Shown here: positions 1 to 64,000 of the stretch, piece by piece
Layout: the number at the start of each line of letters is the position of its first letter
Numbering within the stretch: the first letter of the stretch is position 1
Origin: Aurantiacibacter rhizosphaerae
GTDB lineage: Bacteria; Pseudomonadota; Alphaproteobacteria; Sphingomonadales; Sphingomonadaceae
Assembly: GCF_009807005.1 (NCBI RefSeq)
Contig: NZ_WUBR01000002.1
Coordinates: 124,001-188,000, forward strand
Direction: 5' to 3'
DNA length: 64,000 nucleotides
Notes under the pieces: generated by a model
Seen by the model: only the letters and a program-made list of their open reading frames with translations
Told to the model about the DNA's origin: nothing
The model's database searches: none
Position numbers and translations under genes: made by a program

Positions 1-2
1 GC

Positions 3-218
3 GCCAATATGACGCTGCTGGATGCGATGATCTCCGTCGGCGGGCTTTCGGAATATGCGGCAGGCAATCGCGCCAAGCTGATCCGGTTTGACCGGCAGAG
101 CGGACAGCAGCGCGAATTTTCGTTGCGCCTGTCCGATCTGCTGCGCCGCGGCGATAGCGAGGCGAACGTGATGCTGCGCCCCGGCGACGTGATCATCATT
201 CCAGAGAGCATGTTCTAG
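3..218 (+). CDS. XrtA-associated polysaccharide export protein, C-terminal part
   Basis: Only the last ~70 codons lie in the window; the reading frame is open from the left edge. The fragment has the look of an SLBB (soluble-ligand-binding beta-grasp) repeat of Wza-type outer-membrane export proteins: an LLDAMISVGGLSEYA stretch followed by a strand-rich tail ending in LRPGDVIIIPES. Wza-like lipoproteins form the channel through which capsule or exopolysaccharide leaves the cell. The next gene, 15 bases downstream, is the chain length determinant, the usual partner, and the rest of the locus is of the PEP-CTERM/EpsH type, so this is probably the PEP-CTERM-associated export protein (TIGR03027-like). 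The N-terminal signal and polysaccharide-export domain lie outside the window. Confidence 0.82.
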   Translation, partial: ANMTLLDAMISVGGLSEYAAGNRAKLIRFDRQSGQQREFSLRLSDLLRRGDSEANVMLRPGDVIIIPESMF

Positions 219-233
219 GGAAGGGATGCAGCT

Positions 234-1751
234 TTGAACCAGCTTCTCGAAGAATTGCGTGCAGGCATGTGGGCGATCTGGAATCGCCGCTGGCTGGCGC
301 TTGGCATTGCCTGGGGCGTCTGCCTGCTGGGTTGGCTGGTGGTTGCGCTGATACCCAACAGCTATGAAAGCGAGACGCGCATTTTCGTGCAGCTTGACGA
401 TGTGCTGGCCGAACAGATCGGCATCGGCGCAGGCAGCCGCGCGCGGGATATTGATCGCATCCGTCAGACATTGGTGAGTTCGGTAAACCTGGAAAAGGTA
501 GTCCGCTCCACCCGCCTTGGCGACAGTGTGACATCGCCCACCGAAATGGAACGCGCGATCGAGGGGCTCACCAAAGATATCGAAGTGGTGAGCGAAGGCG
601 AGAACATCTTCGAAATCTCCGCCGTCAGCGGCAGGTCCGACCTGTCCGACGCCGAGAACGCAGAGCTGGCGCAAGTGATCGCGCAGCGCATGATCGATAT
701 CTTCCGCGAGGAGAACCTGGGCGGTGCGCGCGGCGAAATGCGCGATTCGATCGAATTTCTGAACCAGCAGCTTGCCCAGCGCGAGGCTGAGCTTGAGGCC
801 GCCGAGGAGCGCCGCCTGGCGTTCGAATCCGCCAATCCAGACCTGATCGGCGGCGCGCAGGCCATTGCCAACCAGCTTACAGCCACGCGCGCGGCATTGC
901 GCTCCGTGGAATCGGATCTTGCCGCATCGCAAGGCGCGCTTGCCGCATTGGAAGGCCAGATCGCCAGCACGCCGCAGACTATCATCACTCCCGGATCGGG
1001 CGGCCCGCAGGCATCGCTGGCGCAGGCCCAGGCAAACCTTGCCGCGATGGAAGCGCGCGGTTTGACCGATGAGCATCCCGATATCGTCGCGGCGCGCCGC
1101 ACCGTTGCGTCCTTGCGCGAGCAGGCGAAATCCGCCGGACCTGCCGGTGGCACCACCAATCCTGCCTACAGCACGCTGCAATCCATGCGGGTGGAGCGCA
1201 TGTCCAATGTGCAATCCCTGCAATCGCGCGCTGCTGCCTTGCGAGCCGAAATCGCCTCCATCACTGCTAGCCAGATGCGTGAACCCGGCGCCGCGGCGGA
1301 AGCCCAGCGCATCAGCCGCGATTACGATGTGCTGCGCGAACAATATGACCAGCTTCTGCAAGATCGCGAAGAACTGCGCCTGCGCGGGCAGGTGGAGAAC
1401 GAGCGTAGCGCCGTGCAGTTCGAAGTCGTCGATCCGCCCACCACGCCGCGCCTTCCGGCTGCGCCGAACCGCCCGCTATTGCTACTGGGCGTGCTGATCG
1501 TAGGCTTGGGGGCGGGCGCGGGCACTGCATTTGCATTGAGCAAGCTTGGCTCCACCTTCGCCACGGCCAGCCAGCTGGAGCGTAGCTTCGGCCTGCCTGT
1601 CATCGGCACGATCTCACACACTTTCACAGAGGCTGGCCGCGAGTTGCGAGCCAAGCGCCTCAAGTATTTCGCCGCCGGGGTCAGTGGCCTGGGCGTCTTG
1701 TTCGTCGTGCTGATGGGCGTTGAATTCGTCCAGCGCGGCATGGTGGCGTGA
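234..1751 (+). CDS. XrtA-system polysaccharide chain length determinant (Wzz/GumC-like)
   Basis: This 505-residue inner-membrane protein has a transmembrane segment near residues 20-40, a long periplasmic region with coiled coil (about 170-240 and 320-390), a PxxPxxPN-type proline-rich motif (PRLPAAPNRP) before a second transmembrane segment near 418-440, and a third hydrophobic stretch at the C-terminus. This is the layout of Wzz/GumC polysaccharide co-polymerases, which set polymer length and contact the export channel. The start is a TTG with a GGGA-type ribosome binding site; no better ATG lies nearby. The cytoplasmic kinase domain is not fused here but encoded by the next gene, as in the PEP-CTERM locus family TIGR03007. 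Confidence 0.9.
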   Translation: MNQLLEELRAGMWAIWNRRWLALGIAWGVCLLGWLVVALIPNSYESETRIFVQLDDVLAEQIGIGAGSRARDIDRIRQTLVSSVNLEKVVRSTRLGDSVTSPTEMERAIEGLTKDIEVVSEGENIFEISAVSGRSDLSDAENAELAQVIAQRMIDIFREENLGGARGEMRDSIEFLNQQLAQREAELEAAEERRLAFESANPDLIGGAQAIANQLTATRAALRSVESDLAASQGALAALEGQIASTPQTIITPGSGGPQASLAQAQANLAAMEARGLTDEHPDIVAARRTVASLREQAKSAGPAGGTTNPAYSTLQSMRVERMSNVQSLQSRAAALRAEIASITASQMREPGAAAEAQRISRDYDVLREQYDQLLQDREELRLRGQVENERSAVQFEVVDPPTTPRLPAAPNRPLLLLGVLIVGLGAGAGTAFALSKLGSTFATASQLERSFGLPVIGTISHTFTEAGRELRAKRLKYFAAGVSGLGVLFVVLMGVEFVQRGMVA

Positions 1752-1762
1752 AGGACAGCGCG

Positions 1763-2773
1763 ATGACAGAACACCGCAAATTGCCCGATCCTCCCAAGAC
1801 GCTGCTAGAACGTGCGGAAAGCATGTTCGGCCTTGGTGGATATACGCCTGCTGCTGTTCCCAAGGAACTGAAGAAGCCTGTCAATCGGCGCCCGAAGCGC
1901 GCCACGCCCAAGGCGCGCGAAGCGGTAATCCCTGCGCAGGACGCAGCGGCACCGCCAACGCAACCTGTCCCTCAGGCCGCGCCTGCGCCGCTTGCCACGC
2001 CGCAGCCGGAACCGGTTTATGAGGATGTGGAGTTCTCCACCACCGTGCATCCCATCGATCGCGATTGCCTGATGCGCCACGGCCTGATTCAGCCGGAGGG
2101 GCAGGTGACAGAGCTTCTGGAAGAATTCCGCATCGTGAAACGCCAGGTGCTGCAATCTGTGCGCAAGGCGCGCGAAACAGGCTCCGGCGCACTGGCGCAG
2201 CGGGTTCTGGTCTGCTCCCCCCATCCTGATGAGGGCAAAAGCTATTGCGCGGCCAATCTCGCCATCGCCCTGGCGGCTGAAAAGGACAGCGAAGTCCTGC
2301 TGGTTGATGCGGATTTTGCCAAGCCATCGCTGCTGAAAATGCTTGGCCTGCCCAAGGGGCCGGGCTTCATGGATATCCTGGCGCGCGAGGACATGAAGGT
2401 GGAGGACTGCGTTCTTGCCACCGATATCGCCGGGCTGCACGTTTTGCCCGCGGGTAATCACACGACATCGGATAGCGAGTACCTTGCCAGCCACCGCACG
2501 GCAGAGGTGCTGGACCGGCTGACCCGTGCCGCGCCCAATCGCATCGTGATCTTTGACAGCCCACCGGCATTGGCCGCATCGCAAGCGGCGGAACTGGCCG
2601 ATCACGTGGGCCAGGCCATCGTCGTGGCGCGCGCGGATCGCACCGGGCAAAGCGCGCTGGAAGATGCGCTGACGCTGCTTTCGTCCTGTCCCGATCTCAA
2701 ATTGCTTCTGAATGCCGCGCATTTCAGCCCCAGCGGTCGCCGCTTTGGTGCCTATTACGGCGAGGACGCCTGA
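1763..2773 (+). CDS. XrtA-associated tyrosine autokinase (BY-kinase, CpsD-like)
   Basis: A cytoplasmic P-loop kinase that would phosphorylate tyrosines and switch the co-polymerase encoded just upstream. The C-terminal two thirds carry a Walker A variant (SPHPDEGKS, about residue 152), a Walker A' (LLVDAD) and a Walker B (RIVIFDSPP). The N-terminal ~90 residues are Pro/Ala/Arg-rich linker. Only two adjacent tyrosines occur near the C-terminus (GAYYGEDA), fewer than the Tyr cluster of classical BY-kinases. I chose the ATG at 1763 because AAGGA sits seven bases before it; a GTG at 1748 overlapping the previous stop would add five residues. The family matches the PEP-CTERM locus autokinase group (TIGR03018-like). 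Confidence 0.87.
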   Translation: MTEHRKLPDPPKTLLERAESMFGLGGYTPAAVPKELKKPVNRRPKRATPKAREAVIPAQDAAAPPTQPVPQAAPAPLATPQPEPVYEDVEFSTTVHPIDRDCLMRHGLIQPEGQVTELLEEFRIVKRQVLQSVRKARETGSGALAQRVLVCSPHPDEGKSYCAANLAIALAAEKDSEVLLVDADFAKPSLLKMLGLPKGPGFMDILAREDMKVEDCVLATDIAGLHVLPAGNHTTSDSEYLASHRTAEVLDRLTRAAPNRIVIFDSPPALAASQAAELADHVGQAIVVARADRTGQSALEDALTLLSSCPDLKLLLNAAHFSPSGRRFGAYYGEDA

Positions 2774-2779
2774 TATTTC

Positions 2780-4456
2780 ATGGCCAAGAGCACGATCTTT
2801 TCAATCAGTCTTGCACTGGCGCTGGCCTGGGTGCCGCACGCGGCACTGGCGCAGGATACGCCGGGCCCAACTGCCGCCATGCCGGATCAGGCCGAATTGG
2901 GTGAGCGCGAACAGCGCACCTCGCGGGTGGACATCGTCCCCTATATCGAGGCGTCACAGGTTATCACCGCGCAGTTGCAGCCGGGCAGCGATGTGCTCAC
3001 CTACACACAGCTTGCCGCTGGCGTGGATGCCGCCGTTGCAGGCCGCAATTCCAATGCCTCCGCTTCCCTCCGGTATGAGCGCGAGATCGGCTATGGCAAT
3101 GCTGCCGACAGCGACACGATTTCAGGTATTGCCCGCGCATCCGTGGGCCTTGTGCGCCGTGGCATAACACTGGAAGCGGGCGGACTTGCATCTCGTACGC
3201 GGCTTGAAAGCAACGGCTTCTCTTCCATCGGTGCCATCGGTGGAAACAATGATGCCACCAGCCAGATCTATTCAGTCTATGCCGGCCCCACCATCCAGAC
3301 GCGGTCCGGCCCGCTGGAAATCAGCGGTGCCTATCGCCTTGGCTATACCCGCGTGGAAACATCGGATGTGGCGATTGCCGCGCCGGGTGGCCAGCAGGTC
3401 GATATCTTCGATGACAGTGTGACCCATAATGCCAACATCCGCTTCGGCGTGGCACCCTATACCGTCGCGCCCGTGGGGCTGGGGATTGGTGGCGGATGGA
3501 ACCGGCAGGATATCTCCAACCTCGATCAGCGCATTGATGATCGCTATGTGCGCGCCGACGTCATCTATCCCGTGTCGCCCAATGTCGCCTTGGTTGGCGG
3601 CGTGGGGTATGAGGATGTGGAGGTTTCCAGCCGCGATGCCCTGCGCGATGCCAACGGCGCGCCGGTGATCGGCAATGACGGACGTTTGGTGACGGATGAG
3701 AGCGAACCGCGCCGCATCGCCTATGAGACAGATGGGCTGATCTGGGACGTGGGCGTCATGTGGCGCCCCAGCATCCGTACCTCGCTGGAGGCGCATGTTG
3801 GCCGCCGCTATGGCTCCACCACATATTACGGCTCTCTGTCATATGTGCCGAGCGTGAATTCCAGCGTGAATGTGTCTGTCTATGACAACATCACCGGCTT
3901 CGGCGGCCAGTTGACCGATGCCCTTGATATGCTGGGTTCCGATTTCCAGGCAGCGCGCAACCCGATCTCTGGCGATCTTGGCGGCTGCGTGATCGGCGCA
4001 GAGGGTAACAATTGCGCACTGGCACAGCTCAATTCGCTGCGGTCCTCCGTATTTCGTAACCGAGGTATAGCCGCAAGCTATTCCGTATCGGGCAGGCGCA
4101 CGTCTTTTGGCGTGGGCGCTGGCTATGATCGCCGCAGCTTCATCGGCGGGCAGGATACGGTGCTGGCCAGCGTCGATGGTGTGATCGACGAAAGCTATTA
4201 CATCGCTGCCAACGCTTCCCGCCAACTGGATCGCAAGTCCGGTCTTTCCGCCGGAGCTTATATCAGCTGGTTCAATGGCGGCTCCGGCACCCTTGGCGAT
4301 GGCATGGGTTATTCCGCATCGCTCGCTTACAACCGCGATATCTGGCGCGGCCTCACCGGCGTTGCCGCCATCGGTATCGACGGTGTCAGCCGCGACAATC
4401 TTCCCGACTTTACTGCCGCATCCGCCCTGTTGGGCCTGCGCTACACATTTGACTGA
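2780..4456 (+). CDS. PEP-CTERM-associated outer-membrane beta-barrel protein
   Basis: This 558-residue protein starts with a Sec signal peptide (cleavage likely after AALAQ near residue 25) and consists of alternating short strands and turns, ending in LRYTFD with aromatic residues near the C-terminus as in outer-membrane barrels. It lies six bases after the autokinase and directly before the locus ATPase, the position of the uncharacterised PEP-CTERM-locus family TIGR03016. I infer a barrel that works in secretion of the polysaccharide or in anchoring it; no catalytic motif is visible. Family assignment rests on context and overall pattern, so the fold is more certain than the role. Confidence 0.78.
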   Translation: MAKSTIFSISLALALAWVPHAALAQDTPGPTAAMPDQAELGEREQRTSRVDIVPYIEASQVITAQLQPGSDVLTYTQLAAGVDAAVAGRNSNASASLRYEREIGYGNAADSDTISGIARASVGLVRRGITLEAGGLASRTRLESNGFSSIGAIGGNNDATSQIYSVYAGPTIQTRSGPLEISGAYRLGYTRVETSDVAIAAPGGQQVDIFDDSVTHNANIRFGVAPYTVAPVGLGIGGGWNRQDISNLDQRIDDRYVRADVIYPVSPNVALVGGVGYEDVEVSSRDALRDANGAPVIGNDGRLVTDESEPRRIAYETDGLIWDVGVMWRPSIRTSLEAHVGRRYGSTTYYGSLSYVPSVNSSVNVSVYDNITGFGGQLTDALDMLGSDFQAARNPISGDLGGCVIGAEGNNCALAQLNSLRSSVFRNRGIAASYSVSGRRTSFGVGAGYDRRSFIGGQDTVLASVDGVIDESYYIAANASRQLDRKSGLSAGAYISWFNGGSGTLGDGMGYSASLAYNRDIWRGLTGVAAIGIDGVSRDNLPDFTAASALLGLRYTFD

Positions 4457-4481
4457 TCGGTCCAGCAAGGAGACCAGAGCC

Positions 4482-5636
4482 ATGTTCGATAACTTCTACG
4501 GCCTCACCGGCAAGCCATTCCAGCTTACGCCCGATCCGGAATTCTATTTCCGCTCCGTCACGCATCGCAAGGCGCTGTCATACCTCGGCTATGGCCTTGC
4601 GCAGGGGGAGGGCTTCATCGTCATCACAGGCGAGGTCGGCTCCGGCAAATCGACGCTGGTGGCGCACATGATGGAAAGCCTGGACGAAAGCCAGGTTACC
4701 GTGGCGCAGATCGTCACCAGCAAGCTGGACGGCGAGGAAATCGTCCACGTCGTGGCGCGCAGCTTCGGCCTCGATATCGAAGGGCACGACAAGGCAACCG
4801 CGCTGACGGAGATCGAAAGCTTCCTGCACGAGGAAGCCCGCGAAGGCCGCCGCTGCCTGCTGGTGCTGGACGAATCGCAGAACCTCACCGTGTCCGCGCT
4901 GGAAGAATTGCGGATGCTCTCGAACTTCCAGCTGGGCAACCATCCCCTGCTGCAAACCCTGCTGCTGGGTCAGCCTGAATTCCGCGTCACCATCCAGAGC
5001 GATCCGGGACTGGAGCAGCTTCGTCAGCGCGTGATCGCAGCGCACCATCTGGAGCCGATGCAGAAGGGCGAGATAGAGCCGTACATTTTCCACCGCCTGA
5101 AAAAGGTGGGCTGGGACGGCAATCCCACCTTCGATCAGCGCGTGTTCTCCGAACTTTATGAGGCGAGCGGCGGCATTCCGCGCCGGGTGAACCAGATTGC
5201 CAATCGCCTGCTGCTGCTGGGCGCAGTGGAAGAGCGTGGCCGGATCGATGCGGCCATGCTGCAAAATGTGCTGGGCGAGATGGAGGCAGAGCGCGCCTTC
5301 CCGGAAGCAGCACCATCGCCCATGCCAGAGGCGGAAAAGGTGTTCGAGCCGGTCAAGGCCATGCCCACCACGCCGCGCGTCGACAAGGAGATGCTGGAAG
5401 AATACCTGGCAGAACGTGACGCGCAGATCGCCGAATTGCAGCAAGCCATCGTGGAGATGGCAGAGCAGCGCGACAGCGCCATCGCCGATGTCGTGAACCC
5501 GGAGGTGGAAACACTGCGCGAACAGATCGCGCGCGTCGAAGCCCGGTGCTTCGAACAGGAACGCACCATCCGCCAGACGCTGACCATGCTGATCGACTGG
5601 ATCGAGAGCGAAATGGATTCGAGCAAGGCCGCTTGA
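4482..5636 (+). CDS. XrtA/PEP-CTERM-associated AAA ATPase (ExeA-like)
   Basis: A 384-residue cytoplasmic ATPase beginning MFDNFYGLTGKPFQLTPDP, the signature opening of the ExeA/GspA-type ATPases and of the PEP-CTERM locus family TIGR03015. Walker A is TGEVGSGKST at about 50-59 and Walker B LLVLDESQNL at about 126-135. The C-terminal part (about 300-380) is a helical, probably coiled-coil extension. The ATG at 4482 has a strong AAGGAGA nine bases upstream; the frame stays open further upstream across the end of the barrel gene, but that extension is not needed. In this setting the ATPase probably supplies energy or assembly control for the polysaccharide export apparatus; its exact partner is unknown. 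Confidence 0.9.
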   Translation: MFDNFYGLTGKPFQLTPDPEFYFRSVTHRKALSYLGYGLAQGEGFIVITGEVGSGKSTLVAHMMESLDESQVTVAQIVTSKLDGEEIVHVVARSFGLDIEGHDKATALTEIESFLHEEAREGRRCLLVLDESQNLTVSALEELRMLSNFQLGNHPLLQTLLLGQPEFRVTIQSDPGLEQLRQRVIAAHHLEPMQKGEIEPYIFHRLKKVGWDGNPTFDQRVFSELYEASGGIPRRVNQIANRLLLLGAVEERGRIDAAMLQNVLGEMEAERAFPEAAPSPMPEAEKVFEPVKAMPTTPRVDKEMLEEYLAERDAQIAELQQAIVEMAEQRDSAIADVVNPEVETLREQIARVEARCFEQERTIRQTLTMLIDWIESEMDSSKAA

Positions 5637-5662
5637 ACGCCTGGCCAAGGAGCTGAAACCCC

Positions 5663-6574
5663 GTGAACGCGCTCAATTTCGATCATGTGCCGGCAAAGCC
5701 TGACGCCATTATCAATGGTTTGTCAGTCGATGTGGAGGACTGGTTTCAGGTCGGCGCGTTCGAAGATGTGATCGAGCGGGATCAGTGGGCATCCCTGGAT
5801 GACAGGGTGGACCGCAATGTTCGCCAGATACTGGACCTGTTCGATACCGTGCAGGCCAAGGGCACGTTTTTCACGCTGGGCTGGGTGGCGCAGCGCCATG
5901 GCCAATTGCTGCACGAAATCGCCAATCGCGGGCATGAAATCGCCAGCCACGGGTGGGATCACCAGCGTGTGTTCCGGCTGGACCCGGCAAGCTTCGCAAC
6001 GGACATTGCGCGCACCCGCAAGGTGCTTGAGGACGCCAGCGGCACTCACGTAGTGGGCTATCGCGCGCCCAGTTTCTCCATCGATGCGCGAACGCCATGG
6101 GCCTTCGATGTGCTGGCGGAAGAGGGCTATACCTACTCGTCCAGCGTCGCGCCGATAGAGCATGATCACTATGGCTGGCCGGAGGCACCGCGCTTCGCAT
6201 TCAAGCCTGTTTCGGGAAGCAATTTCGTGGAGTTGCCCGTCACCACGGCAATGTTTCGCGGCAAGCGACTGGCGGCGGGCGGCGGCGGATTTTTCCGCGT
6301 GCTACCCTATTCTTTCAGCCGATGGGCCATCCGGCAGGTGAATCGTACGGAGGGCCGGCCCGCCGTCTTCTATTTCCATCCGTGGGAAATCGATCCCGGT
6401 CAGCCCCGCGTCGCGGGCGCTCCGCTGCGCTCTCGCCTGCGGCACTACACCAATCTTGACCGGATGGCCGTGAAGCTGGAACATCTGGTGCAGGAATTCC
6501 AGTGGGGCCGGATGGACGCCATCGCCAAGCGCGAAAATCTGCGTCTCCGCCTGGAAAGAGCGGTGCAGCAATGA
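5663..6574 (+). CDS. XrtA-system polysaccharide deacetylase (NodB homology)
   Basis: A 303-residue enzyme of carbohydrate esterase family 4, expected to remove acetyl groups from N-acetylated sugars in the polymer. The opening NGLSVDVEDWFQ gives the catalytic Asp pair (D23, D26); GHEIASHGWDHQ (about 90-101) gives the metal-binding histidines, and GYRAPSFSI follows near 132. A DUF3473-type C-terminal region (YFHPWEIDPGQP) is characteristic of the PEP-CTERM version, TIGR03006. The start is GTG with AAGGAG upstream. The gene is translationally coupled to the next one by an ATGA overlap. There is no signal peptide, so action on lipid-linked precursors in the cytoplasm is more likely than on exported polymer. 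Confidence 0.92.
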   Translation: MNALNFDHVPAKPDAIINGLSVDVEDWFQVGAFEDVIERDQWASLDDRVDRNVRQILDLFDTVQAKGTFFTLGWVAQRHGQLLHEIANRGHEIASHGWDHQRVFRLDPASFATDIARTRKVLEDASGTHVVGYRAPSFSIDARTPWAFDVLAEEGYTYSSSVAPIEHDHYGWPEAPRFAFKPVSGSNFVELPVTTAMFRGKRLAAGGGGFFRVLPYSFSRWAIRQVNRTEGRPAVFYFHPWEIDPGQPRVAGAPLRSRLRHYTNLDRMAVKLEHLVQEFQWGRMDAIAKRENLRLRLERAVQQ

Positions 6575-7629
6575 ACGCGCCTTTCGTCCATACCCGCACA
6601 ACCTTGCGCCCGGCTAACCTGCGCCAGCCAGACGAACTCGCGCTGCTGGAGGGGTTCGTGGCCGAGCTAGGCGGATCGGTATTTCACCGGCCGGCATGGC
6701 TTCTTGCTGTGCAAGAGGGGGCGGGCCAGCGAGCGCTCGGCCTGGTGGCGGAATGCGCGGGCAGGCTAACAGGATGGCTGCCATTGACGGAAGTTCACTC
6801 GCCTATCTTCGGCAGGGCGCTGACATCCTCCGGCTTCGCTGTCGAAGGCGGCGTGCTTGCCGAAGATGCCGAGACAGCGCGCAAGCTTTGCGATGCGGTG
6901 CAGGAATATGCGCTGCGCCTGTCCTGCCCGACGGTGGAACTGCGCGGGCCGGCGTATGGTGACGATTGGCAAATGCGCGAAGACAGTCATTGCGGTTTCA
7001 TCGCGCCGCTGGCCGATGATGATGATGAGCAATTGAAGGCCATTCCGCGAAAGCAGCGTGCAGAGGTGCGCAAGGGGCTGCGCAATGATCTGCGCGTGAC
7101 CATGGGCAATGCTGCGCTGGACAGGGCCGCTCATTACGCCGTCTATGCGGAAAGCGTGCGCAATCTGGGAACGCCAGTCTTTCCCAAAAGCCTGTTTGCC
7201 GCAGTTCTCGATAATCTCGATGCCGATATCCTCACCGCGTGGGACGGCGGCAAACCTGTGTCCAGCGTGCTTTCGCTTTATCACGATGGCGCGGTCATGC
7301 CGTATTGGGGCGGGGGAACACACGCGGCGCGGCACCTGCGCGCGAATGATCGCATGTATTACGAACTGATGCTGCACGCCCGCAGGCGCGGATGCGATCG
7401 GTTTGATTTCGGACGCAGCAAGACAGGCAGCGGTGCATACAACTTCAAGAAGAACTGGGGCTTCGATCCGCAACCGCTGTCCTACGCCAGTTGGACGGCC
7501 CCCGGCCATGAAACGCGCGATGCCGATCCCACCAGTGCTCAACACCAATCGCGTATCGCGCTGTGGAAGAAGCTGCCGCTTGCGCTGGCCAACAGGCTTG
7601 GTCCGCTGATCGCAAGGGGGCTGGGGTGA
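6571..7629 (+). CDS. FemAB-family XrtA/PEP-CTERM-associated protein
   Basis: This 352-residue cytoplasmic protein resembles FemAB/GNAT-type acyl- or aminoacyl-transferases: a FHRPAWL motif near the N-terminus, a central KAIPRKQRAEVRKG stretch, and the C-terminal DFGRSKTGSGAYNFKKNWGF signature that marks the PEP-CTERM locus FemAB family (TIGR03019). The start at 6571 overlaps the deacetylase stop as ATGA. FemAB proteins attach amino acids to peptidoglycan; here the gene is tied to the exopolysaccharide locus, so transfer of an acyl or aminoacyl group to the sugar repeat is a reasonable inference, but no substrate is known. Confidence 0.9.
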   Translation: MNAPFVHTRTTLRPANLRQPDELALLEGFVAELGGSVFHRPAWLLAVQEGAGQRALGLVAECAGRLTGWLPLTEVHSPIFGRALTSSGFAVEGGVLAEDAETARKLCDAVQEYALRLSCPTVELRGPAYGDDWQMREDSHCGFIAPLADDDDEQLKAIPRKQRAEVRKGLRNDLRVTMGNAALDRAAHYAVYAESVRNLGTPVFPKSLFAAVLDNLDADILTAWDGGKPVSSVLSLYHDGAVMPYWGGGTHAARHLRANDRMYYELMLHARRRGCDRFDFGRSKTGSGAYNFKKNWGFDPQPLSYASWTAPGHETRDADPTSAQHQSRIALWKKLPLALANRLGPLIARGLG

Positions 7630-8849
7630 GCGGTGAAATTCTCTTCCTTGCCCATCGCCTGCCTTTTCCGCCTGATCGCGGCGACAAGATTCGATCCCAC
7701 CATATACTGAAGGCTCTGGCGCAGATCGCGCCTGTGCATGTGGGCTGCCTGGCGGAAACCGATGCCGATGTGGCGAACGAGGGTATGCTGTCGGAAGTGG
7801 CGACAAGCTGGTGCATGCCGCGCCGCACCAAGAGCCTGCCACTGGCCGGGATAGAATCTCTTCTGCGCCGCGAGCCTGTCAGCCTTTCCGCCTTCCGCTC
7901 CTCCGCGCTGAGCCACTGGGTCGGAGAGGTGCTGCGGCAACGCGACATTCGGGCCATCTACGTCTTTTCCGGACAAATGGGGCAGTATGTTCCTGCTAGC
8001 TGGAAAGGCCGCCTGGTGGTGGACCTGGTGGATGTCGATTCGGCAAAGTTCGAGGCGTATGGCGTAGCGGGCAAAGGACCGCGGAGCTGGATCGATTGGC
8101 GCGAGGGCCGCTTGCTCTCGCGGGTAGAGGCGGACCTTGTATCACGGGCGGACACCACATTGCTGGTGAGCGAAGCGGAGGCTGAATTCCTGCGCAGCCG
8201 GACGCCGGGCGGTCATGACATCCGGTCGCTTGGCAACGGAATTGATTGCGCGGCCTTTGATCCGGCTGCCGTGGCCCCTGAACCATCGTTAAAAAGTGAT
8301 GGCCCGCATTTCGTCTTCACCGGCCAGATGGATTACGCCCCCAACATCGCAGCGGTAACTCGCATGGCACAGCAGATCATGTCGCTAGTGCAACAGACGC
8401 TTCCCTCGGCACAGTTCCACATCGTGGGCCGCGCCCCTACGAAAGAGGTGCTGGCGCTACACGGCGCCAACGGCACGCATGTGGTGGGGGAGGTGTCCGA
8501 TACGCGCCCCTGGCTCGCGGGTGCAGATGCCGTGGTCGCTCCGCTCACCATCGCGCGCGGCGTGCAGAACAAGGTGCTGGAAGCGATGGCGATGGCCCGT
8601 CCCGTGGTCGTCTCTCCCGATGCGGCGACGGGGATCGACGCGAGGCCCGACCAGCATTTCATCATTACGCAGGACGATGCCGATTTCGCCGCTGCCCTGC
8701 TGCGCCTCTGGCAGCAAAAGGACCAAGCCCGATCGATGGGCGAGGAAGCGCGCCGTTTTGTGCTGAATAATATGAGCTGGCCCGCCACTTTGGCAGACCT
8801 TTCCAATATGCTTGGCATAGCACCGCGGACGCAGCGCGATGCCGCTTGA
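7626..8849 (+). CDS. glycosyltransferase, XrtA/PEP-CTERM-associated (GT4-like)
   Basis: A 407-residue GT-B glycosyltransferase. It starts at a GTG overlapping the FemAB stop (GTGA) and opens with EILFLAHRLPFPPDRGDKIRS, typical of the sugar transferase family of the EpsH1 locus (TIGR03087). The C-terminal half contains FVFTGQMDYAPNIAAV and the donor-binding region with AMARPVVVSP, as in glycosyltransferase group 1. It should add one sugar to the lipid-linked repeat at the cytoplasmic face of the membrane. An alternative ATG lies further upstream inside the FemAB gene but would add residues without counterpart. It overlaps the exosortase gene by 11 bases. Confidence 0.9.
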   Translation: MSGEILFLAHRLPFPPDRGDKIRSHHILKALAQIAPVHVGCLAETDADVANEGMLSEVATSWCMPRRTKSLPLAGIESLLRREPVSLSAFRSSALSHWVGEVLRQRDIRAIYVFSGQMGQYVPASWKGRLVVDLVDVDSAKFEAYGVAGKGPRSWIDWREGRLLSRVEADLVSRADTTLLVSEAEAEFLRSRTPGGHDIRSLGNGIDCAAFDPAAVAPEPSLKSDGPHFVFTGQMDYAPNIAAVTRMAQQIMSLVQQTLPSAQFHIVGRAPTKEVLALHGANGTHVVGEVSDTRPWLAGADAVVAPLTIARGVQNKVLEAMAMARPVVVSPDAATGIDARPDQHFIITQDDADFAAALLRLWQQKDQARSMGEEARRFVLNNMSWPATLADLSNMLGIAPRTQRDAA

Positions 8850-10395
8850 GGCAATATCCCCGCGCCGCGCACTGCTGGCAGAGCGTGTCGAGAGTAGCTG
8901 GCGTCAGCCATTACTGCGGCTCGCGCTTGCCTGGTCGGTCCTGTTTGCGCTTTTCGCCTCGGACTGGGCGGAAATGGCGCGGCTGTATTGGGATATTTCC
9001 ACCTATAATCACATCCTGCTGGTGCCGGTGATCATTGCCTGGCTCGTGTGGCAAAGGGCTCCCCAATTGGCGAAGCTGGCGCCACAAGCATGGTGGCCCG
9101 GTGTGGCGCTGGTTGCCGGATCGCTGTTCATCTGGCTGCTGGGCGATATCTCCGGCACAGCGACGCTGAGCCATGTAGGCATCGTAACCGCGATGCAATT
9201 TTGCGTGGTCACGCTGCTTGGCCCGCGTGTCGCCTGGGCGCTGCTGTTTCCTCTGGCATTCGGCCTGTTCCTGATCCCGATCGGGGAAGAACTGGTGCCC
9301 GCCCTGCAGATGATCACCGCGCACATCACCATCGCGCTGACCCATGCGAGCGGCATTCCGGCGGTGATTGACGGCGTATTCATCGATACGCCTGCAGGGC
9401 TGTTCGAAGTGGCGGAGGCCTGTTCCGGCGTCAAATTCCTGATCGCGATGATCGCGCTGGGAACGCTCGTCTCGCATGTCTGCTTTCGCTCTTGGCCAAG
9501 ACGCGCGGTGTTCATGCTGGCCGCAGTGCTGCTGCCAATCCTCGCCAATGGCGTGCGGGCATGGGGCACGATCTATATCGCGCAGTCGGAGGGCATCAGC
9601 TTTGCTGCGGGCTTCGATCACATATTCTATGGCTGGATATTCTTCGCCCTCGTCATGGCGGCGTTGATCGCCATGGGCTGGCGCTTTTTCGATCGGCAGG
9701 TGGACGATCCGTTCATCGATACAGGGCGGGTGATCAACGCCGGATGGCCAGACAGGCTGGAACGCTTCAACGGAAATGGCTGGAGCATTACTGCGGCCGT
9801 GGCCGGCGTGGCGCTGGTGATGCTGATGTGGTCCACACAGGCGCGCAGCGTGGAGGCGGAGCTGCCCGCTCGCATCGAACTTCCCGAAATCGAGGGCTGG
9901 ACCAGAAGCGCGGTCAGCCACGGATACCCGTGGGAAGCGCGCGCTGGCGGCGCCGATCACAAGCTGGTGGGGACATATCGCGATAGACAGGGGCGGACGG
10001 TGGACGTAATCTACGCCCTGTATGCTGCGCAGGAGGACGGGCGCGAGGCCGGTGCGTTTGGCGAAGGGGCTCTGCCGCCCGATGGCGAATGGCGCTGGCT
10101 CGCATCGGCAGACGCTCCACGTGGTGCCACGGGGGACAGGCTTCAGGCGCTGGGTCTGCACCAGCGGGTGGCCTACACCTGGTATCGCCATGGCGATTGG
10201 ACGGGCAGCAGCCGATTACAGCTGAAGCTGTCAAACATGCAGGACCGGCTAATCGCAGCGCCCCAGCCAACGATCATGCTTATCCTGTCCGCAGAGGACA
10301 CTGCATCGCAGAATGCCGAGGAAACCATGGGCGCATTCATCAAATCCACGTCCCCGCTGCCTGAATGGATGGACGCTGTGGCCGGGCTGGACTAA
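8839..10395 (+). CDS. xrtA: exosortase A fused to an EpsI (DUF3485) domain
   Basis: A 518-residue polytopic membrane cysteine protease/transpeptidase that sorts PEP-CTERM proteins. The exosortase part (about 1-290) has eight or so hydrophobic helices and the full catalytic set: Cys195 in EACSG, Arg240 in NGVRAW and His261 in FDHIFYGW. After a further membrane helix near 315-332 (SITAAVAGVALVMLMW) comes a soluble EpsI domain (about 340-510), which is predicted to face the periplasm. Separate epsI genes are known elsewhere; here both parts are one chain. It sits between the glycosyltransferase and the amidotransferase, as in other XrtA loci. No PEP-CTERM substrate is encoded in the window. Confidence 0.94.
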   Translation: MPLEAISPRRALLAERVESSWRQPLLRLALAWSVLFALFASDWAEMARLYWDISTYNHILLVPVIIAWLVWQRAPQLAKLAPQAWWPGVALVAGSLFIWLLGDISGTATLSHVGIVTAMQFCVVTLLGPRVAWALLFPLAFGLFLIPIGEELVPALQMITAHITIALTHASGIPAVIDGVFIDTPAGLFEVAEACSGVKFLIAMIALGTLVSHVCFRSWPRRAVFMLAAVLLPILANGVRAWGTIYIAQSEGISFAAGFDHIFYGWIFFALVMAALIAMGWRFFDRQVDDPFIDTGRVINAGWPDRLERFNGNGWSITAAVAGVALVMLMWSTQARSVEAELPARIELPEIEGWTRSAVSHGYPWEARAGGADHKLVGTYRDRQGRTVDVIYALYAAQEDGREAGAFGEGALPPDGEWRWLASADAPRGATGDRLQALGLHQRVAYTWYRHGDWTGSSRLQLKLSNMQDRLIAAPQPTIMLILSAEDTASQNAEETMGAFIKSTSPLPEWMDAVAGLD

Positions 10396-10404
10396 TCCGC
10401 CGTC

Positions 10405-12300
10405 ATGTGCGGGATCGCGGGCCTCTTTCATTGCGGAACAATCAAACCGGTAGACCCCGCGCGGGTTGAACGGATGACGGATGTGCTGGCCCATCGCGGG
10501 CCGGATGGTTCGGGCATCTGGACGGCGCCCGGCGTGGGGCTGGGCCATCGCCGCCTCTCCATCATCGATGTCGAGGGTTCGCCGCAGCCGATGCATTCCG
10601 CCAGCGAGCGCCTGGTGATTAGTTTCAACGGCGAGATCTACAACTTCCGCGAACTGCGCAAAGAACTGATCGCCCGCGATGTAACCTTCCAGACAGATGG
10701 TGACACCGAGGTGATCCTCGCCGCGTATGAGCAGTGGGGTGCCGATTGCGTGAAGCATCTGTACGGCATGTTCGCCTTCGCCATCTACGATCGCAAACGT
10801 CGGGAATTATTTCTCGCCCGCGATCGCTTTGGCGTAAAGCCGCTGTTCTACACCCAGCTTTCCGATGGATCGGTAGCCTTCGCCTCGGAGCTTAAAGGCC
10901 TGCTGGCGCACCCATTGATGCGCCGCGAGATCGATCCGCGCGCAATCGAGGATTACATGGCGTGGGGCTATGTGCCCGATCACCGCTCCATCCTGCATGG
11001 CGTGCACAAGCTTCCCGCCGGTCACACCCTGCTGTTGCAGCATGACAGCGCCGTGGCCACGCCTTGCCAATATTGGGACATCAGCTTTGCCCAGCGGCAC
11101 AGGGGCAAGGCGAAGGACCTGGAAGCGGAATTGCTGCATCACCTGCAACAGGGCGTTACCAGCAGGATGGTGTCCGATGTGCCGCTGGGCGCGTTCCTTT
11201 CGGGCGGGGTGGACAGCTCCAGCGTGGTGGCCTTCATGGCTGAGGCAAGCCGGCAGCCGGTGAAGACCTGCTCCATAGGGTTTGACGTCGCCAGCGCTGA
11301 TGAAACTAGCCACGCCGAAAAGGTGGCCCGCCTGTTCGCCACCGATCATCAGGCGCGCACGGTAAGTGCGGACCAGTTCGACGCGATTGACGCGATTGCC
11401 GGCATGTTCGACGAGCCTTTCGCCGATGCCTCTGCCTTGCCTACGTGGCGGGTGTGCCAACTGGCGAAGGAGAATGTCACCGTCGCGCTGTCCGGGGATG
11501 GCGCGGACGAGGCGCTGGCGGGTTATCGCAGGCAGGTGTTCCACGCACATGAAGAGCGGCTGCGCAAGCTGTTGCCAGAGGCCGTGCGAACGAAGGTGCT
11601 GGGCCCACTGGGCCGCATGTATCCCAAGGCCGACTGGGCACCGCGCCCCCTGCGGGCGAAGACCACTCTGCTGTCATTGGCCGGATCGGGAGAGAGCGGA
11701 TACGCCCGCGCCCTGAGCGTGCTGCCGCCGGAAAGCCGCTTTGCCCTCTACTCACCCGAACTGCTTACCAAGCTGGGCGATTACCGGGCGGAGCAACCGC
11801 TGCTGGACCTGATGGACACAGCCCCGGCGCGCAGCAGGCTGGACGTGGCGCAATATGCCGATCTGAAATTCTGGCTGCCCGGCGATATCCTCACCAAGGT
11901 GGACCGCACCAGCATGGCGACCAGCCTTGAAGCGCGAGAGCCACTGCTGGACCATCGCCTTGTCGAATTCGCCGCTGGCCTGCCCGATGGGCTGCGGGTG
12001 AAGGGGCGGCAGGGCAAATGGTTGCTGAAAAAGGCGATGGAGCGATACCTGCCTGACGATATTCTGTACCGTCCCAAGCAAGGCTTCGTCACCCCGATTG
12101 CAGAATGGCTGCGCGGTCCGCTGGCGGGCAAGGCGCGCGGCATTGCCAAGAGTGCAATGCTGGCGCGAACGGGCTGGTTCGACAACAATCGCCTGTCCCT
12201 GATAGCGGAGGAGCATATCGCAGGACGGGCGGACCATTCGCGCGTGTTGTGGCAACTCATCATGCTAGACCGCTCTTTGGCGCGCCTGGGTATTACCTAA
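10405..12300 (+). CDS. XrtA/PEP-CTERM-system amidotransferase (asparagine synthase-like)
   Basis: A 631-residue class II glutamine amidotransferase. The chain begins MCGIAGLF, so Cys2 becomes the N-terminal nucleophile after Met removal; FNGEIYNFRELR and GDTEVIL follow as in AsnB. The synthetase half has the PP-loop LSGGVDSS near residue 270 that binds ATP. By its place directly after exosortase A it matches the exosortase-locus amidotransferase (TIGR03108), expected to amidate an acidic sugar or similar group in the polysaccharide rather than to make free asparagine. Its stop codon overlaps that of the convergent zapE gene, so no terminator lies between them. Confidence 0.92.
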   Translation: MCGIAGLFHCGTIKPVDPARVERMTDVLAHRGPDGSGIWTAPGVGLGHRRLSIIDVEGSPQPMHSASERLVISFNGEIYNFRELRKELIARDVTFQTDGDTEVILAAYEQWGADCVKHLYGMFAFAIYDRKRRELFLARDRFGVKPLFYTQLSDGSVAFASELKGLLAHPLMRREIDPRAIEDYMAWGYVPDHRSILHGVHKLPAGHTLLLQHDSAVATPCQYWDISFAQRHRGKAKDLEAELLHHLQQGVTSRMVSDVPLGAFLSGGVDSSSVVAFMAEASRQPVKTCSIGFDVASADETSHAEKVARLFATDHQARTVSADQFDAIDAIAGMFDEPFADASALPTWRVCQLAKENVTVALSGDGADEALAGYRRQVFHAHEERLRKLLPEAVRTKVLGPLGRMYPKADWAPRPLRAKTTLLSLAGSGESGYARALSVLPPESRFALYSPELLTKLGDYRAEQPLLDLMDTAPARSRLDVAQYADLKFWLPGDILTKVDRTSMATSLEAREPLLDHRLVEFAAGLPDGLRVKGRQGKWLLKKAMERYLPDDILYRPKQGFVTPIAEWLRGPLAGKARGIAKSAMLARTGWFDNNRLSLIAEEHIAGRADHSRVLWQLIMLDRSLARLGIT

Positions 12301-13412
12301 TCAGCAACACCGTGGCCGAGCGCCATGTATTCCTCGCTCTGCATTTCCTTCAGGCGGCTGACGGTGCGCTGGAACTCAAATGCGCCGTCACCGGCGGGAT
12401 ACAGGTTTTCCGGCTCTGCGGCGGCCGTGGCGAACAGCTTCACGCGGTTTTCGTACAGCGCATCGATCAGGGTAACGAAGCGGCTTGCCTCGTTCCGCAT
12501 ATCCTTGTCCATCTGGGGAATGCCAACGATGATCACCGTGTGATAAGCCTGGGCGATAGCCAGATAATCGGGTGCGCCGCGCGGCTGCTGGCACAGGCGT
12601 TTGAAACTGAAGACGGCAACCCCCTTCAGCGCCTTTGGCACGTGCAACATACGGCCGCCGCCAAGGTCCAGATCGGTGCTGGGGACATGCTCTGCATCTT
12701 CTGGCGGATAGTCGGTAAGGCGGAAAAATGCCTCTCGCACCTTGGCCGTTGCCGCATCCCCCAGCGGCGTATGCCAGGTGTCCAGCCCGCCGATCCGCTC
12801 CATCCGGTAATCGGTCGGCCCGTCCAGAGCAATCACGTCGAGCTCGCTCTGGATAAGGTCGATGAAAGGGAGGAAATGCTCCCTGTTCAGCCCGTCCTTG
12901 TAAAGCTCATCAGGATGGCGGTTGCTGGTGGTGACGATGGCGACGTTCTGCTCACATATGAGGTGGGTGAACAGCCGGCTCATGATCATGGCATCGGCGG
13001 AGTTGTTCACCACCATTTCGTCAAAGGCCAGAACCTTCAGATCTTGCGCCAGCGCCCGCGCCACGGGAGGAATGGGATCGCCGCTCTCGCTCTTGCGGGC
13101 TTCCCTTAGCGCGGCGTGCACTTCCTGCATGAAGGCGTGGAAATGGACGCGGCGCTTCTCGGCGATGTCCAGCGAGGAATGGAACAGGTCCATCAGCATG
13201 GATTTACCGCGGCCGACGCCGCCGACCATGTAGACGCCTTGCGGCCGCGCTTTCTTGCGAGAGAACAGCTGGCCCAGCAGGCCGCCCGACTGTTCCGCCT
13301 CCAGCTCTTTCTGCAATTGATCAAGCCGCACTGCCGCGCGGCGTTGATCTTCATCGGGACGCAGTTCTTCGGCAGCGATAAGCTGCTCGTAACGAGAAAG
13401 CATCCCGCTCAT
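12297..13412 (-). CDS. zapE: cell division protein ZapE (AFG1-like ATPase)
   Basis: A 371-residue P-loop ATPase of the AFG1/LACE1 family. Walker A is GGVGRGKSML and Walker B LKVLAFDEMVV; sensor and arginine motifs typical of the family follow (TTSNRHPDELYKDGLNR). ZapE acts at the constricted Z-ring in E. coli, and the mitochondrial homologue aids turnover of respiratory-chain subunits. I placed the start at 13412, where ATGA overlaps the stop of the GFA gene; the frame extends 19 codons further upstream without a good start. It closes a three-gene unit with sdhB and GFA. Its stop overlaps that of the convergent amidotransferase. Confidence 0.92.
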   Translation of the reverse strand: MSGMLSRYEQLIAAEELRPDEDQRRAAVRLDQLQKELEAEQSGGLLGQLFSRKKARPQGVYMVGGVGRGKSMLMDLFHSSLDIAEKRRVHFHAFMQEVHAALREARKSESGDPIPPVARALAQDLKVLAFDEMVVNNSADAMIMSRLFTHLICEQNVAIVTTSNRHPDELYKDGLNREHFLPFIDLIQSELDVIALDGPTDYRMERIGGLDTWHTPLGDAATAKVREAFFRLTDYPPEDAEHVPSTDLDLGGGRMLHVPKALKGVAVFSFKRLCQQPRGAPDYLAIAQAYHTVIIVGIPQMDKDMRNEASRFVTLIDALYENRVKLFATAAAEPENLYPAGDGAFEFQRTVSRLKEMQSEEYMALGHGVAD

Positions 13413-13849
13413 CGTTCGCGCGGTTGCATGGCCTCGAACTGGGGAAGGGCGGGATCGAAGAAATCCCACTTCGGCGCGTCTTTCACATAGATCACGCTTT
13501 CAGGAGAGACGATATTGGGATCATCGAGCGAGCCTGCCTGCAGGATCGCCATTTCGTCTCCCGGCAAATCTCCGGTGGTGAACAGACGCCCGCCGCAATT
13601 GCCACAGAAATGGCGCGTTACCTTGCCACCGGTGTCGCCATCATTGGTGTAGGTCTTGGGTTCGCCGCGCAGTTCAAGCTGGGCGCGGCGCAGGCCCACG
13701 ATGGTGGTGTGGCCCGTGCCGGTTGCCTTCTGGCAATCCTTGCAGCAGCATTGAGAGGTGAACAGTTCCGACCCGGTGACGGTATAGCGGATCGCGCCGC
13801 ACAGGCAGCCACCTTCAGCCGTTTGTCCCTCTGCAATGCCCATCGTCAA
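13409..13849 (-). CDS. GFA-family protein (glutathione-dependent formaldehyde-activating enzyme/CENP-V fold)
   Basis: A 146-residue zinc protein with the paired Cys motifs of the GFA fold: [10 protein letters not shown] near residue 15, CCCKDC near 35 and FCGNCGG near 82. The prototype (Gfa of Paracoccus) was proposed to speed S-hydroxymethylglutathione formation, but most members have no proven function. It lies between sdhB and zapE with ATGA overlaps at both ends, so all three are probably translated from one message. The first ATG (13849) is used here because of that overlap; a second ATG two codons on is equally possible. Confidence 0.85.
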
Positions 13850-14628
13850 ATGTGCTTCTCTGCCTGCATCTTCTTGATTTCCGCAATGGCCTTTGCCGGG
13901 GAAAGACCCTTCGGGCAGACATTCGCGCAGTTCATGATCGTGTGGCAGCGATAGAGGCGGAAGGGATCTTCCAGCTCTTCCAGTCGCTCTCCGGTCATTT
14001 CATCGCGGCTGTCCGCCAGCCAGCGATAGGCCTGCAACAGAATGGCCGGGCCCAGGAACTTGTCACTGTTCCACCAATAGCTGGGGCAGGCGGTGGAGCA
14101 GCACGCGCACAGGATGCATTCGTAAAGGCCATCCAGGTCTTCACGCTGTTCCGGTGTCTGCAAACGTTCCTTACCGGAAGGCGTGGTGGAAACGGTTTGA
14201 AGCCAGGGACGGATGGATGCGTATTGCGCGTAAAAGTGGGTGAAATCGGGCACCAAATCCTTCACCACTTCCATATGCGGCAGCGGGGTGATGCGGATAT
14301 CGCCCTTCACATCCTCGATCGCGGTGGTGCAGGCCAGGCCGTTCTTGCCGTTCATGTTCATCGCGCACGAACCGCAGATGCCTTCACGGCAGGAGCGGCG
14401 GAAGGTGAGCGTAGGATCGATCTCGTTCTTGATCTTGAACAGGGCATCCAGAACCATCGGGCCGCATTCGTCCAGATCGACCTCGAACGTATCGTAGCTG
14501 GGGTTTTTGCCGCTGTCGGGATCGTAGCGATAGATGCGGAATTTCTTGATCTTGCCGCCGCTGGTCGCCGTGTGGACCTCGCCATCCTTGCGGATCTTGC
14601 TGTTCTTGGGGAGAGTGAAGGTGGCCAT
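13846..14628 (-). CDS. sdhB: succinate dehydrogenase iron-sulfur subunit
   Basis: The 260-residue iron-sulfur subunit of complex II, which passes electrons from the SdhA flavin to the quinone. All three cluster motifs are present: the [2Fe-2S] site [16 protein letters not shown] with a later Cys in LACT, then [12 protein letters not shown] and [12 protein letters not shown] for the [4Fe-4S] and [3Fe-4S] clusters. Length is normal for alphaproteobacteria. The gene heads a unit with GFA and zapE. sdhA, sdhC and sdhD are not adjacent: the upstream neighbour across a 254-base spacer is a divergent oxidoreductase, so the membrane and flavoprotein subunits must be elsewhere. Confidence 0.96.
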
Positions 14629-14882
14629 GAAATAATCGTCCCTAAAGCGTTTGACCGCCTATCTAACCAAACAGCGGGCGAGGGCAAGGCGAAGCTTTGC
14701 AAATATGCCCGTATCGTGCCGATTTTCCAACTAACGTGGAACACATGGAACAGTGTCCAGAGCGGAAAAACGTTCTCTCTATATGGGCGGTGCTGAACGC
14801 GGTGCAAATACGGGCTTGAGCGGGTGTTTCGTTAGCCATGCGGCGGGCTTATGGCGAAGGGCAATTGTAGGAAAGGAAGCGC

Positions 14883-15599
14883 ATGATCTGGCAACGGGCG
14901 GCAATCTTCGGAAGCAGCGGCGGAATCGGCCGTGCGCTGGTTGAAACGCTGGCCCGGCGCGGCATCCCCGTGCTGGCTGGTTCGCGCGCGAGGGAGGGGC
15001 CGGACATTGACGGCGTTACCCCCTTTTCTTTCGATCTTGATGACGAGGCCAGTATCGCGAGCGCGGTGGCCGCATGGGGAACGCCCGCGCCCGATCTGGT
15101 TATCGTGGCCACAGGCTTGCTGACACTGGCGAACGGCACCGGGCCGGAGCGCACATTAAAGCAGTTGGACAGCGCCGCAATGGCGCGCGTGATGCACCTC
15201 AACACCATCGGCCCCGCGTTGATCGCAAAGCATGTGCTGCCGCTCTTCCCCCGAACAGAGCCTGCCAGCTTTGCCGCCATTTCGGCGCGCGTTGGCTCCA
15301 TCGGGGATAACCGCATCGGGGGCTGGCACAGTTACCGCGCCAGCAAGGCTGCGCTGAACATGCTGATACGCAATTTCGCCATAGAGCTGGGCCGCACGCA
15401 TAAGCAGGCCATCATCGTGGGCCTTCACCCCGGCACCGTAGACACGCAGCTTTCCGAGCCCTTCCAGAACAATCTGCCGGAAGGGCAACTGACCGCGCCA
15501 GAGGACAGCGCCGCAAACCTGCTTTCCGTGCTGGAGGGATTAACGCCTGAAGACAGCGGCGACGTGTTCGATTGGAAGGGTGAGCGCATCGAACCATAG
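14883..15599 (+). CDS. SDR-family NAD(P)-dependent oxidoreductase (C-factor-like)
   Basis: A 238-residue short-chain dehydrogenase. The cofactor-binding glycine motif is GSSGGIGRAL near residue 11, the active-site Tyr and Lys are in YRASKAALN, and a Ser in the SARVGS region completes the triad. The family resembles the C-factor-like and sniffer-like SDRs, whose substrates are usually unknown. GGAAAGGA lies a few bases before the ATG. It is divergent from sdhB; the 254-base spacer must hold promoters for both, but I could not pick a convincing pair of boxes. The next gene follows on the same strand after a short gap. Confidence 0.87.
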   Translation: MIWQRAAIFGSSGGIGRALVETLARRGIPVLAGSRAREGPDIDGVTPFSFDLDDEASIASAVAAWGTPAPDLVIVATGLLTLANGTGPERTLKQLDSAAMARVMHLNTIGPALIAKHVLPLFPRTEPASFAAISARVGSIGDNRIGGWHSYRASKAALNMLIRNFAIELGRTHKQAIIVGLHPGTVDTQLSEPFQNNLPEGQLTAPEDSAANLLSVLEGLTPEDSGDVFDWKGERIEP

Positions 15600-15665
15600 G
15601 GCGCCGCTACGTCCTGCAACGCATGCGCCTTGCGCAAAGCCGCGCCCGGTGGCAGCGGGCCTCGC

Positions 15666-16319
15666 GTGCGCATCGCAATCTACGATCTTGACCGGACGCT
15701 GACGCAGCGCGCCACTTTCACGCCCTTCCTGATGTTCTGCGCGCGCCGCACTGCGCCATGGCGATTGCTCGCCTTGCCGATTTGGATAGTGGCTATGCTT
15801 GGCTATCGTGCAGGGCTGTATTCCCGCACCGCGCTGAAGCGCTTCGGCCTTCGGTTGATGACCGGTTCGGCCAGCCCCGATCGTTTGCGTAGCGTTGGCG
15901 AAGCTTTCGCAAGCCGTTTCATCGCCAATCCCGGCCTGATGCCGAAAACCATGGCAGAACTAAAGCAGGATCGCAGGGCTGGCGCCCGACTGGTGATCGC
16001 GACCGCGGCATTCGAATTTTACGCAACCGCATTTGCCGCGGCGCTAGGCTTCGATGCAGTGATTGCCACGCAATGGGACGGCGACGCTATTCCCGGCGGC
16101 AATTGCTATGGAGCTAGCAAGAAGGCGCGCGTTCTCGCATGGCTGGAAGGCGAGGGCATACCAAGGGATCGGGCCAGTATCCGCTTTGCGTCAGACAGTT
16201 TCGCCGATGCCCCGCTGCTGGATTGGGCGGACGAGCCGATCTTCGTGACCAGCTCCGCATCGCAGGCGCGACGGGCGAGGGTGCGCGGATGGCGGGTTAT
16301 CGATCCGCTCGAGACCTGA
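15666..16319 (+). CDS. HAD-IB family hydrolase (phosphoserine phosphatase-like)
   Basis: A 217-residue phosphatase of the haloacid dehalogenase superfamily, subfamily IB. The nucleophile motif is IYDLDRTLT right at the N-terminus, followed by a helical cap with hydrophobic stretch (about 30-50), an IATAA motif II region, and FASDSFADAPLLDW as motif III/IV with the acidic residues that bind magnesium. I start it at GTG 15666 because the core begins there; TTG at 15630 would add 12 residues. Relatives dephosphorylate phosphoserine, phosphatidylglycerophosphate or related phosphomonoesters; the neighbouring flippase and nucleotidyltransferases suggest a lipid or polyol phosphate, which is inference. 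Its 3' end overlaps the convergent gene by 23 bases. Confidence 0.82.
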   Translation: MRIAIYDLDRTLTQRATFTPFLMFCARRTAPWRLLALPIWIVAMLGYRAGLYSRTALKRFGLRLMTGSASPDRLRSVGEAFASRFIANPGLMPKTMAELKQDRRAGARLVIATAAFEFYATAFAAALGFDAVIATQWDGDAIPGGNCYGASKKARVLAWLEGEGIPRDRASIRFASDSFADAPLLDWADEPIFVTSSASQARRARVRGWRVIDPLET

Positions 16320-17469
16320 TCGCCTCTGCAATGGCATTGGCCGCGCGCGTGCTGGGCGGTGTATCGGTGATATCGATGGTGTATCGGAATATCTCTTCCT
16401 GCCGCGCCCTGTAATGCGCTCCGATCCGCGCGTGATCGGGCAGCAGTTTCATCAGCTGGGCGCAATCATGCACAACCGGTCCTGCATCCCAGAACAGGTG
16501 CCACTCGTCATCCTGCGCCTTTCGCTGTTTGCGGGAATCGATGAAAAACGCAGGGCGCGGGTGGACCAGAAATTCGTAAATCTGGCTTGAGACATCGCCG
16601 ATATAGGCATCGGCTGACAGCGTGTAGCTCATATCGAACAGGCGCGGGCCATCCAGATCGACAAGGATATTGTCCGCCGCCAGCGCCTCTGCCGGAATAT
16701 CCGGCCGAAGGTGCGCGATACGGTATTCCGGCGAGACATGCAGCCGTTTGCGAAACAGCATCACATGCGGCGCGAAGATCAGGTTGAAGCGCCGTCCCTC
16801 CGGCCCCGCAAACCAGCGCAGCAGATCGGGGCCGCTGGAATACCAGCTGGAAAGGTTGGGATCGAAATGCGGATTATAGACGAAGGTGGGGCGGCCATTG
16901 CCGAAGAAATCGGTTGCTCCATCCAGGTCCACCCCCTCGAACTTCGGATAGCCGACGATCACCAGGCGATCCCGCTCCACGCCGTGAGCCACCAGCTGAT
17001 CCACCACCTTGGGCCCGGCAACGAAGCTGCGATCGAAGCGGCGATAATCCGGGTGATAGGCCACGCTGCGATCACCCGCGCCATGGGGCACCTTGGCGAA
17101 CAATGGCATGCGCGACTGTGGCAGATCCTTCTTCAGCCGCAGGCAGGTGCGCTCTGTCGAAATGATCATATCTGCCGAGCCGAACAGCTGCCGATGCGCA
17201 CGCAGCCGCCACAGGCGACTTGCCGGAAATACCCGGTCGAACGGGCGCGCCACTGCGGCCTGTAGCGGGCTTAGCGACAGGTCTTCCCAGCGGATCAAGG
17301 CGGCATCTTCGGGCGCGATCAGGCTATCCAGCCTGGCCTTTATCGATGGCGTGGCAAATGCGGCCACCGTCTCGATATCCGGGTGCAGCCGAGCCGTGGC
17401 AGCCGCGATCCCCGCCAGATGGGCAACCTGATGACCGGCATCGTGATTGAACAGGAACAGGGCACGCAT
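16297..17469 (-). CDS. CDP-glycerol glycerophosphotransferase-like protein (GT-B fold)
   Basis: A 390-residue cytoplasmic protein starting MRALFLFNHDAGHQVAHLAG. The C-terminal half has the pattern of TagB/TagF-type CDP-glycerol:poly(glycerophosphate) glycerophosphotransferases: VYNPHFDPN with donor-side glycines, then ADAYIGDVSSQIYEFL and PAFFIDS, which corresponds to the conserved D-x-S-S motif of that family. TagF-like enzymes build polyol-phosphate polymers, known in Gram-positive walls and some Gram-negative capsules. The frame extends 68 codons upstream into the divergent flippase, but the ATG at 17469 gives the natural N-terminus. I am fairly sure of the fold, less of the substrate. Confidence 0.65.
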   Translation of the reverse strand: MRALFLFNHDAGHQVAHLAGIAAATARLHPDIETVAAFATPSIKARLDSLIAPEDAALIRWEDLSLSPLQAAVARPFDRVFPASRLWRLRAHRQLFGSADMIISTERTCLRLKKDLPQSRMPLFAKVPHGAGDRSVAYHPDYRRFDRSFVAGPKVVDQLVAHGVERDRLVIVGYPKFEGVDLDGATDFFGNGRPTFVYNPHFDPNLSSWYSSGPDLLRWFAGPEGRRFNLIFAPHVMLFRKRLHVSPEYRIAHLRPDIPAEALAADNILVDLDGPRLFDMSYTLSADAYIGDVSSQIYEFLVHPRPAFFIDSRKQRKAQDDEWHLFWDAGPVVHDCAQLMKLLPDHARIGAHYRARQEEIFRYTIDITDTPPSTRAANAIAEAIRSRADR

Positions 17470-17552
17470 GGCGGGAGGGGCATAGGAGTGAGTTGGAGGC
17501 ACGAAAAGCATTGAATTGCGCAGAGGCCCGATTTCGTTCAAAGCACCGCGCG

Positions 17553-18884
17553 ATGACGCCGGATACAGAACAAGCCCCCCGCAGAGACGGGCTGTCCAAT
17601 ATCCTGCGCAATCTGGCCTGGATTTTGGGCGGCAAGGGCTTTGGCGCCATTTGCAGCTTTTTCTACCTGGCAATCCTCGCCCGTTCGCTGGGCATGAAGG
17701 ATTTCGGCCATTTCTCGCTCATCTTCGGCACGGCGCAGGCACTTGTGGCGGTGGCCGGGTTTCAAACCTGGCAAACCCTTGTGCGCTATGGCGCGCGGCA
17801 CGTGGTGGATCGCCATGACAGTCGCTTTGGCAGACTCATCTGGTTCTGCGCCTCCGCCGATATTCTGGGCGCCATCACCGGCTGCCTGGTGGCCGCCATC
17901 CTCTATTTCGGCTTTTCCAGCGCGCTTGAACTGAACCCGGCCTATGTCGTGCCCGGTTTCCTGTTCGCCTGCGCGCTGATGTGGTCACGGCTGACCACGC
18001 CCAGCGGCATCGTGCGCGTCTTGGATCGCTTTGACGTGGGCATGTATATCGAGGCTATCATCCCCACGGGTCGCCTGATCGCCAGCGGCATTATCCTGGC
18101 GACCGGCGCCAGCGTGGTGAAATTCCTGTTTGCTTGGGCCTTTTTCGATCTGCTGTCGGGCCTGCTGTACTGGATCGTGGCCGCGCGTCTTGCACCCGAT
18201 GCATTTCACTGGCGCAATTTCGGGCAATTTCGGCAGATGCTGGACGAGAACACCGGGGTTCGCGGATTTTTTGGCGTGACCTACATGGCCACCACGCTGG
18301 ATGCTGTCGTCCGCCAAGGGCCGCTGCTGGCCGTGGGCTTCTTCCTCGGCACCAGCGCTGCTGGCCTCTACCGGCTGGCCGATCAGTTGGCGGTGGGGGC
18401 GAAGCAGTTCACCGTTTTGGTGGCGCGCGCCGTACTGCCCGAATTTGCCATGTCGCGCATGTCCGATGCTGCCCATGATTTCACCAAGCTTGTTCGCCGG
18501 ATCTCCGCAATCGCGGCCCTGGCTGGCGTATCGGTGCTGCTGCTGGCCATCTTCGCTGGTGAGCCGCTGCTGGTGCTGATCGGCGGCAGCGATTATGCGC
18601 GCGGTGCTGTGGTGCTGGTGCCGCTGGCCGTGGGCGCGGGCTTTGAACTGGCCAGCGTCGCCTATGAACCCATGCTCTATTCCACTGGCCATGCGCGTTA
18701 TGCGCTGCTGGCGCGGCTCTTGTCCGTGGCGGCACTTGCCATCGCAGTGCCCGCTTTCGTCTTCGCCGGACCGACCGGGGTGGGCTGGGCCGTGGCGGTG
18801 GCGATGGGCATTTTCTATCTGGCGATGAGCGTGATCGTGTGGATCATCCTGCGCAAGCTTCGCACGCAAGGAGACACCGCTTGA
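17553..18884 (+). CDS. Wzx-like oligosaccharide flippase / lipopolysaccharide biosynthesis protein
   Basis: A 443-residue integral membrane protein with about 12-14 hydrophobic helices and few charged loops, of the MOP (multidrug/oligosaccharidyl-lipid/polysaccharide) exporter superfamily. The N-terminus (SNILRNLAWILGGKGFGAICSF) resembles Wzx/RfbX flippases. Such proteins turn lipid-linked glycans or polymers across the inner membrane. The ATG at 17553 was preferred over an earlier in-frame start at 17493 because it leaves a promoter-sized gap to the divergent glycerophosphotransferase-like gene. The following nucleotidyltransferase starts inside its stop codon. Confidence 0.85.
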   Translation: MTPDTEQAPRRDGLSNILRNLAWILGGKGFGAICSFFYLAILARSLGMKDFGHFSLIFGTAQALVAVAGFQTWQTLVRYGARHVVDRHDSRFGRLIWFCASADILGAITGCLVAAILYFGFSSALELNPAYVVPGFLFACALMWSRLTTPSGIVRVLDRFDVGMYIEAIIPTGRLIASGIILATGASVVKFLFAWAFFDLLSGLLYWIVAARLAPDAFHWRNFGQFRQMLDENTGVRGFFGVTYMATTLDAVVRQGPLLAVGFFLGTSAAGLYRLADQLAVGAKQFTVLVARAVLPEFAMSRMSDAAHDFTKLVRRISAIAALAGVSVLLLAIFAGEPLLVLIGGSDYARGAVVLVPLAVGAGFELASVAYEPMLYSTGHARYALLARLLSVAALAIAVPAFVFAGPTGVGWAVAVAMGIFYLAMSVIVWIILRKLRTQGDTA

Positions 18885-19630
18885 TCTTTTCCGCCGTGGT
18901 GCTTGCCGGCACGCGTCCGGGTGGTGATCCGCTGGCCAAGGCACAGGGCACATCGCACAAGGCACTGATAGAGATCGAAGGCCGTCCGTTGCTGGAACGG
19001 GTGCTGACCGCTCTGCAAAAAAGCGGGGCGCAGCCCATCGGTGTTTCCTGCGATGACCCTGCGGTGATGGCCCTGGCAACGCAGCTCGGCGCGCAGGTTC
19101 TGCCAACAGGGCGCGGGCCAAGCGATAGCACCGCAATAGCATTTGAACGTTTCGGCGGCCCCATGGTGGTGACCACGGCAGACCACGCGCTGCTGGAAAG
19201 CGAATGGGTGAGGCAACTTGTGGCCGATACCCCCGATGATGCCGATATTGGCATCATGCTGGCCCGGCGCGAGCAGATTGAGGCTACACTGCCCGGCAGC
19301 CGCCGCACCTATATGCGGTTTGCCGACGGGCAATGGTCCGGCTGCAACCTGTTTTTCCTGAAGACGCCGAAGGCGCGCGCGGCCATCGATAGCTGGCAAG
19401 CGGTGGAGGCGGACCGGAAGCGGCCATGGCGCATCGCCCGGCGGCTTGGCATTGGCACCCTGCTTACCTACGCGCTGGGTCGGCTGAAGCTGGCGCAGGG
19501 CATCATCAAGCTTGGCAGGAGGTTGGGGATAGAGGCGAGGCTGGTGCAGGCCGAAAGCGGGCTGGCCGCGGTGGATGCGGACAAGCCCAGCGATCTGGAG
19601 GATATTCGCAGCCTGCTGAGCCCGCGATAA
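18881..19630 (+). CDS. MobA-like NTP transferase domain protein (paralogue 1)
   Basis: A 249-residue nucleotidyltransferase with a GT-A fold: IFSAVVLAGTRPGGDPLA at the N-terminus, a conserved SHKAL Lys, and TTADHALL as the metal-binding region. These sugar/polyol-phosphate nucleotidyltransferases join NTP to a phosphorylated substrate. The start is a TTG inside the flippase stop (TTGA), supported by AAGGAG eight bases upstream; no ATG fits. It is clearly related to the convergent gene at 19687-20514 (same length, same SHK and TTADxxLL motifs, same C-terminal DVD/DAD region), yet the two diverge strongly, so they are likely old paralogues acting on different substrates. Confidence 0.8.
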   Translation: MIFSAVVLAGTRPGGDPLAKAQGTSHKALIEIEGRPLLERVLTALQKSGAQPIGVSCDDPAVMALATQLGAQVLPTGRGPSDSTAIAFERFGGPMVVTTADHALLESEWVRQLVADTPDDADIGIMLARREQIEATLPGSRRTYMRFADGQWSGCNLFFLKTPKARAAIDSWQAVEADRKRPWRIARRLGIGTLLTYALGRLKLAQGIIKLGRRLGIEARLVQAESGLAAVDADKPSDLEDIRSLLSPR

Positions 19631-19686
19631 ACGATCGGACTGAAGCGTCCGGTCTCAACGCAGAGCCTTTTCGGACCCCGGATCGC

Positions 19687-20514
19687 TCAAACCCAGGCTT
19701 CAATCTCCGGCTTGGGAATTTCCATGCCAAGTCGTTGGCCCAGTACCCATTCGCAAATCGCGTAGGTACGCCAATTATCGACGTCGATGGCCAGCGCGCC
19801 GTCATCGAACACCACTGCATCCAGCTTCGCGCCAAAGCGCTTGCCAACCCGTTTCAAGCTGTCGCGCATGGTGACAAGGCCAAATCGCATCATCACGATA
19901 TTGAGCAATCCGAACGCGCGGACCATGCGGCCCTTGTTCGCCTGAAACTGCCCGCCTTCGCGGAACACGTCAGCCGCTTTCAAGCCCTTGTCATTGGCCA
20001 GGCCATAGAGATTGCAATTGGCGTAGCCCGCATCCTTGAAGTCGTAAAATCCGCGCTGGCCGCGTTCGTGAACGGCTTGCACGCGTTCGCGCGTGGTGAT
20101 GCCGATCACGGCGTCCGCACCGTGCAAGGCACTGCGCACTTTTTCAAAGCCGTCATGCGTTAACAATACATTGTCCGCGGTGGTGACGATGAAAGGTCCA
20201 TCTTCACCCTTGGCGGCGGCCAGCACGCTTTCCACGATATTGGGATCGCTATCGACAATGGTGATGGGCGTTCCGCGAGGGCGGAAGGTTTCCAGCACCT
20301 TGTCTACTTCGGCCTGACCGTCCGGTTCCAGCACCACGCGGATCTCGCGAATGCCCGGAAGCGTGGTTAGCGCTTCCAGGACATGCGAGATCAGCGGGCT
20401 TTCGCAGATCGGGGCAAGGCATTTGTGGCTGACGCCAGCGCGCTCGGCAATCGGATTGATGACGCCCGTGCGCTGGGCCGCCAGCATGATGACTGTGACC
20501 GGGAGTTTCTCCAT
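19687..20514 (-). CDS. MobA-like NTP transferase domain protein (paralogue 2)
   Basis: A 275-residue nucleotidyltransferase, VTVIMLAAQRTGVINP at the N-terminus, SHKCLAP with the conserved Lys, and TTADNVLL in the centre. It resembles the convergent gene 56 bases away. It begins 24 bases after the rne stop on the same strand, with AGGAAG as ribosome binding site and no terminator between, so part of its transcription probably comes from rne. The biochemical role is not evident; cytidylyl- or guanylyl-transfer to a sugar or polyol phosphate is the family expectation. Confidence 0.8.
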   Translation of the reverse strand: MEKLPVTVIMLAAQRTGVINPIAERAGVSHKCLAPICESPLISHVLEALTTLPGIREIRVVLEPDGQAEVDKVLETFRPRGTPITIVDSDPNIVESVLAAAKGEDGPFIVTTADNVLLTHDGFEKVRSALHGADAVIGITTRERVQAVHERGQRGFYDFKDAGYANCNLYGLANDKGLKAADVFREGGQFQANKGRMVRAFGLLNIVMMRFGLVTMRDSLKRVGKRFGAKLDAVVFDDGALAIDVDNWRTYAICEWVLGQRLGMEIPKPEIEAWV

Positions 20515-20538
20515 GGATAGCTTCCTGTCTTGCCGAGA

Positions 20539-23382
20539 TTAATTACCGAACGTGCGTTGCCACCATCCGCGACGGGGAGACCCGTCTTCGTTCACGCCAT
20601 CATCGCCATCGGACTGGTCAGCATTATCCGCCTTCGCATCCTTATCGGCGAGCGGCGCTACGTCACCAGTTAAAACCTCTGAGATCACAGGCTTGTCACC
20701 ACCGTCCAGCTTTGGCTTGGCTTCCGCTTTCTCAGGTTGAGCTTCCTCAGCCTTTGCAGGCGTATCCGCCTTCTTGCGACGGGTGCGCTTGGGCTTCGGC
20801 TTTTCCTCGGCCGGTGCGTCTTCCGTTACGGTTTCGGCGATTGCCGCAGCTTCGCTTTCCGCGGCAGGCTCCGCCTTCTTGCGCCGCGTGCGCTTGGGCT
20901 TGGGCTTGGCTTCGGCCTCAGTCTCCGCAGCCTCATCAGTCTTGGCTGTGGTTGCTGCCCCTGCCTCTGTTTCTGCGGGAGCTTCTGCATCGGCCTTCTT
21001 GCGGCGTGTGCGCCGCGGCTTTGGCTTGGGCTCTTCCTCGGCTGCTTCGACTTTGGCGTCCTCTACCGGGGTATCGGACTGGCCAGCTTCTGCATCGCTC
21101 TTTTCTGCAGCAGGTGCTTCGGCCGTATCAGCTTCGGCATCTGATCCCGCCGTGTCATCGTCATTCGATGATGCGTCACCATCCTGGCGCTTGCGATTGC
21201 GACCGCGACCACCCCGGCGACCGCGACGGCGACGTGGCTTGTTCTCGCCGTCATTGCCGTCATTGTCTTCAGAGGCATTCTCGCCGTCGTTTCCATCGTC
21301 GTCGCCATCATCGGAATCGTCGGAATTGTCCTTTTGATCCTCGTCCTGCGAACGACCCTTGTTACGACCGCGTCCACCACGACGGCGGCGGCGTTTCCTG
21401 CCACTGCCATCATTGTCGTCATTGTCGCTGTCTTCGGTGTCGTCGTCACCGTCATCATCGCCATCGCTGCCGATGTCGTCATCATCGTCATCATCAATGA
21501 TCGGCTCGAACTTCGGTGCTTCGGCGGGGCGGGGGCCGGATGAAACGACACGCATCTTGGCGCCTTCATCCTCGCCTTCCGGCTTCACTTCCACGATCAC
21601 GCCATAACGCTGTTCGATCTCTGCCAGATCGGCGCGCTTGGCATTCAGCAGGTACACCGCAGCTTCCGTGGAAGCGTGCAGGGTGATCACCGTGCCTTTG
21701 CCCTTGGCGGCCTCATCCTCGATCAGGCGCAGCGCGGAAAGTCCGGCGGAGCTGGCGGTGCGGACAAGCCCCGTGCCGTCGCAATGCGGACATTCGCGCG
21801 TGGTCGCTTCCAGCACGCCGGTGCGCAGGCGCTGGCGGCTCATTTCCATCAGGCCAAAGCCGGAAATGCGGCCCACCTGGATGCGTGCACGATCGTTCTT
21901 CAGTGCATCCTTCATGCACCGCTCAACCTTGCGCACATTTCCGGTGCGTTCCATGTCGATGAAGTCGATCACCACCAGGCCGGCCATGTCGCGCAGGCGC
22001 AGCTGGCGCGCGATTTCCTTCGCCGCTTCCAGATTGGTGTGCAGCGCGGTCTGTTCGATGCCGTGTTCCTTGGTGGAACGGCCAGAGTTGATGTCGATGG
22101 ACACCAGCGCCTCGGTCGGGTTGATGATCAAATAGCCGCCCGATTTCAGCTGCACCATCGGATCATACATCGCCGATAGCTGATCCTCCGCGCCATAGCG
22201 CTGGAACAGCGGCACGGGATCATTATAGCTTTTCACCCGCCGGGCGTGGCTGGGCATCAATAGCTTCATGAAAGCCTTGGCAGCCTTGTAACCGCCTTCG
22301 CCCTCCACGATCACTTCCTCGATCTCTCGATTGTAGATGTCGCGAATGGCGCGCTTGATCAGGTCTGAATCGGAATGGATCTGGCTGGGCGCGGCGGAGC
22401 CGAGCGTGCGCTCACGAATCTCGTCCCACAGGCGGGCGAGGTAATCGAAATCACGCTTGATTTCTGTCTTGGTGCGCGACAGTCCGGCGGTGCGTACGAT
22501 CAGGCCCATGGTGCGCGGCAGGCTGAGATCGCTGACGATGCTCTTCAGGCGCTTGCGATCTCCGCCGTTGGAAATCTTGCGCGAGATCCCGCCGCCGTGG
22601 CTGGAATTGGGCATAAGCACGCAATAGCGGCCCGCCAGCGAGAGATAGGTGGTGAGCGCTGCACCCTTGTTGCCGCGCTCTTCCTTGGCGACCTGCACCA
22701 GCAACACCTGGCGGCGCTGGATAACGTCCTGGATCTTGTAACGGCGACGCAGCGCTTGGCGCTTTGCGCGCGCCTCATCAATTTCCTTCGCACGGCTGCC
22801 ACCGCGACGGTTCTGCTGACGGCGACCCTTCGGCCCACCGCGACCACGGCCACGGCGCTGATTACGGCCATTGCCGCTATCGTCCGAATCATCGTCCTCA
22901 TCGTCACTGTCGTCAGAGGAATCGTCTTCCCCGTGCTCTACGTGACCGTCCTCGATGGTGGAGACGTCGTCCTTCTCGCTGGTGTCGATTTCCTCGAGAC
23001 CGCCTTCATCGTCGTCATCTTCATCGTCACCATCATCGGTGGCGACGCCATCTTCTTCATCCTCTTCGGCACGAAGCTGGGCTTCTTCTTCCGCAGCAGC
23101 ATGCTCCTCCGCCAACAGGGCCTCTCGGTCCTGAGCGGGGATCTGGTAATAATCGGGATGAATTTCGCTGAAGGCGAGAAAGCCGTGGCGATTGCCGCCA
23201 AAATCGACGAACGCCGCTTGCAGCGACGGTTCAACCCTGGTGACTTTTGCTAGATATATATTGCCCTTTATCTGCTTGTGTTCGGCAGATTCGAAATCGA
23301 ATTCCTCAATTCGGTTTCCCTTGAGCACCGCCACCCGTGTTTCTTCCGGGTGGCGCGCATCGATAAGCATGCGCGTTGCCAT
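20539..23382 (-). CDS. rne: ribonuclease E/G family endoribonuclease
   Basis: A 947-residue RNase E. The S1 domain starts near residue 38 and is split by an insertion (about 85-215) of acidic then Arg/Gly-rich sequence, as in other alphaproteobacteria. The catalytic DNase I-like region with VDFIDMER and the Zn-link CPHCDGTG follow. After about residue 570 the chain is an acidic and basic low-complexity tail (including poly-Asp encoded by a GTC/ATC trinucleotide run) with three copies of a KPKPxRTRRKKA motif, the expected scaffold for RNA and degradosome partners. The enzyme starts mRNA decay and processes rRNA and tRNA precursors. Its leader is structured (see regulatory entries). Confidence 0.96.
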   Translation of the reverse strand: MATRMLIDARHPEETRVAVLKGNRIEEFDFESAEHKQIKGNIYLAKVTRVEPSLQAAFVDFGGNRHGFLAFSEIHPDYYQIPAQDREALLAEEHAAAEEEAQLRAEEDEEDGVATDDGDDEDDDDEGGLEEIDTSEKDDVSTIEDGHVEHGEDDSSDDSDDEDDDSDDSGNGRNQRRGRGRGGPKGRRQQNRRGGSRAKEIDEARAKRQALRRRYKIQDVIQRRQVLLVQVAKEERGNKGAALTTYLSLAGRYCVLMPNSSHGGGISRKISNGGDRKRLKSIVSDLSLPRTMGLIVRTAGLSRTKTEIKRDFDYLARLWDEIRERTLGSAAPSQIHSDSDLIKRAIRDIYNREIEEVIVEGEGGYKAAKAFMKLLMPSHARRVKSYNDPVPLFQRYGAEDQLSAMYDPMVQLKSGGYLIINPTEALVSIDINSGRSTKEHGIEQTALHTNLEAAKEIARQLRLRDMAGLVVIDFIDMERTGNVRKVERCMKDALKNDRARIQVGRISGFGLMEMSRQRLRTGVLEATTRECPHCDGTGLVRTASSAGLSALRLIEDEAAKGKGTVITLHASTEAAVYLLNAKRADLAEIEQRYGVIVEVKPEGEDEGAKMRVVSSGPRPAEAPKFEPIIDDDDDDDIGSDGDDDGDDDTEDSDNDDNDGSGRKRRRRRGGRGRNKGRSQDEDQKDNSDDSDDGDDDGNDGENASEDNDGNDGENKPRRRRGRRGGRGRNRKRQDGDASSNDDDTAGSDAEADTAEAPAAEKSDAEAGQSDTPVEDAKVEAAEEEPKPKPRRTRRKKADAEAPAETEAGAATTAKTDEAAETEAEAKPKPKRTRRKKAEPAAESEAAAIAETVTEDAPAEEKPKPKRTRRKKADTPAKAEEAQPEKAEAKPKLDGGDKPVISEVLTGDVAPLADKDAKADNADQSDGDDGVNEDGSPRRGWWQRTFGN

Positions 23383-23390
23383 GTATTATT

Positions 23391-23421
23391 CTCCGGGCAA
23401 TCGCCCCTGCGCCTGCCGGAG
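23391..23421 (-). promoter_or_regulatory. leader hairpin pairing the rne ribosome binding site
   Basis: On the rne strand the arm CUCCGG (23421-23416) can pair with CCGGAG (23396-23391); the second arm contains the GGAG that serves as ribosome binding site eight bases before the rne ATG. A nested GGGC-GAUU-GCCC stem-loop overlaps the same arm. Seen in sequence; a role in controlling rne translation, perhaps by RNase E itself as in E. coli, is inferred. Confidence 0.5.
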
Positions 23422-23467
23422 GGCGTAAAGCCGAACCGGGGGGAGGGGATTGCCGATATGTGTGAAC

Positions 23468-23525
23468 CCCGCCAGAAATGCGGGAAAAGGAAATCATCAC
23501 CCTGTCGGCCCGGCGATTTGCCGGG
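23468..23525 (-). promoter_or_regulatory. two further hairpins in the rne leader
   Basis: CCCGC (23468-23472) pairs with GCGGG (23480-23484) around a seven-base loop, and CCCGGC (23509-23514) pairs with GCCGGG (23520-23525) around a five-base loop. Both lie in the untranslated stretch before rne and could form in its mRNA. E. coli rne has stem-loops in its leader that bind RNase E; the likeness is by position and type only. Confidence 0.4.
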
Positions 23526-23887
23526 TGGCGAACAAGGGTGCGAAACGTGTCTGTCGCGATGATAAGGCGCAGGGTTTGCATCTGCGCTGGAAGCCTTGCA
23601 GCCATAATGCGACCGATCGGTAGCATCTTGGCTTGCTGGCTTTTACTTTGCATCGCGGCATCAACCTGTAAGCATTGCCGGCAGGTGTAAATTCAACCTG
23701 TCCGGGACTGCCGGCTTGCAATATTGCACCGGCTGTGGATTTGCTAGCATCCGGGGAAAGCCACGGCAACCTTGTTGCGCGTTCACGCATAATTCTCTTG
23801 AGGTTGCAGACAGTTTACTGCGCCTTCGCGTGCCGGCTCGGATGAGGCCAGCGCGACGCCAGGCAGAAAGGGCATATCGCCAAACGT

Positions 23888-24760
23888 ATGTCGTATCGCG
23901 TGCAGATCGGCCTGCTATTCGCTCTTCCGGTTCTGCTGGTCGGGGCGCTGTATGCCGTTGGCGCATCGATACCCGTGCCGGTGATGGGACGTGACTATGT
24001 GGTGCGGGTGGCCCTGCCGGATGGCTCTGCCACAATTGGCCTTCCCGAAATCAGCGGCCCCAGCGATCCAACGCGCCCGTTGATCGTGATCGATGCCGGG
24101 CATGGCGGCCCTGATCTGGGTGCGGTCAACGAGAACTACCGGGAAAAGACCATTGTCCTTGGCCTGGCGCAGGCCTTGCGCGATCGCCTGTTGGAAGAGG
24201 GCGGCATCCGCGTGGCCATGACGCGCGATGATGACAGTTTCATCGTTTTGGAAGAACGCGCCGAAATTGCGCGGGCCATGGGGGCGGACCTGTTTCTTTC
24301 CATCCATGCCGATTCTGCCGGAGATTCAGAAGGCGTGACCGGCGCGACCATCTATACCCTGTCCGAAACCGCATCGTCCGAAGCTGCCGCCCGCTTTGCC
24401 GAGCGGGAGAACAATGCCGACGTCCTCAACGGTGTCGATCTTTCGGGCCAGGATATGGCCGTCAACGCGATACTGGTGGAACTTTCCCAGCGCCGCACAT
24501 CGGATCGATCCGGCCAGTTCGCACGGTTGATAGAGCGTGAAGGGCAGGGCACTTTGCAATTCCGCCCCGAACCGCGCCGCTCCGCATCGCTCGCCGTATT
24601 GCGCGCACCCGATGTGCCGGGCGTGCTGTACGAATCGGGATACATCACAAACCTGGAAGACGCGCAGCGGCTTGCCTCCCCCGCCGGGCGTGAACGCTTT
24701 GCCGATGTGATGGCCCGCGCCATCCGTATCTATTTCGCCCGCCAGTCCCTGGAAAGCTGA
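23888..24760 (+). CDS. N-acetylmuramoyl-L-alanine amidase (Amidase_3)
   Basis: A 290-residue peptidoglycan amidase that cleaves the bond between muramic acid and the stem peptide during cell separation. An N-terminal signal-anchor (about 5-27) places it in the periplasm. The zinc site is complete: His72 in DAGHGG, Glu87 after NENYRE, His140 in SIHAD, and the catalytic Glu249 in YESGYITN. There is no AMIN or SPOR targeting domain, so it is shorter than AmiC. It is followed at 55 bases by the PBP1A gene; the pair is common in sphingomonads and fits coordinated peptidoglycan cutting and synthesis. Confidence 0.92.
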   Translation: MSYRVQIGLLFALPVLLVGALYAVGASIPVPVMGRDYVVRVALPDGSATIGLPEISGPSDPTRPLIVIDAGHGGPDLGAVNENYREKTIVLGLAQALRDRLLEEGGIRVAMTRDDDSFIVLEERAEIARAMGADLFLSIHADSAGDSEGVTGATIYTLSETASSEAAARFAERENNADVLNGVDLSGQDMAVNAILVELSQRRTSDRSGQFARLIEREGQGTLQFRPEPRRSASLAVLRAPDVPGVLYESGYITNLEDAQRLASPAGRERFADVMARAIRIYFARQSLES

Positions 24761-24815
24761 TGGCTATTCATTCTGGCGCCATCATCGCTTGGCATGTAAG
24801 GCGCTTGGCTGCCCT

Positions 24816-27326
24816 ATGATGAACGAATCCACATCTGCCCCCGGCAACGCTTTCCAGCGTTTGCGTGAATCCACCCACGGCTTAGGCGCGCTCTGGCGTG
24901 AAAAGAGCCTGCTGCGTTATGCCGTCTATGCGGTACTGGCCGCAGTACTGGCATGCATCATCGGCTGGTTCTGGCTGTCGCGCGATCTGCCCGATGCCGA
25001 AACCTTGCTGGATTACGAACCCAACCTTCCATCCGTGGTGCGCGGCATCGATGGAGAGATCGTGCATCGGTATGAGCGGGAACGGCGCGTGGAACTGCAA
25101 TTCCGCGATCTGCCGCCGCAGTTGATGAATGCATATATCTCTGCCGAGGATGAAACCTTCTGGAGCCACGGCGGCATCGATGCCGGTGGCTTCGTGGGCG
25201 CCGTTATCGATTATGTTTCGAAGATCGGTTCGGGCGAGCGGGCCGTGGGTGGCTCCACCATCACCCAGCAGGTGGCCAAGAACATCCTTGTCGGCAATGA
25301 ATATTCGGTCACGCGCAAGCTGAAGGAAATGATCCTCGCCACGCGCATCGAAGGCGTGCTTTCAAAACAGCAGATCATCACCCTTTACCTCAACGAAATC
25401 CCGCTGGGCCGCCGCAGTTATGGCGTGCAGGCCGCGGCGCGTGCCTATTTTGACAAGGATGTGGACGATCTGGAACTGCAGGAAATGGCCTATCTGGCCA
25501 TCCTGCCCCGCGCGCCTGAAGTTTACAGCCGCTCCGCCAATTACGATACCGCGCGCGAGCGCCGCAATATGGTGCTGGCGCAGATGGAGGACAATGGCTT
25601 CATCACGCAGGCGGAAATGGCGGCCGCGCAGGCAAAGCCGCTTGGCATCGTGCAGGGACAGCGCACGGAACGATCAGCCGATGCCGGCTATTTCCTTGAG
25701 GAAGTACGCCGCGAACTGATCGATCGCTTCGGTGAAGAGGCAGAGGACAGCCGCAACAGCGTGTATGCAGGCGGCCTGTGGGTGCGCACATCGCTCGACA
25801 TGGAATTGCAGGATGCGGCGCGCAACTCGCTGCGCGATGCCATGCTGCGCTTTCACGGCAATCGCGGATGGTCTGGCCCGATTGCCACGATCAATCCTGA
25901 AAATGGTGACCTGACCTCTCAACTGCGAAGCTCCTACCTTTCCATCAATTATAAGGATTGGCGCGTCGGCGTGGTGACCGAACGCAGCGGCGGCTCCGCC
26001 ACCATCGGTTTTGCCGATGGGGAGCAGGCTTCGCTCACCAATCTGGCGAATGACCTTGGGGTGGGGGACGTTGTCGTCGCCTCTCCCAGCGGCAACAGCT
26101 GGCGATTGCAGACCATCCCGACCGTTTCCGGCGGGTTCCTGGCCATCGCGCCCGATACGGGCCGCGTGCTGGCGATGCAGGGCGGGTTCGATTCGCGCCT
26201 CGGCAGCTTCAACCGCGCCACGCAGGCCAATCGGCAGCCCGGTTCCACCATCAAGCCCTTCGTCTATGCCACTGGCCTGGACAACGGCATGACCCCGGCA
26301 ACCTTGGTGCCGGACTCGCAATATTGCTACTACCAGGGCTCCAACCTGGGTGAGAAATGCTTCACCAATTTTGGCGGCAGCCGCGGTGGTGGTGAATATC
26401 CGATGCGTTACGGGCTGGAGCAATCCAAGAACCTGATGACCGTCCATATCGCCATGGATTCGGGCATGGAAAACGTGATCGACATGTTCGAGAAAGCAGG
26501 CATCGCCGAAAAGGACGCTTACGAGCCATTCCCCGCCTTCGCTCTTGGCGCTGGCGATACCACGGTCGAACGCATGGCCGCCGCCTATGCGATGCTGGTG
26601 AACCATGGCCGGCTGAATGATCCCACCGTGATCGATTACGTGCAGGATCGCGATGGCAAGGTTATCTACCGCGCCGACAATCGCGAATGCACCAATTGCA
26701 ATATGTCCGAATGGGATGGCGGGCCCATGCCGCGATTTGGCCGCAGCGGAAAACAGGTGATGGATGCGCGCACCGCGTTCCAGACCGTGAACATGCTGAC
26801 CGGCGTTGTGCAGCGCGGCACCGCCACGCGCCTGCGCGATCTGGACATTCCGCTGTTCGGCAAGACCGGCACCAGCTCCGGCCCCACGAATGCGTGGTTC
26901 GTCGGCGGTTCGCCCGATATCGTGGGCGCCACATACCTCGGCTATGATCAGCCCCGAAACATGGGCGGCTGGATTCAGGGCGGCAACACCGCCGCGCCGA
27001 TCTTCAAGCAGTTCGTGCAGGAAACGCGCGATCACTGGTCTGGCAGGCCGTTCCTTGCGCCCACGGGTGTAAGGATGGTGCGCGTGGATCGCCGCACGGG
27101 CCGCCGCGTGTTCGACGGATGGCCTTCTGACGAGCCGACGTCTGCCATCATCTGGGAGGCCTTCAAGCCGGATACGGAACCGCGCCGCAGCCAGCGGCAG
27201 GACGAGGTGAGCGCAATGCGCGAGCTGATCCTAACGCAGCTACGCCGTCAGCAGCAAGGCAGCAGCACCCGCCGCCAGACCCAGCAACGTGAAGACTTTG
27301 TGGAAGAGCAGGGCGGGATCTACTGA
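24816..27326 (+). CDS. mrcA: penicillin-binding protein 1A (bifunctional class A PBP)
   Basis: An 836-residue bitopic membrane enzyme: short cytoplasmic N-terminus, one transmembrane helix (about 42-64), then glycosyltransferase family 51 and transpeptidase domains. The first has the catalytic Glu111 in SAEDETFWSHGG, GGSTITQQVAKN and RKLKEMILATRIE; the second has the acylated Ser477 in GSTIKPF, a SKN motif and KTGT at Lys683. It polymerises and cross-links peptidoglycan. Two in-frame ATGs (24816, 24819) are adjacent; either may be used. The C-terminal ~50 residues are Gln/Arg-rich and probably unstructured. Confidence 0.95.
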   Translation: MMNESTSAPGNAFQRLRESTHGLGALWREKSLLRYAVYAVLAAVLACIIGWFWLSRDLPDAETLLDYEPNLPSVVRGIDGEIVHRYERERRVELQFRDLPPQLMNAYISAEDETFWSHGGIDAGGFVGAVIDYVSKIGSGERAVGGSTITQQVAKNILVGNEYSVTRKLKEMILATRIEGVLSKQQIITLYLNEIPLGRRSYGVQAAARAYFDKDVDDLELQEMAYLAILPRAPEVYSRSANYDTARERRNMVLAQMEDNGFITQAEMAAAQAKPLGIVQGQRTERSADAGYFLEEVRRELIDRFGEEAEDSRNSVYAGGLWVRTSLDMELQDAARNSLRDAMLRFHGNRGWSGPIATINPENGDLTSQLRSSYLSINYKDWRVGVVTERSGGSATIGFADGEQASLTNLANDLGVGDVVVASPSGNSWRLQTIPTVSGGFLAIAPDTGRVLAMQGGFDSRLGSFNRATQANRQPGSTIKPFVYATGLDNGMTPATLVPDSQYCYYQGSNLGEKCFTNFGGSRGGGEYPMRYGLEQSKNLMTVHIAMDSGMENVIDMFEKAGIAEKDAYEPFPAFALGAGDTTVERMAAAYAMLVNHGRLNDPTVIDYVQDRDGKVIYRADNRECTNCNMSEWDGGPMPRFGRSGKQVMDARTAFQTVNMLTGVVQRGTATRLRDLDIPLFGKTGTSSGPTNAWFVGGSPDIVGATYLGYDQPRNMGGWIQGGNTAAPIFKQFVQETRDHWSGRPFLAPTGVRMVRVDRRTGRRVFDGWPSDEPTSAIIWEAFKPDTEPRRSQRQDEVSAMRELILTQLRRQQQGSSTRRQTQQREDFVEEQGGIY

Positions 27327-27330
27327 TCCG

Positions 27331-27372
27331 CCCACTTCCGACGCCCCACTTCCAACGCCCCACTTCCAACGC
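27331..27372. repeat. three tandem copies of a 14-base unit
   Basis: CCCACTTCCRACGC is repeated three times without gap (27331-27344, 27345-27358, 27359-27372); copies two and three are identical and the first differs by one base. It begins five bases after the mrcA stop and ends 47 bases before prfB. Confidence 0.9.
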
Positions 27373-27386
27373 AGGGCGCCCCCTGC
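27371..27386 (+). terminator. small GC hairpin between mrcA and prfB
   Basis: GCAGGG (27371-27376) pairs with CCCTGC (27381-27386) around CGCC. No T-run follows, so rho-independent termination is doubtful; it may only mark the end of the mrcA message. Confidence 0.3.
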
Positions 27387-27419
27387 TAGGCGCGCCTTTC
27401 ATATCTGGAGTTTAAGCCT

Positions 27420-28547
27420 ATGCGTGCCGAAGGGCAGGCCCATATTGATCGGATCGAAGCCGCGCTGGCGCTGGTGCGAAAATCGCTGGATTGGGAGCAC
27501 GCGCTGCGCCGTCTGGACGAGTTGGAAGCGCGCGTGCAGGATCCCGATCTGTGGAATGATCCCAAGAAAGCACAGGCTATCAGCCGAGAGCACAAGCTGC
27601 TGAAAGACGCCATCGGCACGGTAAATGAAATCAGCTCCGAAATGTCTGACGCCACGGAATTCGTCGAAATGGGCGATGCCGAGGGTGATGATGACGTGGT
27701 GGCAGAGGGTCTTGCCAGCCTTGCTGCACTGGCCAAACGGGCTGACCGCGACAAGGTGAATGCCCTGCTGTCGGGCGAGGCGGATGGTTACGACACCTAT
27801 CTGCAGATCAACGCCGGCGCGGGCGGCACGGAAAGCCAGGACTGGGCCGAGATGCTGATGCGCATGTACGCCCGCTGGGCAGAGCGGCGCGGCTTCAAGG
27901 TGGAAACGGTGGAATATGCCGCCGGCGATCAGGCCGGGATCAAGTCCGCCACGCTGCTTATCAAGGGCGAGAACGCCTATGGCTATGCCAAGACGGAAAG
28001 CGGCGTGCATCGTCTGGTGCGGATCAGCCCGTATGACAGTTCTGCCCGCCGCCACACCAGCTTTTCCAGCGTGTGGGTCTATCCGGTGATCGACGATGAT
28101 ATCGATATCGAAATCAACGAAGGCGACCTGAAGATCGACACCTACCGCGCATCGGGCGCTGGTGGGCAGCATGTGAACACCACCGATTCCGCCGTGCGTA
28201 TCACGCATAAACCGACCGGCGTGGTGGTGGCGAGCCAGAACGATCGCAGCCAGCACAAGAACCGTGCCACCGCCATGAACATGCTGAAGGCACGGCTATA
28301 CGAGCGCGAGCTTGCCGAGCGTGAGGCAGTGGCTGCCGGTGAATATGCCGAGAAGACCGAGATCGGCTGGGGCCACCAGATCCGATCCTACGTGCTTCAG
28401 CCATATCAGATGGTGAAGGATCTTCGCACAGGCACCACCTCCACCGCTCCGGGTGACGTGCTGGACGGCGATATCGACGATTTCATCGCCGCGGCCTTGG
28501 CACAGCGCGTAACGGGTGAAACGGTTGAGGTGGAAGACGTGGAGTAA
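27420..28547 (+). CDS. prfB: peptide chain release factor 2
   Basis: A 375-residue class I release factor for UGA and UAA stop codons. The GGQ motif that triggers peptidyl-tRNA hydrolysis is at 248-250 ([15 protein letters not shown]). The codon-recognition tripeptide, SPF in E. coli RF2, reads SPY (203-205) in a fully conserved [15 protein letters not shown] context. The gene is one uninterrupted frame from an ATG with GGAG upstream; the programmed +1 frameshift with an in-frame TGA near codon 26, found in E. coli and many other bacteria, is absent, as the corresponding RKSLDW segment reads straight through. So feedback by frameshifting is not possible here. Confidence 0.96.
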
Positions 28548-28741
28548 TCCATCTGGTTTGCCACCCATGCGCGATCCGTCTGTGCGATGAGTGCACCGAG
28601 GGCCGCGGCATCCGTCCAGCGTGAACCTGCAACAGACGGTGCAATAACCGCCGCCATCATTCGCAATCGGTGATCGGGATTGTTATAGGCTTCAAAGTTG
28701 GAAGCGTAACGCATCCAGGTAAAGCGGGCCAGATTAGGCAC

Positions 28742-29269
28742 ATGAGACAGGTTCAAGAAACGTCGGATTTGCTGGATGATCTGACCGACAAGCAGCGTGA
28801 AGTGCTTGATCTGCTGGTGCAGCACATGACCTCCAAGCAGATTGCGCGCGAGCTGGGAATTTCTCCGCATACCGTAGATCAACGCATTGTTTCTGCTCGT
28901 AGAAAGTTCGGTGTGGAAACTCGCAACGAACTTGCCGCTGCGTATATGGCGGCGCTGCCCAGCAACGCTCCGGCGATATACGATAAATCCGTATATCAAT
29001 CCTCGCAGGTCGAAAACGACGGCCAACCCGCTGATAACAATGGCGGGTTAGACGCGGTTTTAGACGAAAGCGAGGTGCTCGCCCCCCCCGGCGAACCTCC
29101 CGTAAGCACCAAGCCGTACATCTATTACCGCGTCGTCCCGGAGTCTTTTGAGGGTCGCAGTGGGTATTTCTGGCGTCTAATCGCTATAGTCGGAATTACC
29201 CTTGGCCTGCTGATTGCGACTTTGGTGGGATTGGCGATTTTCGCCGCACTGTCCGAGTTGCTGCGGTAG
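28742..29269 (+). CDS. LuxR-type HTH regulator with C-terminal membrane anchor
   Basis: A 175-residue protein with a GerE/LuxR DNA-binding domain at the N-terminus (about 14-70; LTDKQREVLDLL, then SKQIARELGISPHTVDQRI as the helix-turn-helix), a Pro/acidic linker and one strongly hydrophobic helix near 143-170, followed by five residues. There is no receiver or ligand-binding domain. The topology predicts a tail-anchored transcription factor that is held at the membrane with its DNA-binding domain in the cytoplasm. A run of eight C lies between the two parts. The start at 28742 is the first ATG that gives the full HTH; a frame extension upstream is possible but has no ribosome binding site. 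Targets are unknown. Confidence 0.82.
   Translation: MRQVQETSDLLDDLTDKQREVLDLLVQHMTSKQIARELGISPHTVDQRIVSARRKFGVETRNELAAAYMAALPSNAPAIYDKSVYQSSQVENDGQPADNNGGLDAVLDESEVLAPPGEPPVSTKPYIYYRVVPESFEGRSGYFWRLIAIVGITLGLLIATLVGLAIFAALSELLR
29082..29089 (+). repeat. C8 homopolymer inside the HTH regulator gene
   Basis: Eight consecutive C encode part of Ala-Pro-Pro at codons 114-116. Loss of one C gives a TAA seven codons later; gain of one C gives a TGA before the membrane helix. Either slip would make a soluble DNA-binding protein without anchor. Confidence 0.85.
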
Positions 29270-29328
29270 TCCGCCTCTAGGCTCCTGTTGACGATCACAG
29301 GTCGAATGACCGGAACGGAGTTTTCGAT

Positions 29329-29655
29329 ATGGGCATGTCTCCCAACGTTGCGCAGATGCGCATTATCCGCGAGTTGCGTGAAGCAGAAGCAGCACTGGAT
29401 ACAGCGCTGCTTCGCCAAAGCAGCCTGCTTTCCACTTTGCTGGAGGCGCGCCGGGATACCGATGCCGGTCCATTCGTCGGCCAGGAAGCGATGATGCGGC
29501 TTACAAAATCGCATCAAACTCTGATCAGCGCCGGAAGCGATCTGGCCCGTGTGCATTCCAACCTGCTGAAGGTGCAGGAAGATGTGCTGGGCTATGAAGA
29601 TTGCCCACCTAACGAGCCGATGGCCGAACAACCGGTCTTGCGCGAAGTATCCTAG
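29329..29655 (+). CDS. small helical protein of unknown function
   Basis: A 108-residue, Leu/Ala/Glu-rich protein without signal peptide or membrane segment; residues 8-90 read as two or three long amphipathic helices, with likely coiled coil (IIRELREAEAALDTALLRQS). ACGGAG lies ten bases before the ATG. It stands 59 bases after the membrane-tethered regulator and 18 bases before a small membrane protein, so the three may form one unit. I recognise no family. Codon use is like its neighbours, and the frame is the only one open across the stretch with a ribosome binding site, which is why I accept it as a gene. Confidence 0.65.
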   Translation: MGMSPNVAQMRIIRELREAEAALDTALLRQSSLLSTLLEARRDTDAGPFVGQEAMMRLTKSHQTLISAGSDLARVHSNLLKVQEDVLGYEDCPPNEPMAEQPVLREVS

Positions 29656-29673
29656 GCGAGACTTTCTCGAGCT

Positions 29674-30147
29674 ATGTCTCTCGCACATGCAGTTGTACTT
29701 GGGATCACCCTCCTCGTGGCCGCGTATTCCGTGGCACGGGGAGGGCAACCCGAAAAATGGTGCGCTGCGATCATCGGCGGCGAGGTTCTGGTCGATCTGC
29801 TGATCCTGCTGGTGGCGGGACCCCGGTCCTTCGGGCAGTTCCAGTTTAGCCGCATCCTGCTTGACGCGGTGGCCTGCGCCCTGCTGATCGCCGTCGCCAT
29901 GCGGGCCAACCGGATGTACCCGCTGGCCCTTGCCGCGGCGCAGATCGTGGCCCTGATCGGCAGTATTGCCGCTTTGCTTGCCAGCGAAGGGATGGCCCAG
30001 GCATTCTGGGCCATGACCCAGGCACCGCTGTTCATCCAGCTTGCCCTGCTGGCACTGGGAACGTTGGCCCATGGTATGCGGGTGGCCCGCATCGGCCCCT
30101 ACAACTGCTGGTCCCCGCCAGTGGCGCGGCATAGCCAGCCCGGCTGA
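29674..30147 (+). CDS. small integral membrane protein of unknown function
   Basis: A 157-residue protein with four hydrophobic helices (about 4-22, 32-50, 60-78 and 82-104, with a further one near 114-133) and short charged loops. No catalytic motif, Cys pair or known domain is visible. It follows the small helical protein closely and precedes the methyltransferase lipoprotein by 112 bases. The arrangement helps to place it in the same unit as the tethered regulator, but nothing in the sequence shows its job. Confidence 0.65.
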   Translation: MSLAHAVVLGITLLVAAYSVARGGQPEKWCAAIIGGEVLVDLLILLVAGPRSFGQFQFSRILLDAVACALLIAVAMRANRMYPLALAAAQIVALIGSIAALLASEGMAQAFWAMTQAPLFIQLALLALGTLAHGMRVARIGPYNCWSPPVARHSQPG

Positions 30148-30259
30148 TCGGCAAGCACCGACAGAATTTCGCGCGCCGGCGGCGCTATCATCCTCAGCCT
30201 GACCTTGTTTGCAATATCGTGCTTTGCGTTCCGCCGTGGCAATCGCTAGGGCCGGTGCC

Positions 30260-31054
30260 ATGGAGAGCGGGGTTTTCATCCGGATTCTGGCGGGCGCCGC
30301 TGCGTGCCTTTGCGTAACCGCCTGCGATGTGGCCGAGCAGGACAGGCCGGATACATCGCGCGATTTTCCAAGACCATACAGGCCGGTGTCTGCGCTGGGT
30401 TCCAACGCCTTTTCCACGGAGCAGATCCGTGATGACAGGCAGGAAGCGCAAACGGTGATGGATCAGGCCGATCTGACGCGCGGCATGACGGTGGCCGATA
30501 TCGGCGCTGGCGAGGGGTATTACACAGTCCGCCTGGCTGCCCGCGTGGGCGAGAACGGGCGTGTGCTGGCGCAGGATATCGATGAAGATGCGCTGCGCCG
30601 CCTGGGCAACCGGGTGGAGCGTGAACGGCTGGACAATGTCTCCATCGCATTGGGCGAAACGGATGATCCCAAATTGCCGGACAACAGTTTCGACCGGATC
30701 TTCATGGTCCATATGTATCATGAGATCCGGGAGCCATATGCGCTGCTCTGGCGGCTGAGGCCGTCCCTGCGGTCCGGTGGCCAGGTCATCGTGGTGGACA
30801 CCGATCGGCCGGCCGATCAGCATGGGATCAACCCGCAACTTCTGTTTTGTGAATTCGAACGCGTCGGCTATCGGCTCGTCGAGTATGTGCGTAAACCGCA
30901 GATCGCTGGCTATTACGCGCAGTTCGAAGTGGTGGGCGATCGGCCCGAACCGCGCGATATCGAACCCTGCGTTCAGCCAGGCGACACTTCCACCGAGTTC
31001 TCTTTAACCGAAGAGGACACTTCTGGGGATAATGATGAGTTTCAAGGGTCTTAA
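30260..31054 (+). CDS. lipoprotein-like SAM-dependent methyltransferase (COG4798-like)
   Basis: A 264-residue protein with an N-terminal signal and a lipobox, VTAC, at about 17-20, followed by Asp at the +2 position, which in E. coli keeps lipoproteins in the inner membrane. The rest is a class I methyltransferase domain: DIGAGEGYYTVRLA as motif I, then DIDEDALRRL, and FDRIFMVHMYHEI. Similar 'predicted methyltransferases' with signal peptides are known in proteobacteria, but SAM is a cytoplasmic cofactor, so export would leave the enzyme without substrate unless the signal is not cleaved and the domain stays inside. The start at 30260 is the one that gives a clean signal. It overlaps the next gene by 23 bases. 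Confidence 0.78.
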   Translation: MESGVFIRILAGAAACLCVTACDVAEQDRPDTSRDFPRPYRPVSALGSNAFSTEQIRDDRQEAQTVMDQADLTRGMTVADIGAGEGYYTVRLAARVGENGRVLAQDIDEDALRRLGNRVERERLDNVSIALGETDDPKLPDNSFDRIFMVHMYHEIREPYALLWRLRPSLRSGGQVIVVDTDRPADQHGINPQLLFCEFERVGYRLVEYVRKPQIAGYYAQFEVVGDRPEPRDIEPCVQPGDTSTEFSLTEEDTSGDNDEFQGS

Positions 31055-32441
31055 GCCGATTTCCTATGGTGGCCGCGAGGTCTGGCCGCTGATCGAAGGT
31101 GGCAAGGGTGTGTCCGCCACCAACGGCGAGAGCAGTGGCGCATGGGCTGCTGCCGGCGGCATCGGCACTGTCAGCGCAGTGAACGCAGACAGTTATGACG
31201 AGGATGGCAACCCCATCCCGCAGGTGTATCCGCAGGCGACCCGTGTCGAACGGTTCGAGCAGCTGGTTCGCTATGCCATCGATGGCGCCACCACGCAGGT
31301 GAAGCGCGCGCATGAAATCTCCGGCGGCAAGGGCGCGATCAATATCAACGTGCTGTGGGAAATGGGCGGCGCGCAGCAGGTGCTGGAAGGCGTGCTGGAA
31401 AACTGCCCCGGCCTGATCACAGGCGTAACCTGTGGCGCGGGCATGCCCTACAAGCTTGCCGAAATCGCGGCCAAGCATAACGTCTATTACCTGCCGATCA
31501 TCTCCTCCGCCCGCGCGTTTCGCGCATTGTGGAAGCGCAGCTATTCCAAGGTGCCGGATCTGATGGCCGCGGTGGTTTATGAGGACCCATGGTTGGCGGG
31601 CGGGCACAATGGCCTGTCCAACGCAGAAGATCCAAAGGTGCCGGAAGATCCCTATCCCCGCGTTGCCGCCCTGCGCGAAACGATGCGCAAGGAAGGCGTT
31701 TCGGAGGAGACTGCCATCGTCATGGCCGGCGGTGTGTGGTTCCTGCGCGAATGGGAGAACTGGATCGACAATCCGGAACTGGGCAAGATCGCCTTCCAGT
31801 TCGGCACGCGCCCCTTGCTGACGGAGGAAAGCCCGATCCCGCAGGTGTGGAAGGAAATGCTGCGCACGGTGGAGCCGGGCGATGTGCTGCTGCACAAGTT
31901 CTCTCCCACGGGCTTTTATTCCAGTGCCGTGAAAACCCCGTTCCTCTACGATCTGATGCACCGCAGCGAGCGGCAGATCCCGATCTTCAAGCGGGACGAG
32001 GAAGAAGGCACCATTCCGTTGTTGGATCATGGCAAGGCCAAGTATTTCTTCGTGCATCCCGGCGATCAGCGCAAGGCGCAGTCCTGGATCGGCGAGGGCT
32101 TTTCCGAGGTGTTGAAGACGCCCGATAACACCGTCGTCTTCGTGACGCCGGAAAGCGCGGAAAAAATCCGCACCGATCAGCAGGAGTGTATGGGCTGCCT
32201 GTCACATTGCGGCTTTTCCAGCTGGAAGGATCATGACACCCACACCACCGGGCGTCTGGCCGATCCGCGCAGCTTCTGCATCCAGAAAACCCTGCAGGAT
32301 ATCGCCCACGGCGGCGATCCGGATAACAATCTGGCCTTCGCTGGCCACGCTGCATATCGCTTCAAGCAGGACCCGTTTTATTCGAACAATTTCACCCCGT
32401 CGGTGAAGCAATTGGTCGACCGCATTCTGACCGGCGACTGA
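31032..32441 (+). CDS. nitronate monooxygenase-like FMN enzyme with C-terminal Cys cluster
   Basis: A 469-residue TIM-barrel flavoprotein of the nitronate monooxygenase/2-nitropropane dioxygenase class: GVTCGAGMPYKLAEIA, LPIISSARAFRALWKR, then YEDPWLAGGHNGLSN. Such enzymes oxidise alkyl nitronates or, in related families, reduce enoyl-type substrates with FMN. The C-terminal ~90 residues go beyond the ordinary enzyme and carry Cys386, Cys389, Cys393 and Cys416 (CMGCLSHC, then SFC), a spacing that could bind zinc or an iron-sulfur cluster. The gene overlaps the methyltransferase; a hydrolase follows 32 bases downstream. Substrate unknown. Confidence 0.82.
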   Translation: MMSFKGLKPISYGGREVWPLIEGGKGVSATNGESSGAWAAAGGIGTVSAVNADSYDEDGNPIPQVYPQATRVERFEQLVRYAIDGATTQVKRAHEISGGKGAININVLWEMGGAQQVLEGVLENCPGLITGVTCGAGMPYKLAEIAAKHNVYYLPIISSARAFRALWKRSYSKVPDLMAAVVYEDPWLAGGHNGLSNAEDPKVPEDPYPRVAALRETMRKEGVSEETAIVMAGGVWFLREWENWIDNPELGKIAFQFGTRPLLTEESPIPQVWKEMLRTVEPGDVLLHKFSPTGFYSSAVKTPFLYDLMHRSERQIPIFKRDEEEGTIPLLDHGKAKYFFVHPGDQRKAQSWIGEGFSEVLKTPDNTVVFVTPESAEKIRTDQQECMGCLSHCGFSSWKDHDTHTTGRLADPRSFCIQKTLQDIAHGGDPDNNLAFAGHAAYRFKQDPFYSNNFTPSVKQLVDRILTGD

Positions 32442-32473
32442 CGCTGGCGCAGGGTCGGGAAACACCGCCGCCC

Positions 32474-33148
32474 TTGCGCAACACCTTGCGAGAGGGGCTG
32501 GCGATCCCTCGCGTATTGCTGAACCCGTTTCGCCTGCCCAAAAGCGGAAAGGCTTTTGGTCTGGGCAGGGCGGCGCTGGTTATCCCCGGCCTGACCACGG
32601 GCGACATTTCCACCACTCTGCTGCGCCGCACGTTGCGCCAGCGCGGCTTTCTGCCCGAAGGATGGCGGCAGGGCATCAACATCGGTGCCGATGCCGCCAA
32701 GCTGAAGAAGCTGGAAACCCGCATCGCGCAAATGCGCCGGGAGACGGGAAAGAAGGTGGTGCTGATCGGGTGGAGCCTTGGTGGACTATACGCCCGCGTG
32801 CTGGCCCATCGCTGTGCCGAGGATGTGGACATGGTGGTGACGGTTGCCAGCCCGTTCTCGGGTGATCGGCATGCGAACCGCGCGTGGAAGCTTTACGAAG
32901 CGATCAACGATCACACGGTGGACAATCCGCCCTTTCCGGAACTGGTATCGGCAAAGCCACCGGTGCCGACAATCGCCGTCTGGTCTGCCACCGACGGCAT
33001 CGTCTCGCCCCAAAGTTCCCGCGGCAAAGAGGGCGAGGCTGACCATACATTGCGGATCGACGCGCCGCATTTCACCCTTGGCACATCGTCCACCTGTATC
33101 GACAAGATCCTGGCGAAGATGGCAGAGGTGGACGCAGCGCGAGAGTAG
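32474..33148 (+). CDS. alpha/beta hydrolase
   Basis: A 224-residue serine hydrolase. The nucleophile elbow is GWSLGG near residue 99, with Asp in SATDGIVSP and His in DAPHFTLG to complete the triad. No signal peptide is present. Similar proteins are annotated as PGAP1- or lipase-like hydrolases of unknown substrate. The start is a TTG and is uncertain; there is no in-frame ATG before the conserved core. It is on the same strand as the nitronate monooxygenase-like gene and convergent to amtB across 21 bases that hold no terminator-like hairpin. Confidence 0.8.
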   Translation: MRNTLREGLAIPRVLLNPFRLPKSGKAFGLGRAALVIPGLTTGDISTTLLRRTLRQRGFLPEGWRQGINIGADAAKLKKLETRIAQMRRETGKKVVLIGWSLGGLYARVLAHRCAEDVDMVVTVASPFSGDRHANRAWKLYEAINDHTVDNPPFPELVSAKPPVPTIAVWSATDGIVSPQSSRGKEGEADHTLRIDAPHFTLGTSSTCIDKILAKMAEVDAARE

Positions 33149-33169
33149 CAGAGCGCCGCTGGCATAGGG

Positions 33170-34471
33170 TCAATCGAACTGCCAGCTATGCTCCCCGTGG
33201 CTGGTCACGTCGAGGCCCTGGACCTCTTCCTCCTCGCTCACGCGCATTGGGATGAACAGCGATACGCCAAGGGCGATTACCGCCGTCATCACGGCGGAGA
33301 ATATCGCCACGGCCACGATGCCAAAGGCTTGGATGCCTACCATGCCGCCCATCGAAACGCCCTCGGCATAGCCGGTTCCGCCCAGGTCGGAAGACAGGAA
33401 CACGCCCAGCAGCAGGCTGCCCAGCATCCCGCCCACGCCGTGAACCGCGAAAACGTCCAGCGAATCGTCGATGCGCATTTTGTTCTTCACCAGCTGTATC
33501 GCGTAATAGCAGACGATCGATGCCAGTATGCCGAACAGGATCGCCGCGCCGGGAGAGATGAATCCAGCAGCAGGCGTCACCGTGGCAAGGCCTGCGATTG
33601 CGCCCGTGGCAAAGCCGACAGTCGTTGCCTTGCCGAATGCGATTTTCTCCACCAGCACCCATGTCAGCGCAGCTGTGGCGGCGGCAACATGCGTGTTGAT
33701 GATCGCCATGGATGCATCATCCGTGGCCGAAAGGGCGCTGCCGCCGTTGAAGCCGAACCAGCCAACCCACAGCAACATCGCGCCCAGCATCGTCATCCCC
33801 GGTGCATGGGGCAGCAGGGTGGAGCCGGGAAAACCCTGCCGCCTGCCGATCAACAGGGCGACGACCAGCGCCGAGACACCCGCCGTGGTGTGAACCACGA
33901 TGCCGCCGGCAAAATCCAGCACGCCCAGATCGCCCATCCATCCGCCGCCCCAGATCCAGTGCGCAACGGGCGCATAGACCAGCAGGCCCCAGATCGCGGT
34001 GAATGCAACCACCCAGCCAAACCGCGCACGATCAACCCATGCGCCCACCATCAGCGCAGGCGTGATGGCCGCAAAGGTCAGCTGGAACATCGCGAAAGTG
34101 CTTTCAGGCAATGTCGTTGCAATGGGGCTGAGGTTGCCGAGATCGATCATCATCCAGCGGCTGCCATCGCCGATCCATCCGCCAGTGGTGTTGCCGAAGG
34201 CCAGCGTATAGCCAACGGCCACCCACAGGACCGAGGCGATCCCCGCAACCGCGCCAACCTGCACCAGCACTGACAGGAAGTTCTTCGCCCGCACCAGTCC
34301 GCCGTAAAACAGCGCCAGGCCGGGCAGGGTCATCAGCAATACAAGCGCCGAGGCTGTCAGGATCCAGGCGGTATCGCCGGAATCGTTCTGCGCGATATTG
34401 GTCAATTCCTGTGCCTGCGCGACATACGGCATGGCCACCAAAGCCAGAACGGCTGCAAGTTTGCGAAACAT
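33170..34471 (-). CDS. amtB: ammonium transporter (Amt/Mep/Rh)
   Basis: A 433-residue membrane protein with a signal peptide (cleaved after VAQA) and eleven hydrophobic helices, the usual Amt build with a cleaved leader. Pore histidines are in GGIVVHTTAG and FAVHGVGG, and the signature D-x-A-G region (LDFAGGIVVH) is intact. It takes up ammonium as ammonia plus proton or as ammonium ion. A PII gene (glnK), which usually lies beside amtB, is not next to it: the upstream neighbour is a divergent SH3 protein and the downstream neighbour a convergent hydrolase. I see no sigma-54 -24/-12 box in the 131-base upstream spacer. Confidence 0.95.
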   Translation of the reverse strand: MFRKLAAVLALVAMPYVAQAQELTNIAQNDSGDTAWILTASALVLLMTLPGLALFYGGLVRAKNFLSVLVQVGAVAGIASVLWVAVGYTLAFGNTTGGWIGDGSRWMMIDLGNLSPIATTLPESTFAMFQLTFAAITPALMVGAWVDRARFGWVVAFTAIWGLLVYAPVAHWIWGGGWMGDLGVLDFAGGIVVHTTAGVSALVVALLIGRRQGFPGSTLLPHAPGMTMLGAMLLWVGWFGFNGGSALSATDDASMAIINTHVAAATAALTWVLVEKIAFGKATTVGFATGAIAGLATVTPAAGFISPGAAILFGILASIVCYYAIQLVKNKMRIDDSLDVFAVHGVGGMLGSLLLGVFLSSDLGGTGYAEGVSMGGMVGIQAFGIVAVAIFSAVMTAVIALGVSLFIPMRVSEEEEVQGLDVTSHGEHSWQFD

Positions 34472-34602
34472 ATACGATTTCCCCCACGCCCGTTCTGATG
34501 ACGGGATTGCGTCCGGACGGCGTGTTAGGACAGAATGTTCCAGATGGGCAAGTGATGTGTTGTGTGTTGCGGCTTGCCCGTGAGGAGCGCTATTTGCTGA
34601 CC

Positions 34603-35073
34603 ATGCGCCATTTCATCCGACTCGCCCTCATTTCGATTGGCATCGCGGCCGCCGCGCCCGCTGCCGCGCAGGATGTGGAGCTGCCCTACTGGGCCAGCAT
34701 CGATGCCGAGGAAGCATATATGCGCGCAGGTGCAGGCATGCAGTTTCCGATTGAATGGGTGTACCGGCGTGAGGGGCTGCCGGTGAGGGTTGTGCGCCTG
34801 ATCCAGGGTTGGCGCTATGTCGAGGAACCCGATGGCACCATGGGCTGGATCTCCAGTGGCCTGCTCAGCCGTCGCCGCACGGCAATCGTCATCGGGGATG
34901 AACTGGCGGCGATGCGCGCCGCGCCATCGGCGGATGCTGATCTGCGCTGGCAGGTGGAAGCGGGCGTCGTTGGCAACCTAGGCGAATGCAGCGATGGCTG
35001 GTGCGAGCTGGATGTGGAAAACCACAAGGGCTGGATCCGCGAAAACAGCCTTTGGGGGGCAGGGGAGCCATAG
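34603..35073 (+). CDS. secreted protein with bacterial SH3 domains
   Basis: A 156-residue exported protein: signal peptide of about 22 residues (cleaved after APAAAQ), then SH3-like segments (AYMRAGAGMQFPIEWVYRREGLPVRVV and AMRAAPSADADLRW) with the NAD-like tyrosine/glycine pattern of SH3_4 domains; Cys pair in GECSDGWCEL. Such domains bind peptidoglycan or cell-surface partners. The ATG at 34603 is used; TTG at 34594 has the better spaced GGAG and would add three residues. The gene is divergent from amtB and ends before a clear bidirectional terminator. Confidence 0.82.
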   Translation: MRHFIRLALISIGIAAAAPAAAQDVELPYWASIDAEEAYMRAGAGMQFPIEWVYRREGLPVRVVRLIQGWRYVEEPDGTMGWISSGLLSRRRTAIVIGDELAAMRAAPSADADLRWQVEAGVVGNLGECSDGWCELDVENHKGWIRENSLWGAGEP

Positions 35074-35115
35074 CGGCTCACTAGCGAGGCAGGGCTAATA
35101 ACACAGGCCCAAAAG

Positions 35116-35144
35116 AAGGGCGGCCCGTCAGGACCGCCCTTTTT
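35116..35144. terminator. bidirectional rho-independent terminator
   Basis: AAGGGCGG (35116-35123) pairs with CCGCCCTT (35134-35141) around a ten-base loop; Ts follow on the + strand and As precede it, so the hairpin can stop transcription from both the SH3 gene (+) and the lipoprotein gene (-) that converge here. Confidence 0.85.
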
Positions 35145-35165
35145 GCTTAACAGCAGAAGCTGTAA

Positions 35166-35552
35166 TCAGCTTTCGTAGCTGTAGCTCATGGTGTCACCAT
35201 TGGAATCGGTCACATCCATCATACCAGCTTCGGTGCCCGGCTGAATGTTCCAGCAGTCTTCACCGTCGCCGCCCTCTGCGGTGAGGCAGGTGCCGCGAAT
35301 GTTATCTTCCCAGGTGCCGCTCTCCACCTGCTCACCACCCTGCATGACAGAGTAGGTGCCGTCCTCGGCCAGCGTCAGCGAAACTTCGCTGCCGTCTTCA
35401 CTGGTGGAGGTGTAGGTGCCGGCGGTGTTGCTGGGGATCACATCCGTAGTGACGGTTTCATCAATCTGCGCTTCGTTCGCATCATCGGCCCCGCCACCGC
35501 ATGCGGCGAGAGAGACCAAGGCGGCAACTGCGATAAGTTTCTTCATAAACAA
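35166..35552 (-). CDS. putative lipoprotein of unknown function (paralogue A)
   Basis: A 128-residue acidic lipoprotein: MKKLIAVAALVSLAAC lipobox, then Gly/Ala/Asp linker and a region with GTYTSTSEDG and DGEDCW. It shares layout and several stretches (GTY near the middle, DGExC, MKKL signal, acidic linker) with the gene upstream at 35600-36052, so the two look like tandem duplicates. A first Met two codons earlier (35552) is used here; 35546 is the natural MKK start. Function unknown; a periplasmic, calcium- or stress-linked role cannot be supported from the sequence. Confidence 0.75.
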   Translation of the reverse strand: MFMKKLIAVAALVSLAACGGGADDANEAQIDETVTTDVIPSNTAGTYTSTSEDGSEVSLTLAEDGTYSVMQGGEQVESGTWEDNIRGTCLTAEGGDGEDCWNIQPGTEAGMMDVTDSNGDTMSYSYES

Positions 35553-35580
35553 CTTCCTGTTGGTGGTTTGTGTATTCGGG

Positions 35581-35609
35581 TGATCAAGGCAGATCTGCCT
35601 TATTGATCA
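35581..35609 (-). repeat. inverted repeat between the two lipoprotein genes
   Basis: AAGGCAGATCTGCCTT (35586-35601) is a perfect 16-base palindrome, with TGATCA repeated on each flank. It overlaps the stop codon of the upstream lipoprotein. No T-run follows on the minus strand, so it is a weak terminator or an mRNA-processing hairpin. Confidence 0.4.
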
Positions 35610-36052
35610 TCTCCCACGTGATCATCAAGCGTTCCGTTCACGGGCATGACGCTGGAAACATCGCCGGCAGACGATGTTGTCTCCATGCTGCCATCTGCCT
35701 GTTTCGGACCGTCGGAGAAACAGTTTTCTTCCTCGTCACCCTCGACGAGGAAACAGGTTTCGCCGTCTTTCATGAAAATGACGCCGCCCGATGCTTCCCC
35801 ATCGGCATCGACGCGGGAAAAGGTCATGCCCGGATGGATCTCGATATAATCAACTACATCGCCCGGACGTGTGACCTTGTATGTGCCTGGTGCCAGCGCT
35901 TCGAACCCTGGCGCATCGCCTGACAGCATGGAGTTATCGTCCGTGGCTGCCGTTTCGTTTTCGGTGACTGTGTCCGTTTCGGCCTGCGTGTCATCAGCGC
36001 TGTTACAGGCTGCAAGTGCAAGAATTGCGCCGATTACGACAAGTTTCTTCAT
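35600..36052 (-). CDS. putative lipoprotein of unknown function (paralogue B)
   Basis: A 150-residue acidic lipoprotein with MKKLVVIGAILALAAC as signal and lipobox. The mature part is rich in Asp, Glu and Thr and has GTYKVTRPGDVVDYIEIHP and ETCFLVEGDEEENC, two Cys that may pair. It resembles the gene 47 bases downstream in signal, linker and central GTY region. The real start is the MKK at 36052; the frame is open 24 codons further but that part lies in the promoter. A good promoter sits just upstream. No known domain. Confidence 0.75.
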   Translation of the reverse strand: MKKLVVIGAILALAACNSADDTQAETDTVTENETAATDDNSMLSGDAPGFEALAPGTYKVTRPGDVVDYIEIHPGMTFSRVDADGEASGGVIFMKDGETCFLVEGDEEENCFSDGPKQADGSMETTSSAGDVSSVMPVNGTLDDHVGDDQ

Positions 36053-36085
36053 GGATTTTTCCTCATTTCCATCCCCATCGTTGAC

Positions 36086-36114
36086 ATTGTCCCACGGAAA
36101 TCGAGGCTTGCCAA
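36086..36114 (-). promoter_or_regulatory. predicted promoter of the lipoprotein pair
   Basis: On the minus strand TTGGCA (36114-36109) and GACAAT (36091-36086) are 17 bases apart, close to the sigma-70 consensus, followed by a leader of about 30 bases and a GAGG ribosome binding site before the ATG at 36052. The -35 box touches the hairpin that ends the thiolase gene. Confidence 0.45.
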
Positions 36115-36137
36115 GGGCGGACATTGCTGTCCGCCCT
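36114..36137 (-). terminator. hairpin after the thiolase gene
   Basis: AGGGCGGACA (36114-36123) pairs perfectly over ten bases with TGTCCGCCCT (36128-36137) around TTGC, 13 bases after the thiolase stop. There is no long T-run on the minus strand, so termination strength is uncertain. Confidence 0.6.
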
Positions 36138-36150
36138 CAACAATTCAGGC

Positions 36151-37347
36151 TCAGGCCAGTTCCACCGCCACGGCGGTCGCTTCGCCGCCGCCGATGCAGA
36201 GGCTGGCGATTCCGCGCTTCTTGCCCTGCTGCTTCAGCGCGTTCAGCAGGGTGACGATGATACGGGTGCCACTGGCGCCGATGGGGTGACCCAGCGCCGT
36301 GCCGCCACCGTTGACGTTGATCTTGTCGTGATCGATGCCGATGTCGCGCATGGCGAACATGGCGACGCAGGCGAAGGCTTCGTTCACTTCCCACAGGTCC
36401 ACATCGTCCACGCTCCAGCCCGTGGTTTCCAGCAGCTTTTCGATCGCGCCGACAGGGGCGATGGTGAATTCTTCCGGCGCCTGTGCGTGGGCGGTGAGGC
36501 CGGTGATCGTGGCGACGGGGGTAAGGCCCTTGGCGTCGGCCACGCTCTTGCGCGTCAGCACCACGGCAGCTGCACCGTCGGAGATGGAGGAGGAGGTTGC
36601 TGCCGTGATCGTGCCATCCTTGGCAAAGGCGGGGCGCAGCGTCGGGATCTTGTCCGGGCGACCCTTGCCGGGTGCCTCATCCTTGTCGACGGTTACCTCT
36701 CCCTTGCGGGTCTTTATGGTGACGGACACGACCTCATCGGCAAATGCGCCGCTTTCGATGGCCTTGTTCGCCCGGTCGAGCGAGGCGATGGAATATTCGT
36801 CCATCTGCTCGCGGGTCAGCTGGTACTTGTCGGCCATGTCCTGCGCGAAGGTGCCCATGGCGCGGCCTTCTTCATAGGCGTCTTCAAGGCCGTCCAGGAA
36901 CATGTGGTCATAGGCCATGTCATGCCCGATACGTGCGCCGCTGCGGTGCTTTTTCAGGAGGTAGGGCGCATTGGTCATGCTTTCCATGCCGCCCGCCACG
37001 ATGTAATCCACACTGCCGGTGGCGAGCGCTTCTGCGCCCATGATCACCGTCTGCATGCCGCTGCCGCAGACCTTGTTCACGGTGGTGGCCTGCGCGCTGA
37101 GCGGCAGGCCGGACTTGATCGCAACCTGGCGGGCAGGGGCCTGGCCGAGGCCGGCGGGCAGAACGCAGCCCATATACACGCGGTTGATATCCTCGCCCGC
37201 AACGCCGGCACGATCCATCGCTGCCTTCACGGCGGTCGCGCCAAGGTCGGTGGCGCTGACATCGGCCAGTGCTCCTTGCATCGCACCCATCGGGGTGCGC
37301 GCGTAGGAGAGAATGACGATGGGATCGGATTCGTTGAAAGTAGCCAT
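36151..37347 (-). CDS. acetyl-CoA C-acetyltransferase (thiolase)
   Basis: A 398-residue thiolase that condenses two acetyl-CoA to acetoacetyl-CoA or runs in reverse. The acylated Cys lies in NKVCGSGMQTV near residue 90, the second active-site motif is GGGTALGHPIGASG near 350 and the third is CIGGGEATAV at the C-terminus. The length is typical of AtoB/PhaA enzymes. No phaB, phaC or other fatty-acid gene is adjacent, so biosynthetic (PHB-type) and degradative roles cannot be told apart. The gene is divergent from the propeller-like lipoprotein. Confidence 0.94.
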   Translation of the reverse strand: MATFNESDPIVILSYARTPMGAMQGALADVSATDLGATAVKAAMDRAGVAGEDINRVYMGCVLPAGLGQAPARQVAIKSGLPLSAQATTVNKVCGSGMQTVIMGAEALATGSVDYIVAGGMESMTNAPYLLKKHRSGARIGHDMAYDHMFLDGLEDAYEEGRAMGTFAQDMADKYQLTREQMDEYSIASLDRANKAIESGAFADEVVSVTIKTRKGEVTVDKDEAPGKGRPDKIPTLRPAFAKDGTITAATSSSISDGAAAVVLTRKSVADAKGLTPVATITGLTAHAQAPEEFTIAPVGAIEKLLETTGWSVDDVDLWEVNEAFACVAMFAMRDIGIDHDKINVNGGGTALGHPIGASGTRIIVTLLNALKQQGKKRGIASLCIGGGEATAVAVELA

Positions 37348-37439
37348 TAAGTGGTTGCCTCAATTACACGGGTTGAAAAACGGATTTGGCGGACTGTCTA
37401 GAAGGGGATTGTGTCATACGCAAGATTGTGCACTGCAAC

Positions 37440-38696
37440 ATGATTTCGGCCATGGTTTCTACGGTGGCAGCTTTCGCCTTGGCTGGGTGCGTAACGCCTG
37501 TTTCCGGCGAAGGCTCCCGAAGCGCGCCGTCCTTGGCTTGGCACCCGGTTGATGCGTCGACCGCAGCCATTACCGATATTGCCGAACTGGAGTCTCTGGC
37601 GGAGGCCTTTCCCAATTCATCTTCGGTGCGCCTGCGCCTTCTCAATGCCCTTGTCGAAGCGGAGGACGCTTCGCAGGCGTTGATCGTGGCAGAGGCGCTG
37701 GATCGGGATGGCTATGCTTTCTCGCCCGGCGCAAGAAGCTTGCTGGAAAGTCTGGCTCCAGCGGGAGAAGCACCCGGCTGGATTTCCGGAAATGTTGGCC
37801 GCGCGGCTGCGATTGCAAGCAGCGAACACGTGGCGACAATCCCGAGCGAGGCGCAACTGCCGGAAGGCTTGGCAATGATGGGTGACGGCATTTTTGCGGT
37901 GACCGCGCTCATCTCCCGCGAAGTCTGGTTTGGCGCAGATGATGACTGGACATCTGTGCCTGTTCCCGGAGTCGGCAACATCAGCGGGATCGACTCCAGC
38001 AGCAACGACATAGTGGTAGCCTCCGCCGATCTTGGAATGACTGATCCCAGTTCCGAACCATTCTCGGGCCTGATAGCCATTCAGGATTCCAATCACCCGA
38101 TCGCGGCCCCGTCACCGGACGGCGCACAGATTTCAGACATCGCATTTTTCCGCGATCAGGTACTTTACGCGAGCGATCCTATCGGTGGAGGCGTTTACCG
38201 GTCGGATAGCGTTGGCGGCCCGATCATGCAGTTGGTTCCGCCCGGCCTCCTGCGTTCGCCGCAGGGCATCGCGCCAAGCGAGGATGGCTCACGCCTTTAT
38301 GTCAGCGATTATCGCTATGGCCTTGCCATTGTGGATACAGCATCCGGTGCGGTTTCTCGTCTTGCTGCTGACGAGCCTATGCTGCTCGACGGCATCGATG
38401 GGCTCTGGCTCCACCAGGGCGAGTTGATCGCCGTGCAGAACGGTTTGTCCCCAAGGCGCATCATCACGCTGGCCCTGTCCGATGATGGCAATCGCATCAC
38501 GTCCTTGCGCGTGCTGGAGCAGGCCAATCCCGAATGGACGGAGCCGTTGGGCGGCGATATCCATGAAAGTACGCTATATTACATTGGCAATGGCAGCTGG
38601 GACCTTTTCGAGGAGGGCGGCACCTTGCGTCAGGGTGCACAATTGCGCGCCACGCACATCCGGCGGCTTGATCTATCCGGGAATCCCACGAATTAG
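37440..38696 (+). CDS. lipoprotein with beta-propeller-like (SMP-30/NHL-type) domain
   Basis: A 418-residue protein with a signal and LAGC lipobox near residue 17. After a helical, TPR-like stretch (SVRLRLLNALVEAEDASQALIVAEAL, in part) come repeated strand motifs typical of a six- or seven-bladed propeller (LPEGLAMMGDGIFAV, LRSPQGIAPSEDGSRLYVSDYRYGLAIVD, LDGIDGLWLHQGELIAVQNG). These resemble SMP-30/gluconolactonase or NHL domains. No active-site residues can be assigned. The start at 37440 gives a clean lipoprotein signal but lacks a good ribosome binding site. The nuo operon begins 90 bases downstream. Confidence 0.7.
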   Translation: MISAMVSTVAAFALAGCVTPVSGEGSRSAPSLAWHPVDASTAAITDIAELESLAEAFPNSSSVRLRLLNALVEAEDASQALIVAEALDRDGYAFSPGARSLLESLAPAGEAPGWISGNVGRAAAIASSEHVATIPSEAQLPEGLAMMGDGIFAVTALISREVWFGADDDWTSVPVPGVGNISGIDSSSNDIVVASADLGMTDPSSEPFSGLIAIQDSNHPIAAPSPDGAQISDIAFFRDQVLYASDPIGGGVYRSDSVGGPIMQLVPPGLLRSPQGIAPSEDGSRLYVSDYRYGLAIVDTASGAVSRLAADEPMLLDGIDGLWLHQGELIAVQNGLSPRRIITLALSDDGNRITSLRVLEQANPEWTEPLGGDIHESTLYYIGNGSWDLFEEGGTLRQGAQLRATHIRRLDLSGNPTN

Positions 38697-38720
38697 GCGT
38701 GATTAGGCCATCGGACTGCC

Positions 38721-38748
38721 TTGCATCGCGGCATGGCATTGCCTAGAC
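38721..38748 (+). promoter_or_regulatory. possible promoter of the nuo operon
   Basis: TTGCAT (38721-38726) and CTAGAC (38743-38748), 16 bases apart, resemble alphaproteobacterial housekeeping boxes and lie about 40 bases before nuoA. This is a weak match made by eye. Confidence 0.25.
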
Positions 38749-38785
38749 GCGCCCTCGAACCCCGCAGCAATCCACCGAGTCTGTT

Positions 38786-39160
38786 TTGGTCGATCTCGAA
38801 CAATATTTTCCGATCCTGCTCTTCCTCGCCATTGCGGCGGGGCTTTCGGCAGCATTCGTTTTCCTGCCGATGGGCGTCTCGCGCCTGACAGGGGCACACA
38901 ATCCGCAGGCAGAGAAGCTGACGGAATATGAGTGCGGCTTCCCCGCGTTCGAGGATCCGCGCAGCCAGTTTGACGTGCGGTTCTACCTCGTGGCGATCCT
39001 GTTTATCGTCTTCGATCTTGAAGCTGCGTTCCTGTTTCCCTGGGCCGTTAGCCTGGATCTCACCGGCTGGCCGGGCTGGATCACCATGATGATCTTCCTC
39101 GGGGAACTGGCCATCGGCCTCGCTTATGCATGGAAGAAGGGAGCTCTGGAATGGGAGTGA
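38786..39160 (+). CDS. nuoA: NADH-quinone oxidoreductase subunit A
   Basis: A 124-residue membrane subunit of complex I with three transmembrane helices and the conserved loop [24 protein letters not shown], which holds the Cys (ECG) that marks the active/deactive switch region. It starts at a TTG with GAG a few bases upstream. First gene of the nuo operon; it overlaps nuoB by ten bases. Confidence 0.94.
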
Positions 39161-39768
39161 CCGAAAAGCCCGAACCCGCATTGTACCCGCCTTTCCAGGA
39201 CGGTGCGGCAGATTCGTCCAACCCCGCGCTGGCAACTGCGCCCACTGCCCAGGGCGGTGAGGTGAAGCAGCCCGATGCGGACTATTTCAACGCGATGCAG
39301 ACAGAGGTGAACGACAAGGGTTTCCTCGTCACCAGCACCGAAGACCTGTTCCAGTGGGCACGCACGGGCTCGCTGTGGTGGATGACCTTTGGTCTCGCCT
39401 GCTGCGCGGTGGAGATGATCCACGTCAACATGCCGCGTTATGATATGGAGCGTTTCGGCGTCGCCCCACGCGCCAGCCCGCGCCAGTCGGACGTGATGAT
39501 CGTGGCCGGCACGCTATGCAACAAGATGGCCCCGGCACTGCGCCGCGTTTACGACCAGATGTCGGAACCGAAATACGTGATTTCGATGGGCAGCTGCGCA
39601 AATGGCGGCGGCTACTATCACTACAGCTATTCCGTGGTGCGTGGCTGCGATCGCATCGTTCCGGTGGATATCTACATCCCCGGCTGCCCTCCCACGGCAG
39701 AGGCGCTGCTGTACGGCGTGATGCAATTGCAGCGCAAAATCCGCCGCGTCGGCACGATTGAGCGTTGA
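39151..39768 (+). CDS. nuoB: NADH-quinone oxidoreductase subunit B
   Basis: A 205-residue hydrophilic subunit that binds cluster N2, the last electron carrier before quinone. The ligands are visible: tandem Cys in LACCAVEM, Cys in [15 protein letters not shown], and [13 protein letters not shown]. It has a ~35-residue polar N-terminal extension before the core. The start ATG at 39151 lies inside the nuoA stop region; an earlier in-frame start would only lengthen the extension. Confidence 0.96.
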
Positions 39769-39782
39769 GGAGCGAATAGCTG

Positions 39783-40634
39783 ATGGCAAAAGTCCTGCAT
39801 TCCGCTCCGCGTTACGCAACCAATGATGGCGTGCGCGATACGCTTGTCTCCGCCCTGGGCGACATTGCTGTCGACGCGCGCGAGGAATTTGGTGAGATCT
39901 CGATCACGGTAAAGCGCGAAGGCATCGAGGATGCCCTGCGCCTGCTGCGTGATGAGCATGATTACCAGCAGCTGATGGAAATCGCCGGTGCCGATTATCC
40001 AAGCCGTCCAGAGCGGTTTGAAGTCGTGTACATGCTGCTGAGCCTCACGAAGAACCACCGCATCATGGTGAAGCTTTCGACGGATGAGGCGACGCCCGTT
40101 CCCACGGTCACCACATTGTGGCCCGTGGCTGGCTGGCTGGAACGCGAAGTTTTCGACATGTATGGCGTTACCTTCGACGGCAACACCGATCTTCGCCGCA
40201 TCCTGACCGATTACGGTTTTGAAGGGCATCCCTTCCGCAAGGATTTCCCGCTGACGGGCTATACAGAGCTGCGCTATTCAGAAGAGGAAAAGCGCGTTGT
40301 GTATGAGCCGGTGGAACTGGCGCAGGATTTCCGCAGCTTCGATTTTACCTCGCCTTGGGAAGGCGCGGATTACGTGCTGCCGGGTGATGAGAAGGCCGAT
40401 GCTCCGCCCGTGGACGAGCCCAAGACCACCGGAAGCCCCAAGCAGACCGGCGCAGGCGCGAAGGCCGATGAGAAGGCGGCAAAGACCGTGAGCGCAGGCT
40501 CCCCTGCCGAGAAAGAAACCGGCACGAAGGACGCAGGCGCACCCGAAGCCACGGAGAACCAGCCCGACCGCGAGCCGAGCAAGGGCGACGTGCATGACAC
40601 CAAAGGCGCGACAGAGCCGGAGGACAAGGAATGA
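39783..40634 (+). CDS. nuoC: NADH-quinone oxidoreductase subunit C with long charged tail
   Basis: The 30-kDa subunit of complex I. The core (1-203) has the family signature [22 protein letters not shown] and ends in [15 protein letters not shown] as in other alphaproteobacteria. A further ~80 residues, almost all Ala, Lys, Glu, Thr, Pro, Gly and Asp, follow with no predicted fold. NuoC is usually near 200-220 residues, so the tail is an extension, not part of the fold. The gene overlaps nuoD by four bases (ATGA) at the end of the tail, so the tail is truly translated. Confidence 0.95.
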
Positions 40635-41845
40635 GCGGCCTCACATACGAGCAATCCCCCACCACAGACGGTGAGGAGATCTCCAACTACACGATCAACT
40701 TCGGCCCGCAGCACCCTGCCGCGCACGGCGTTCTGCGCATGGTGATGGAGCTGGACGGCGAGATCATCGAACGTATCGATCCGCACGTCGGCCTGCTGCA
40801 TCGCGGCACCGAGAAGCTGATCGAATACAAGACCTATCTGCAGGCGCTGCCGTATTTCGACCGACTCGATTACTGTTCCCCGCTGGCGCAGGAGTATTCC
40901 TACGTTCTCGCCATCGAGAAGCTGCTGAATGTGGAAGTGCCGGAGCGCGCGCAATATCTGCGCGTGCTGTTCGCGGAGCTGACCCGCATCTGCAACCACA
41001 TGCTGAACATTGGTGCGCATGTGATGGACGTGGGCGCGATGACGCCAAACCTCTGGGTGTTCGAGCTGCGCGAAGACTGCATGAACTTCTTCGAGCGTGC
41101 CTCCGGCGCGCGCATGCATGCCGCATGGTTCCGCCCCGGCGGTGTGCATCAGGATGTGCCGCTGAAGCTGCTGACCGACATTGGTGACTGGGTGGACGGA
41201 CGTCTGCCAGAACTGTTCGGCGATGCGATGAGCCTGGTTCTCGACAATCGCATCTTCAAGCAGCGCAATGTGGATATCGCGCATGTCAGCAAGGAAGATG
41301 CCATTGCGTGGGGCTTCTCCGGCCCGATGATCCGCGCCGCCGGCGTTCCGTGGGATCTGCGCAAGTCGCAGCCCTATGACGTGTACGACCGGATGAATTT
41401 CGAGATTCCCATCGGCACCAATTCCGATTGCTACGATCGCTTCATGGTGCGCGTGAAGGAAGTTTACGAAAGCGCGAAGATCATCAAGCAATGCCTGGCA
41501 GAGATGCCCGAAGGCCCGATCGCCTCCGAAGATCGCAAGGTCGCGCCGCCAAAACGTGCCGAGATGAAGCAGTCGATGGAAGCGCTGATCCATCACTTCA
41601 AGCTCTACACCGAAGGCTTCCACGTGCCTGCTGGCGAAGTCTATGTCGCGACCGAAAGCCCCAAGGGCGAATTCGGCGTCTACCTGGTCAGCGACGGATC
41701 GAACAAACCCTATCGCTGCAAGATCCGCCCCACGGCGTTCTCGCACCTCCAGGCAATGGACTTCATGTGCAAGGGCCACATGCTGCCCGATGCAACCGCC
41801 ATCCTCGGCGCGATCGACGTGGTGTTCGGGGAGTGTGACCGGTGA
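40631..41845 (+). CDS. nuoD: NADH-quinone oxidoreductase subunit D
   Basis: The 404-residue 49-kDa subunit, which with NuoB forms the quinone pocket. [13 protein letters not shown] near residue 27 holds the His pair of the pocket; [13 protein letters not shown] and [19 protein letters not shown] are standard. It ends in [12 protein letters not shown], the usual C-terminus. It overlaps the small gene that follows (GTGA). Confidence 0.97.
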
Positions 41846-42030
41846 TCCTGCGCGAAGTGTTTATCCTTGTTGCAGCCTTCGCCGCCTTCGCATCGGCAAT
41901 CGCAGCATATCTCGCTGCGTTTCATGGCGAGGTGACGGTGAAAGAAGTGCTTTCTACCGCCTTTGCCGCGGTGATCGGCCTGTATGTGGGCCGCTATATC
42001 GAACGGAGGCTGGCTGATGGCCGCGCGTAA
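41842..42030 (+). CDS. small membrane protein between nuoD and nuoE
   Basis: A 62-residue protein starting at a GTG inside the nuoD stop. It has a hydrophobic N-terminal helix (about 6-28) and a second near 35-52, then a basic end ([11 protein letters not shown]). It overlaps nuoE by 14 bases. No known complex I subunit matches. Its tight fit in the operon argues that it is a real gene; it could assist assembly or be an accessory subunit, which is inference. Confidence 0.65.
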
Positions 42031-42685
42031 TATCGCCCCCGATACGCCCGAACTGCGCGCGCAGTACGATGGCTGGAGCTTCACGGACGCAAACCGTGAA
42101 AAGGCCGACTGGCATATCAAAAAATATCCCGAAGGCCGCCAGAAAAGCGCGGTTATGCCGCTGCTGGATCTGGCGCAGCGCCAGGTGGGTGCGGAAACCA
42201 ATACGCAGGGCTGGTTGCCGCTGCCGGTGATGGAATACATCGCCGATTATCTCGACATGCCGGTGATCCGCGTGCTGGAGGTGGCCACCTTCTACACCAT
42301 GTATAACCTAGAACCGGTGGGCAAATTCCACGTTCAGGTATGCGGCACCACGCCCTGCATGCTGCGCGGTTCGGATGATCTGATCGCCGCGTGCAAGCAG
42401 CGCGGGATGAAGGCCGGTCACGTTTCCGACGAGGGCCTGTGGTCCTTCACCGAGGTGGAGTGCATGGGCAATTGCGCCACGGCGCCGATGGTGCAGATCA
42501 ACGATGACAATTTCGAGGATCTGACGGCAGAGCGTCTGGACGCGGTTCTGGATGCGCTTGCCGCGGGCGAGCAGCCCAAGGCCGGCACACAGGAGCCGGG
42601 CCGCCATACGTCGGAGCCTTCGGGCGGACCGACGACATTGAAGGAAATGGTCGACGCCAATCACGACTATCGGGGTGAATGGTAG
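42017..42685 (+). CDS. nuoE: NADH-quinone oxidoreductase subunit E
   Basis: The 222-residue 24-kDa subunit that carries the [2Fe-2S] cluster N1a: CGTTPCMLRG and then ECMGNCATAPMVQIN provide the four Cys. The thioredoxin-like fold is preceded by the usual helical N-terminus. A ~45-residue polar C-terminal tail follows. The ATG at 42017 has GGAGG nine bases before it. It overlaps the next small gene by seven bases. Confidence 0.95.
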   Translation: MAARNIAPDTPELRAQYDGWSFTDANREKADWHIKKYPEGRQKSAVMPLLDLAQRQVGAETNTQGWLPLPVMEYIADYLDMPVIRVLEVATFYTMYNLEPVGKFHVQVCGTTPCMLRGSDDLIAACKQRGMKAGHVSDEGLWSFTEVECMGNCATAPMVQINDDNFEDLTAERLDAVLDALAAGEQPKAGTQEPGRHTSEPSGGPTTLKEMVDANHDYRGEW

Positions 42686-42828
42686 TGGATCAGGTCATCC
42701 CCATCCTGATCGCCGTCGTGCTGATCTTCATCGCGTGGAAGGTGCTGAAAGGCATCGTGAAAACCGTTGCGCTGGTGGTGATCCTGGCCGTGGTGGCGTT
42801 CTGGGTGTTTGGAGGGATGATGGCATGA
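42679..42828 (+). CDS. 49-residue single-helix membrane protein
   Basis: A short frame that begins inside the end of nuoE (ATG at 42679) and ends at a TGA overlapped by the next start (ATGA at 42825). It encodes a nearly continuous hydrophobic stretch with two helices (VDQVIPILIAVVLIFIAW and VKTVALVVILAVVAFWVF) broken by a Lys/Gly segment. Being overlapped at both ends and coding for a plausible membrane peptide, it looks genuine, though it is below normal gene-finder length. No family recognised. Confidence 0.6.
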   Translation: MVVDQVIPILIAVVLIFIAWKVLKGIVKTVALVVILAVVAFWVFGGMMA

Positions 42829-43025
42829 TCGACAAGCTTGTCCTGCGCCAGATTGCCCGTGTCGGCCTTGCCGTTGCAAGCCTCAGCTTCATCGGCGGCG
42901 GCGTGCTGATCTTCCTTGGTGCGGACAGGATTGGCGACGGATTGATGATTTTTGGCGGAGTGGCACTGCTGATCTTCGCCCTATTGCTGGCGAGAACGCC
43001 GACAGGAGACAAAGATGCTGGCTGA
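42825..43025 (+). CDS. 66-residue membrane protein before nuoF
   Basis: Two hydrophobic helices (about 10-30 and 37-55) joined by GADRIGDG, with a short polar tail ([10 protein letters not shown]). It is coupled to the preceding mini-gene by ATGA and overlaps nuoF by 11 bases. It does not match NuoJ, NuoK or NuoA. Unknown function; possible accessory or assembly protein for complex I. Confidence 0.65.
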
Positions 43026-44307
43026 CAAGGATCGCATCTTCACCAATCTTTACGGGTTCCAGGATTGGGGCCTGAAAGCTGCGCAACAGCGCGGTGATTG
43101 GGACAATACCAAGGATTTGATCGCGCGCGGCAATGATTCCATCATTGACGAGATGAAGGCATCCGGCCTGCGCGGCCGCGGTGGCGCGGGCTTCCCCACC
43201 GGCATGAAATGGTCTTTCATGCCCAAGGAAAGCAAGGATGGCCGTCCGTCCTTCCTAGTGATCAATGCCGACGAATCGGAGCCTGGCAGCTGCAAGGATC
43301 GCGAGATCATTCGCCACGATCCGCACAAGCTGATCGAAGGCGCCCTGATCGCCGGTTTCGCCATGCGGGCAAGGGCGGCCTACATATACATCCGCGGTGA
43401 ATATATCCGCGAAGCCGAGGTTCTGCAGGCCGCCATCGAGGAGGCGTACGACGCTGGCCTGATCGGCAAGAACGCCAGCGGCAGCGGCTATGATTTCGAC
43501 GTCTTTATGCACCGCGGGGCAGGCGCCTATATTTGCGGTGAAGAAACCGCGATGATCGAGAGCCTTGAAGGCAAGAAGGGCCAGCCCCGCCTGAAGCCGC
43601 CGTTCCCCGCAGGTGCCGGTCTCTATGGCTGCCCCACCACGGTGAACAATGTGGAAAGCATCGCCGTGGTGCCCACGATCCTACGCCGCGGCGGCGCATG
43701 GTTCGCCAGCTTCGGCCGTGAAGGCAATGCGGGCACCAAGCTGTTCCAGATCAGCGGCCATGTGGAAAAGCCCTGCGTGGTGGAGGAGGCGATGAGCATC
43801 CCCTTCCGCGAACTGATCGAAAAGCACGCAGGCGGCATTCGCGGCGGATGGGACAATTTGCTGGCCGTAATCCCCGGCGGTTCCTCCGTTCCGCTGGTGC
43901 CGGCAGAGCAGATCATGGACGCCCCGATGGATTTCGACGGGCTGAAGGAAGTGGGTTCTGGCCTCGGCACGGCCGCCGTTATCGTGATGGACAAGTCCAC
44001 TGATATCGTGCGCGCCATCAGCCGCATCTCCTATTTCTACAAGCACGAAAGTTGCGGCCAGTGCACGCCATGCCGCGAAGGCACGGGCTGGATGTGGCGC
44101 GTGATGGAACGGCTGCGCGTGGGCGAAAGCAGCTCCAGAGAAATCGACATGCTGTATGAAGTCACCAAGCAGGTGGAAGGCCACACGATCTGCGCGCTGG
44201 GCGATGCCGCCGCATGGCCGATCCAGGGCCTGCTCAAGCATTTCCGGCCTGAACTCGAACGCCGCATTGAAGAGCGTGAGAATGCCATGCCGGAGGCGGC
44301 GGAATGA
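43015..44307 (+). CDS. nuoF: NADH-quinone oxidoreductase subunit F
   Basis: The 430-residue 51-kDa subunit, which oxidises NADH. The NADH/FMN region has [15 protein letters not shown] and [27 protein letters not shown] (in part glycine-rich); cluster N3 is bound by Cys347, Cys350 and Cys353 in [10 protein letters not shown] and by Cys393. It overlaps the following secreted protein gene by four bases, so that insertion is translationally coupled. Confidence 0.97.
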
Positions 44308-45050
44308 TCCGTTCAACTTGTCTTGCAGCGGCTGCTACCCTTGCCCTGTCCAGTGTTCCCGCGCAGGCGCAGGACGCTCGCGAAAACAACAACGGCTTGC
44401 AGACCGGCACCCGTTTTGAGCGTGAGCCGGAAACCCCCGATGCTGCCAAGGGGCGCTGGATGCAGAAACGCGTGGCAAATTGCGTGTTTAATCGCGACAA
44501 GGATGCGGTGCGCGAAATCCTGGCGAACAGTGATTTCTACTCGATCCAGTTCGACAGCATCGACTCCGATCCTGAAACCCTGTTTGACGATCTGAATGTG
44601 GAACACTGCATCGGTCGCCTGATGCGCGGGGCCGACAACAGGGTCTATCATACATACATGCAAATCCAGTATTCGACATTGCGCAATCTGCTTGCCGAAG
44701 AAGCCTATCTGCAGGATTTCGATGGGCCGCCGGCTGTCGGTGCCGACACAGCGCAGCACATTGCCGAACGTTTTGACGGCCGCGCCGTCCATCCGCAAAT
44801 TTCCACGATGGCATCAATGGTCGATTGCATGACCTATCGCGCCGGTGCGCAAACCCATGCACTGCTGCGGGCGCGGCCGGGCTCCGACGATGAAGAAGAG
44901 GCGATCAATGCCCTTGGTCCGGTAATCGTGTCTTGCGCCAACACCAACGAGGATCAGTTGCAAATTCCAACCTCGCTCATTCGCCAGATGGCCGCTGACG
45001 GTCTCTGGTCGCGTAGCTACTACGGCTCCACCGCCGCAGGAGAGGGCTAA
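44304..45050 (+). CDS. secreted four-Cys protein between nuoF and nuoG
   Basis: A 248-residue protein with a Sec signal peptide (about 22 residues, cleavage after AQA). The mature chain has four Cys (in ANCVF, EHCIG, VDCMT and VSCAN) that could form two disulfides. It is mostly helical, with no known domain or enzyme motif. It is coupled to nuoF by ATGA and to nuoG by TAATG, yet a periplasmic protein is not part of known complex I. It may have been captured by the operon or may serve the periplasmic face of the complex. Confidence 0.75.
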
Positions 45051-47038
45051 TGCCGACAGTCAAAGTAGACGGACAGGAAATCGCGGTTCCGGACGGCGCC
45101 ACCGTGCTCCAGGCTTGCGAGCTTGCAGGCAAGGAAATCCCGCGTTTCTGCTATCACGAGCGCCTGAGCATCGCTGGCAACTGCCGCATGTGCCTGGTGG
45201 AAGTGAAGCCCGGCCCGCCCAAGCCGCAGGCGAGCTGCGCGCTGCCCGCGACAGAGGGGCAGGAAATCCGCACCGACAGCGAGATGGTGAAGACCGCGCG
45301 CGAAGGCGTGATGGAATTCCTGCTGATCAACCACCCGCTCGATTGCCCGATCTGCGATCAGGGCGGCGAGTGTGATCTGCAGGACCAGAGCCTGATGTAT
45401 GGCCGCGGTGCCACGCGCTATCACGAGAACAAGCGCGCCGTGACCGAGAAGTTCATGGGTCCGCTGATCAAGACGGTGATGACCCGCTGCATCCATTGCA
45501 CCCGCTGCGTCCGCTTCTCCGAGGAGATCGCCGGCGTGGACGAAATCGGCGCGCTATATCGCGGCGAGGACATGCAGATCACAACTTATCTGGAGCAGGC
45601 GGCCAAGCACGAGCTTTCCGCCAATGTGATCGACCTTTGCCCGGTCGGCGCGCTCACCAGCGGCCCATATGCGTACGAATCGCGTCCATGGGAGCTGAAG
45701 AAGACCATGGGCATCGACGTGTCCGATGCGGTTGGCTCCAACATTCGGATCGACAGCCGCGGACGCGAAGTGCTGCGTGTGTTGCCGCGCATCAATGATG
45801 ACGTGAACGAGGAATGGATCTCGGACAAGGCGCGCTACCAGGTCGATGGCCTGACGCGCCGCCGTCTCGACAAGGTCTGGATCCGCAAGCGTGGCAAGCT
45901 GGAACAGGCCAGCTGGGACGAGGCCTTCAAGGCCATCGCCAAGGCAAAGCCGGGCAAAGGCATTGCTGCCATCGCTGGCGATCTGGTGGATTGCGAAACG
46001 ATGTTTGCGGCCAAGGCGCTGCTGAAGGCGGCGGGCTCCAAACTGTTCGAAAGCCGTCAGACGGGGATGGACTATGATGTGTCCAACCTGGCGGCCGTCA
46101 ATTTCAACAGCACCTTTGCCGGTATAGAGGAGGCACAGGCCATCCTTATCGTCGGCAGCCAAATACGCTGGGAAGCGCCGCTGATCAATGTTCGCCTGCG
46201 CAAGGCGGTGAAGCGCGGGGCCAAGGTGTTCGTAGTTGGTCCTGAGTGGGATACGACTTATCCTGCTGAATTCCTTGGCGAAGATGTTCGAGTATTGGGC
46301 AATCTGCCCGCGCATGTGAGCGACGCGTTCAATGATGCGGAGAATTCCGCCGTCATTCTGGGCGCAGGTGGCTTTGCCGCCGGGGCGCACGGTGCGGCGA
46401 TGGCTGCGGCCAGCACGCTGGGCGCAACCTTCAACGCCCTGCACACAGCAGCAGCGCGCATGGGCGCTCTGATGCTGGGCTTTGCCAGCAAGGGCGGAAT
46501 TGCTGATATCGTGGCCGCCAAGCCGAAGGTCGTGCTGGCCCTGGGCGCGGATGAAGTGGACTGGAGCCAGTTTGCAGACAGTCTGAAGGTCTTCATCGGC
46601 CATCACGGGGACAAGGGTGCGCATGCCGCAGACATCATTCTGCCGGCCTCCGCCTACACCGAAAAGGCTGGCACTTACGTCAACACCGAGGGCCGCGTGC
46701 AGTTTGCCGACAAGGCGATCTTCGCCCCCGGCGATGCTCGCGAAGACTGGACAATCCTGCGCGCGCTGGCCGATGCGCTGGGTGTGAACGTCGGTTTCGA
46801 CAGTTTTGACCAGCTGCGCGCTGCGATGGTGAAGGACGTGCCCGCATTGGGTGAGGAAGGGCTGGCCGATTATGGCGCCATGCCATCCGCCCCGGCAGGC
46901 GCCTCTGCATCGGGCTCGCTCGGCTATCCCATCAAGGATTTCTACCTCACCAATTCCATCGCCCGCGCCAGCGTGGTGATGCAGCGGTGCTCGGATGAAT
47001 TGATCCATGGCGATACGATGAAGGAGGCCGCGGAATGA
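45050..47038 (+). CDS. nuoG: NADH-quinone oxidoreductase subunit G
   Basis: The 662-residue 75-kDa subunit. The N-terminal ferredoxin-like part binds N1b by Cys34, Cys45, Cys48 and Cys63 ([16 protein letters not shown]), then the N5 and N4 sites with [14 protein letters not shown] and [10 protein letters not shown]...DLCPVGALT. The rest is a molybdopterin-oxidoreductase-like fold that has lost its cofactor. The start overlaps the previous stop by one base. Confidence 0.97.
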
Positions 47039-48087
47039 CCGAGTTCTTCATCTCGCTTGGCATGGATGCGACCTGGGCAATCGTCGTCGCGTCTATCTGT
47101 GGCATCCTGCTGATCGCATTGCCGCTGATGCTGGCCGTGGCCATGATCATCTACGTGGATCGCAAGGTGTGGGCGGCGATCAACCTGCGCCGTGGACCCA
47201 ATGTGGTCGGCCCGTTCGGGCTGCTGCAAAGTTTTGCCGATGGTCTGAAGGTGTTCCTGCAGGAAACCATCATTCCCAGCGCCTCCAACAAGGGTATCTT
47301 CCTGCTTGCGCCGATCATCACCTTCACGGTGGCGCTGGTGGCATGGGCGGTGATCCCCTTTGATGCTGGCGTGGTACTGGCGGATATCAATGTCGGCCTG
47401 CTCTATATTCTCGCGATCAGTTCGCTGTCGGTTTACGGCGTGACGATGGCGGGCTGGGCGTCCAACTCCAAATACCCGTTCTTCTCGGCCATGCGTGCCG
47501 CTGCGCAGATGATTTCCTATGAAGTCTCCATCGGCTTCATCCTCGTCTGCGTGGTGCTGTATGCAGGCACCTTCAACCTCTCGGCTATCGTGGAGATGCA
47601 ACGCGGCCACGGGTTCGGCTTCGTCAACGGCTATTGGTTCAACCTGTTGCTGTTCCCGATGTGGGTGGTGTTCTTCATCTCCAGCCTGGCCGAAACGCAG
47701 CGCGTTCCCTTCGACCTTACCGAGGCGGAGAGCGAGTTGGTGGCTGGCTATCAGACCGAATATTCCTCCATGGCCTTCGCACTCTTCTGGCTGGGTGAAT
47801 ATGCCAACATCCTGCTGATGTGCGCGCTCAACACGCTGCTGTTCTTCGGTGGCTGGCTGCCTCCTGTGGAAATCGAATTCCTCTACTGGGTGCCGGGTAT
47901 CGTCTGGTTTCTGCTGAAAACCTTCTTCTTCTTCTTCATGTTCAGCTGGGTGATGGCGACCGTACCGCGCTATCGCTATGACCAGTTGATGCGACTTGGC
48001 TGGAAGGTGTTCCTGCCGATGAGCCTCATCTTCGTGGTCGTGATCTCCGGCTGGCTGATGCTAACACGTTATGGAGGTGCGGCATGA
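47035..48087 (+). CDS. nuoH: NADH-quinone oxidoreductase subunit H
   Basis: The 350-residue membrane subunit at the junction with the hydrophilic arm, eight helices. [23 protein letters not shown] is the conserved E/D-x-K loop (here D in place of the usual E), and [21 protein letters not shown] is the family signature of the quinone channel. Overlaps nuoG and nuoI by four bases each. Confidence 0.97.
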
Positions 48088-48569
48088 CCGTCGCCCATCT
48101 GATAAAATCGTTCACCCTATGGGAATTCCTGAAGGCGCACGCCCTCACGCTGAAGTATTTCTTCAAGCCCAAGGTGACGATCAACTATCCGTTCGAAAAG
48201 AACCCGCTTTCCCCACGTTTCCGCGGTGAGCATGCGCTGCGTCGCTATCCCAACGGGGAAGAGCGCTGCATTGCCTGCAAGCTGTGCGAGGCGGTATGCC
48301 CGGCGCAGGCGATCACCATCGAGAGTGAGCCGCGCAGCGACGGCAGCCGCCGCACGACGCGCTATGACATCGACATGACCAAGTGCATCTATTGCGGCTT
48401 CTGCCAGGAAGCTTGTCCGGTGGATGCCGTGGTGGAAGGGCCGAACTTCGAATACGCGACCGAAACGCGCGAAGAACTGCTTTACGACAAGGCAAAACTG
48501 CTGGCGAACGGGGACAAGTGGGAGCGGGCAATCGCCGCGAACCTTGAAGCCGACGCGCCCTACCGCTAA
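48084..48569 (+). CDS. nuoI: NADH-quinone oxidoreductase subunit I
   Basis: The 161-residue 23-kDa subunit with two [4Fe-4S] clusters, N6a and N6b: [12 protein letters not shown] (Cys62, 65, 68, 72) and [12 protein letters not shown] (Cys101, 104, 107, 111). An N-terminal amphipathic helix contacts the membrane. A 44-base gap separates it from nuoJ, the longest in the operon. Confidence 0.97.
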
Positions 48570-48613
48570 CCGCGCCGCAAGACTCGACACGCGATGATAT
48601 CTAGGGGTTCATT

Positions 48614-49231
48614 TTGACCGTCTTCGCTTTCTATCTGTTTGCCGCATTGATGCTCGCTTCCGGCGCGCTCACTATCTTTGCGCGCAACCCGGTGCATTCC
48701 GTGCTCTGGCTCATCCTCGCCTTCTTCAACGCGGCGGGCCTGATGGTGCTCGTCGGGGCTGAATTCCTGGCGATGCTGCTGGTGGTGGTCTACGTGGGCG
48801 CCGTCGCCGTGCTGTTCCTGTTCGTGGTGATGATGCTGAACATCGATTTTGCCGAAATGCGCGCAGGCTTCATGAAGAACGCGCCGCTGGGCGTGGCCAT
48901 CGCGGTGATCCTGCTGGCAGAGCTGGTGCTGGGCATCGGTGCCTATCGCGCCGGCAAGATTGCCCTTGGCACGCCCGATGGCAGCGCTGCGCCGCTGGTG
49001 GGTGAAAGCAATGTCGAAAACCTGGGAGCGCTGCTTTACGGCAATTACCTGTTCCTGTTCGAAACCGCCGGCATCATCCTGCTGGTGGCCATGGTGGGTG
49101 CCATCGTGCTGACCCACCGTGAACAGCGCAGCACGCGCGGCCATCAGGACATTGCAAAGCAGAACGCGCGCAACCCCAATGAGGCGACGCGCAATGTCAG
49201 TCCCGAAGTGGGCAAGGGGGTCGAGCTATGA
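48614..49231 (+). CDS. nuoJ: NADH-quinone oxidoreductase subunit J
   Basis: A 205-residue subunit with five transmembrane helices; [28 protein letters not shown] is present in the third helix, where the pi-bulge lies. A polar ~45-residue tail follows the last helix. It starts at TTG. Coupled to nuoK by ATGA. Confidence 0.95.
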
Positions 49232-49533
49232 TCGGCATCGAACATTATCTCGTGGTGAGTTCTATCCTGTTCGTCATCGGCGTGCTGGGTATCTTCCTCA
49301 ACCGCAAGAACATCATCATCATCCTGATGGCGATTGAACTGATCCTGCTGTCGGTGAATTTGAACCTCGTCGCTTTCAGTGCCTATCTGAACGATCTGAC
49401 CGGGCAGGTCTTCGCCATGTTCGTACTCACCGTGGCAGCGGCAGAAGCTGCCATCGGCCTCGCCATTCTCGTGACCTATTTCCGTAACCGCGGCACCATC
49501 GCGGTGGACGACGTAAACCGGATGAAGGGATAG
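49228..49533 (+). CDS. nuoK: NADH-quinone oxidoreductase subunit K
   Basis: A 101-residue three-helix subunit of normal length. The two buried glutamates of the proton path are in [11 protein letters not shown] and [11 protein letters not shown]. Confidence 0.97.
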
Positions 49534-49536
49534 ACC

Positions 49537-51597
49537 TTGAACTCGATCCTTATCATCGTTTTCGCGCCGCTTCTGGCCGCGATCATCGCCGGGCTGGGTG
49601 GCCGCCTGATGGGCCACACCGCCGCCAAGGTGTTGACCACGGGCGCGCTGTTCCTGGCTTGTGGCCTTAGCTGGCCGATCTTCCTGTCGTTTATCGGTGG
49701 CGATGCGCAGGCCAGCGTCACGCCCGTGCTGACGTGGGTGCAATCGGGTGACATGTCATTCGACTGGGCGCTGCGTGTCGATACGCTGACGGCTATTATG
49801 CTGGTGGTAATCACCACCGTTTCCGCGCTCGTCCACCTCTATAGCTGGGGCTATATGGAGGAAGATCCGGACCAGAGCCGCTTCTTCGCCTATCTCTCGC
49901 TGTTCACCTTCGCCATGCTGATGCTGGTGACGGCTAACAATTTGGTACAGATGTTCTTCGGGTGGGAAGGCGTGGGCCTTGCCAGCTATCTGCTGATCGG
50001 CTTCTGGTACAAGAAGCCTTCCGCCAATGCCGCCGCAATCAAGGCTTTCGTGGTGAACCGCGTGGGCGACCTTGGCTTCATGCTCGGCATCTTCGGCACA
50101 TTCCTGGTGTTCCAGACCACCAGCATTCCCGAAATTCTTGCCGCAGCCTCTGCGATGCAGGGCAGCACCATCACCTTCATGGGCGCTCGCTGGGATACGA
50201 TGACAATCATCTGCCTGCTGCTGTTCGTGGGTGCGATGGGCAAATCCGCGCAGTTGGGCCTGCACACCTGGCTACCGGACGCGATGGAAGGCCCGACGCC
50301 TGTTTCCGCCCTGATCCATGCCGCCACCATGGTGACCGCGGGCGTATTCATGGTGTGCCGTCTTTCGCCGATGTTCGAAGCTGCGCCGGATGCGCTGGCC
50401 GTCGTCACAGTGGTTGGCGCTGCCACCTGCTTCTTTGCTGCAACGATCGGCACCACGCAGTGGGATATCAAGCGCGTGATCGCCTATTCCACCTGTTCGC
50501 AGCTTGGCTACATGTTCTTTGCCGCAGGCGTGGGTGCCTATGGTGCGGCCATGTTCCACCTGTTCACGCACGCCTTCTTCAAGGCCCTGCTGTTCCTTGG
50601 TGCAGGCTCGGTCATCCATGCCATGCATCATGAGCAGGACATGCGGTATTACGGCGGCCTGCGGAAGCAGATCCCCGTCACCTTCTGGGCGATGATGTTC
50701 GGCACGCTGGCGATTACCGGCGTGGGTGTTTACCACCTCGGCGCAGGCTTTGCTGGGTTCTGGTCGAAGGATGCCATCCTCGAAGTCGCATATGCATCGG
50801 CGGGTGAATATTCATCGCTGGCCTTCTGGCTTGGCACGATCGCCGCGCTGCTCACCAGTTTCTACAGCTGGCGCCTGATGTTCCTCACCTTCTGGGGCAA
50901 GCCGCGCTGGATCGAGAGCGAGCATATCCAGCACGCCGTCCACCACGGGCATGACGAGCCGGACGAGGCGAACCCCGCTTCTCAGGAAGATGCAGGCCAT
51001 GACGTGACGCATGCCGTGCCGGATCCAAAGCATGGTGACGGAACCGGCGGATACCATCCGCATGAAAGCCCGATTGCCATGCTCATTCCGCTATTGGTGC
51101 TCAGCATCGGTGCAATCTTTGCAGGACAGGTGTTCCACGATGCCTTCCTCGATCAGCCCGGCTTCTGGAACGGCTCCATCGCCTATAATGAGCACCTGAT
51201 GCACGCCATGCACGAGGTTCCGACGCTGGTGAAATATGCCGCGCTTATCGTGATGGTGCTGGGCTTTGTCGGCGCCTGGTATGCATACATCCGCAACACA
51301 AGCGTTCCGCGCCAGACAGCGGAGCAGCTTGGCCCGGTCTATCGCTTCGTTCTGAACAAGTGGTATTTCGACGAGCTTTACAACTTCATCTTCGTGAAGC
51401 CTGCCTTCTGGCTCGGCCGCATCTTCTGGAAGAAGGGTGACGAGGGCACGATCGATCGCTTCGGCCCCAACGGCGTCGCCTGGGTCGTGTCGCAGGGCAG
51501 CGGTTTTGCGAAGAAAGTCCAGTCCGGTTATCTTACGAGTTACGCCCTGATCATGCTGCTTGGCCTTGTCGCCGCTATCACCTGGGTGCTGTTCTGA
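49537..51597 (+). CDS. nuoL: NADH-quinone oxidoreductase subunit L
   Basis: A 686-residue antiporter-like subunit with 16 helices and the long lateral helix at the C-terminus. The key Glu lies in [24 protein letters not shown] (in part) and the Lys in [33 protein letters not shown] (in part). A His/Asp/Glu-rich insert (about 465-505) lies in a loop. It begins at TTG, three bases after nuoK. Confidence 0.97.
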
Positions 51598-53129
51598 TGG
51601 GCGGCTTTCCTATCCTCTCCGTCATGATGCTGGTGCCCCTGCTGGGGGCCATCGCCTGCCTGTTCATGGACGCAAAGCCCGCGCGCATGGTGGCGCTGCT
51701 GGCCACGCTGATCGATCTGGCGCTGGGCATCGTGCTTTGGGCCAATTACGATATCGGCGGCGCGCAGTGGCAGTTTACTGAAAGCGCGGGCCTGTTCGCA
51801 GGGTTCGAATATGCGCTCGGCATTGATGGCATTGCCCTGATGCTGATCATGCTCAGCGTTTTCCTGATGCCCATCTGCATCGGCGCAAGCTGGGAAGCCA
51901 TTACCAAGCGCGTGGGAGAATACATGGCGGCCTTCCTGCTGATGGAAGTGCTGATGATCGGCGTGTTCGCCGCGCAGGATATCTTCCTGTTCTACATCTT
52001 CTTCGAAGCTGGCCTGATCCCGATGTATCTGATCATCGGCGTGTGGGGCGGCCAGAACCGTATTTACGCGGCCTACAAGTTCTTCCTCTACACCCTGCTG
52101 GGATCGGTACTGATGCTGATCGCCATGCTGTGGATGGTGAACGAGGCCGGCACCAGTTCCGTCCCCGTGCTGATGGAATATGATTTCGCGCCCGAAGCGC
52201 AAACCTGGCTGTGGCTCGCATTCTTCGCCAGTTTCGCGGTGAAGATGCCCATGTGGCCGGTGCATACCTGGCTGCCCGATGCCCACGTGCAGGCGCCTAC
52301 TGCGGGCTCCGTCATCCTGGCAGGCGTGTTGCTGAAACTGGGGGGCTACGGCTTCATCCGTTTCAGTCTGCCGATGTTCCCTGATGCCAGCGCACAGTTC
52401 GCCTGGCTGGTGTGGGGCCTTTCCATGATTGCCGTGGTACTCACCAGCCTCATCGCGCTGGTGCAGGCTGACATGAAGAAGCTAATCGCCTACTCGTCGG
52501 TTGCCCATATGGCCATCGTGACCGTCGGCCTGTTCGCATTCAACGTGCAGGGCCTGGAAGGCGCGATGATGATCATGCTGGGCCATGGCCTGGTATCCGG
52601 CGCATTGTTCCTGTGCGTGGGCGTGATTTACGATCGCCTGCATACGCGTGAGATCGATCGTTACGGCGGCCTTGCCATTAACATGCCGGCCTATGCGGTG
52701 TTGTTCATGCTGTTCACCATGGCCAGCGTTGGCCTGCCGGGCACCAGCAACTTCGTGGGTGAGTTCCTTGCACTGGCCGGCATCTATCAGGCCAACAGCT
52801 GGGTAGCTTTTGTATGCACCACTGGCATCATCCTTGGTGCGGCATACATGCTGTACCTCTATCGCCGCGTCGTCTTCGGCATTCAGAAGAATGCAGACGC
52901 CGCTGCCATGCCCGATCTTTCCGTCCGCGAATATCTGCTGCTTGGCCCGATTGCCGCAGCCGTGTTGTGGATGGGCGTTTATCCTGAAAGCTTCCTTGCT
53001 CCCATGCGTGCCGATATCGAACTTCTCGACACCCGTCTTGCTGCGTCCGCCCCTGAGGGCGATGCGCATCTGGCCATCGGGGAAGGCGCACCGCCTGCAG
53101 AAGAGCATGCCGAAGGGGGAGCGCACTGA
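51597..53129 (+). CDS. nuoM: NADH-quinone oxidoreductase subunit M
   Basis: A 510-residue antiporter-like subunit. FFEAGLIPMYLIIGVWGG holds the conserved Glu and FAVKMPMWPVHTWLPDAHVQAPTAGS (in part) the Lys of the half-channel. It overlaps nuoL and nuoN by one base each. Confidence 0.97.
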   Translation: MGGFPILSVMMLVPLLGAIACLFMDAKPARMVALLATLIDLALGIVLWANYDIGGAQWQFTESAGLFAGFEYALGIDGIALMLIMLSVFLMPICIGASWEAITKRVGEYMAAFLLMEVLMIGVFAAQDIFLFYIFFEAGLIPMYLIIGVWGGQNRIYAAYKFFLYTLLGSVLMLIAMLWMVNEAGTSSVPVLMEYDFAPEAQTWLWLAFFASFAVKMPMWPVHTWLPDAHVQAPTAGSVILAGVLLKLGGYGFIRFSLPMFPDASAQFAWLVWGLSMIAVVLTSLIALVQADMKKLIAYSSVAHMAIVTVGLFAFNVQGLEGAMMIMLGHGLVSGALFLCVGVIYDRLHTREIDRYGGLAINMPAYAVLFMLFTMASVGLPGTSNFVGEFLALAGIYQANSWVAFVCTTGIILGAAYMLYLYRRVVFGIQKNADAAAMPDLSVREYLLLGPIAAAVLWMGVYPESFLAPMRADIELLDTRLAASAPEGDAHLAIGEGAPPAEEHAEGGAH

Positions 53130-54592
53130 TGGACTATTCACAATCACTCGCGCTGGTCCTGCCAGAGATCATTCTCTCGATCTCGGGCCTCATCCTGCTG
53201 CTGCTGGCGGCATGGGGCGGTGACAAGGGTGCACGCGTCATTTCCATCGCTTCCGCCGTCGCGCTGGGCGGTGCCTTCGCGCTGGTTGCCGTCGCCGTGT
53301 GCAGCGGCGCAGCCGGGCCGGACACCATTGCCTTTGGCGGCCAGTTCCGTGCCGATGCCTTTGCTGGCCTTGCCAAGCTGATGATCTTCGCAGCCAGCGG
53401 CGCAGCGCTGGTGGTGGCACCGCGCTATTTTGAGCGGGCAGGGGACATGCGCGCCGAGTTCCCCGTACTGGTGCTGTTTGCCGCACTTGGCATGAGCATT
53501 ATGGTTTCCGCCGCAGACCTGATGACGCTGTATATCGGTCTGGAGCTGAACTCGCTTTCTGCCTACGTGCTCGCATCCATCCTGCGCGATGATGAGCGTA
53601 GCGCTGAGGCGGGCCTGAAATACTTCGTGCTGGGCGGCCTTGCATCCGGCATCCTGCTGTTCGGCATGAGCCTGACCTATGGCTTTGCCGGCACGACAAA
53701 TTTCAGTGGCATCGCCGTGGCAGTGTCCGATGGGCTTTCCACCGGTCAACTGTTTGGCCTGACCTTCGTAATGGCAGGCCTCGCCTTCAAGATCAGCGCC
53801 GCGCCTTTCCATATGTGGACGCCGGACGTTTACGAAGGCGCGCCGACGCCCGTCACCATGTTCTTCGCCAGCGCGCCCAAGGTGGCGGCTGTCGCACTGC
53901 TTGCCCGCGTATCGCTGGAAGCCTTTGGCACGCAAGCCGATGCATGGCGCCAGATCGTGATATTCGCTGCGCTGCTTTCCATCGTAATCGGTGCTCTTGG
54001 CGCGATCGGACAGCAGAACGTGAAGCGGCTGTTGGCCTATTCCTCGATCAACAACGTGGGCTTCATCCTGATCGGCCTTGCCGCAGGGACGCTGGCGGGT
54101 GCCAGTGCGATGATGGTCTACCTCGCCATCTATGTGGTGATGACGATCGGCAGCTTCGTTGCGGTGCTGCTAATGCGCGATGCCAATGGTAACCAGGTGG
54201 AGAATATCTCCGACCTGGCAGGACTTTCCACCACCCGTCCGGCGCTGGCGTGGTGCCTGCTGGCGCTGATGTTCAGCCTGGCCGGCATTCCGCCGCTGTT
54301 CGGCTTCTGGGGCAAGTTCGTGGTGTTCCAGGCCGTGGTGGAGGCAGACCTTCTCGCCATCGCGGCAATTGGTATTGCCGCCTCGGTTATCGGCGCTTTC
54401 TACTACATCAAGATCGTGAAAGTGATGTTCTTCGATGAAGCGGTCGACACGATAAAGGGCGAAAGCGACACCCCGCATTGGGCATTGCTGATCATCTGCG
54501 CGGTGCTGATTTCGCCGCTGGGCTATCTGTTGATCGGTCCGCTGGGCAATCTGGCAGACAGGGCCGCAGCCTCGCTGGCCGTCGCGTTCTGA
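53129..54592 (+). CDS. nuoN: NADH-quinone oxidoreductase subunit N
   Basis: A 487-residue antiporter-like subunit, 14 helices, with YIGLELNSLSAYVLASILR and LAFKISAAPFHMWTPDVYEGAPTPV (in part), the conserved Glu and Lys sites. It is the last nuo gene. One base separates it from birA, so transcription goes on. Confidence 0.97.
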   Translation: MDYSQSLALVLPEIILSISGLILLLLAAWGGDKGARVISIASAVALGGAFALVAVAVCSGAAGPDTIAFGGQFRADAFAGLAKLMIFAASGAALVVAPRYFERAGDMRAEFPVLVLFAALGMSIMVSAADLMTLYIGLELNSLSAYVLASILRDDERSAEAGLKYFVLGGLASGILLFGMSLTYGFAGTTNFSGIAVAVSDGLSTGQLFGLTFVMAGLAFKISAAPFHMWTPDVYEGAPTPVTMFFASAPKVAAVALLARVSLEAFGTQADAWRQIVIFAALLSIVIGALGAIGQQNVKRLLAYSSINNVGFILIGLAAGTLAGASAMMVYLAIYVVMTIGSFVAVLLMRDANGNQVENISDLAGLSTTRPALAWCLLALMFSLAGIPPLFGFWGKFVVFQAVVEADLLAIAAIGIAASVIGAFYYIKIVKVMFFDEAVDTIKGESDTPHWALLIICAVLISPLGYLLIGPLGNLADRAAASLAVAF

Positions 54593-54593
54593 T

Positions 54594-55319
54594 TTGACCC
54601 CCTCGATAGAGTACGTATCCGAAACCGGCAGCACCAATGCCGATATGGTCGCGCGCCTGGCACAGGGTGAGCGCATGCCGGATGGGCACTGGCTGGTGGC
54701 AAACCGTCAGACAGGCGGGCGAGGGCGGCAGGGCCGCAGCTGGATCGATGCGCCGGGCAATTTCATGGGGTCCACCGCGGTGCAGTTGCACGATCGGGAC
54801 CCCGCGCCAGCCACGCTCAGCTTCGTCGCCGCGCTGGCCGTGTATGAAACTGTGCTCCCCATGCTGGCCAATCCATCAGCCCTCATGCTGAAATGGCCGA
54901 ACGATGTGCTGTTCGAAGGGGCAAAGTTCTGTGGCCTGTTGCTGGAACGTGAGGCCGGCCATGCGGTGATCGGCATTGGCGTGAACCTGAAGGCCGCGCC
55001 CGCCATTGAAGACCGCAAGGTAAAGGCATTGTCGGACACAGGTCCGGCACCCGAACGCGATGCATTCGCCCAGGCGCTCGCCAATCAGATGGCGCTGGAA
55101 TTTCAGCGCTGGCGCGAGTTCGGCGCCGAGCCGATCATCAACAGGTGGAAGGCCGCCGCGCACAAGCCGGGCACCGCGCTGTGCGTGCATAACTCTGATG
55201 GTTCGCGCATATCGGGCACATTTGATGGCCTCGATCAGCATGGCGCGCTACGCTTGCGCCTGCCCGATGGCACCACACATATGGTGCACGCAGGCGATGT
55301 TTTGCTGGAGGAACGCTGA
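54594..55319 (+). CDS. birA: biotin--[acetyl-CoA-carboxylase] ligase (monofunctional)
   Basis: A 241-residue ligase that makes biotinyl-AMP and biotinylates carboxyl carrier proteins. [24 protein letters not shown] and [17 protein letters not shown] are the substrate and ATP sites; a short C-terminal domain follows. The N-terminal DNA-binding domain of E. coli BirA is missing, so it cannot act as repressor. It starts at TTG two bases after nuoN and its stop overlaps coaX by one base. Confidence 0.95.
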
Positions 55320-56098
55320 TGCTGCTCGCAGTCGATGTCGGCAATACCAATGTTGTTTTCGCCCTGTTCGACGGTACGGAAATCCGCGCCCGCTGGCGCA
55401 TCGCCACGGACGGGCGGCGTACGGGCGATGAATATGCCACGTGGCTGCTGCAACTTCTCGCCATTGAGGGGATAGAGCGTAGCGCCGTCACCAGCATCAT
55501 CTTCGGATCGGTGGTGCCACGCGCGGATCACAATCTTTCCGTGCTGGCTAACAAGTATTTCGGCATCGAACCGCTGATCGCGGGCGAGGGCAAGACTGCC
55601 TGGGGCTTTGAAATCGATGTGGAGCAGCCCAACACGCTGGGCGCGGATCGCGCGCTGAATTGCATCGCGGCGCATAAATTGGTGGGCGGAGACATGATCG
55701 TGGTGGATTTCGGCACCGCGACCAAGTTCGAAGCTGTCGATTATAACGGTGCCTACAAGGGCGGCATCATCGCGCCGGGCATCAATCTTTCGCTGGATGC
55801 GCTGGTGGGCAAGACGGCCAAGCTGCCGCGCATTGCCATCGAAGCGCCCGAAACCGGCAATGTTATCGGACGCAACACCGAAGACCAGATGTTGATAGGG
55901 GTCTTTTGGGGGTATGTAGCGATGATGGAAGGCTTGATAGAGCGCATGAAGGCGCAGATCGGTCGCCCCGTAACGGTGGTGGCCACAGGCGGGCTAGCCA
56001 TCCTGTTTGACCAGAAGACCGATATTTTCGACCGAATAGACGCCGACCTTACCATCCGCGGCCTGCAGATCCTGGCCCAGCGCGCAGGAGCGACATGA
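55319..56098 (+). CDS. coaX: type III pantothenate kinase
   Basis: A 259-residue ASKHA-fold kinase for the first step of coenzyme A synthesis. Motifs: [12 protein letters not shown] (phosphate 1), [19 protein letters not shown] with the catalytic Asp region, and [15 protein letters not shown]. Type III enzymes are insensitive to CoA feedback. Coupled to rnj by ATGA. Confidence 0.96.
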
Positions 56099-57744
56099 AA
56101 AAAGATTTCACCCCGCAGGACGAATTGCTTTTCCTGGCACTGGGAGGATCCGGAGAGATTGGCATGAACGTCAATCTTTATGGCTGCCAGGGCAAGTGGC
56201 TGATGGTGGACCTGGGGATGAGCTTCGGCTCCAACGAATATCCCGGTACCGAGCTGATGTTTGCCGATCCCGAATTTATCGAGGAGCGAGCCCGCGATTT
56301 GCTGGGCATCGTGCTGACCCACGCGCACGAGGACCATATCGGCGCGATCCCCTATTTCGCGGCGGATCTGGGCGTGCCGCTCTATGCCACGCCCTTCACG
56401 GCAGACCTGATCCGGCGCAAGCTGGACGAGGCGGGCCTGACGCGCGAGATCAAACTCAACGTGATCGAGGAGGATCACGGCCAAATCGACATCGGTCCGT
56501 TCACCGTCACCTATATCCCGCTGGCCCACTCCATCGCAGAGGGCAACGCGCTGCTAATCGATACGCCATATGGCCGTATCTTCCACACCGGCGACTGGAA
56601 GCTGGATGATGAGCCGCAGATCGGCACGCCCGCTACTGAGGAGGAGCTTTCCGAAATCGGTGACGAAGGCGTGCTGGCGATGGTGTGCGATTCCACCAAT
56701 GTCTTCAATCCCGTACCTTCAGGAAGCGAAGGGGCCGTATTCCGCGGACTACTGGAGGAAACGCAGAAACATTCCGGCAGGCGGGTGCTGGTGTCCACTT
56801 TCGCATCCAACGTCGCCCGGCTGAAGACGCTTGGCGAAGTGGCCCGGCAAACCAATCGCCAGCTTTGCGTTGCCGGGCGATCGCTTGACCGCATGATCGA
56901 AGTGGCCAGCGCAAATGGCTATCTGGATGATTTTCCCGATACGATGGATTTCGACACCGCAATGGGCCTGCCGCGCGGCGAGGTGATGATCATCGCCACG
57001 GGCGGGCAGGGCGAGCCCCGCGCCGCGCTTTCGCGCATTGCCGATGGCAACCACCCGCTCAGCCTGGATGAAGGCGATGTGATCCTGTTCTCTAGCCGCG
57101 TCATCCCCGGCAATGACATTGCGATTGGCCGCGTGCAGAACCAACTGGCTGAACGCGGCATTGTGATGGTGACCGACAGGCAGAGCGAAATCCACGTATC
57201 GGGCCATCCCGGTCGGCCGGAGCTTGAAGCGCTTTATGGCTGGCTGCGTCCGGAGATACTCGTGCCGGTTCATGGGGAAATCCGCCATATGCAGGAGCAG
57301 GCAAGGGTAGGGCGCGCTGCCGGTATCGCCCATGCCGTGTTCCAGAAGAACGGCGACATCGTGCGTCTTGCGCCCGGCAGCCCCGGCAAGATCGCCGAAG
57401 TGCATACCGGCAGGCTGGTGCTGGACGGTGATATCATCGTGCCTTCCGATGGCGACGCCATCACCATGCGCCGTCGGCTTTCGCGCGATGGCTTGCTGAT
57501 CGTGGTGCTGGATCAGGCGGGCGGTGTGCAGATCGAAGGGATCGGCCTGCCGCTGGATGAGGATTACGATGACTTCGTTGAAGAGGCAGAAAATGATGTT
57601 CGCACGTCGCTGGGCAAACTGAAAGGCAAGCGCGGGCAGGATCGTGACGCGGTGATGGAAGCTGCACGCCTCGCCGCGCGCCGGGCTGCTCAGCGCTGGT
57701 CTGGAAAGAAGCCGCAGACGCGCGTGATCATGGCAGGCGAGTAA
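56095..57744 (+). CDS. rnj: ribonuclease J
   Basis: A 549-residue metallo-beta-lactamase/beta-CASP nuclease with 5'-to-3' exonuclease and endonuclease activity. The metal motif HAHEDH is at 76-81, HTGDWKLD follows near 162, and the beta-CASP motifs ([22 protein letters not shown]) are intact. The C-terminal ~90 residues form the dimerising tail. The chromosome therefore codes for both RNase E (20539-23382) and RNase J, as in Rhodobacter and Sinorhizobium. Confidence 0.95.
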
Positions 57745-57758
57745 GGACACCGCCCGAC

Positions 57759-58034
57759 ATGCAGATTACCTCCATCATCGCCATTTATGCCCTGTTCTGG
57801 GTGATGTGCGCATTCCTGCTGTTGCCGTTCGGTGTGAAAACGCATGACGAGGCGGGTATCGCCAAGGTGCCAGGCCAGGCAGACAGTGCCCCAGCCAATT
57901 TCCGGCCGGGCAGAGTCGCCTTCCGGGCCACATTGCTTGCGGCCTGCCTGACGGCGCTGTTCGTCGCCAATTATTCGCAGCAGTGGATCACCGTTGAAGA
58001 CGTAGATCTACTTGGCCAGATGGGCCCCAGCTAA
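57759..58034 (+). CDS. DUF1467-family small membrane protein
   Basis: A 91-residue protein with two transmembrane helices (about 5-26 and 54-72) and a loop KTHDEAGIAKVPGQADSAP between, which fits the alphaproteobacterial DUF1467 family. AAGGAC precedes the ATG. It is the last gene of the nuo-birA-coaX-rnj unit. Function unknown. Confidence 0.82.
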   Translation: MQITSIIAIYALFWVMCAFLLLPFGVKTHDEAGIAKVPGQADSAPANFRPGRVAFRATLLAACLTALFVANYSQQWITVEDVDLLGQMGPS

Positions 58035-58071
58035 AGCGCAATTCCATGCGGCTAAGCTTGGGTCATACAAC

Positions 58072-60645
58072 CTAGTCGCGCAGCCGGTCTATCGCTTGCG
58101 CCATCGCCACGTACAGTTTGCCCATGTCGCTGGATAGCAGGGTCACCGCCATGGCGTGCCCATCGCGCGTCGCCAGTATGTTGCGCAACATGGCCTCGAA
58201 GTCGTGAATGTAGCGGTTCACCGTCTCACGGAACTCGGCATCTTCGGAGTAGATCGCGCTGACCTGGCGGGCGTCGTGCTTGTCCAGAAGGCGCACGGCA
58301 CGGCGGGTGAAAATGCCGCGATCACCGCGCAGGTAATGCGCCCATTGCGTGTCGCCGATGTCGTTATCGAATGCCTTGGCAATATCGATTGAGCTGGAAT
58401 TCAGCGCCTCTGTAATCAGGGCCATGCGCCGGGCGAAATCACTATCGACGTTCTCTTCGGCCTTCTCGCGGGCGTATTCCACGCGTTGTTCCAGATTGGC
58501 CGCAAGATCATTGATGCGGGAAAGTTGCTCCCGCAGCAGCTGCGCAGTTTCGCGTCCAGCCTCATCCGCGCGGTTTGTCGCCTGCTCCAGCTCTGCGATC
58601 GTCTCCTTCGCATGGCGGCGCATGGCTTTGGCCAACTGATCGCGGCTAGCCTCGGCAACCTGATCGGCCAATGCGTTGACGGCCTCGGTCTGCTCTTCAC
58701 GCAGGTTTTCGAGGACAGAGGCAGAGGCCGCGCTCAGCATGTCGATCGCGCTGCGCAGTTCTTGAGAGGTGCGCTCTGCAACACGTTCCGTCTCGGTAGC
58801 GACGGCAGAGAGCTGGTCTTCCAGCTCCTTCATTTGATCCAGCGAAGCTGTGCCGGATTCGCGCGATTTATCCAACTGGCCGGCAAGATTGCTGCCGCGC
58901 GTCTCTGCATCTTCGATCAGCCTGTGCAGTTCGCGAGCGGTCGTGCCGAAAGAATTGAGGCGCGTTTCAGCGCCCGCCACTGCATCTGACAGCGCCCCTT
59001 CGGAATGATCCGCGCTGGAGCGGATGATTTCGAGCAGGCGCACGCTGTCATCCGTCATGCGGCCCAGGAAGGTGGCGCTTTCGTTCAGCACGTTCCGGTT
59101 CTGCGCCAGGCGATCAGACAGTGTCCCCGCAGCGTCCGCCACTTTGGTGCCGGTTTCATCGGCCTGCGTGCCAAGCTGCGCGATCTCCGTGTCGATGGCA
59201 GAGAGGCGTCCGGCAAGGGCTTCACCTTGCTCTGCCAGACCCGCGACATGTGCCAGATGCTCTTTCTGGCGATCGGCAATACGCTGATCGAATTCCAGAA
59301 TGCGCTGCTCAAGCGCGGCAAGCGCGTCATGCTGGCTTTCCTCGCTGGCCTGACGCCTGCGGGCGAAATCGTCGTCAAAGGCGGCCATGCTGCTGGCGAG
59401 CCGTTGGTCCACCCTGCTGGCCTCGTCATTCAGGGCGACAAGCCGCATCCGGGCATTGGTCATCGCCGATTCGTCCAGCTTCACGACACCGTCGAGAACT
59501 TCCTTCATCCGGTCTTCCAGCGCGGTGATCGCCTTAGACCAACGCTCGGCCGCCTCTGCCTGTCCGCCATCCATGGTCTCGACCAGCTCTTCACCCTCGA
59601 TACGCAGGGCCGAGAGGCGCTCGCGCATAGCCGTTGCCGCCGCGGCTTCCCTTGCATGCAAGGCTTCGGCGTCATCGCGCATCTGGCGGGCCAGCCCCTC
59701 CGATCGGGAGGCAATGGCGTCAAAGGCGCGCTCTTCGGCTGCCTCCAGCTCCCGGCGGAATTCATCGCTGTTGACCCGCAGACGTTCAAAGCGTTGCCCG
59801 GCAAGATCGCCCAGTGCGACAATCTGTTTTTCGAAGGATGCAAGCGTGGCGTCCACCTTCTCGCCAATCTGTGCGACATGCGCTTCGCCGGTCTCGTTGA
59901 AACCGTTCAGCCGTTCGAAGGCAGATGCAAGCTTGTCCACCCGATCCTGTGCGGACTGGCCGGTGCCGCCAAGCTGGTTGTTCATATCGCGCGCGGCGTT
60001 GGTCAGCACGGGCAGCTGATCTCGCAGCCGCTCCATATTCCCCACGGCCGTTTCGCTGACATGGCCGATGCTTTCCACCTGGGCGGAATTGTCACGGACA
60101 AGATCCTGCAATCGATCCGCATTGGTGGAAATACGCTCCACCGCGACACGGCCAAGAGACTCCAGATCGCGGGATTGGGATTCGATAAAGTCCCGCGCCA
60201 GGGCAAGTTCGCGGTTCACGGCGTGGAGTCGGCTTTCCAGCTGCGTAGATTCATGCGCCAGGGCGCGCGCTGCATCGGTGAAGCGATTGGCTTCGCGCCG
60301 GCTGTTGCGCATGGCGATCAGGTAGATGCCCATCAGAAGGATCAGCGGCACGGACCACTGCACGATCCAGTCTATCCACTGGCTGGCAGACGCGCCGGCG
60401 GCCATCGCCGGAAATTGCGCCCAGACAAAGAATATCGTCCAGGCAACAGCTGCAGCTACAGCCAATGCAGGGGCGATCCAGGTACCGCGCGGCCTCTCCG
60501 GCTCGTCCTCCCACACATCCTCTTCATACACCTCGTCAACGGAGGTTTCGTAGACTTCGTCCTCACTCACATCGAAGGCGGAATCCTCGATGGGATCGGC
60601 GGCAGTATCGTCCTGCGAAGGGACCAGGTTTTTCCAGCGGCTCAT
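58072..60645 (-). CDS. large membrane-anchored coiled-coil protein of unknown function
   Basis: An 857-residue protein. An acidic N-terminus (about 1-52) with a repeated DEVYE-type motif is followed by two transmembrane helices (58-78 and 94-112), and then by some 700 residues of Glu/Ala/Arg/Asp-rich sequence that reads as long coiled coil, with heptads such as ALEQRILEFDQRIADRQ. The last ~120 residues look globular. The pattern resembles membrane-bound scaffold or polar-tether proteins, and remotely chemoreceptor-type coiled coils, but I see no known domain. It is convergent to the DUF1467 gene and divergent from the next one. Confidence 0.75.
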   Translation of the reverse strand: MSRWKNLVPSQDDTAADPIEDSAFDVSEDEVYETSVDEVYEEDVWEDEPERPRGTWIAPALAVAAAVAWTIFFVWAQFPAMAAGASASQWIDWIVQWSVPLILLMGIYLIAMRNSRREANRFTDAARALAHESTQLESRLHAVNRELALARDFIESQSRDLESLGRVAVERISTNADRLQDLVRDNSAQVESIGHVSETAVGNMERLRDQLPVLTNAARDMNNQLGGTGQSAQDRVDKLASAFERLNGFNETGEAHVAQIGEKVDATLASFEKQIVALGDLAGQRFERLRVNSDEFRRELEAAEERAFDAIASRSEGLARQMRDDAEALHAREAAAATAMRERLSALRIEGEELVETMDGGQAEAAERWSKAITALEDRMKEVLDGVVKLDESAMTNARMRLVALNDEASRVDQRLASSMAAFDDDFARRRQASEESQHDALAALEQRILEFDQRIADRQKEHLAHVAGLAEQGEALAGRLSAIDTEIAQLGTQADETGTKVADAAGTLSDRLAQNRNVLNESATFLGRMTDDSVRLLEIIRSSADHSEGALSDAVAGAETRLNSFGTTARELHRLIEDAETRGSNLAGQLDKSRESGTASLDQMKELEDQLSAVATETERVAERTSQELRSAIDMLSAASASVLENLREEQTEAVNALADQVAEASRDQLAKAMRRHAKETIAELEQATNRADEAGRETAQLLREQLSRINDLAANLEQRVEYAREKAEENVDSDFARRMALITEALNSSSIDIAKAFDNDIGDTQWAHYLRGDRGIFTRRAVRLLDKHDARQVSAIYSEDAEFRETVNRYIHDFEAMLRNILATRDGHAMAVTLLSSDMGKLYVAMAQAIDRLRD

Positions 60646-60783
60646 GATTCTTTCTTAACACACGCCAAAGGCCATGGAACCAGCCCAAAGGTTAAAACCC
60701 ACTGTGTAGCCGATGATACCGACAGTTTATCTGTTTCGCCTTCAGTCCGCCTTGGCAGCGGCTCCGTCCGTCCTTAGCTAGGC

Positions 60784-61962
60784 ATGGATGCACCAGTGGA
60801 ATTTCTTGCCATGCGCGCCGCGCTGATCTCTCTCCCGCAGCCGGGTGAAGGGGATTTGCCATCGATCGCTGGCAAATCGCTGGCGCAGCGGCAATTGATG
60901 TTCGCGCGCGAGGCAGGGTGCGACTGCATAATCGCGCATGGAGGCGGGGCATCGCAGGATGGGATCGCCTTGCGCCATGCGGCAGAAAAGCTGGGGTTGA
61001 AATTCCAGGTTATCACCAGTGGCCATGCCTTGCCCGGCATTATCGGGGATGCTGACAGCCTGATGGTGCTGCAACCCGGCCTGCTGCCCGAATCGCCCAC
61101 CGCACTGGACCTGCTTCGTGCCGAAGGGGACCGTATCCTGATGGTTTCCGCCGGTCCGGGGGCCAGCGCCGGGCTGGAGCGGATTGATCTTGATCGCGCG
61201 TGGGCGGGGGCGCTTACGATGCCGGGCCGCTGGCTGGGCAAGCTTGCCGATTTGCCGGAGGATATTGCACCTCACGGTGCCCTGCTGCGCATAGCCTTGC
61301 AGCAACGCCTGCCCGAAGCGCGCCTTGCCGATAGCATGCTGGATGATGGCAGGTGGACGCTGATCGCCTCCGACGATGCGGCGAGCGCCGTGGCAAGCGA
61401 CTGGCAGCGCAGCCATCTGGGCGAAGTGGCGCCTGGCGCAGTTTCGCGCTGGCTGGGCAATGCGCTGGTGCGGGCTGCGGGCACGCGCATGCTCGACACG
61501 CCCTATGCGCGGCCCGCCTTGCTGTTGCTTTGCGCAATTCTGCTGGGCGGCGGCGTTGCAGCGGGGCTTTTCGAACGTCCGGTTCTCGGCTTTTTCCTCA
61601 TTGCGCTTAGCGTGCCCGTGCTGGAAGCTTTTTTGGCCCTGTCACGCCTGTTGGTGGCCCCTTTTGGCCGGATCAGGCGCTTGCCCTGGCTGCGCATGGG
61701 GATCGACGCGGCGCTGCTGGCCGTTGGTATCATGGCAATCGACAGCCTGTTTCATCGCAGCATCTTTCCGCCCGTGGTTCTGGTCGCATCGCTGTTCCTG
61801 CTGGATCGTCGCACCGTGCCGGAATGGCTGGAACCCTTGCGCGACAGGATGCTGATCGCTGGCGTTATCGGCTTGCTGGCGCTGTTCATCACGCCGGAAC
61901 TGGCGATAATGCTGGTGGGTCTGCTGGTGCTTGCGGCCAATATCATGCTGCCACGCAGATAA
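60784..61962 (+). CDS. nucleotidyltransferase-like domain fused to a membrane domain
   Basis: A 392-residue protein in two parts. Residues ~15-215 resemble a MobA-type GT-A domain (GKSLAQRQLMFAREAGCDCIIAHG, then DLDRAWAGALTMPG), but the usual glycine-rich N-terminal LAGGxSxRM-type loop is reduced. Residues ~240-390 form five or six hydrophobic helices. In known fusions of this type the membrane part is a CDP-alcohol phosphotransferase with a D-x2-D-G-x2-A-R motif; I do not find that motif here. So it may be an inactive or new variant. It is followed by the helical gene at 36 bases and then by the kinase-like gene. Confidence 0.7.
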   Translation: MDAPVEFLAMRAALISLPQPGEGDLPSIAGKSLAQRQLMFAREAGCDCIIAHGGGASQDGIALRHAAEKLGLKFQVITSGHALPGIIGDADSLMVLQPGLLPESPTALDLLRAEGDRILMVSAGPGASAGLERIDLDRAWAGALTMPGRWLGKLADLPEDIAPHGALLRIALQQRLPEARLADSMLDDGRWTLIASDDAASAVASDWQRSHLGEVAPGAVSRWLGNALVRAAGTRMLDTPYARPALLLLCAILLGGGVAAGLFERPVLGFFLIALSVPVLEAFLALSRLLVAPFGRIRRLPWLRMGIDAALLAVGIMAIDSLFHRSIFPPVVLVASLFLLDRRTVPEWLEPLRDRMLIAGVIGLLALFITPELAIMLVGLLVLAANIMLPRR

Positions 61963-61997
61963 CGCGCGTTTAACCAAGTTGCGCTATCGGCTGAAGA

Positions 61998-62957
61998 ATG
62001 AACGACACGAACACCACCGGGCAATCTGCCACCAATGTTGAGGACATGTTGCGCGGTGAGCTGGCGCAGGGTGATGTCATCCTGTCGACCGCGCGCCCGA
62101 TATTGCGTCATCTGCTGGCGAATGATGACCATGCGCTGTTCAATGACGAGGTTATTGCCAAGATACGCGGCATGATGGGCCACCTTGCCCGCCAACTGCT
62201 TTTCAAGCTGGCGGAAGTGGTTGCGAAAGAAGCGCAGAGCGAATTCGTGGACGCGCGGCAGGATCAGCTCGCTACCCTGTTGCTGGAAGACACCGCGTTC
62301 CTTGGCCACGCCCATGCGCTCTCGATCGAGGCTCAGCTTGCCGATCGCCTGAACTCTCGCAGCGGGATTGACCCGGTGCTGTCCCCGCTGTTGCAGGAAC
62401 TGGCCGCATCGAAGGATGAGATGCAGGCAGCGGCGGCCATGCGCGTGGTTGCGGCGCAGGCGCGCTTCATGCAGCACCAGCGACGGATGGAACTGCCTCT
62501 GGCAGAACTGCCCGCCGAATTGTTTCATGCCGCTACCAAGGCCTTGAAAAACAGCCAGACCGATTATTCGGCAGAAGCGCAATCCGTGTGTGATCGGCTG
62601 CGTAGCGAATATAGCGAAAGCGATCGCCGCGTCGGGCAGATTACGCGCCTGGTGATGGCCATGGGCAGCACCGCCACCCGCGCCCTGGCCGTGGACCATG
62701 CCGGCCTTTCCGTATTCCTGACGGCGCTCTACATGGCATCGGAGCAGGATCGGGATGTGGTCGTCCTCTCCCTTGGAGAAAACCAGTGTGCACGCCTCGC
62801 ACTATCCCTGCGCGCAGCGGGGCTGGGGCAGAGCGCCGTGGAGGAGCAATTTCTTTACCTTCATCCCGACATCACTCTGCCAGAAGGTTTCGACATGCTG
62901 CGTGCAGACCGTGCCGCTGCCTTGCTGACCTCTGCCGCGCCGGGACTGGCAGGCTGA
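61998..62957 (+). CDS. all-helical protein of unknown function
   Basis: A 319-residue cytoplasmic protein with no signal peptide or membrane helix, Leu/Ala-rich, reading as ten or more amphipathic helices (for example ILSTARPILRHLLANDDHAL, LPAELFHAATKALKNSQTDYS). It has some likeness to the helical-repeat DUF2336 proteins of alphaproteobacteria, but I cannot confirm it. It lies one base before the kinase-like gene and 36 bases after the nucleotidyltransferase-like gene, so the three probably form a unit and it may be the partner of the kinase-like protein. Confidence 0.7.
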   Translation: MNDTNTTGQSATNVEDMLRGELAQGDVILSTARPILRHLLANDDHALFNDEVIAKIRGMMGHLARQLLFKLAEVVAKEAQSEFVDARQDQLATLLLEDTAFLGHAHALSIEAQLADRLNSRSGIDPVLSPLLQELAASKDEMQAAAAMRVVAAQARFMQHQRRMELPLAELPAELFHAATKALKNSQTDYSAEAQSVCDRLRSEYSESDRRVGQITRLVMAMGSTATRALAVDHAGLSVFLTALYMASEQDRDVVVLSLGENQCARLALSLRAAGLGQSAVEEQFLYLHPDITLPEGFDMLRADRAAALLTSAAPGLAG

Positions 62958-62958
62958 G

Positions 62959-64000
62959 ATGATGTCAGCCCCTGCATCCATCATCGCGCGCGCGCGTACC
63001 GACGCGCAGGATCGCCTTGTCGAGGCCGATGAGCCGCTGGCAGGCTTTCACCTGCGCGCGGGCGGTGAATTGCCCGGCCCGCTGGTAACGCCTGCGCTGA
63101 TTGAACTGGTGCGCAAGACGCGCGTCTATGGCCTGCGCATGGCGCGGGTCATCCATGCGCAGGACGAGAGCGAACAGATCACGGCCTGGGTGGAGGTGGA
63201 GCCGGCCGGTAAGGGCGTGTCCATCGCCATCGCCGATTGGCAGACCGAAGCGATCAGGGCACCCTCCAAGGCTGACGCATCACGCGACAGGCTGGCACTG
63301 GTGCGGCAAATCGCCGGATTGAGTGCGCGGCTTGGCCCGTCGCAGGAGTTGCTGGCGGTTGATTGTGATAGCGATGATCTTTCCGAACTTGCCTCAAAGA
63401 TGCAGGCAGGAATTGGCGAAGCGTGGACCAGCTTCATCACACCCGGCGGCGGCAAGAGCCACAAACCCCTGCACAAACCCATGCACTGGCGCCTGCTGGA
63501 CGGCGCAACAGTCGATATCCCTGGCTCTGCGCGGAGTTGGACCGTCAGCCTTGTGCCACTGGGCAAGCCGCAGCCGGGCAGCGACGGCTTCGAACTTTAC
63601 CTTTCACCGCAGCAACCGCTGCCTGGCGCCGCGCCGAGCAAAAGCGGGGAGGGTGACCGGACAAGCGGCATCGGCCGCGATATCGCGCCTGTGTTGCGTC
63701 AGCCCGTCAGCCGCATCATTGCCAATGCGGAAACCATCCGCACACAGTTGGCCGGACCGCTGGCCGATGAATACAGCAACTATGCGGCCGATATTGCCAC
63801 GGCGGGCGAACACCTGCTGGCGCTGATCGACGATCTTACCACGCTGGATCTGGTGGAGGATGATCAGTTTGTCACTGCGCCCGACATGATCGATCTTGGC
63901 GATGTCGCCCGCCGTGCCGTGGGCATCCTTGGCGTGCGTGCGGGAGAGCGGGGCATCGTGCTTGACGCTCCCAAATCGGCGGACAGCGTGCCCGCGATTG
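62959..64000 (+). CDS. histidine-kinase-like protein lacking the phosphoacceptor His (partial)
   Basis: The frame is open from ATG 62959 to the window end (347 codons). The N-terminal ~230 residues are a sensor-like region without membrane helix. A HisKA-type helix pair follows (about 240-300; RQPVSRIIANAETIRTQL, then AGEHLLALIDDLTTLDLVE), which fits the dimerisation domain of histidine kinases. In place of the conserved His of the H-box (H-E-x-R-T-P) the sequence reads P-V-L-R-Q-P, with Pro244 at the His position. The ATP-binding domain lies beyond the window except for its beginning. It may be a pseudokinase like DivL, which has Tyr at that site, or use another residue. Two adjacent ATGs may serve as start. 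Confidence 0.75.
   Translation, partial: MMSAPASIIARARTDAQDRLVEADEPLAGFHLRAGGELPGPLVTPALIELVRKTRVYGLRMARVIHAQDESEQITAWVEVEPAGKGVSIAIADWQTEAIRAPSKADASRDRLALVRQIAGLSARLGPSQELLAVDCDSDDLSELASKMQAGIGEAWTSFITPGGGKSHKPLHKPMHWRLLDGATVDIPGSARSWTVSLVPLGKPQPGSDGFELYLSPQQPLPGAAPSKSGEGDRTSGIGRDIAPVLRQPVSRIIANAETIRTQLAGPLADEYSNYAADIATAGEHLLALIDDLTTLDLVEDDQFVTAPDMIDLGDVARRAVGILGVRAGERGIVLDAPKSADSVPAI

Follow-up and report, generated by a model that had tools for sequence, protein, structure and literature searches.

Natural kinases divided between two proteins are known from the CheA type. In Rhodobacter sphaeroides neither CheA3 nor CheA4 autophosphorylates alone, a mixture of the two does so, and one of them is without the phosphorylatable domain and the other without the catalytic domain (PMC3591291). 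Hik36 and Hik43 of Synechocystis are a cheA homologue split into two genes, which lie at distant places in the genome (PMC7656254). In Corynebacterium glutamicum the paralogous kinases ChrS and HrrS form a heterodimer in which one CA domain is dead, owing to a frameshift that arose by laboratory evolution, and the partner keeps all functions (PMC9491836). Modelling predicts that ultrasensitive or bistable responses can arise when a bifunctional kinase is split, and a count of HisKA proteins that have no HATPase and might be split kinases reached 711, with no partners named in the excerpts of that paper (PMC3591291). In the excerpts of the open-licence literature that were read, the natural split kinases were of the CheA type only, next to an in vitro split of EnvZ.

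Here we describe two HisKA-type proteins, A and B, and propose that they form a kinase of this kind. They resemble CheA3 and CheA4 in the division of acceptor and catalytic functions. However, the latter are CheA-type proteins (P1, P3-P4) from which whole domains are missing, whereas A and B are paralogues of similar layout that have lost residues and not domains, and are known here from sequence alone. They share with Hik36 and Hik43 the separate location of the two genes, but are HisKA-type proteins. With ChrS and HrrS they share paralogy and one inactive CA domain, but the losses in A and B are natural and each of the two is affected. A partner is here proposed, from genome evidence, for a candidate HisKA-type split kinase. 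No title or abstract describing the A/B pair was found in the open-licence literature on DivL in Sphingomonas, pseudo-histidine kinases and split or trans-phosphorylating HisKA proteins.

Protein A and its phosphoacceptor position

The gene for A lies at the end of the window, the 64,000-nucleotide stretch of DNA that was analysed. The features discussed here are located in Table 1.

Table 1. Location of proteins A and B and of the genes beside A (window positions unless a contig is named)
Feature	Position	Strand	Basis or occurrence
Protein A, first 347 of 464 residues in the window	62959..64000	+	Open reading frame; Pfam HisKA and HATPase_c; AlphaFold model of the L007 orthologue
Codon CCT of Pro244, phosphoacceptor position of the H-box	63688..63690	+	Sequence; column in 94 distinct orthologues
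Helical 319-aa gene, DUF2336 family, directly upstream of A	61998..62957	+	In 52 of 56 loci with A
Nucleotidyltransferase-like membrane gene	60784..61962	+	In 50 of 56 loci; retained where A is lost (G192, G202)
857-aa membrane-anchored coiled-coil gene, divergent, edge of the conserved locus	58072..60645	-	Open reading frame; in 50 of 56 loci
Protein B (L129), 613 aa, outside the window	G000:C4:135753-137594, including stop		One of 19 HisKA places; H-box LHELRTP

Within the window A consists of two PAS-like domains, the DHp hairpin and the start of the CA domain, and its frame is open to the window end. The full copy in the genome encodes 464 amino acids (L003:6959-8353), ends outside the window at L003:8353, which is G000:C2:188353, and has the layout PAS-PAS-HisKA-HATPase. 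Pfam HATPase_c matches A at 4e-28. The HisKA match is slightly below the cut-off and begins at residue 246, two residues past the H position. Among the NCBIfam families shown, nothing was above the curated cut-off for A, B or the DivL-like protein described below. An AlphaFold model of the L007 orthologue of A (Aurantiacibacter odishensis), made with 13 sequences (mean pLDDT 75, pTM 0.42), has its strands and helices in the order expected for a pair of PAS-like folds, a DHp hairpin and a CA domain. Its neighbours in the PDB are histidine kinases, including WalK, NifL, RetS, HK853 and DivL. The second structural match is NifL of Azotobacter (structure 9qq6), which like A combines PAS-PAS with a kinase-like core that includes an ATP-binding domain. 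NifL controls NifA by binding.

In the stretch 63670-63729 the codons atc ggc cgc gat atc gcg cct gtg ttg cgt cag ccc are translated as IGRDIAPVLRQP. Residue 244 is proline at the place where canonical relatives have SHELRTP. The profile alignment with B, which is gap-free from just before this position through the hairpin, sets Pro244 opposite the phosphoacceptor histidine of B. An earlier note on this DNA had recognised a HisKA-like protein with proline in place of the H-box histidine, and this was confirmed. Extension of the gene past the window, as the note had advised, gave a 464-residue protein with intact N, F, G1 and G2 boxes.

A was found (protein search, E<=1e-40) in 234 of 298 genomes of family f1, which we equate, from the named close relatives (Erythrobacter, Aurantiacibacter and others), with the broad GTDB concept of Sphingomonadaceae. 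The column of residue 244, which the note had proposed to align, holds P in 80 of 94 distinct sequences, R in 4, K in 3, S, A and G in 2 each and N in 1, with no histidine. In 116 loci plus the query, a redundant count since several loci are the same gene and from which L001 and L002 were left out, the numbers are P 103, R 4, K 3, S 2, A 2, G 2 and N 1. All 15 named loci from other assemblies (L004-L018) have proline. The acid adjoining the phosphoacceptor site is also gone (E or D in 0/94), and A thus has neither of the two H-box residues of an autophosphorylating HisKA kinase. The ATP site is kept almost without exception: N359, N363, GxGLG and R410 in all 94 sequences and DxGxG in 93. Arg410 presumably corresponds to a catalytic arginine of HK853. 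At E<=0.1, HATPase_c was matched by 45/45 members and HisKA, weakly, by 44/45.

The earlier note had named two findings that would overturn its reading, a sequencing error at the proline codon and a conserved histidine nearby. The former is excluded by the orthologues. As for the latter, the sole strongly conserved histidine is His285 (91/94), located in helix 2 of the DHp hairpin. A histidine is found there, besides a normal H-box, in each of the 25 His-bearing relatives from outside the family whose hairpins were read, so that His285 is an inherited residue.

In a class-wide sample of 289 genomes, matches to the A profile below 1e-100 occurred in four, all of them members of f1, and the next match was at 2.5e-63. 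Thirty loci from this search were read: the four f1 members are without the histidine, 25 of the other 26 have an H-box with histidine, and none was read for L161. Because these relatives outside f1 have the histidine, A descends from an ordinary His-bearing kinase with the FGPL-Y-Y-DI-SG-HLL hairpin, a type which we take to be PdhS/DivJ-like.

Five A-like proteins with histidine are present in deep-branching f1 genomes (G007, G012, G040, G052 and G056). That of G012 lies beside gltA and is a syntenic orthologue. The other four (L239, L240, L242 and L243, of G052, G056, G007 and G040) are PAS-PAS kinases similar to A that are not beside gltA; they may be a different paralogue, possibly an ancestor-like one. 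Two genomes negative for A by single-sequence search, G289 and G077, have a His-less A by profile search. In genus g6, where the A-like protein was read in G099 and G210 and not in G005 and G161, L252 (G210) and L257 (G099) are short His-less A-like open frames of 308 and 249 amino acids without PAS domains, and L252 is away from gltA. In G189 two adjacent frames match A (L118), with the best match confined to residues 199-455, so A may be broken or duplicated there.

Protein B and its co-occurrence with A

Protein B has an intact H-box and no HATPase match. Its acceptor residues are His390, Glu391 and Thr394. Histidine and glutamate are present in 71/71 sequences (70 loci plus the query), and the full His-Glu-x-x-Thr pattern in 67/67 distinct ones. 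In the same 67 the N-box asparagine is absent at both positions (0/67), as is GxGLG (0/67), and a DxGxG string occurs anywhere in residues 521-560 in 3. Pfam (E<=0.1) matched HisKA in 50/50 members of B and HATPase_c in 3/50, the best at 0.0097.

Profile comparison aligned residues 116-461 of A with 271-602 of B over 323 columns (probability 99.4%), with Pro244 facing His390. A and B are paralogues with opposite losses. Judged by sequence, one is an ATPase without an acceptor and the other an acceptor without an ATPase, as is expected of the partners in a split kinase. The two genes are unlinked, on contigs C2 and C4. In the class sample, B-profile matches below 1e-100 were confined to the same four f1 genomes as those of A, with the next at 3.5e-45. 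Both proteins carry HisKA, and Pfam scans found no CheA or Hpt domain in either; the P1/Hpt phosphoacceptor domain of the CheA architecture is absent from the pair.

Single-sequence searches (thresholds 1e-40 for A and 1e-10 for B), later refined with profile searches, found both genes in 229 of the 298 f1 genomes, A only in 5, B only in 15 and neither in 49. The five A-only assemblies have 140 to 540 contigs, and two of the five are 73% complete. N-terminal pieces of B were found in three of them (G156, G143 and G268) and none in G247 and G279.

The acceptor of B follows the presence of A. Of the genomes examined that have a His-less A, all 68 keep His-Glu in B: G289, G077 and 66 of the 67 genomes from which the 70 B loci come (the 67th being G192). 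B keeps His-Glu in only one of seven complete genomes that have B and no recognisable A (G027, G028, G046, G171, G192, G202 and G287). The histidine is replaced by aspartate in G046, G171 and G287. In G027 it is gone with much of the hairpin, and in G202 the hairpin is missing. B of G028 retains the histidine though A is gone, has arginine in place of the glutamate and a shortened hairpin. The exception is G192, where His-Glu is kept without a working A; here a C-terminal remnant of A of about 42 codons adjoins gltA and the DUF2336-family gene is gone. Apart from this remnant, A was not found beside gltA in any of the seven. An A-profile search to 1e-10 in these genomes listed many kinases, and each of 30 loci read had a His box or, in five cases, a DivL-type Tyr box.

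Fisher's test of 68/0 against 1/6 gives p = 3.5e-8, which overstates the evidence, as the seven genomes represent about three losses. This estimate follows from a tree of B without the hairpin, in which G046, G027, G028, G171 and G287 form one clade (support 0.99). A would thus have been lost about three times, twice with decay of the B acceptor and once recently. A and B appear mutually dependent in evolution, by their co-occurrence and by the decay of B in 6/7, with the one exception.

His-Glu is also kept in the B proteins of five incomplete genomes counted neither as A-bearing nor as A-less (G022, G082, G117, G152 and G177), of all four genus g6 genomes, and of G007, G012, G040 and G056, which have a His-bearing A-like protein.

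At profile level neither gene was found in G036 (genus g36), G053 and G129 (g53) and G182 (g43), genomes in which part of the kinase matches were read and the gltA locus was checked in G053 alone. The other sampled members of these genera (5, 4 and 5 for g36, g53 and g43) all have both. As a control, a DivL-type protein persists in G027, G046, G171, G287, G192, G182 and G129, so there is no across-the-board loss of such proteins; the loci read in G028, G202 and G036 did not include it, and none was read in G053.

The order of the losses is suggested by one syntenic case. The neighbour of gltA in G012, which has the DUF2336-family gene upstream of it, encodes a complete kinase with histidine, and B of the same genome has its histidine and no ATP site. 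Because of this combination, the ATP site of B seems to have been lost first and the histidine of A later.

A proposed split kinase and its alternatives

We consider it fairly probable that A and B are one HisKA-type kinase split over two full-length paralogues, with A phosphorylating the histidine of B in trans. A would supply the ATP-binding catalytic domain, having lost its own phosphoacceptor histidine and the adjacent acid, and B would supply the phosphoacceptor domain (His390, Glu391 and Thr394), having lost its own ATP site. The two may meet through their related DHp helices, and A might then transfer phosphate from ATP to His390. B would pass the phosphate to a response regulator or remove it from one, an exchange that the PAS domains and the DUF2336-family protein could tune.

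The functional coupling of A and B is well supported, and the trans-phosphorylation and the target regulator are inferred. What the joint loss shows is one pathway and not phosphoryl transfer; it is very likely that the two proteins share a pathway. We lean slightly towards the fuller account, a natural HisKA kinase split by reciprocal inactivation and fixed in most sampled genomes of the family, in which A is a dedicated trans-kinase and B a dedicated phosphoacceptor and phosphatase, the DUF2336-family protein is a third component lost with A, the ATP site of B decayed before the histidine of A, and the acceptor of B decays once A is gone. Against the split stand the small number of independent losses, the retention of His-Glu in B of G192 and of the histidine in B of G028, the lack of linkage, and the proline in helix 1, by which the hairpin of A may be distorted. 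The A-like proteins with histidine in deep branches also count against it, and owing to them the split does not apply strictly in every branch of the family. If the proposal is true, it would illustrate how complementary losses turn a dimeric kinase into an obligate hetero-kinase, would assign a function to one protein that resembles an ordinary kinase and another that resembles a degenerate one, and would link the DUF2336 family to two-component signalling.

The most serious alternative, which we think improbable though well worth weighing, is that A is an ATP-binding pseudokinase that works by allostery, as DivL does on CckA and NifL on NifA, and that its nucleotide-dependent changes govern B or a different partner with no phosphoryl group passed on by A. 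A is without the histidine, DivL and NifL are among the many kinases that its fold resembles, and co-occurrence with B fits this reading too. However, 93-94 of 94 sequences of A retain the ATP-site motifs. B, lacking an ATP site, must depend on some kinase for its phosphorylation, and in 6/7 genomes the acceptor of B is lost along with A.

The comparison with DivL itself was part of the earlier note. DivL has tyrosine at the H position, unlike A with its proline or other residue. A tyrosine is also found there in L122 (MSYEFRTP; G000:C2:69459-69662 and around), which is among the 19 places of the genome with HisKA at E<=1 and is a second His-less kinase-like protein beside A. The first PDB match of L122 is DivL, at 2.6e-38 with the next at 2.9e-27, and DivL is only seventh in rank among the matches of A. 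We therefore rejected A as the DivL orthologue, since this separate Tyr-type protein is present. DivL (structure 4q20) is, like A, an alphaproteobacterial HisKA/HATPase protein without the phosphoacceptor histidine, and is described in the excerpts as a pseudokinase required to trigger the kinase activity of CckA (PMC8116508). It provides a precedent for an allosteric A. Yet A has an evolutionary partner in B, and none is known for DivL. The presence of L122, the conserved ATP site and the way in which A tracks B speak against a DivL-like role, and a dedicated kinase half would fit A better than an allosteric pseudokinase.

A second alternative concerns B. An HExxT motif with a degenerate CA-like domain is an architecture like that of ChpT, and B could be a ChpT-like phosphotransferase or phosphatase fed by a receiver domain, with A only regulating B or sharing its pathway. 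The folds are near each other, and HPTransfase_C is matched by 15/45 members of A at E<=0.1. However, HPTransfase, with the C-terminal domain expected of a ChpT phosphotransferase, was absent among the families matched by 50 members of B at that threshold. A separate short protein of the same genome, L135, has a ChpT-like motif and is what we take to be the ChpT-like protein. This alternative leaves the full ATP site of A unexplained, and we regard it as quite unlikely.

It is far less likely still that A is a full kinase whose acceptor has moved and that it autophosphorylates elsewhere, for example on His285. This residue is conserved in 91/94 sequences, but it is present in 25/25 His-bearing outside relatives besides their H-box, and the acid next to the normal acceptor is also lost in A. 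We rejected it as an alternative acceptor because it is inherited. A sequencing error or decaying pseudogene, which a broken motif in one reading might indicate, is refuted by conservation and can be discarded, given an open frame in 234/298 genomes (E<=1e-40), no histidine in 94 distinct sequences and conserved ATP-site residues.

The genes beside A

In 56 loci the gene order is the divergent coiled-coil gene, an Hpt-like gene, the nucleotidyltransferase-like membrane gene, the DUF2336-family gene, A, and gltA in convergent orientation. The gltA gene was found in 50 of these loci and the Hpt-like gene in 38; for the other genes see Table 1. Some gaps in these counts are ends of contigs or of retrieved DNA. 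The earlier note had proposed a pseudokinase regulator conserved with the two genes upstream of it. The missing histidine and the synteny with both genes hold, and the analogy with DivL as the likely role is not supported. When the locus was scanned for promoters and terminators, the former gave 0 sites and the latter 3, numbers that shuffled sequences also reach.

One base separates the stop codon of the helical gene from the start of A. Pfam DUF2336 was matched by 12/25 aligned members of its family, and the copy in the window is without a match. The gene is gone together with A in G192 and G202. No PDB match to its fold was found at E<=0.001, and DUF2336 was found in no paper of the open-licence literature searched. 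A homology of this gene with the helical N-terminus of B was considered and is not supported (hhalign probability 0.7%).

The membrane gene has no Pfam match above the cut-off. It is probably not part of the kinase, because it is kept when A is lost.

The Hpt-like gene, for example at L378:2613-2921 (+) and L013:4055-4360 (+), was not found in the locus of the genome studied here. It is matched by Pfam Hpt in 16/34 members at E<=0.1 and is likewise without its histidine, having M, L, W, Q or other residues in 33/34 aligned sequences and H only in L011.

We treat the coiled-coil gene as a neighbour of A and make no claim that it is a component. Its 857-aa product has apparent membrane segments near the N-terminus and a long coiled coil, and may resemble the TipN-type polarity proteins.
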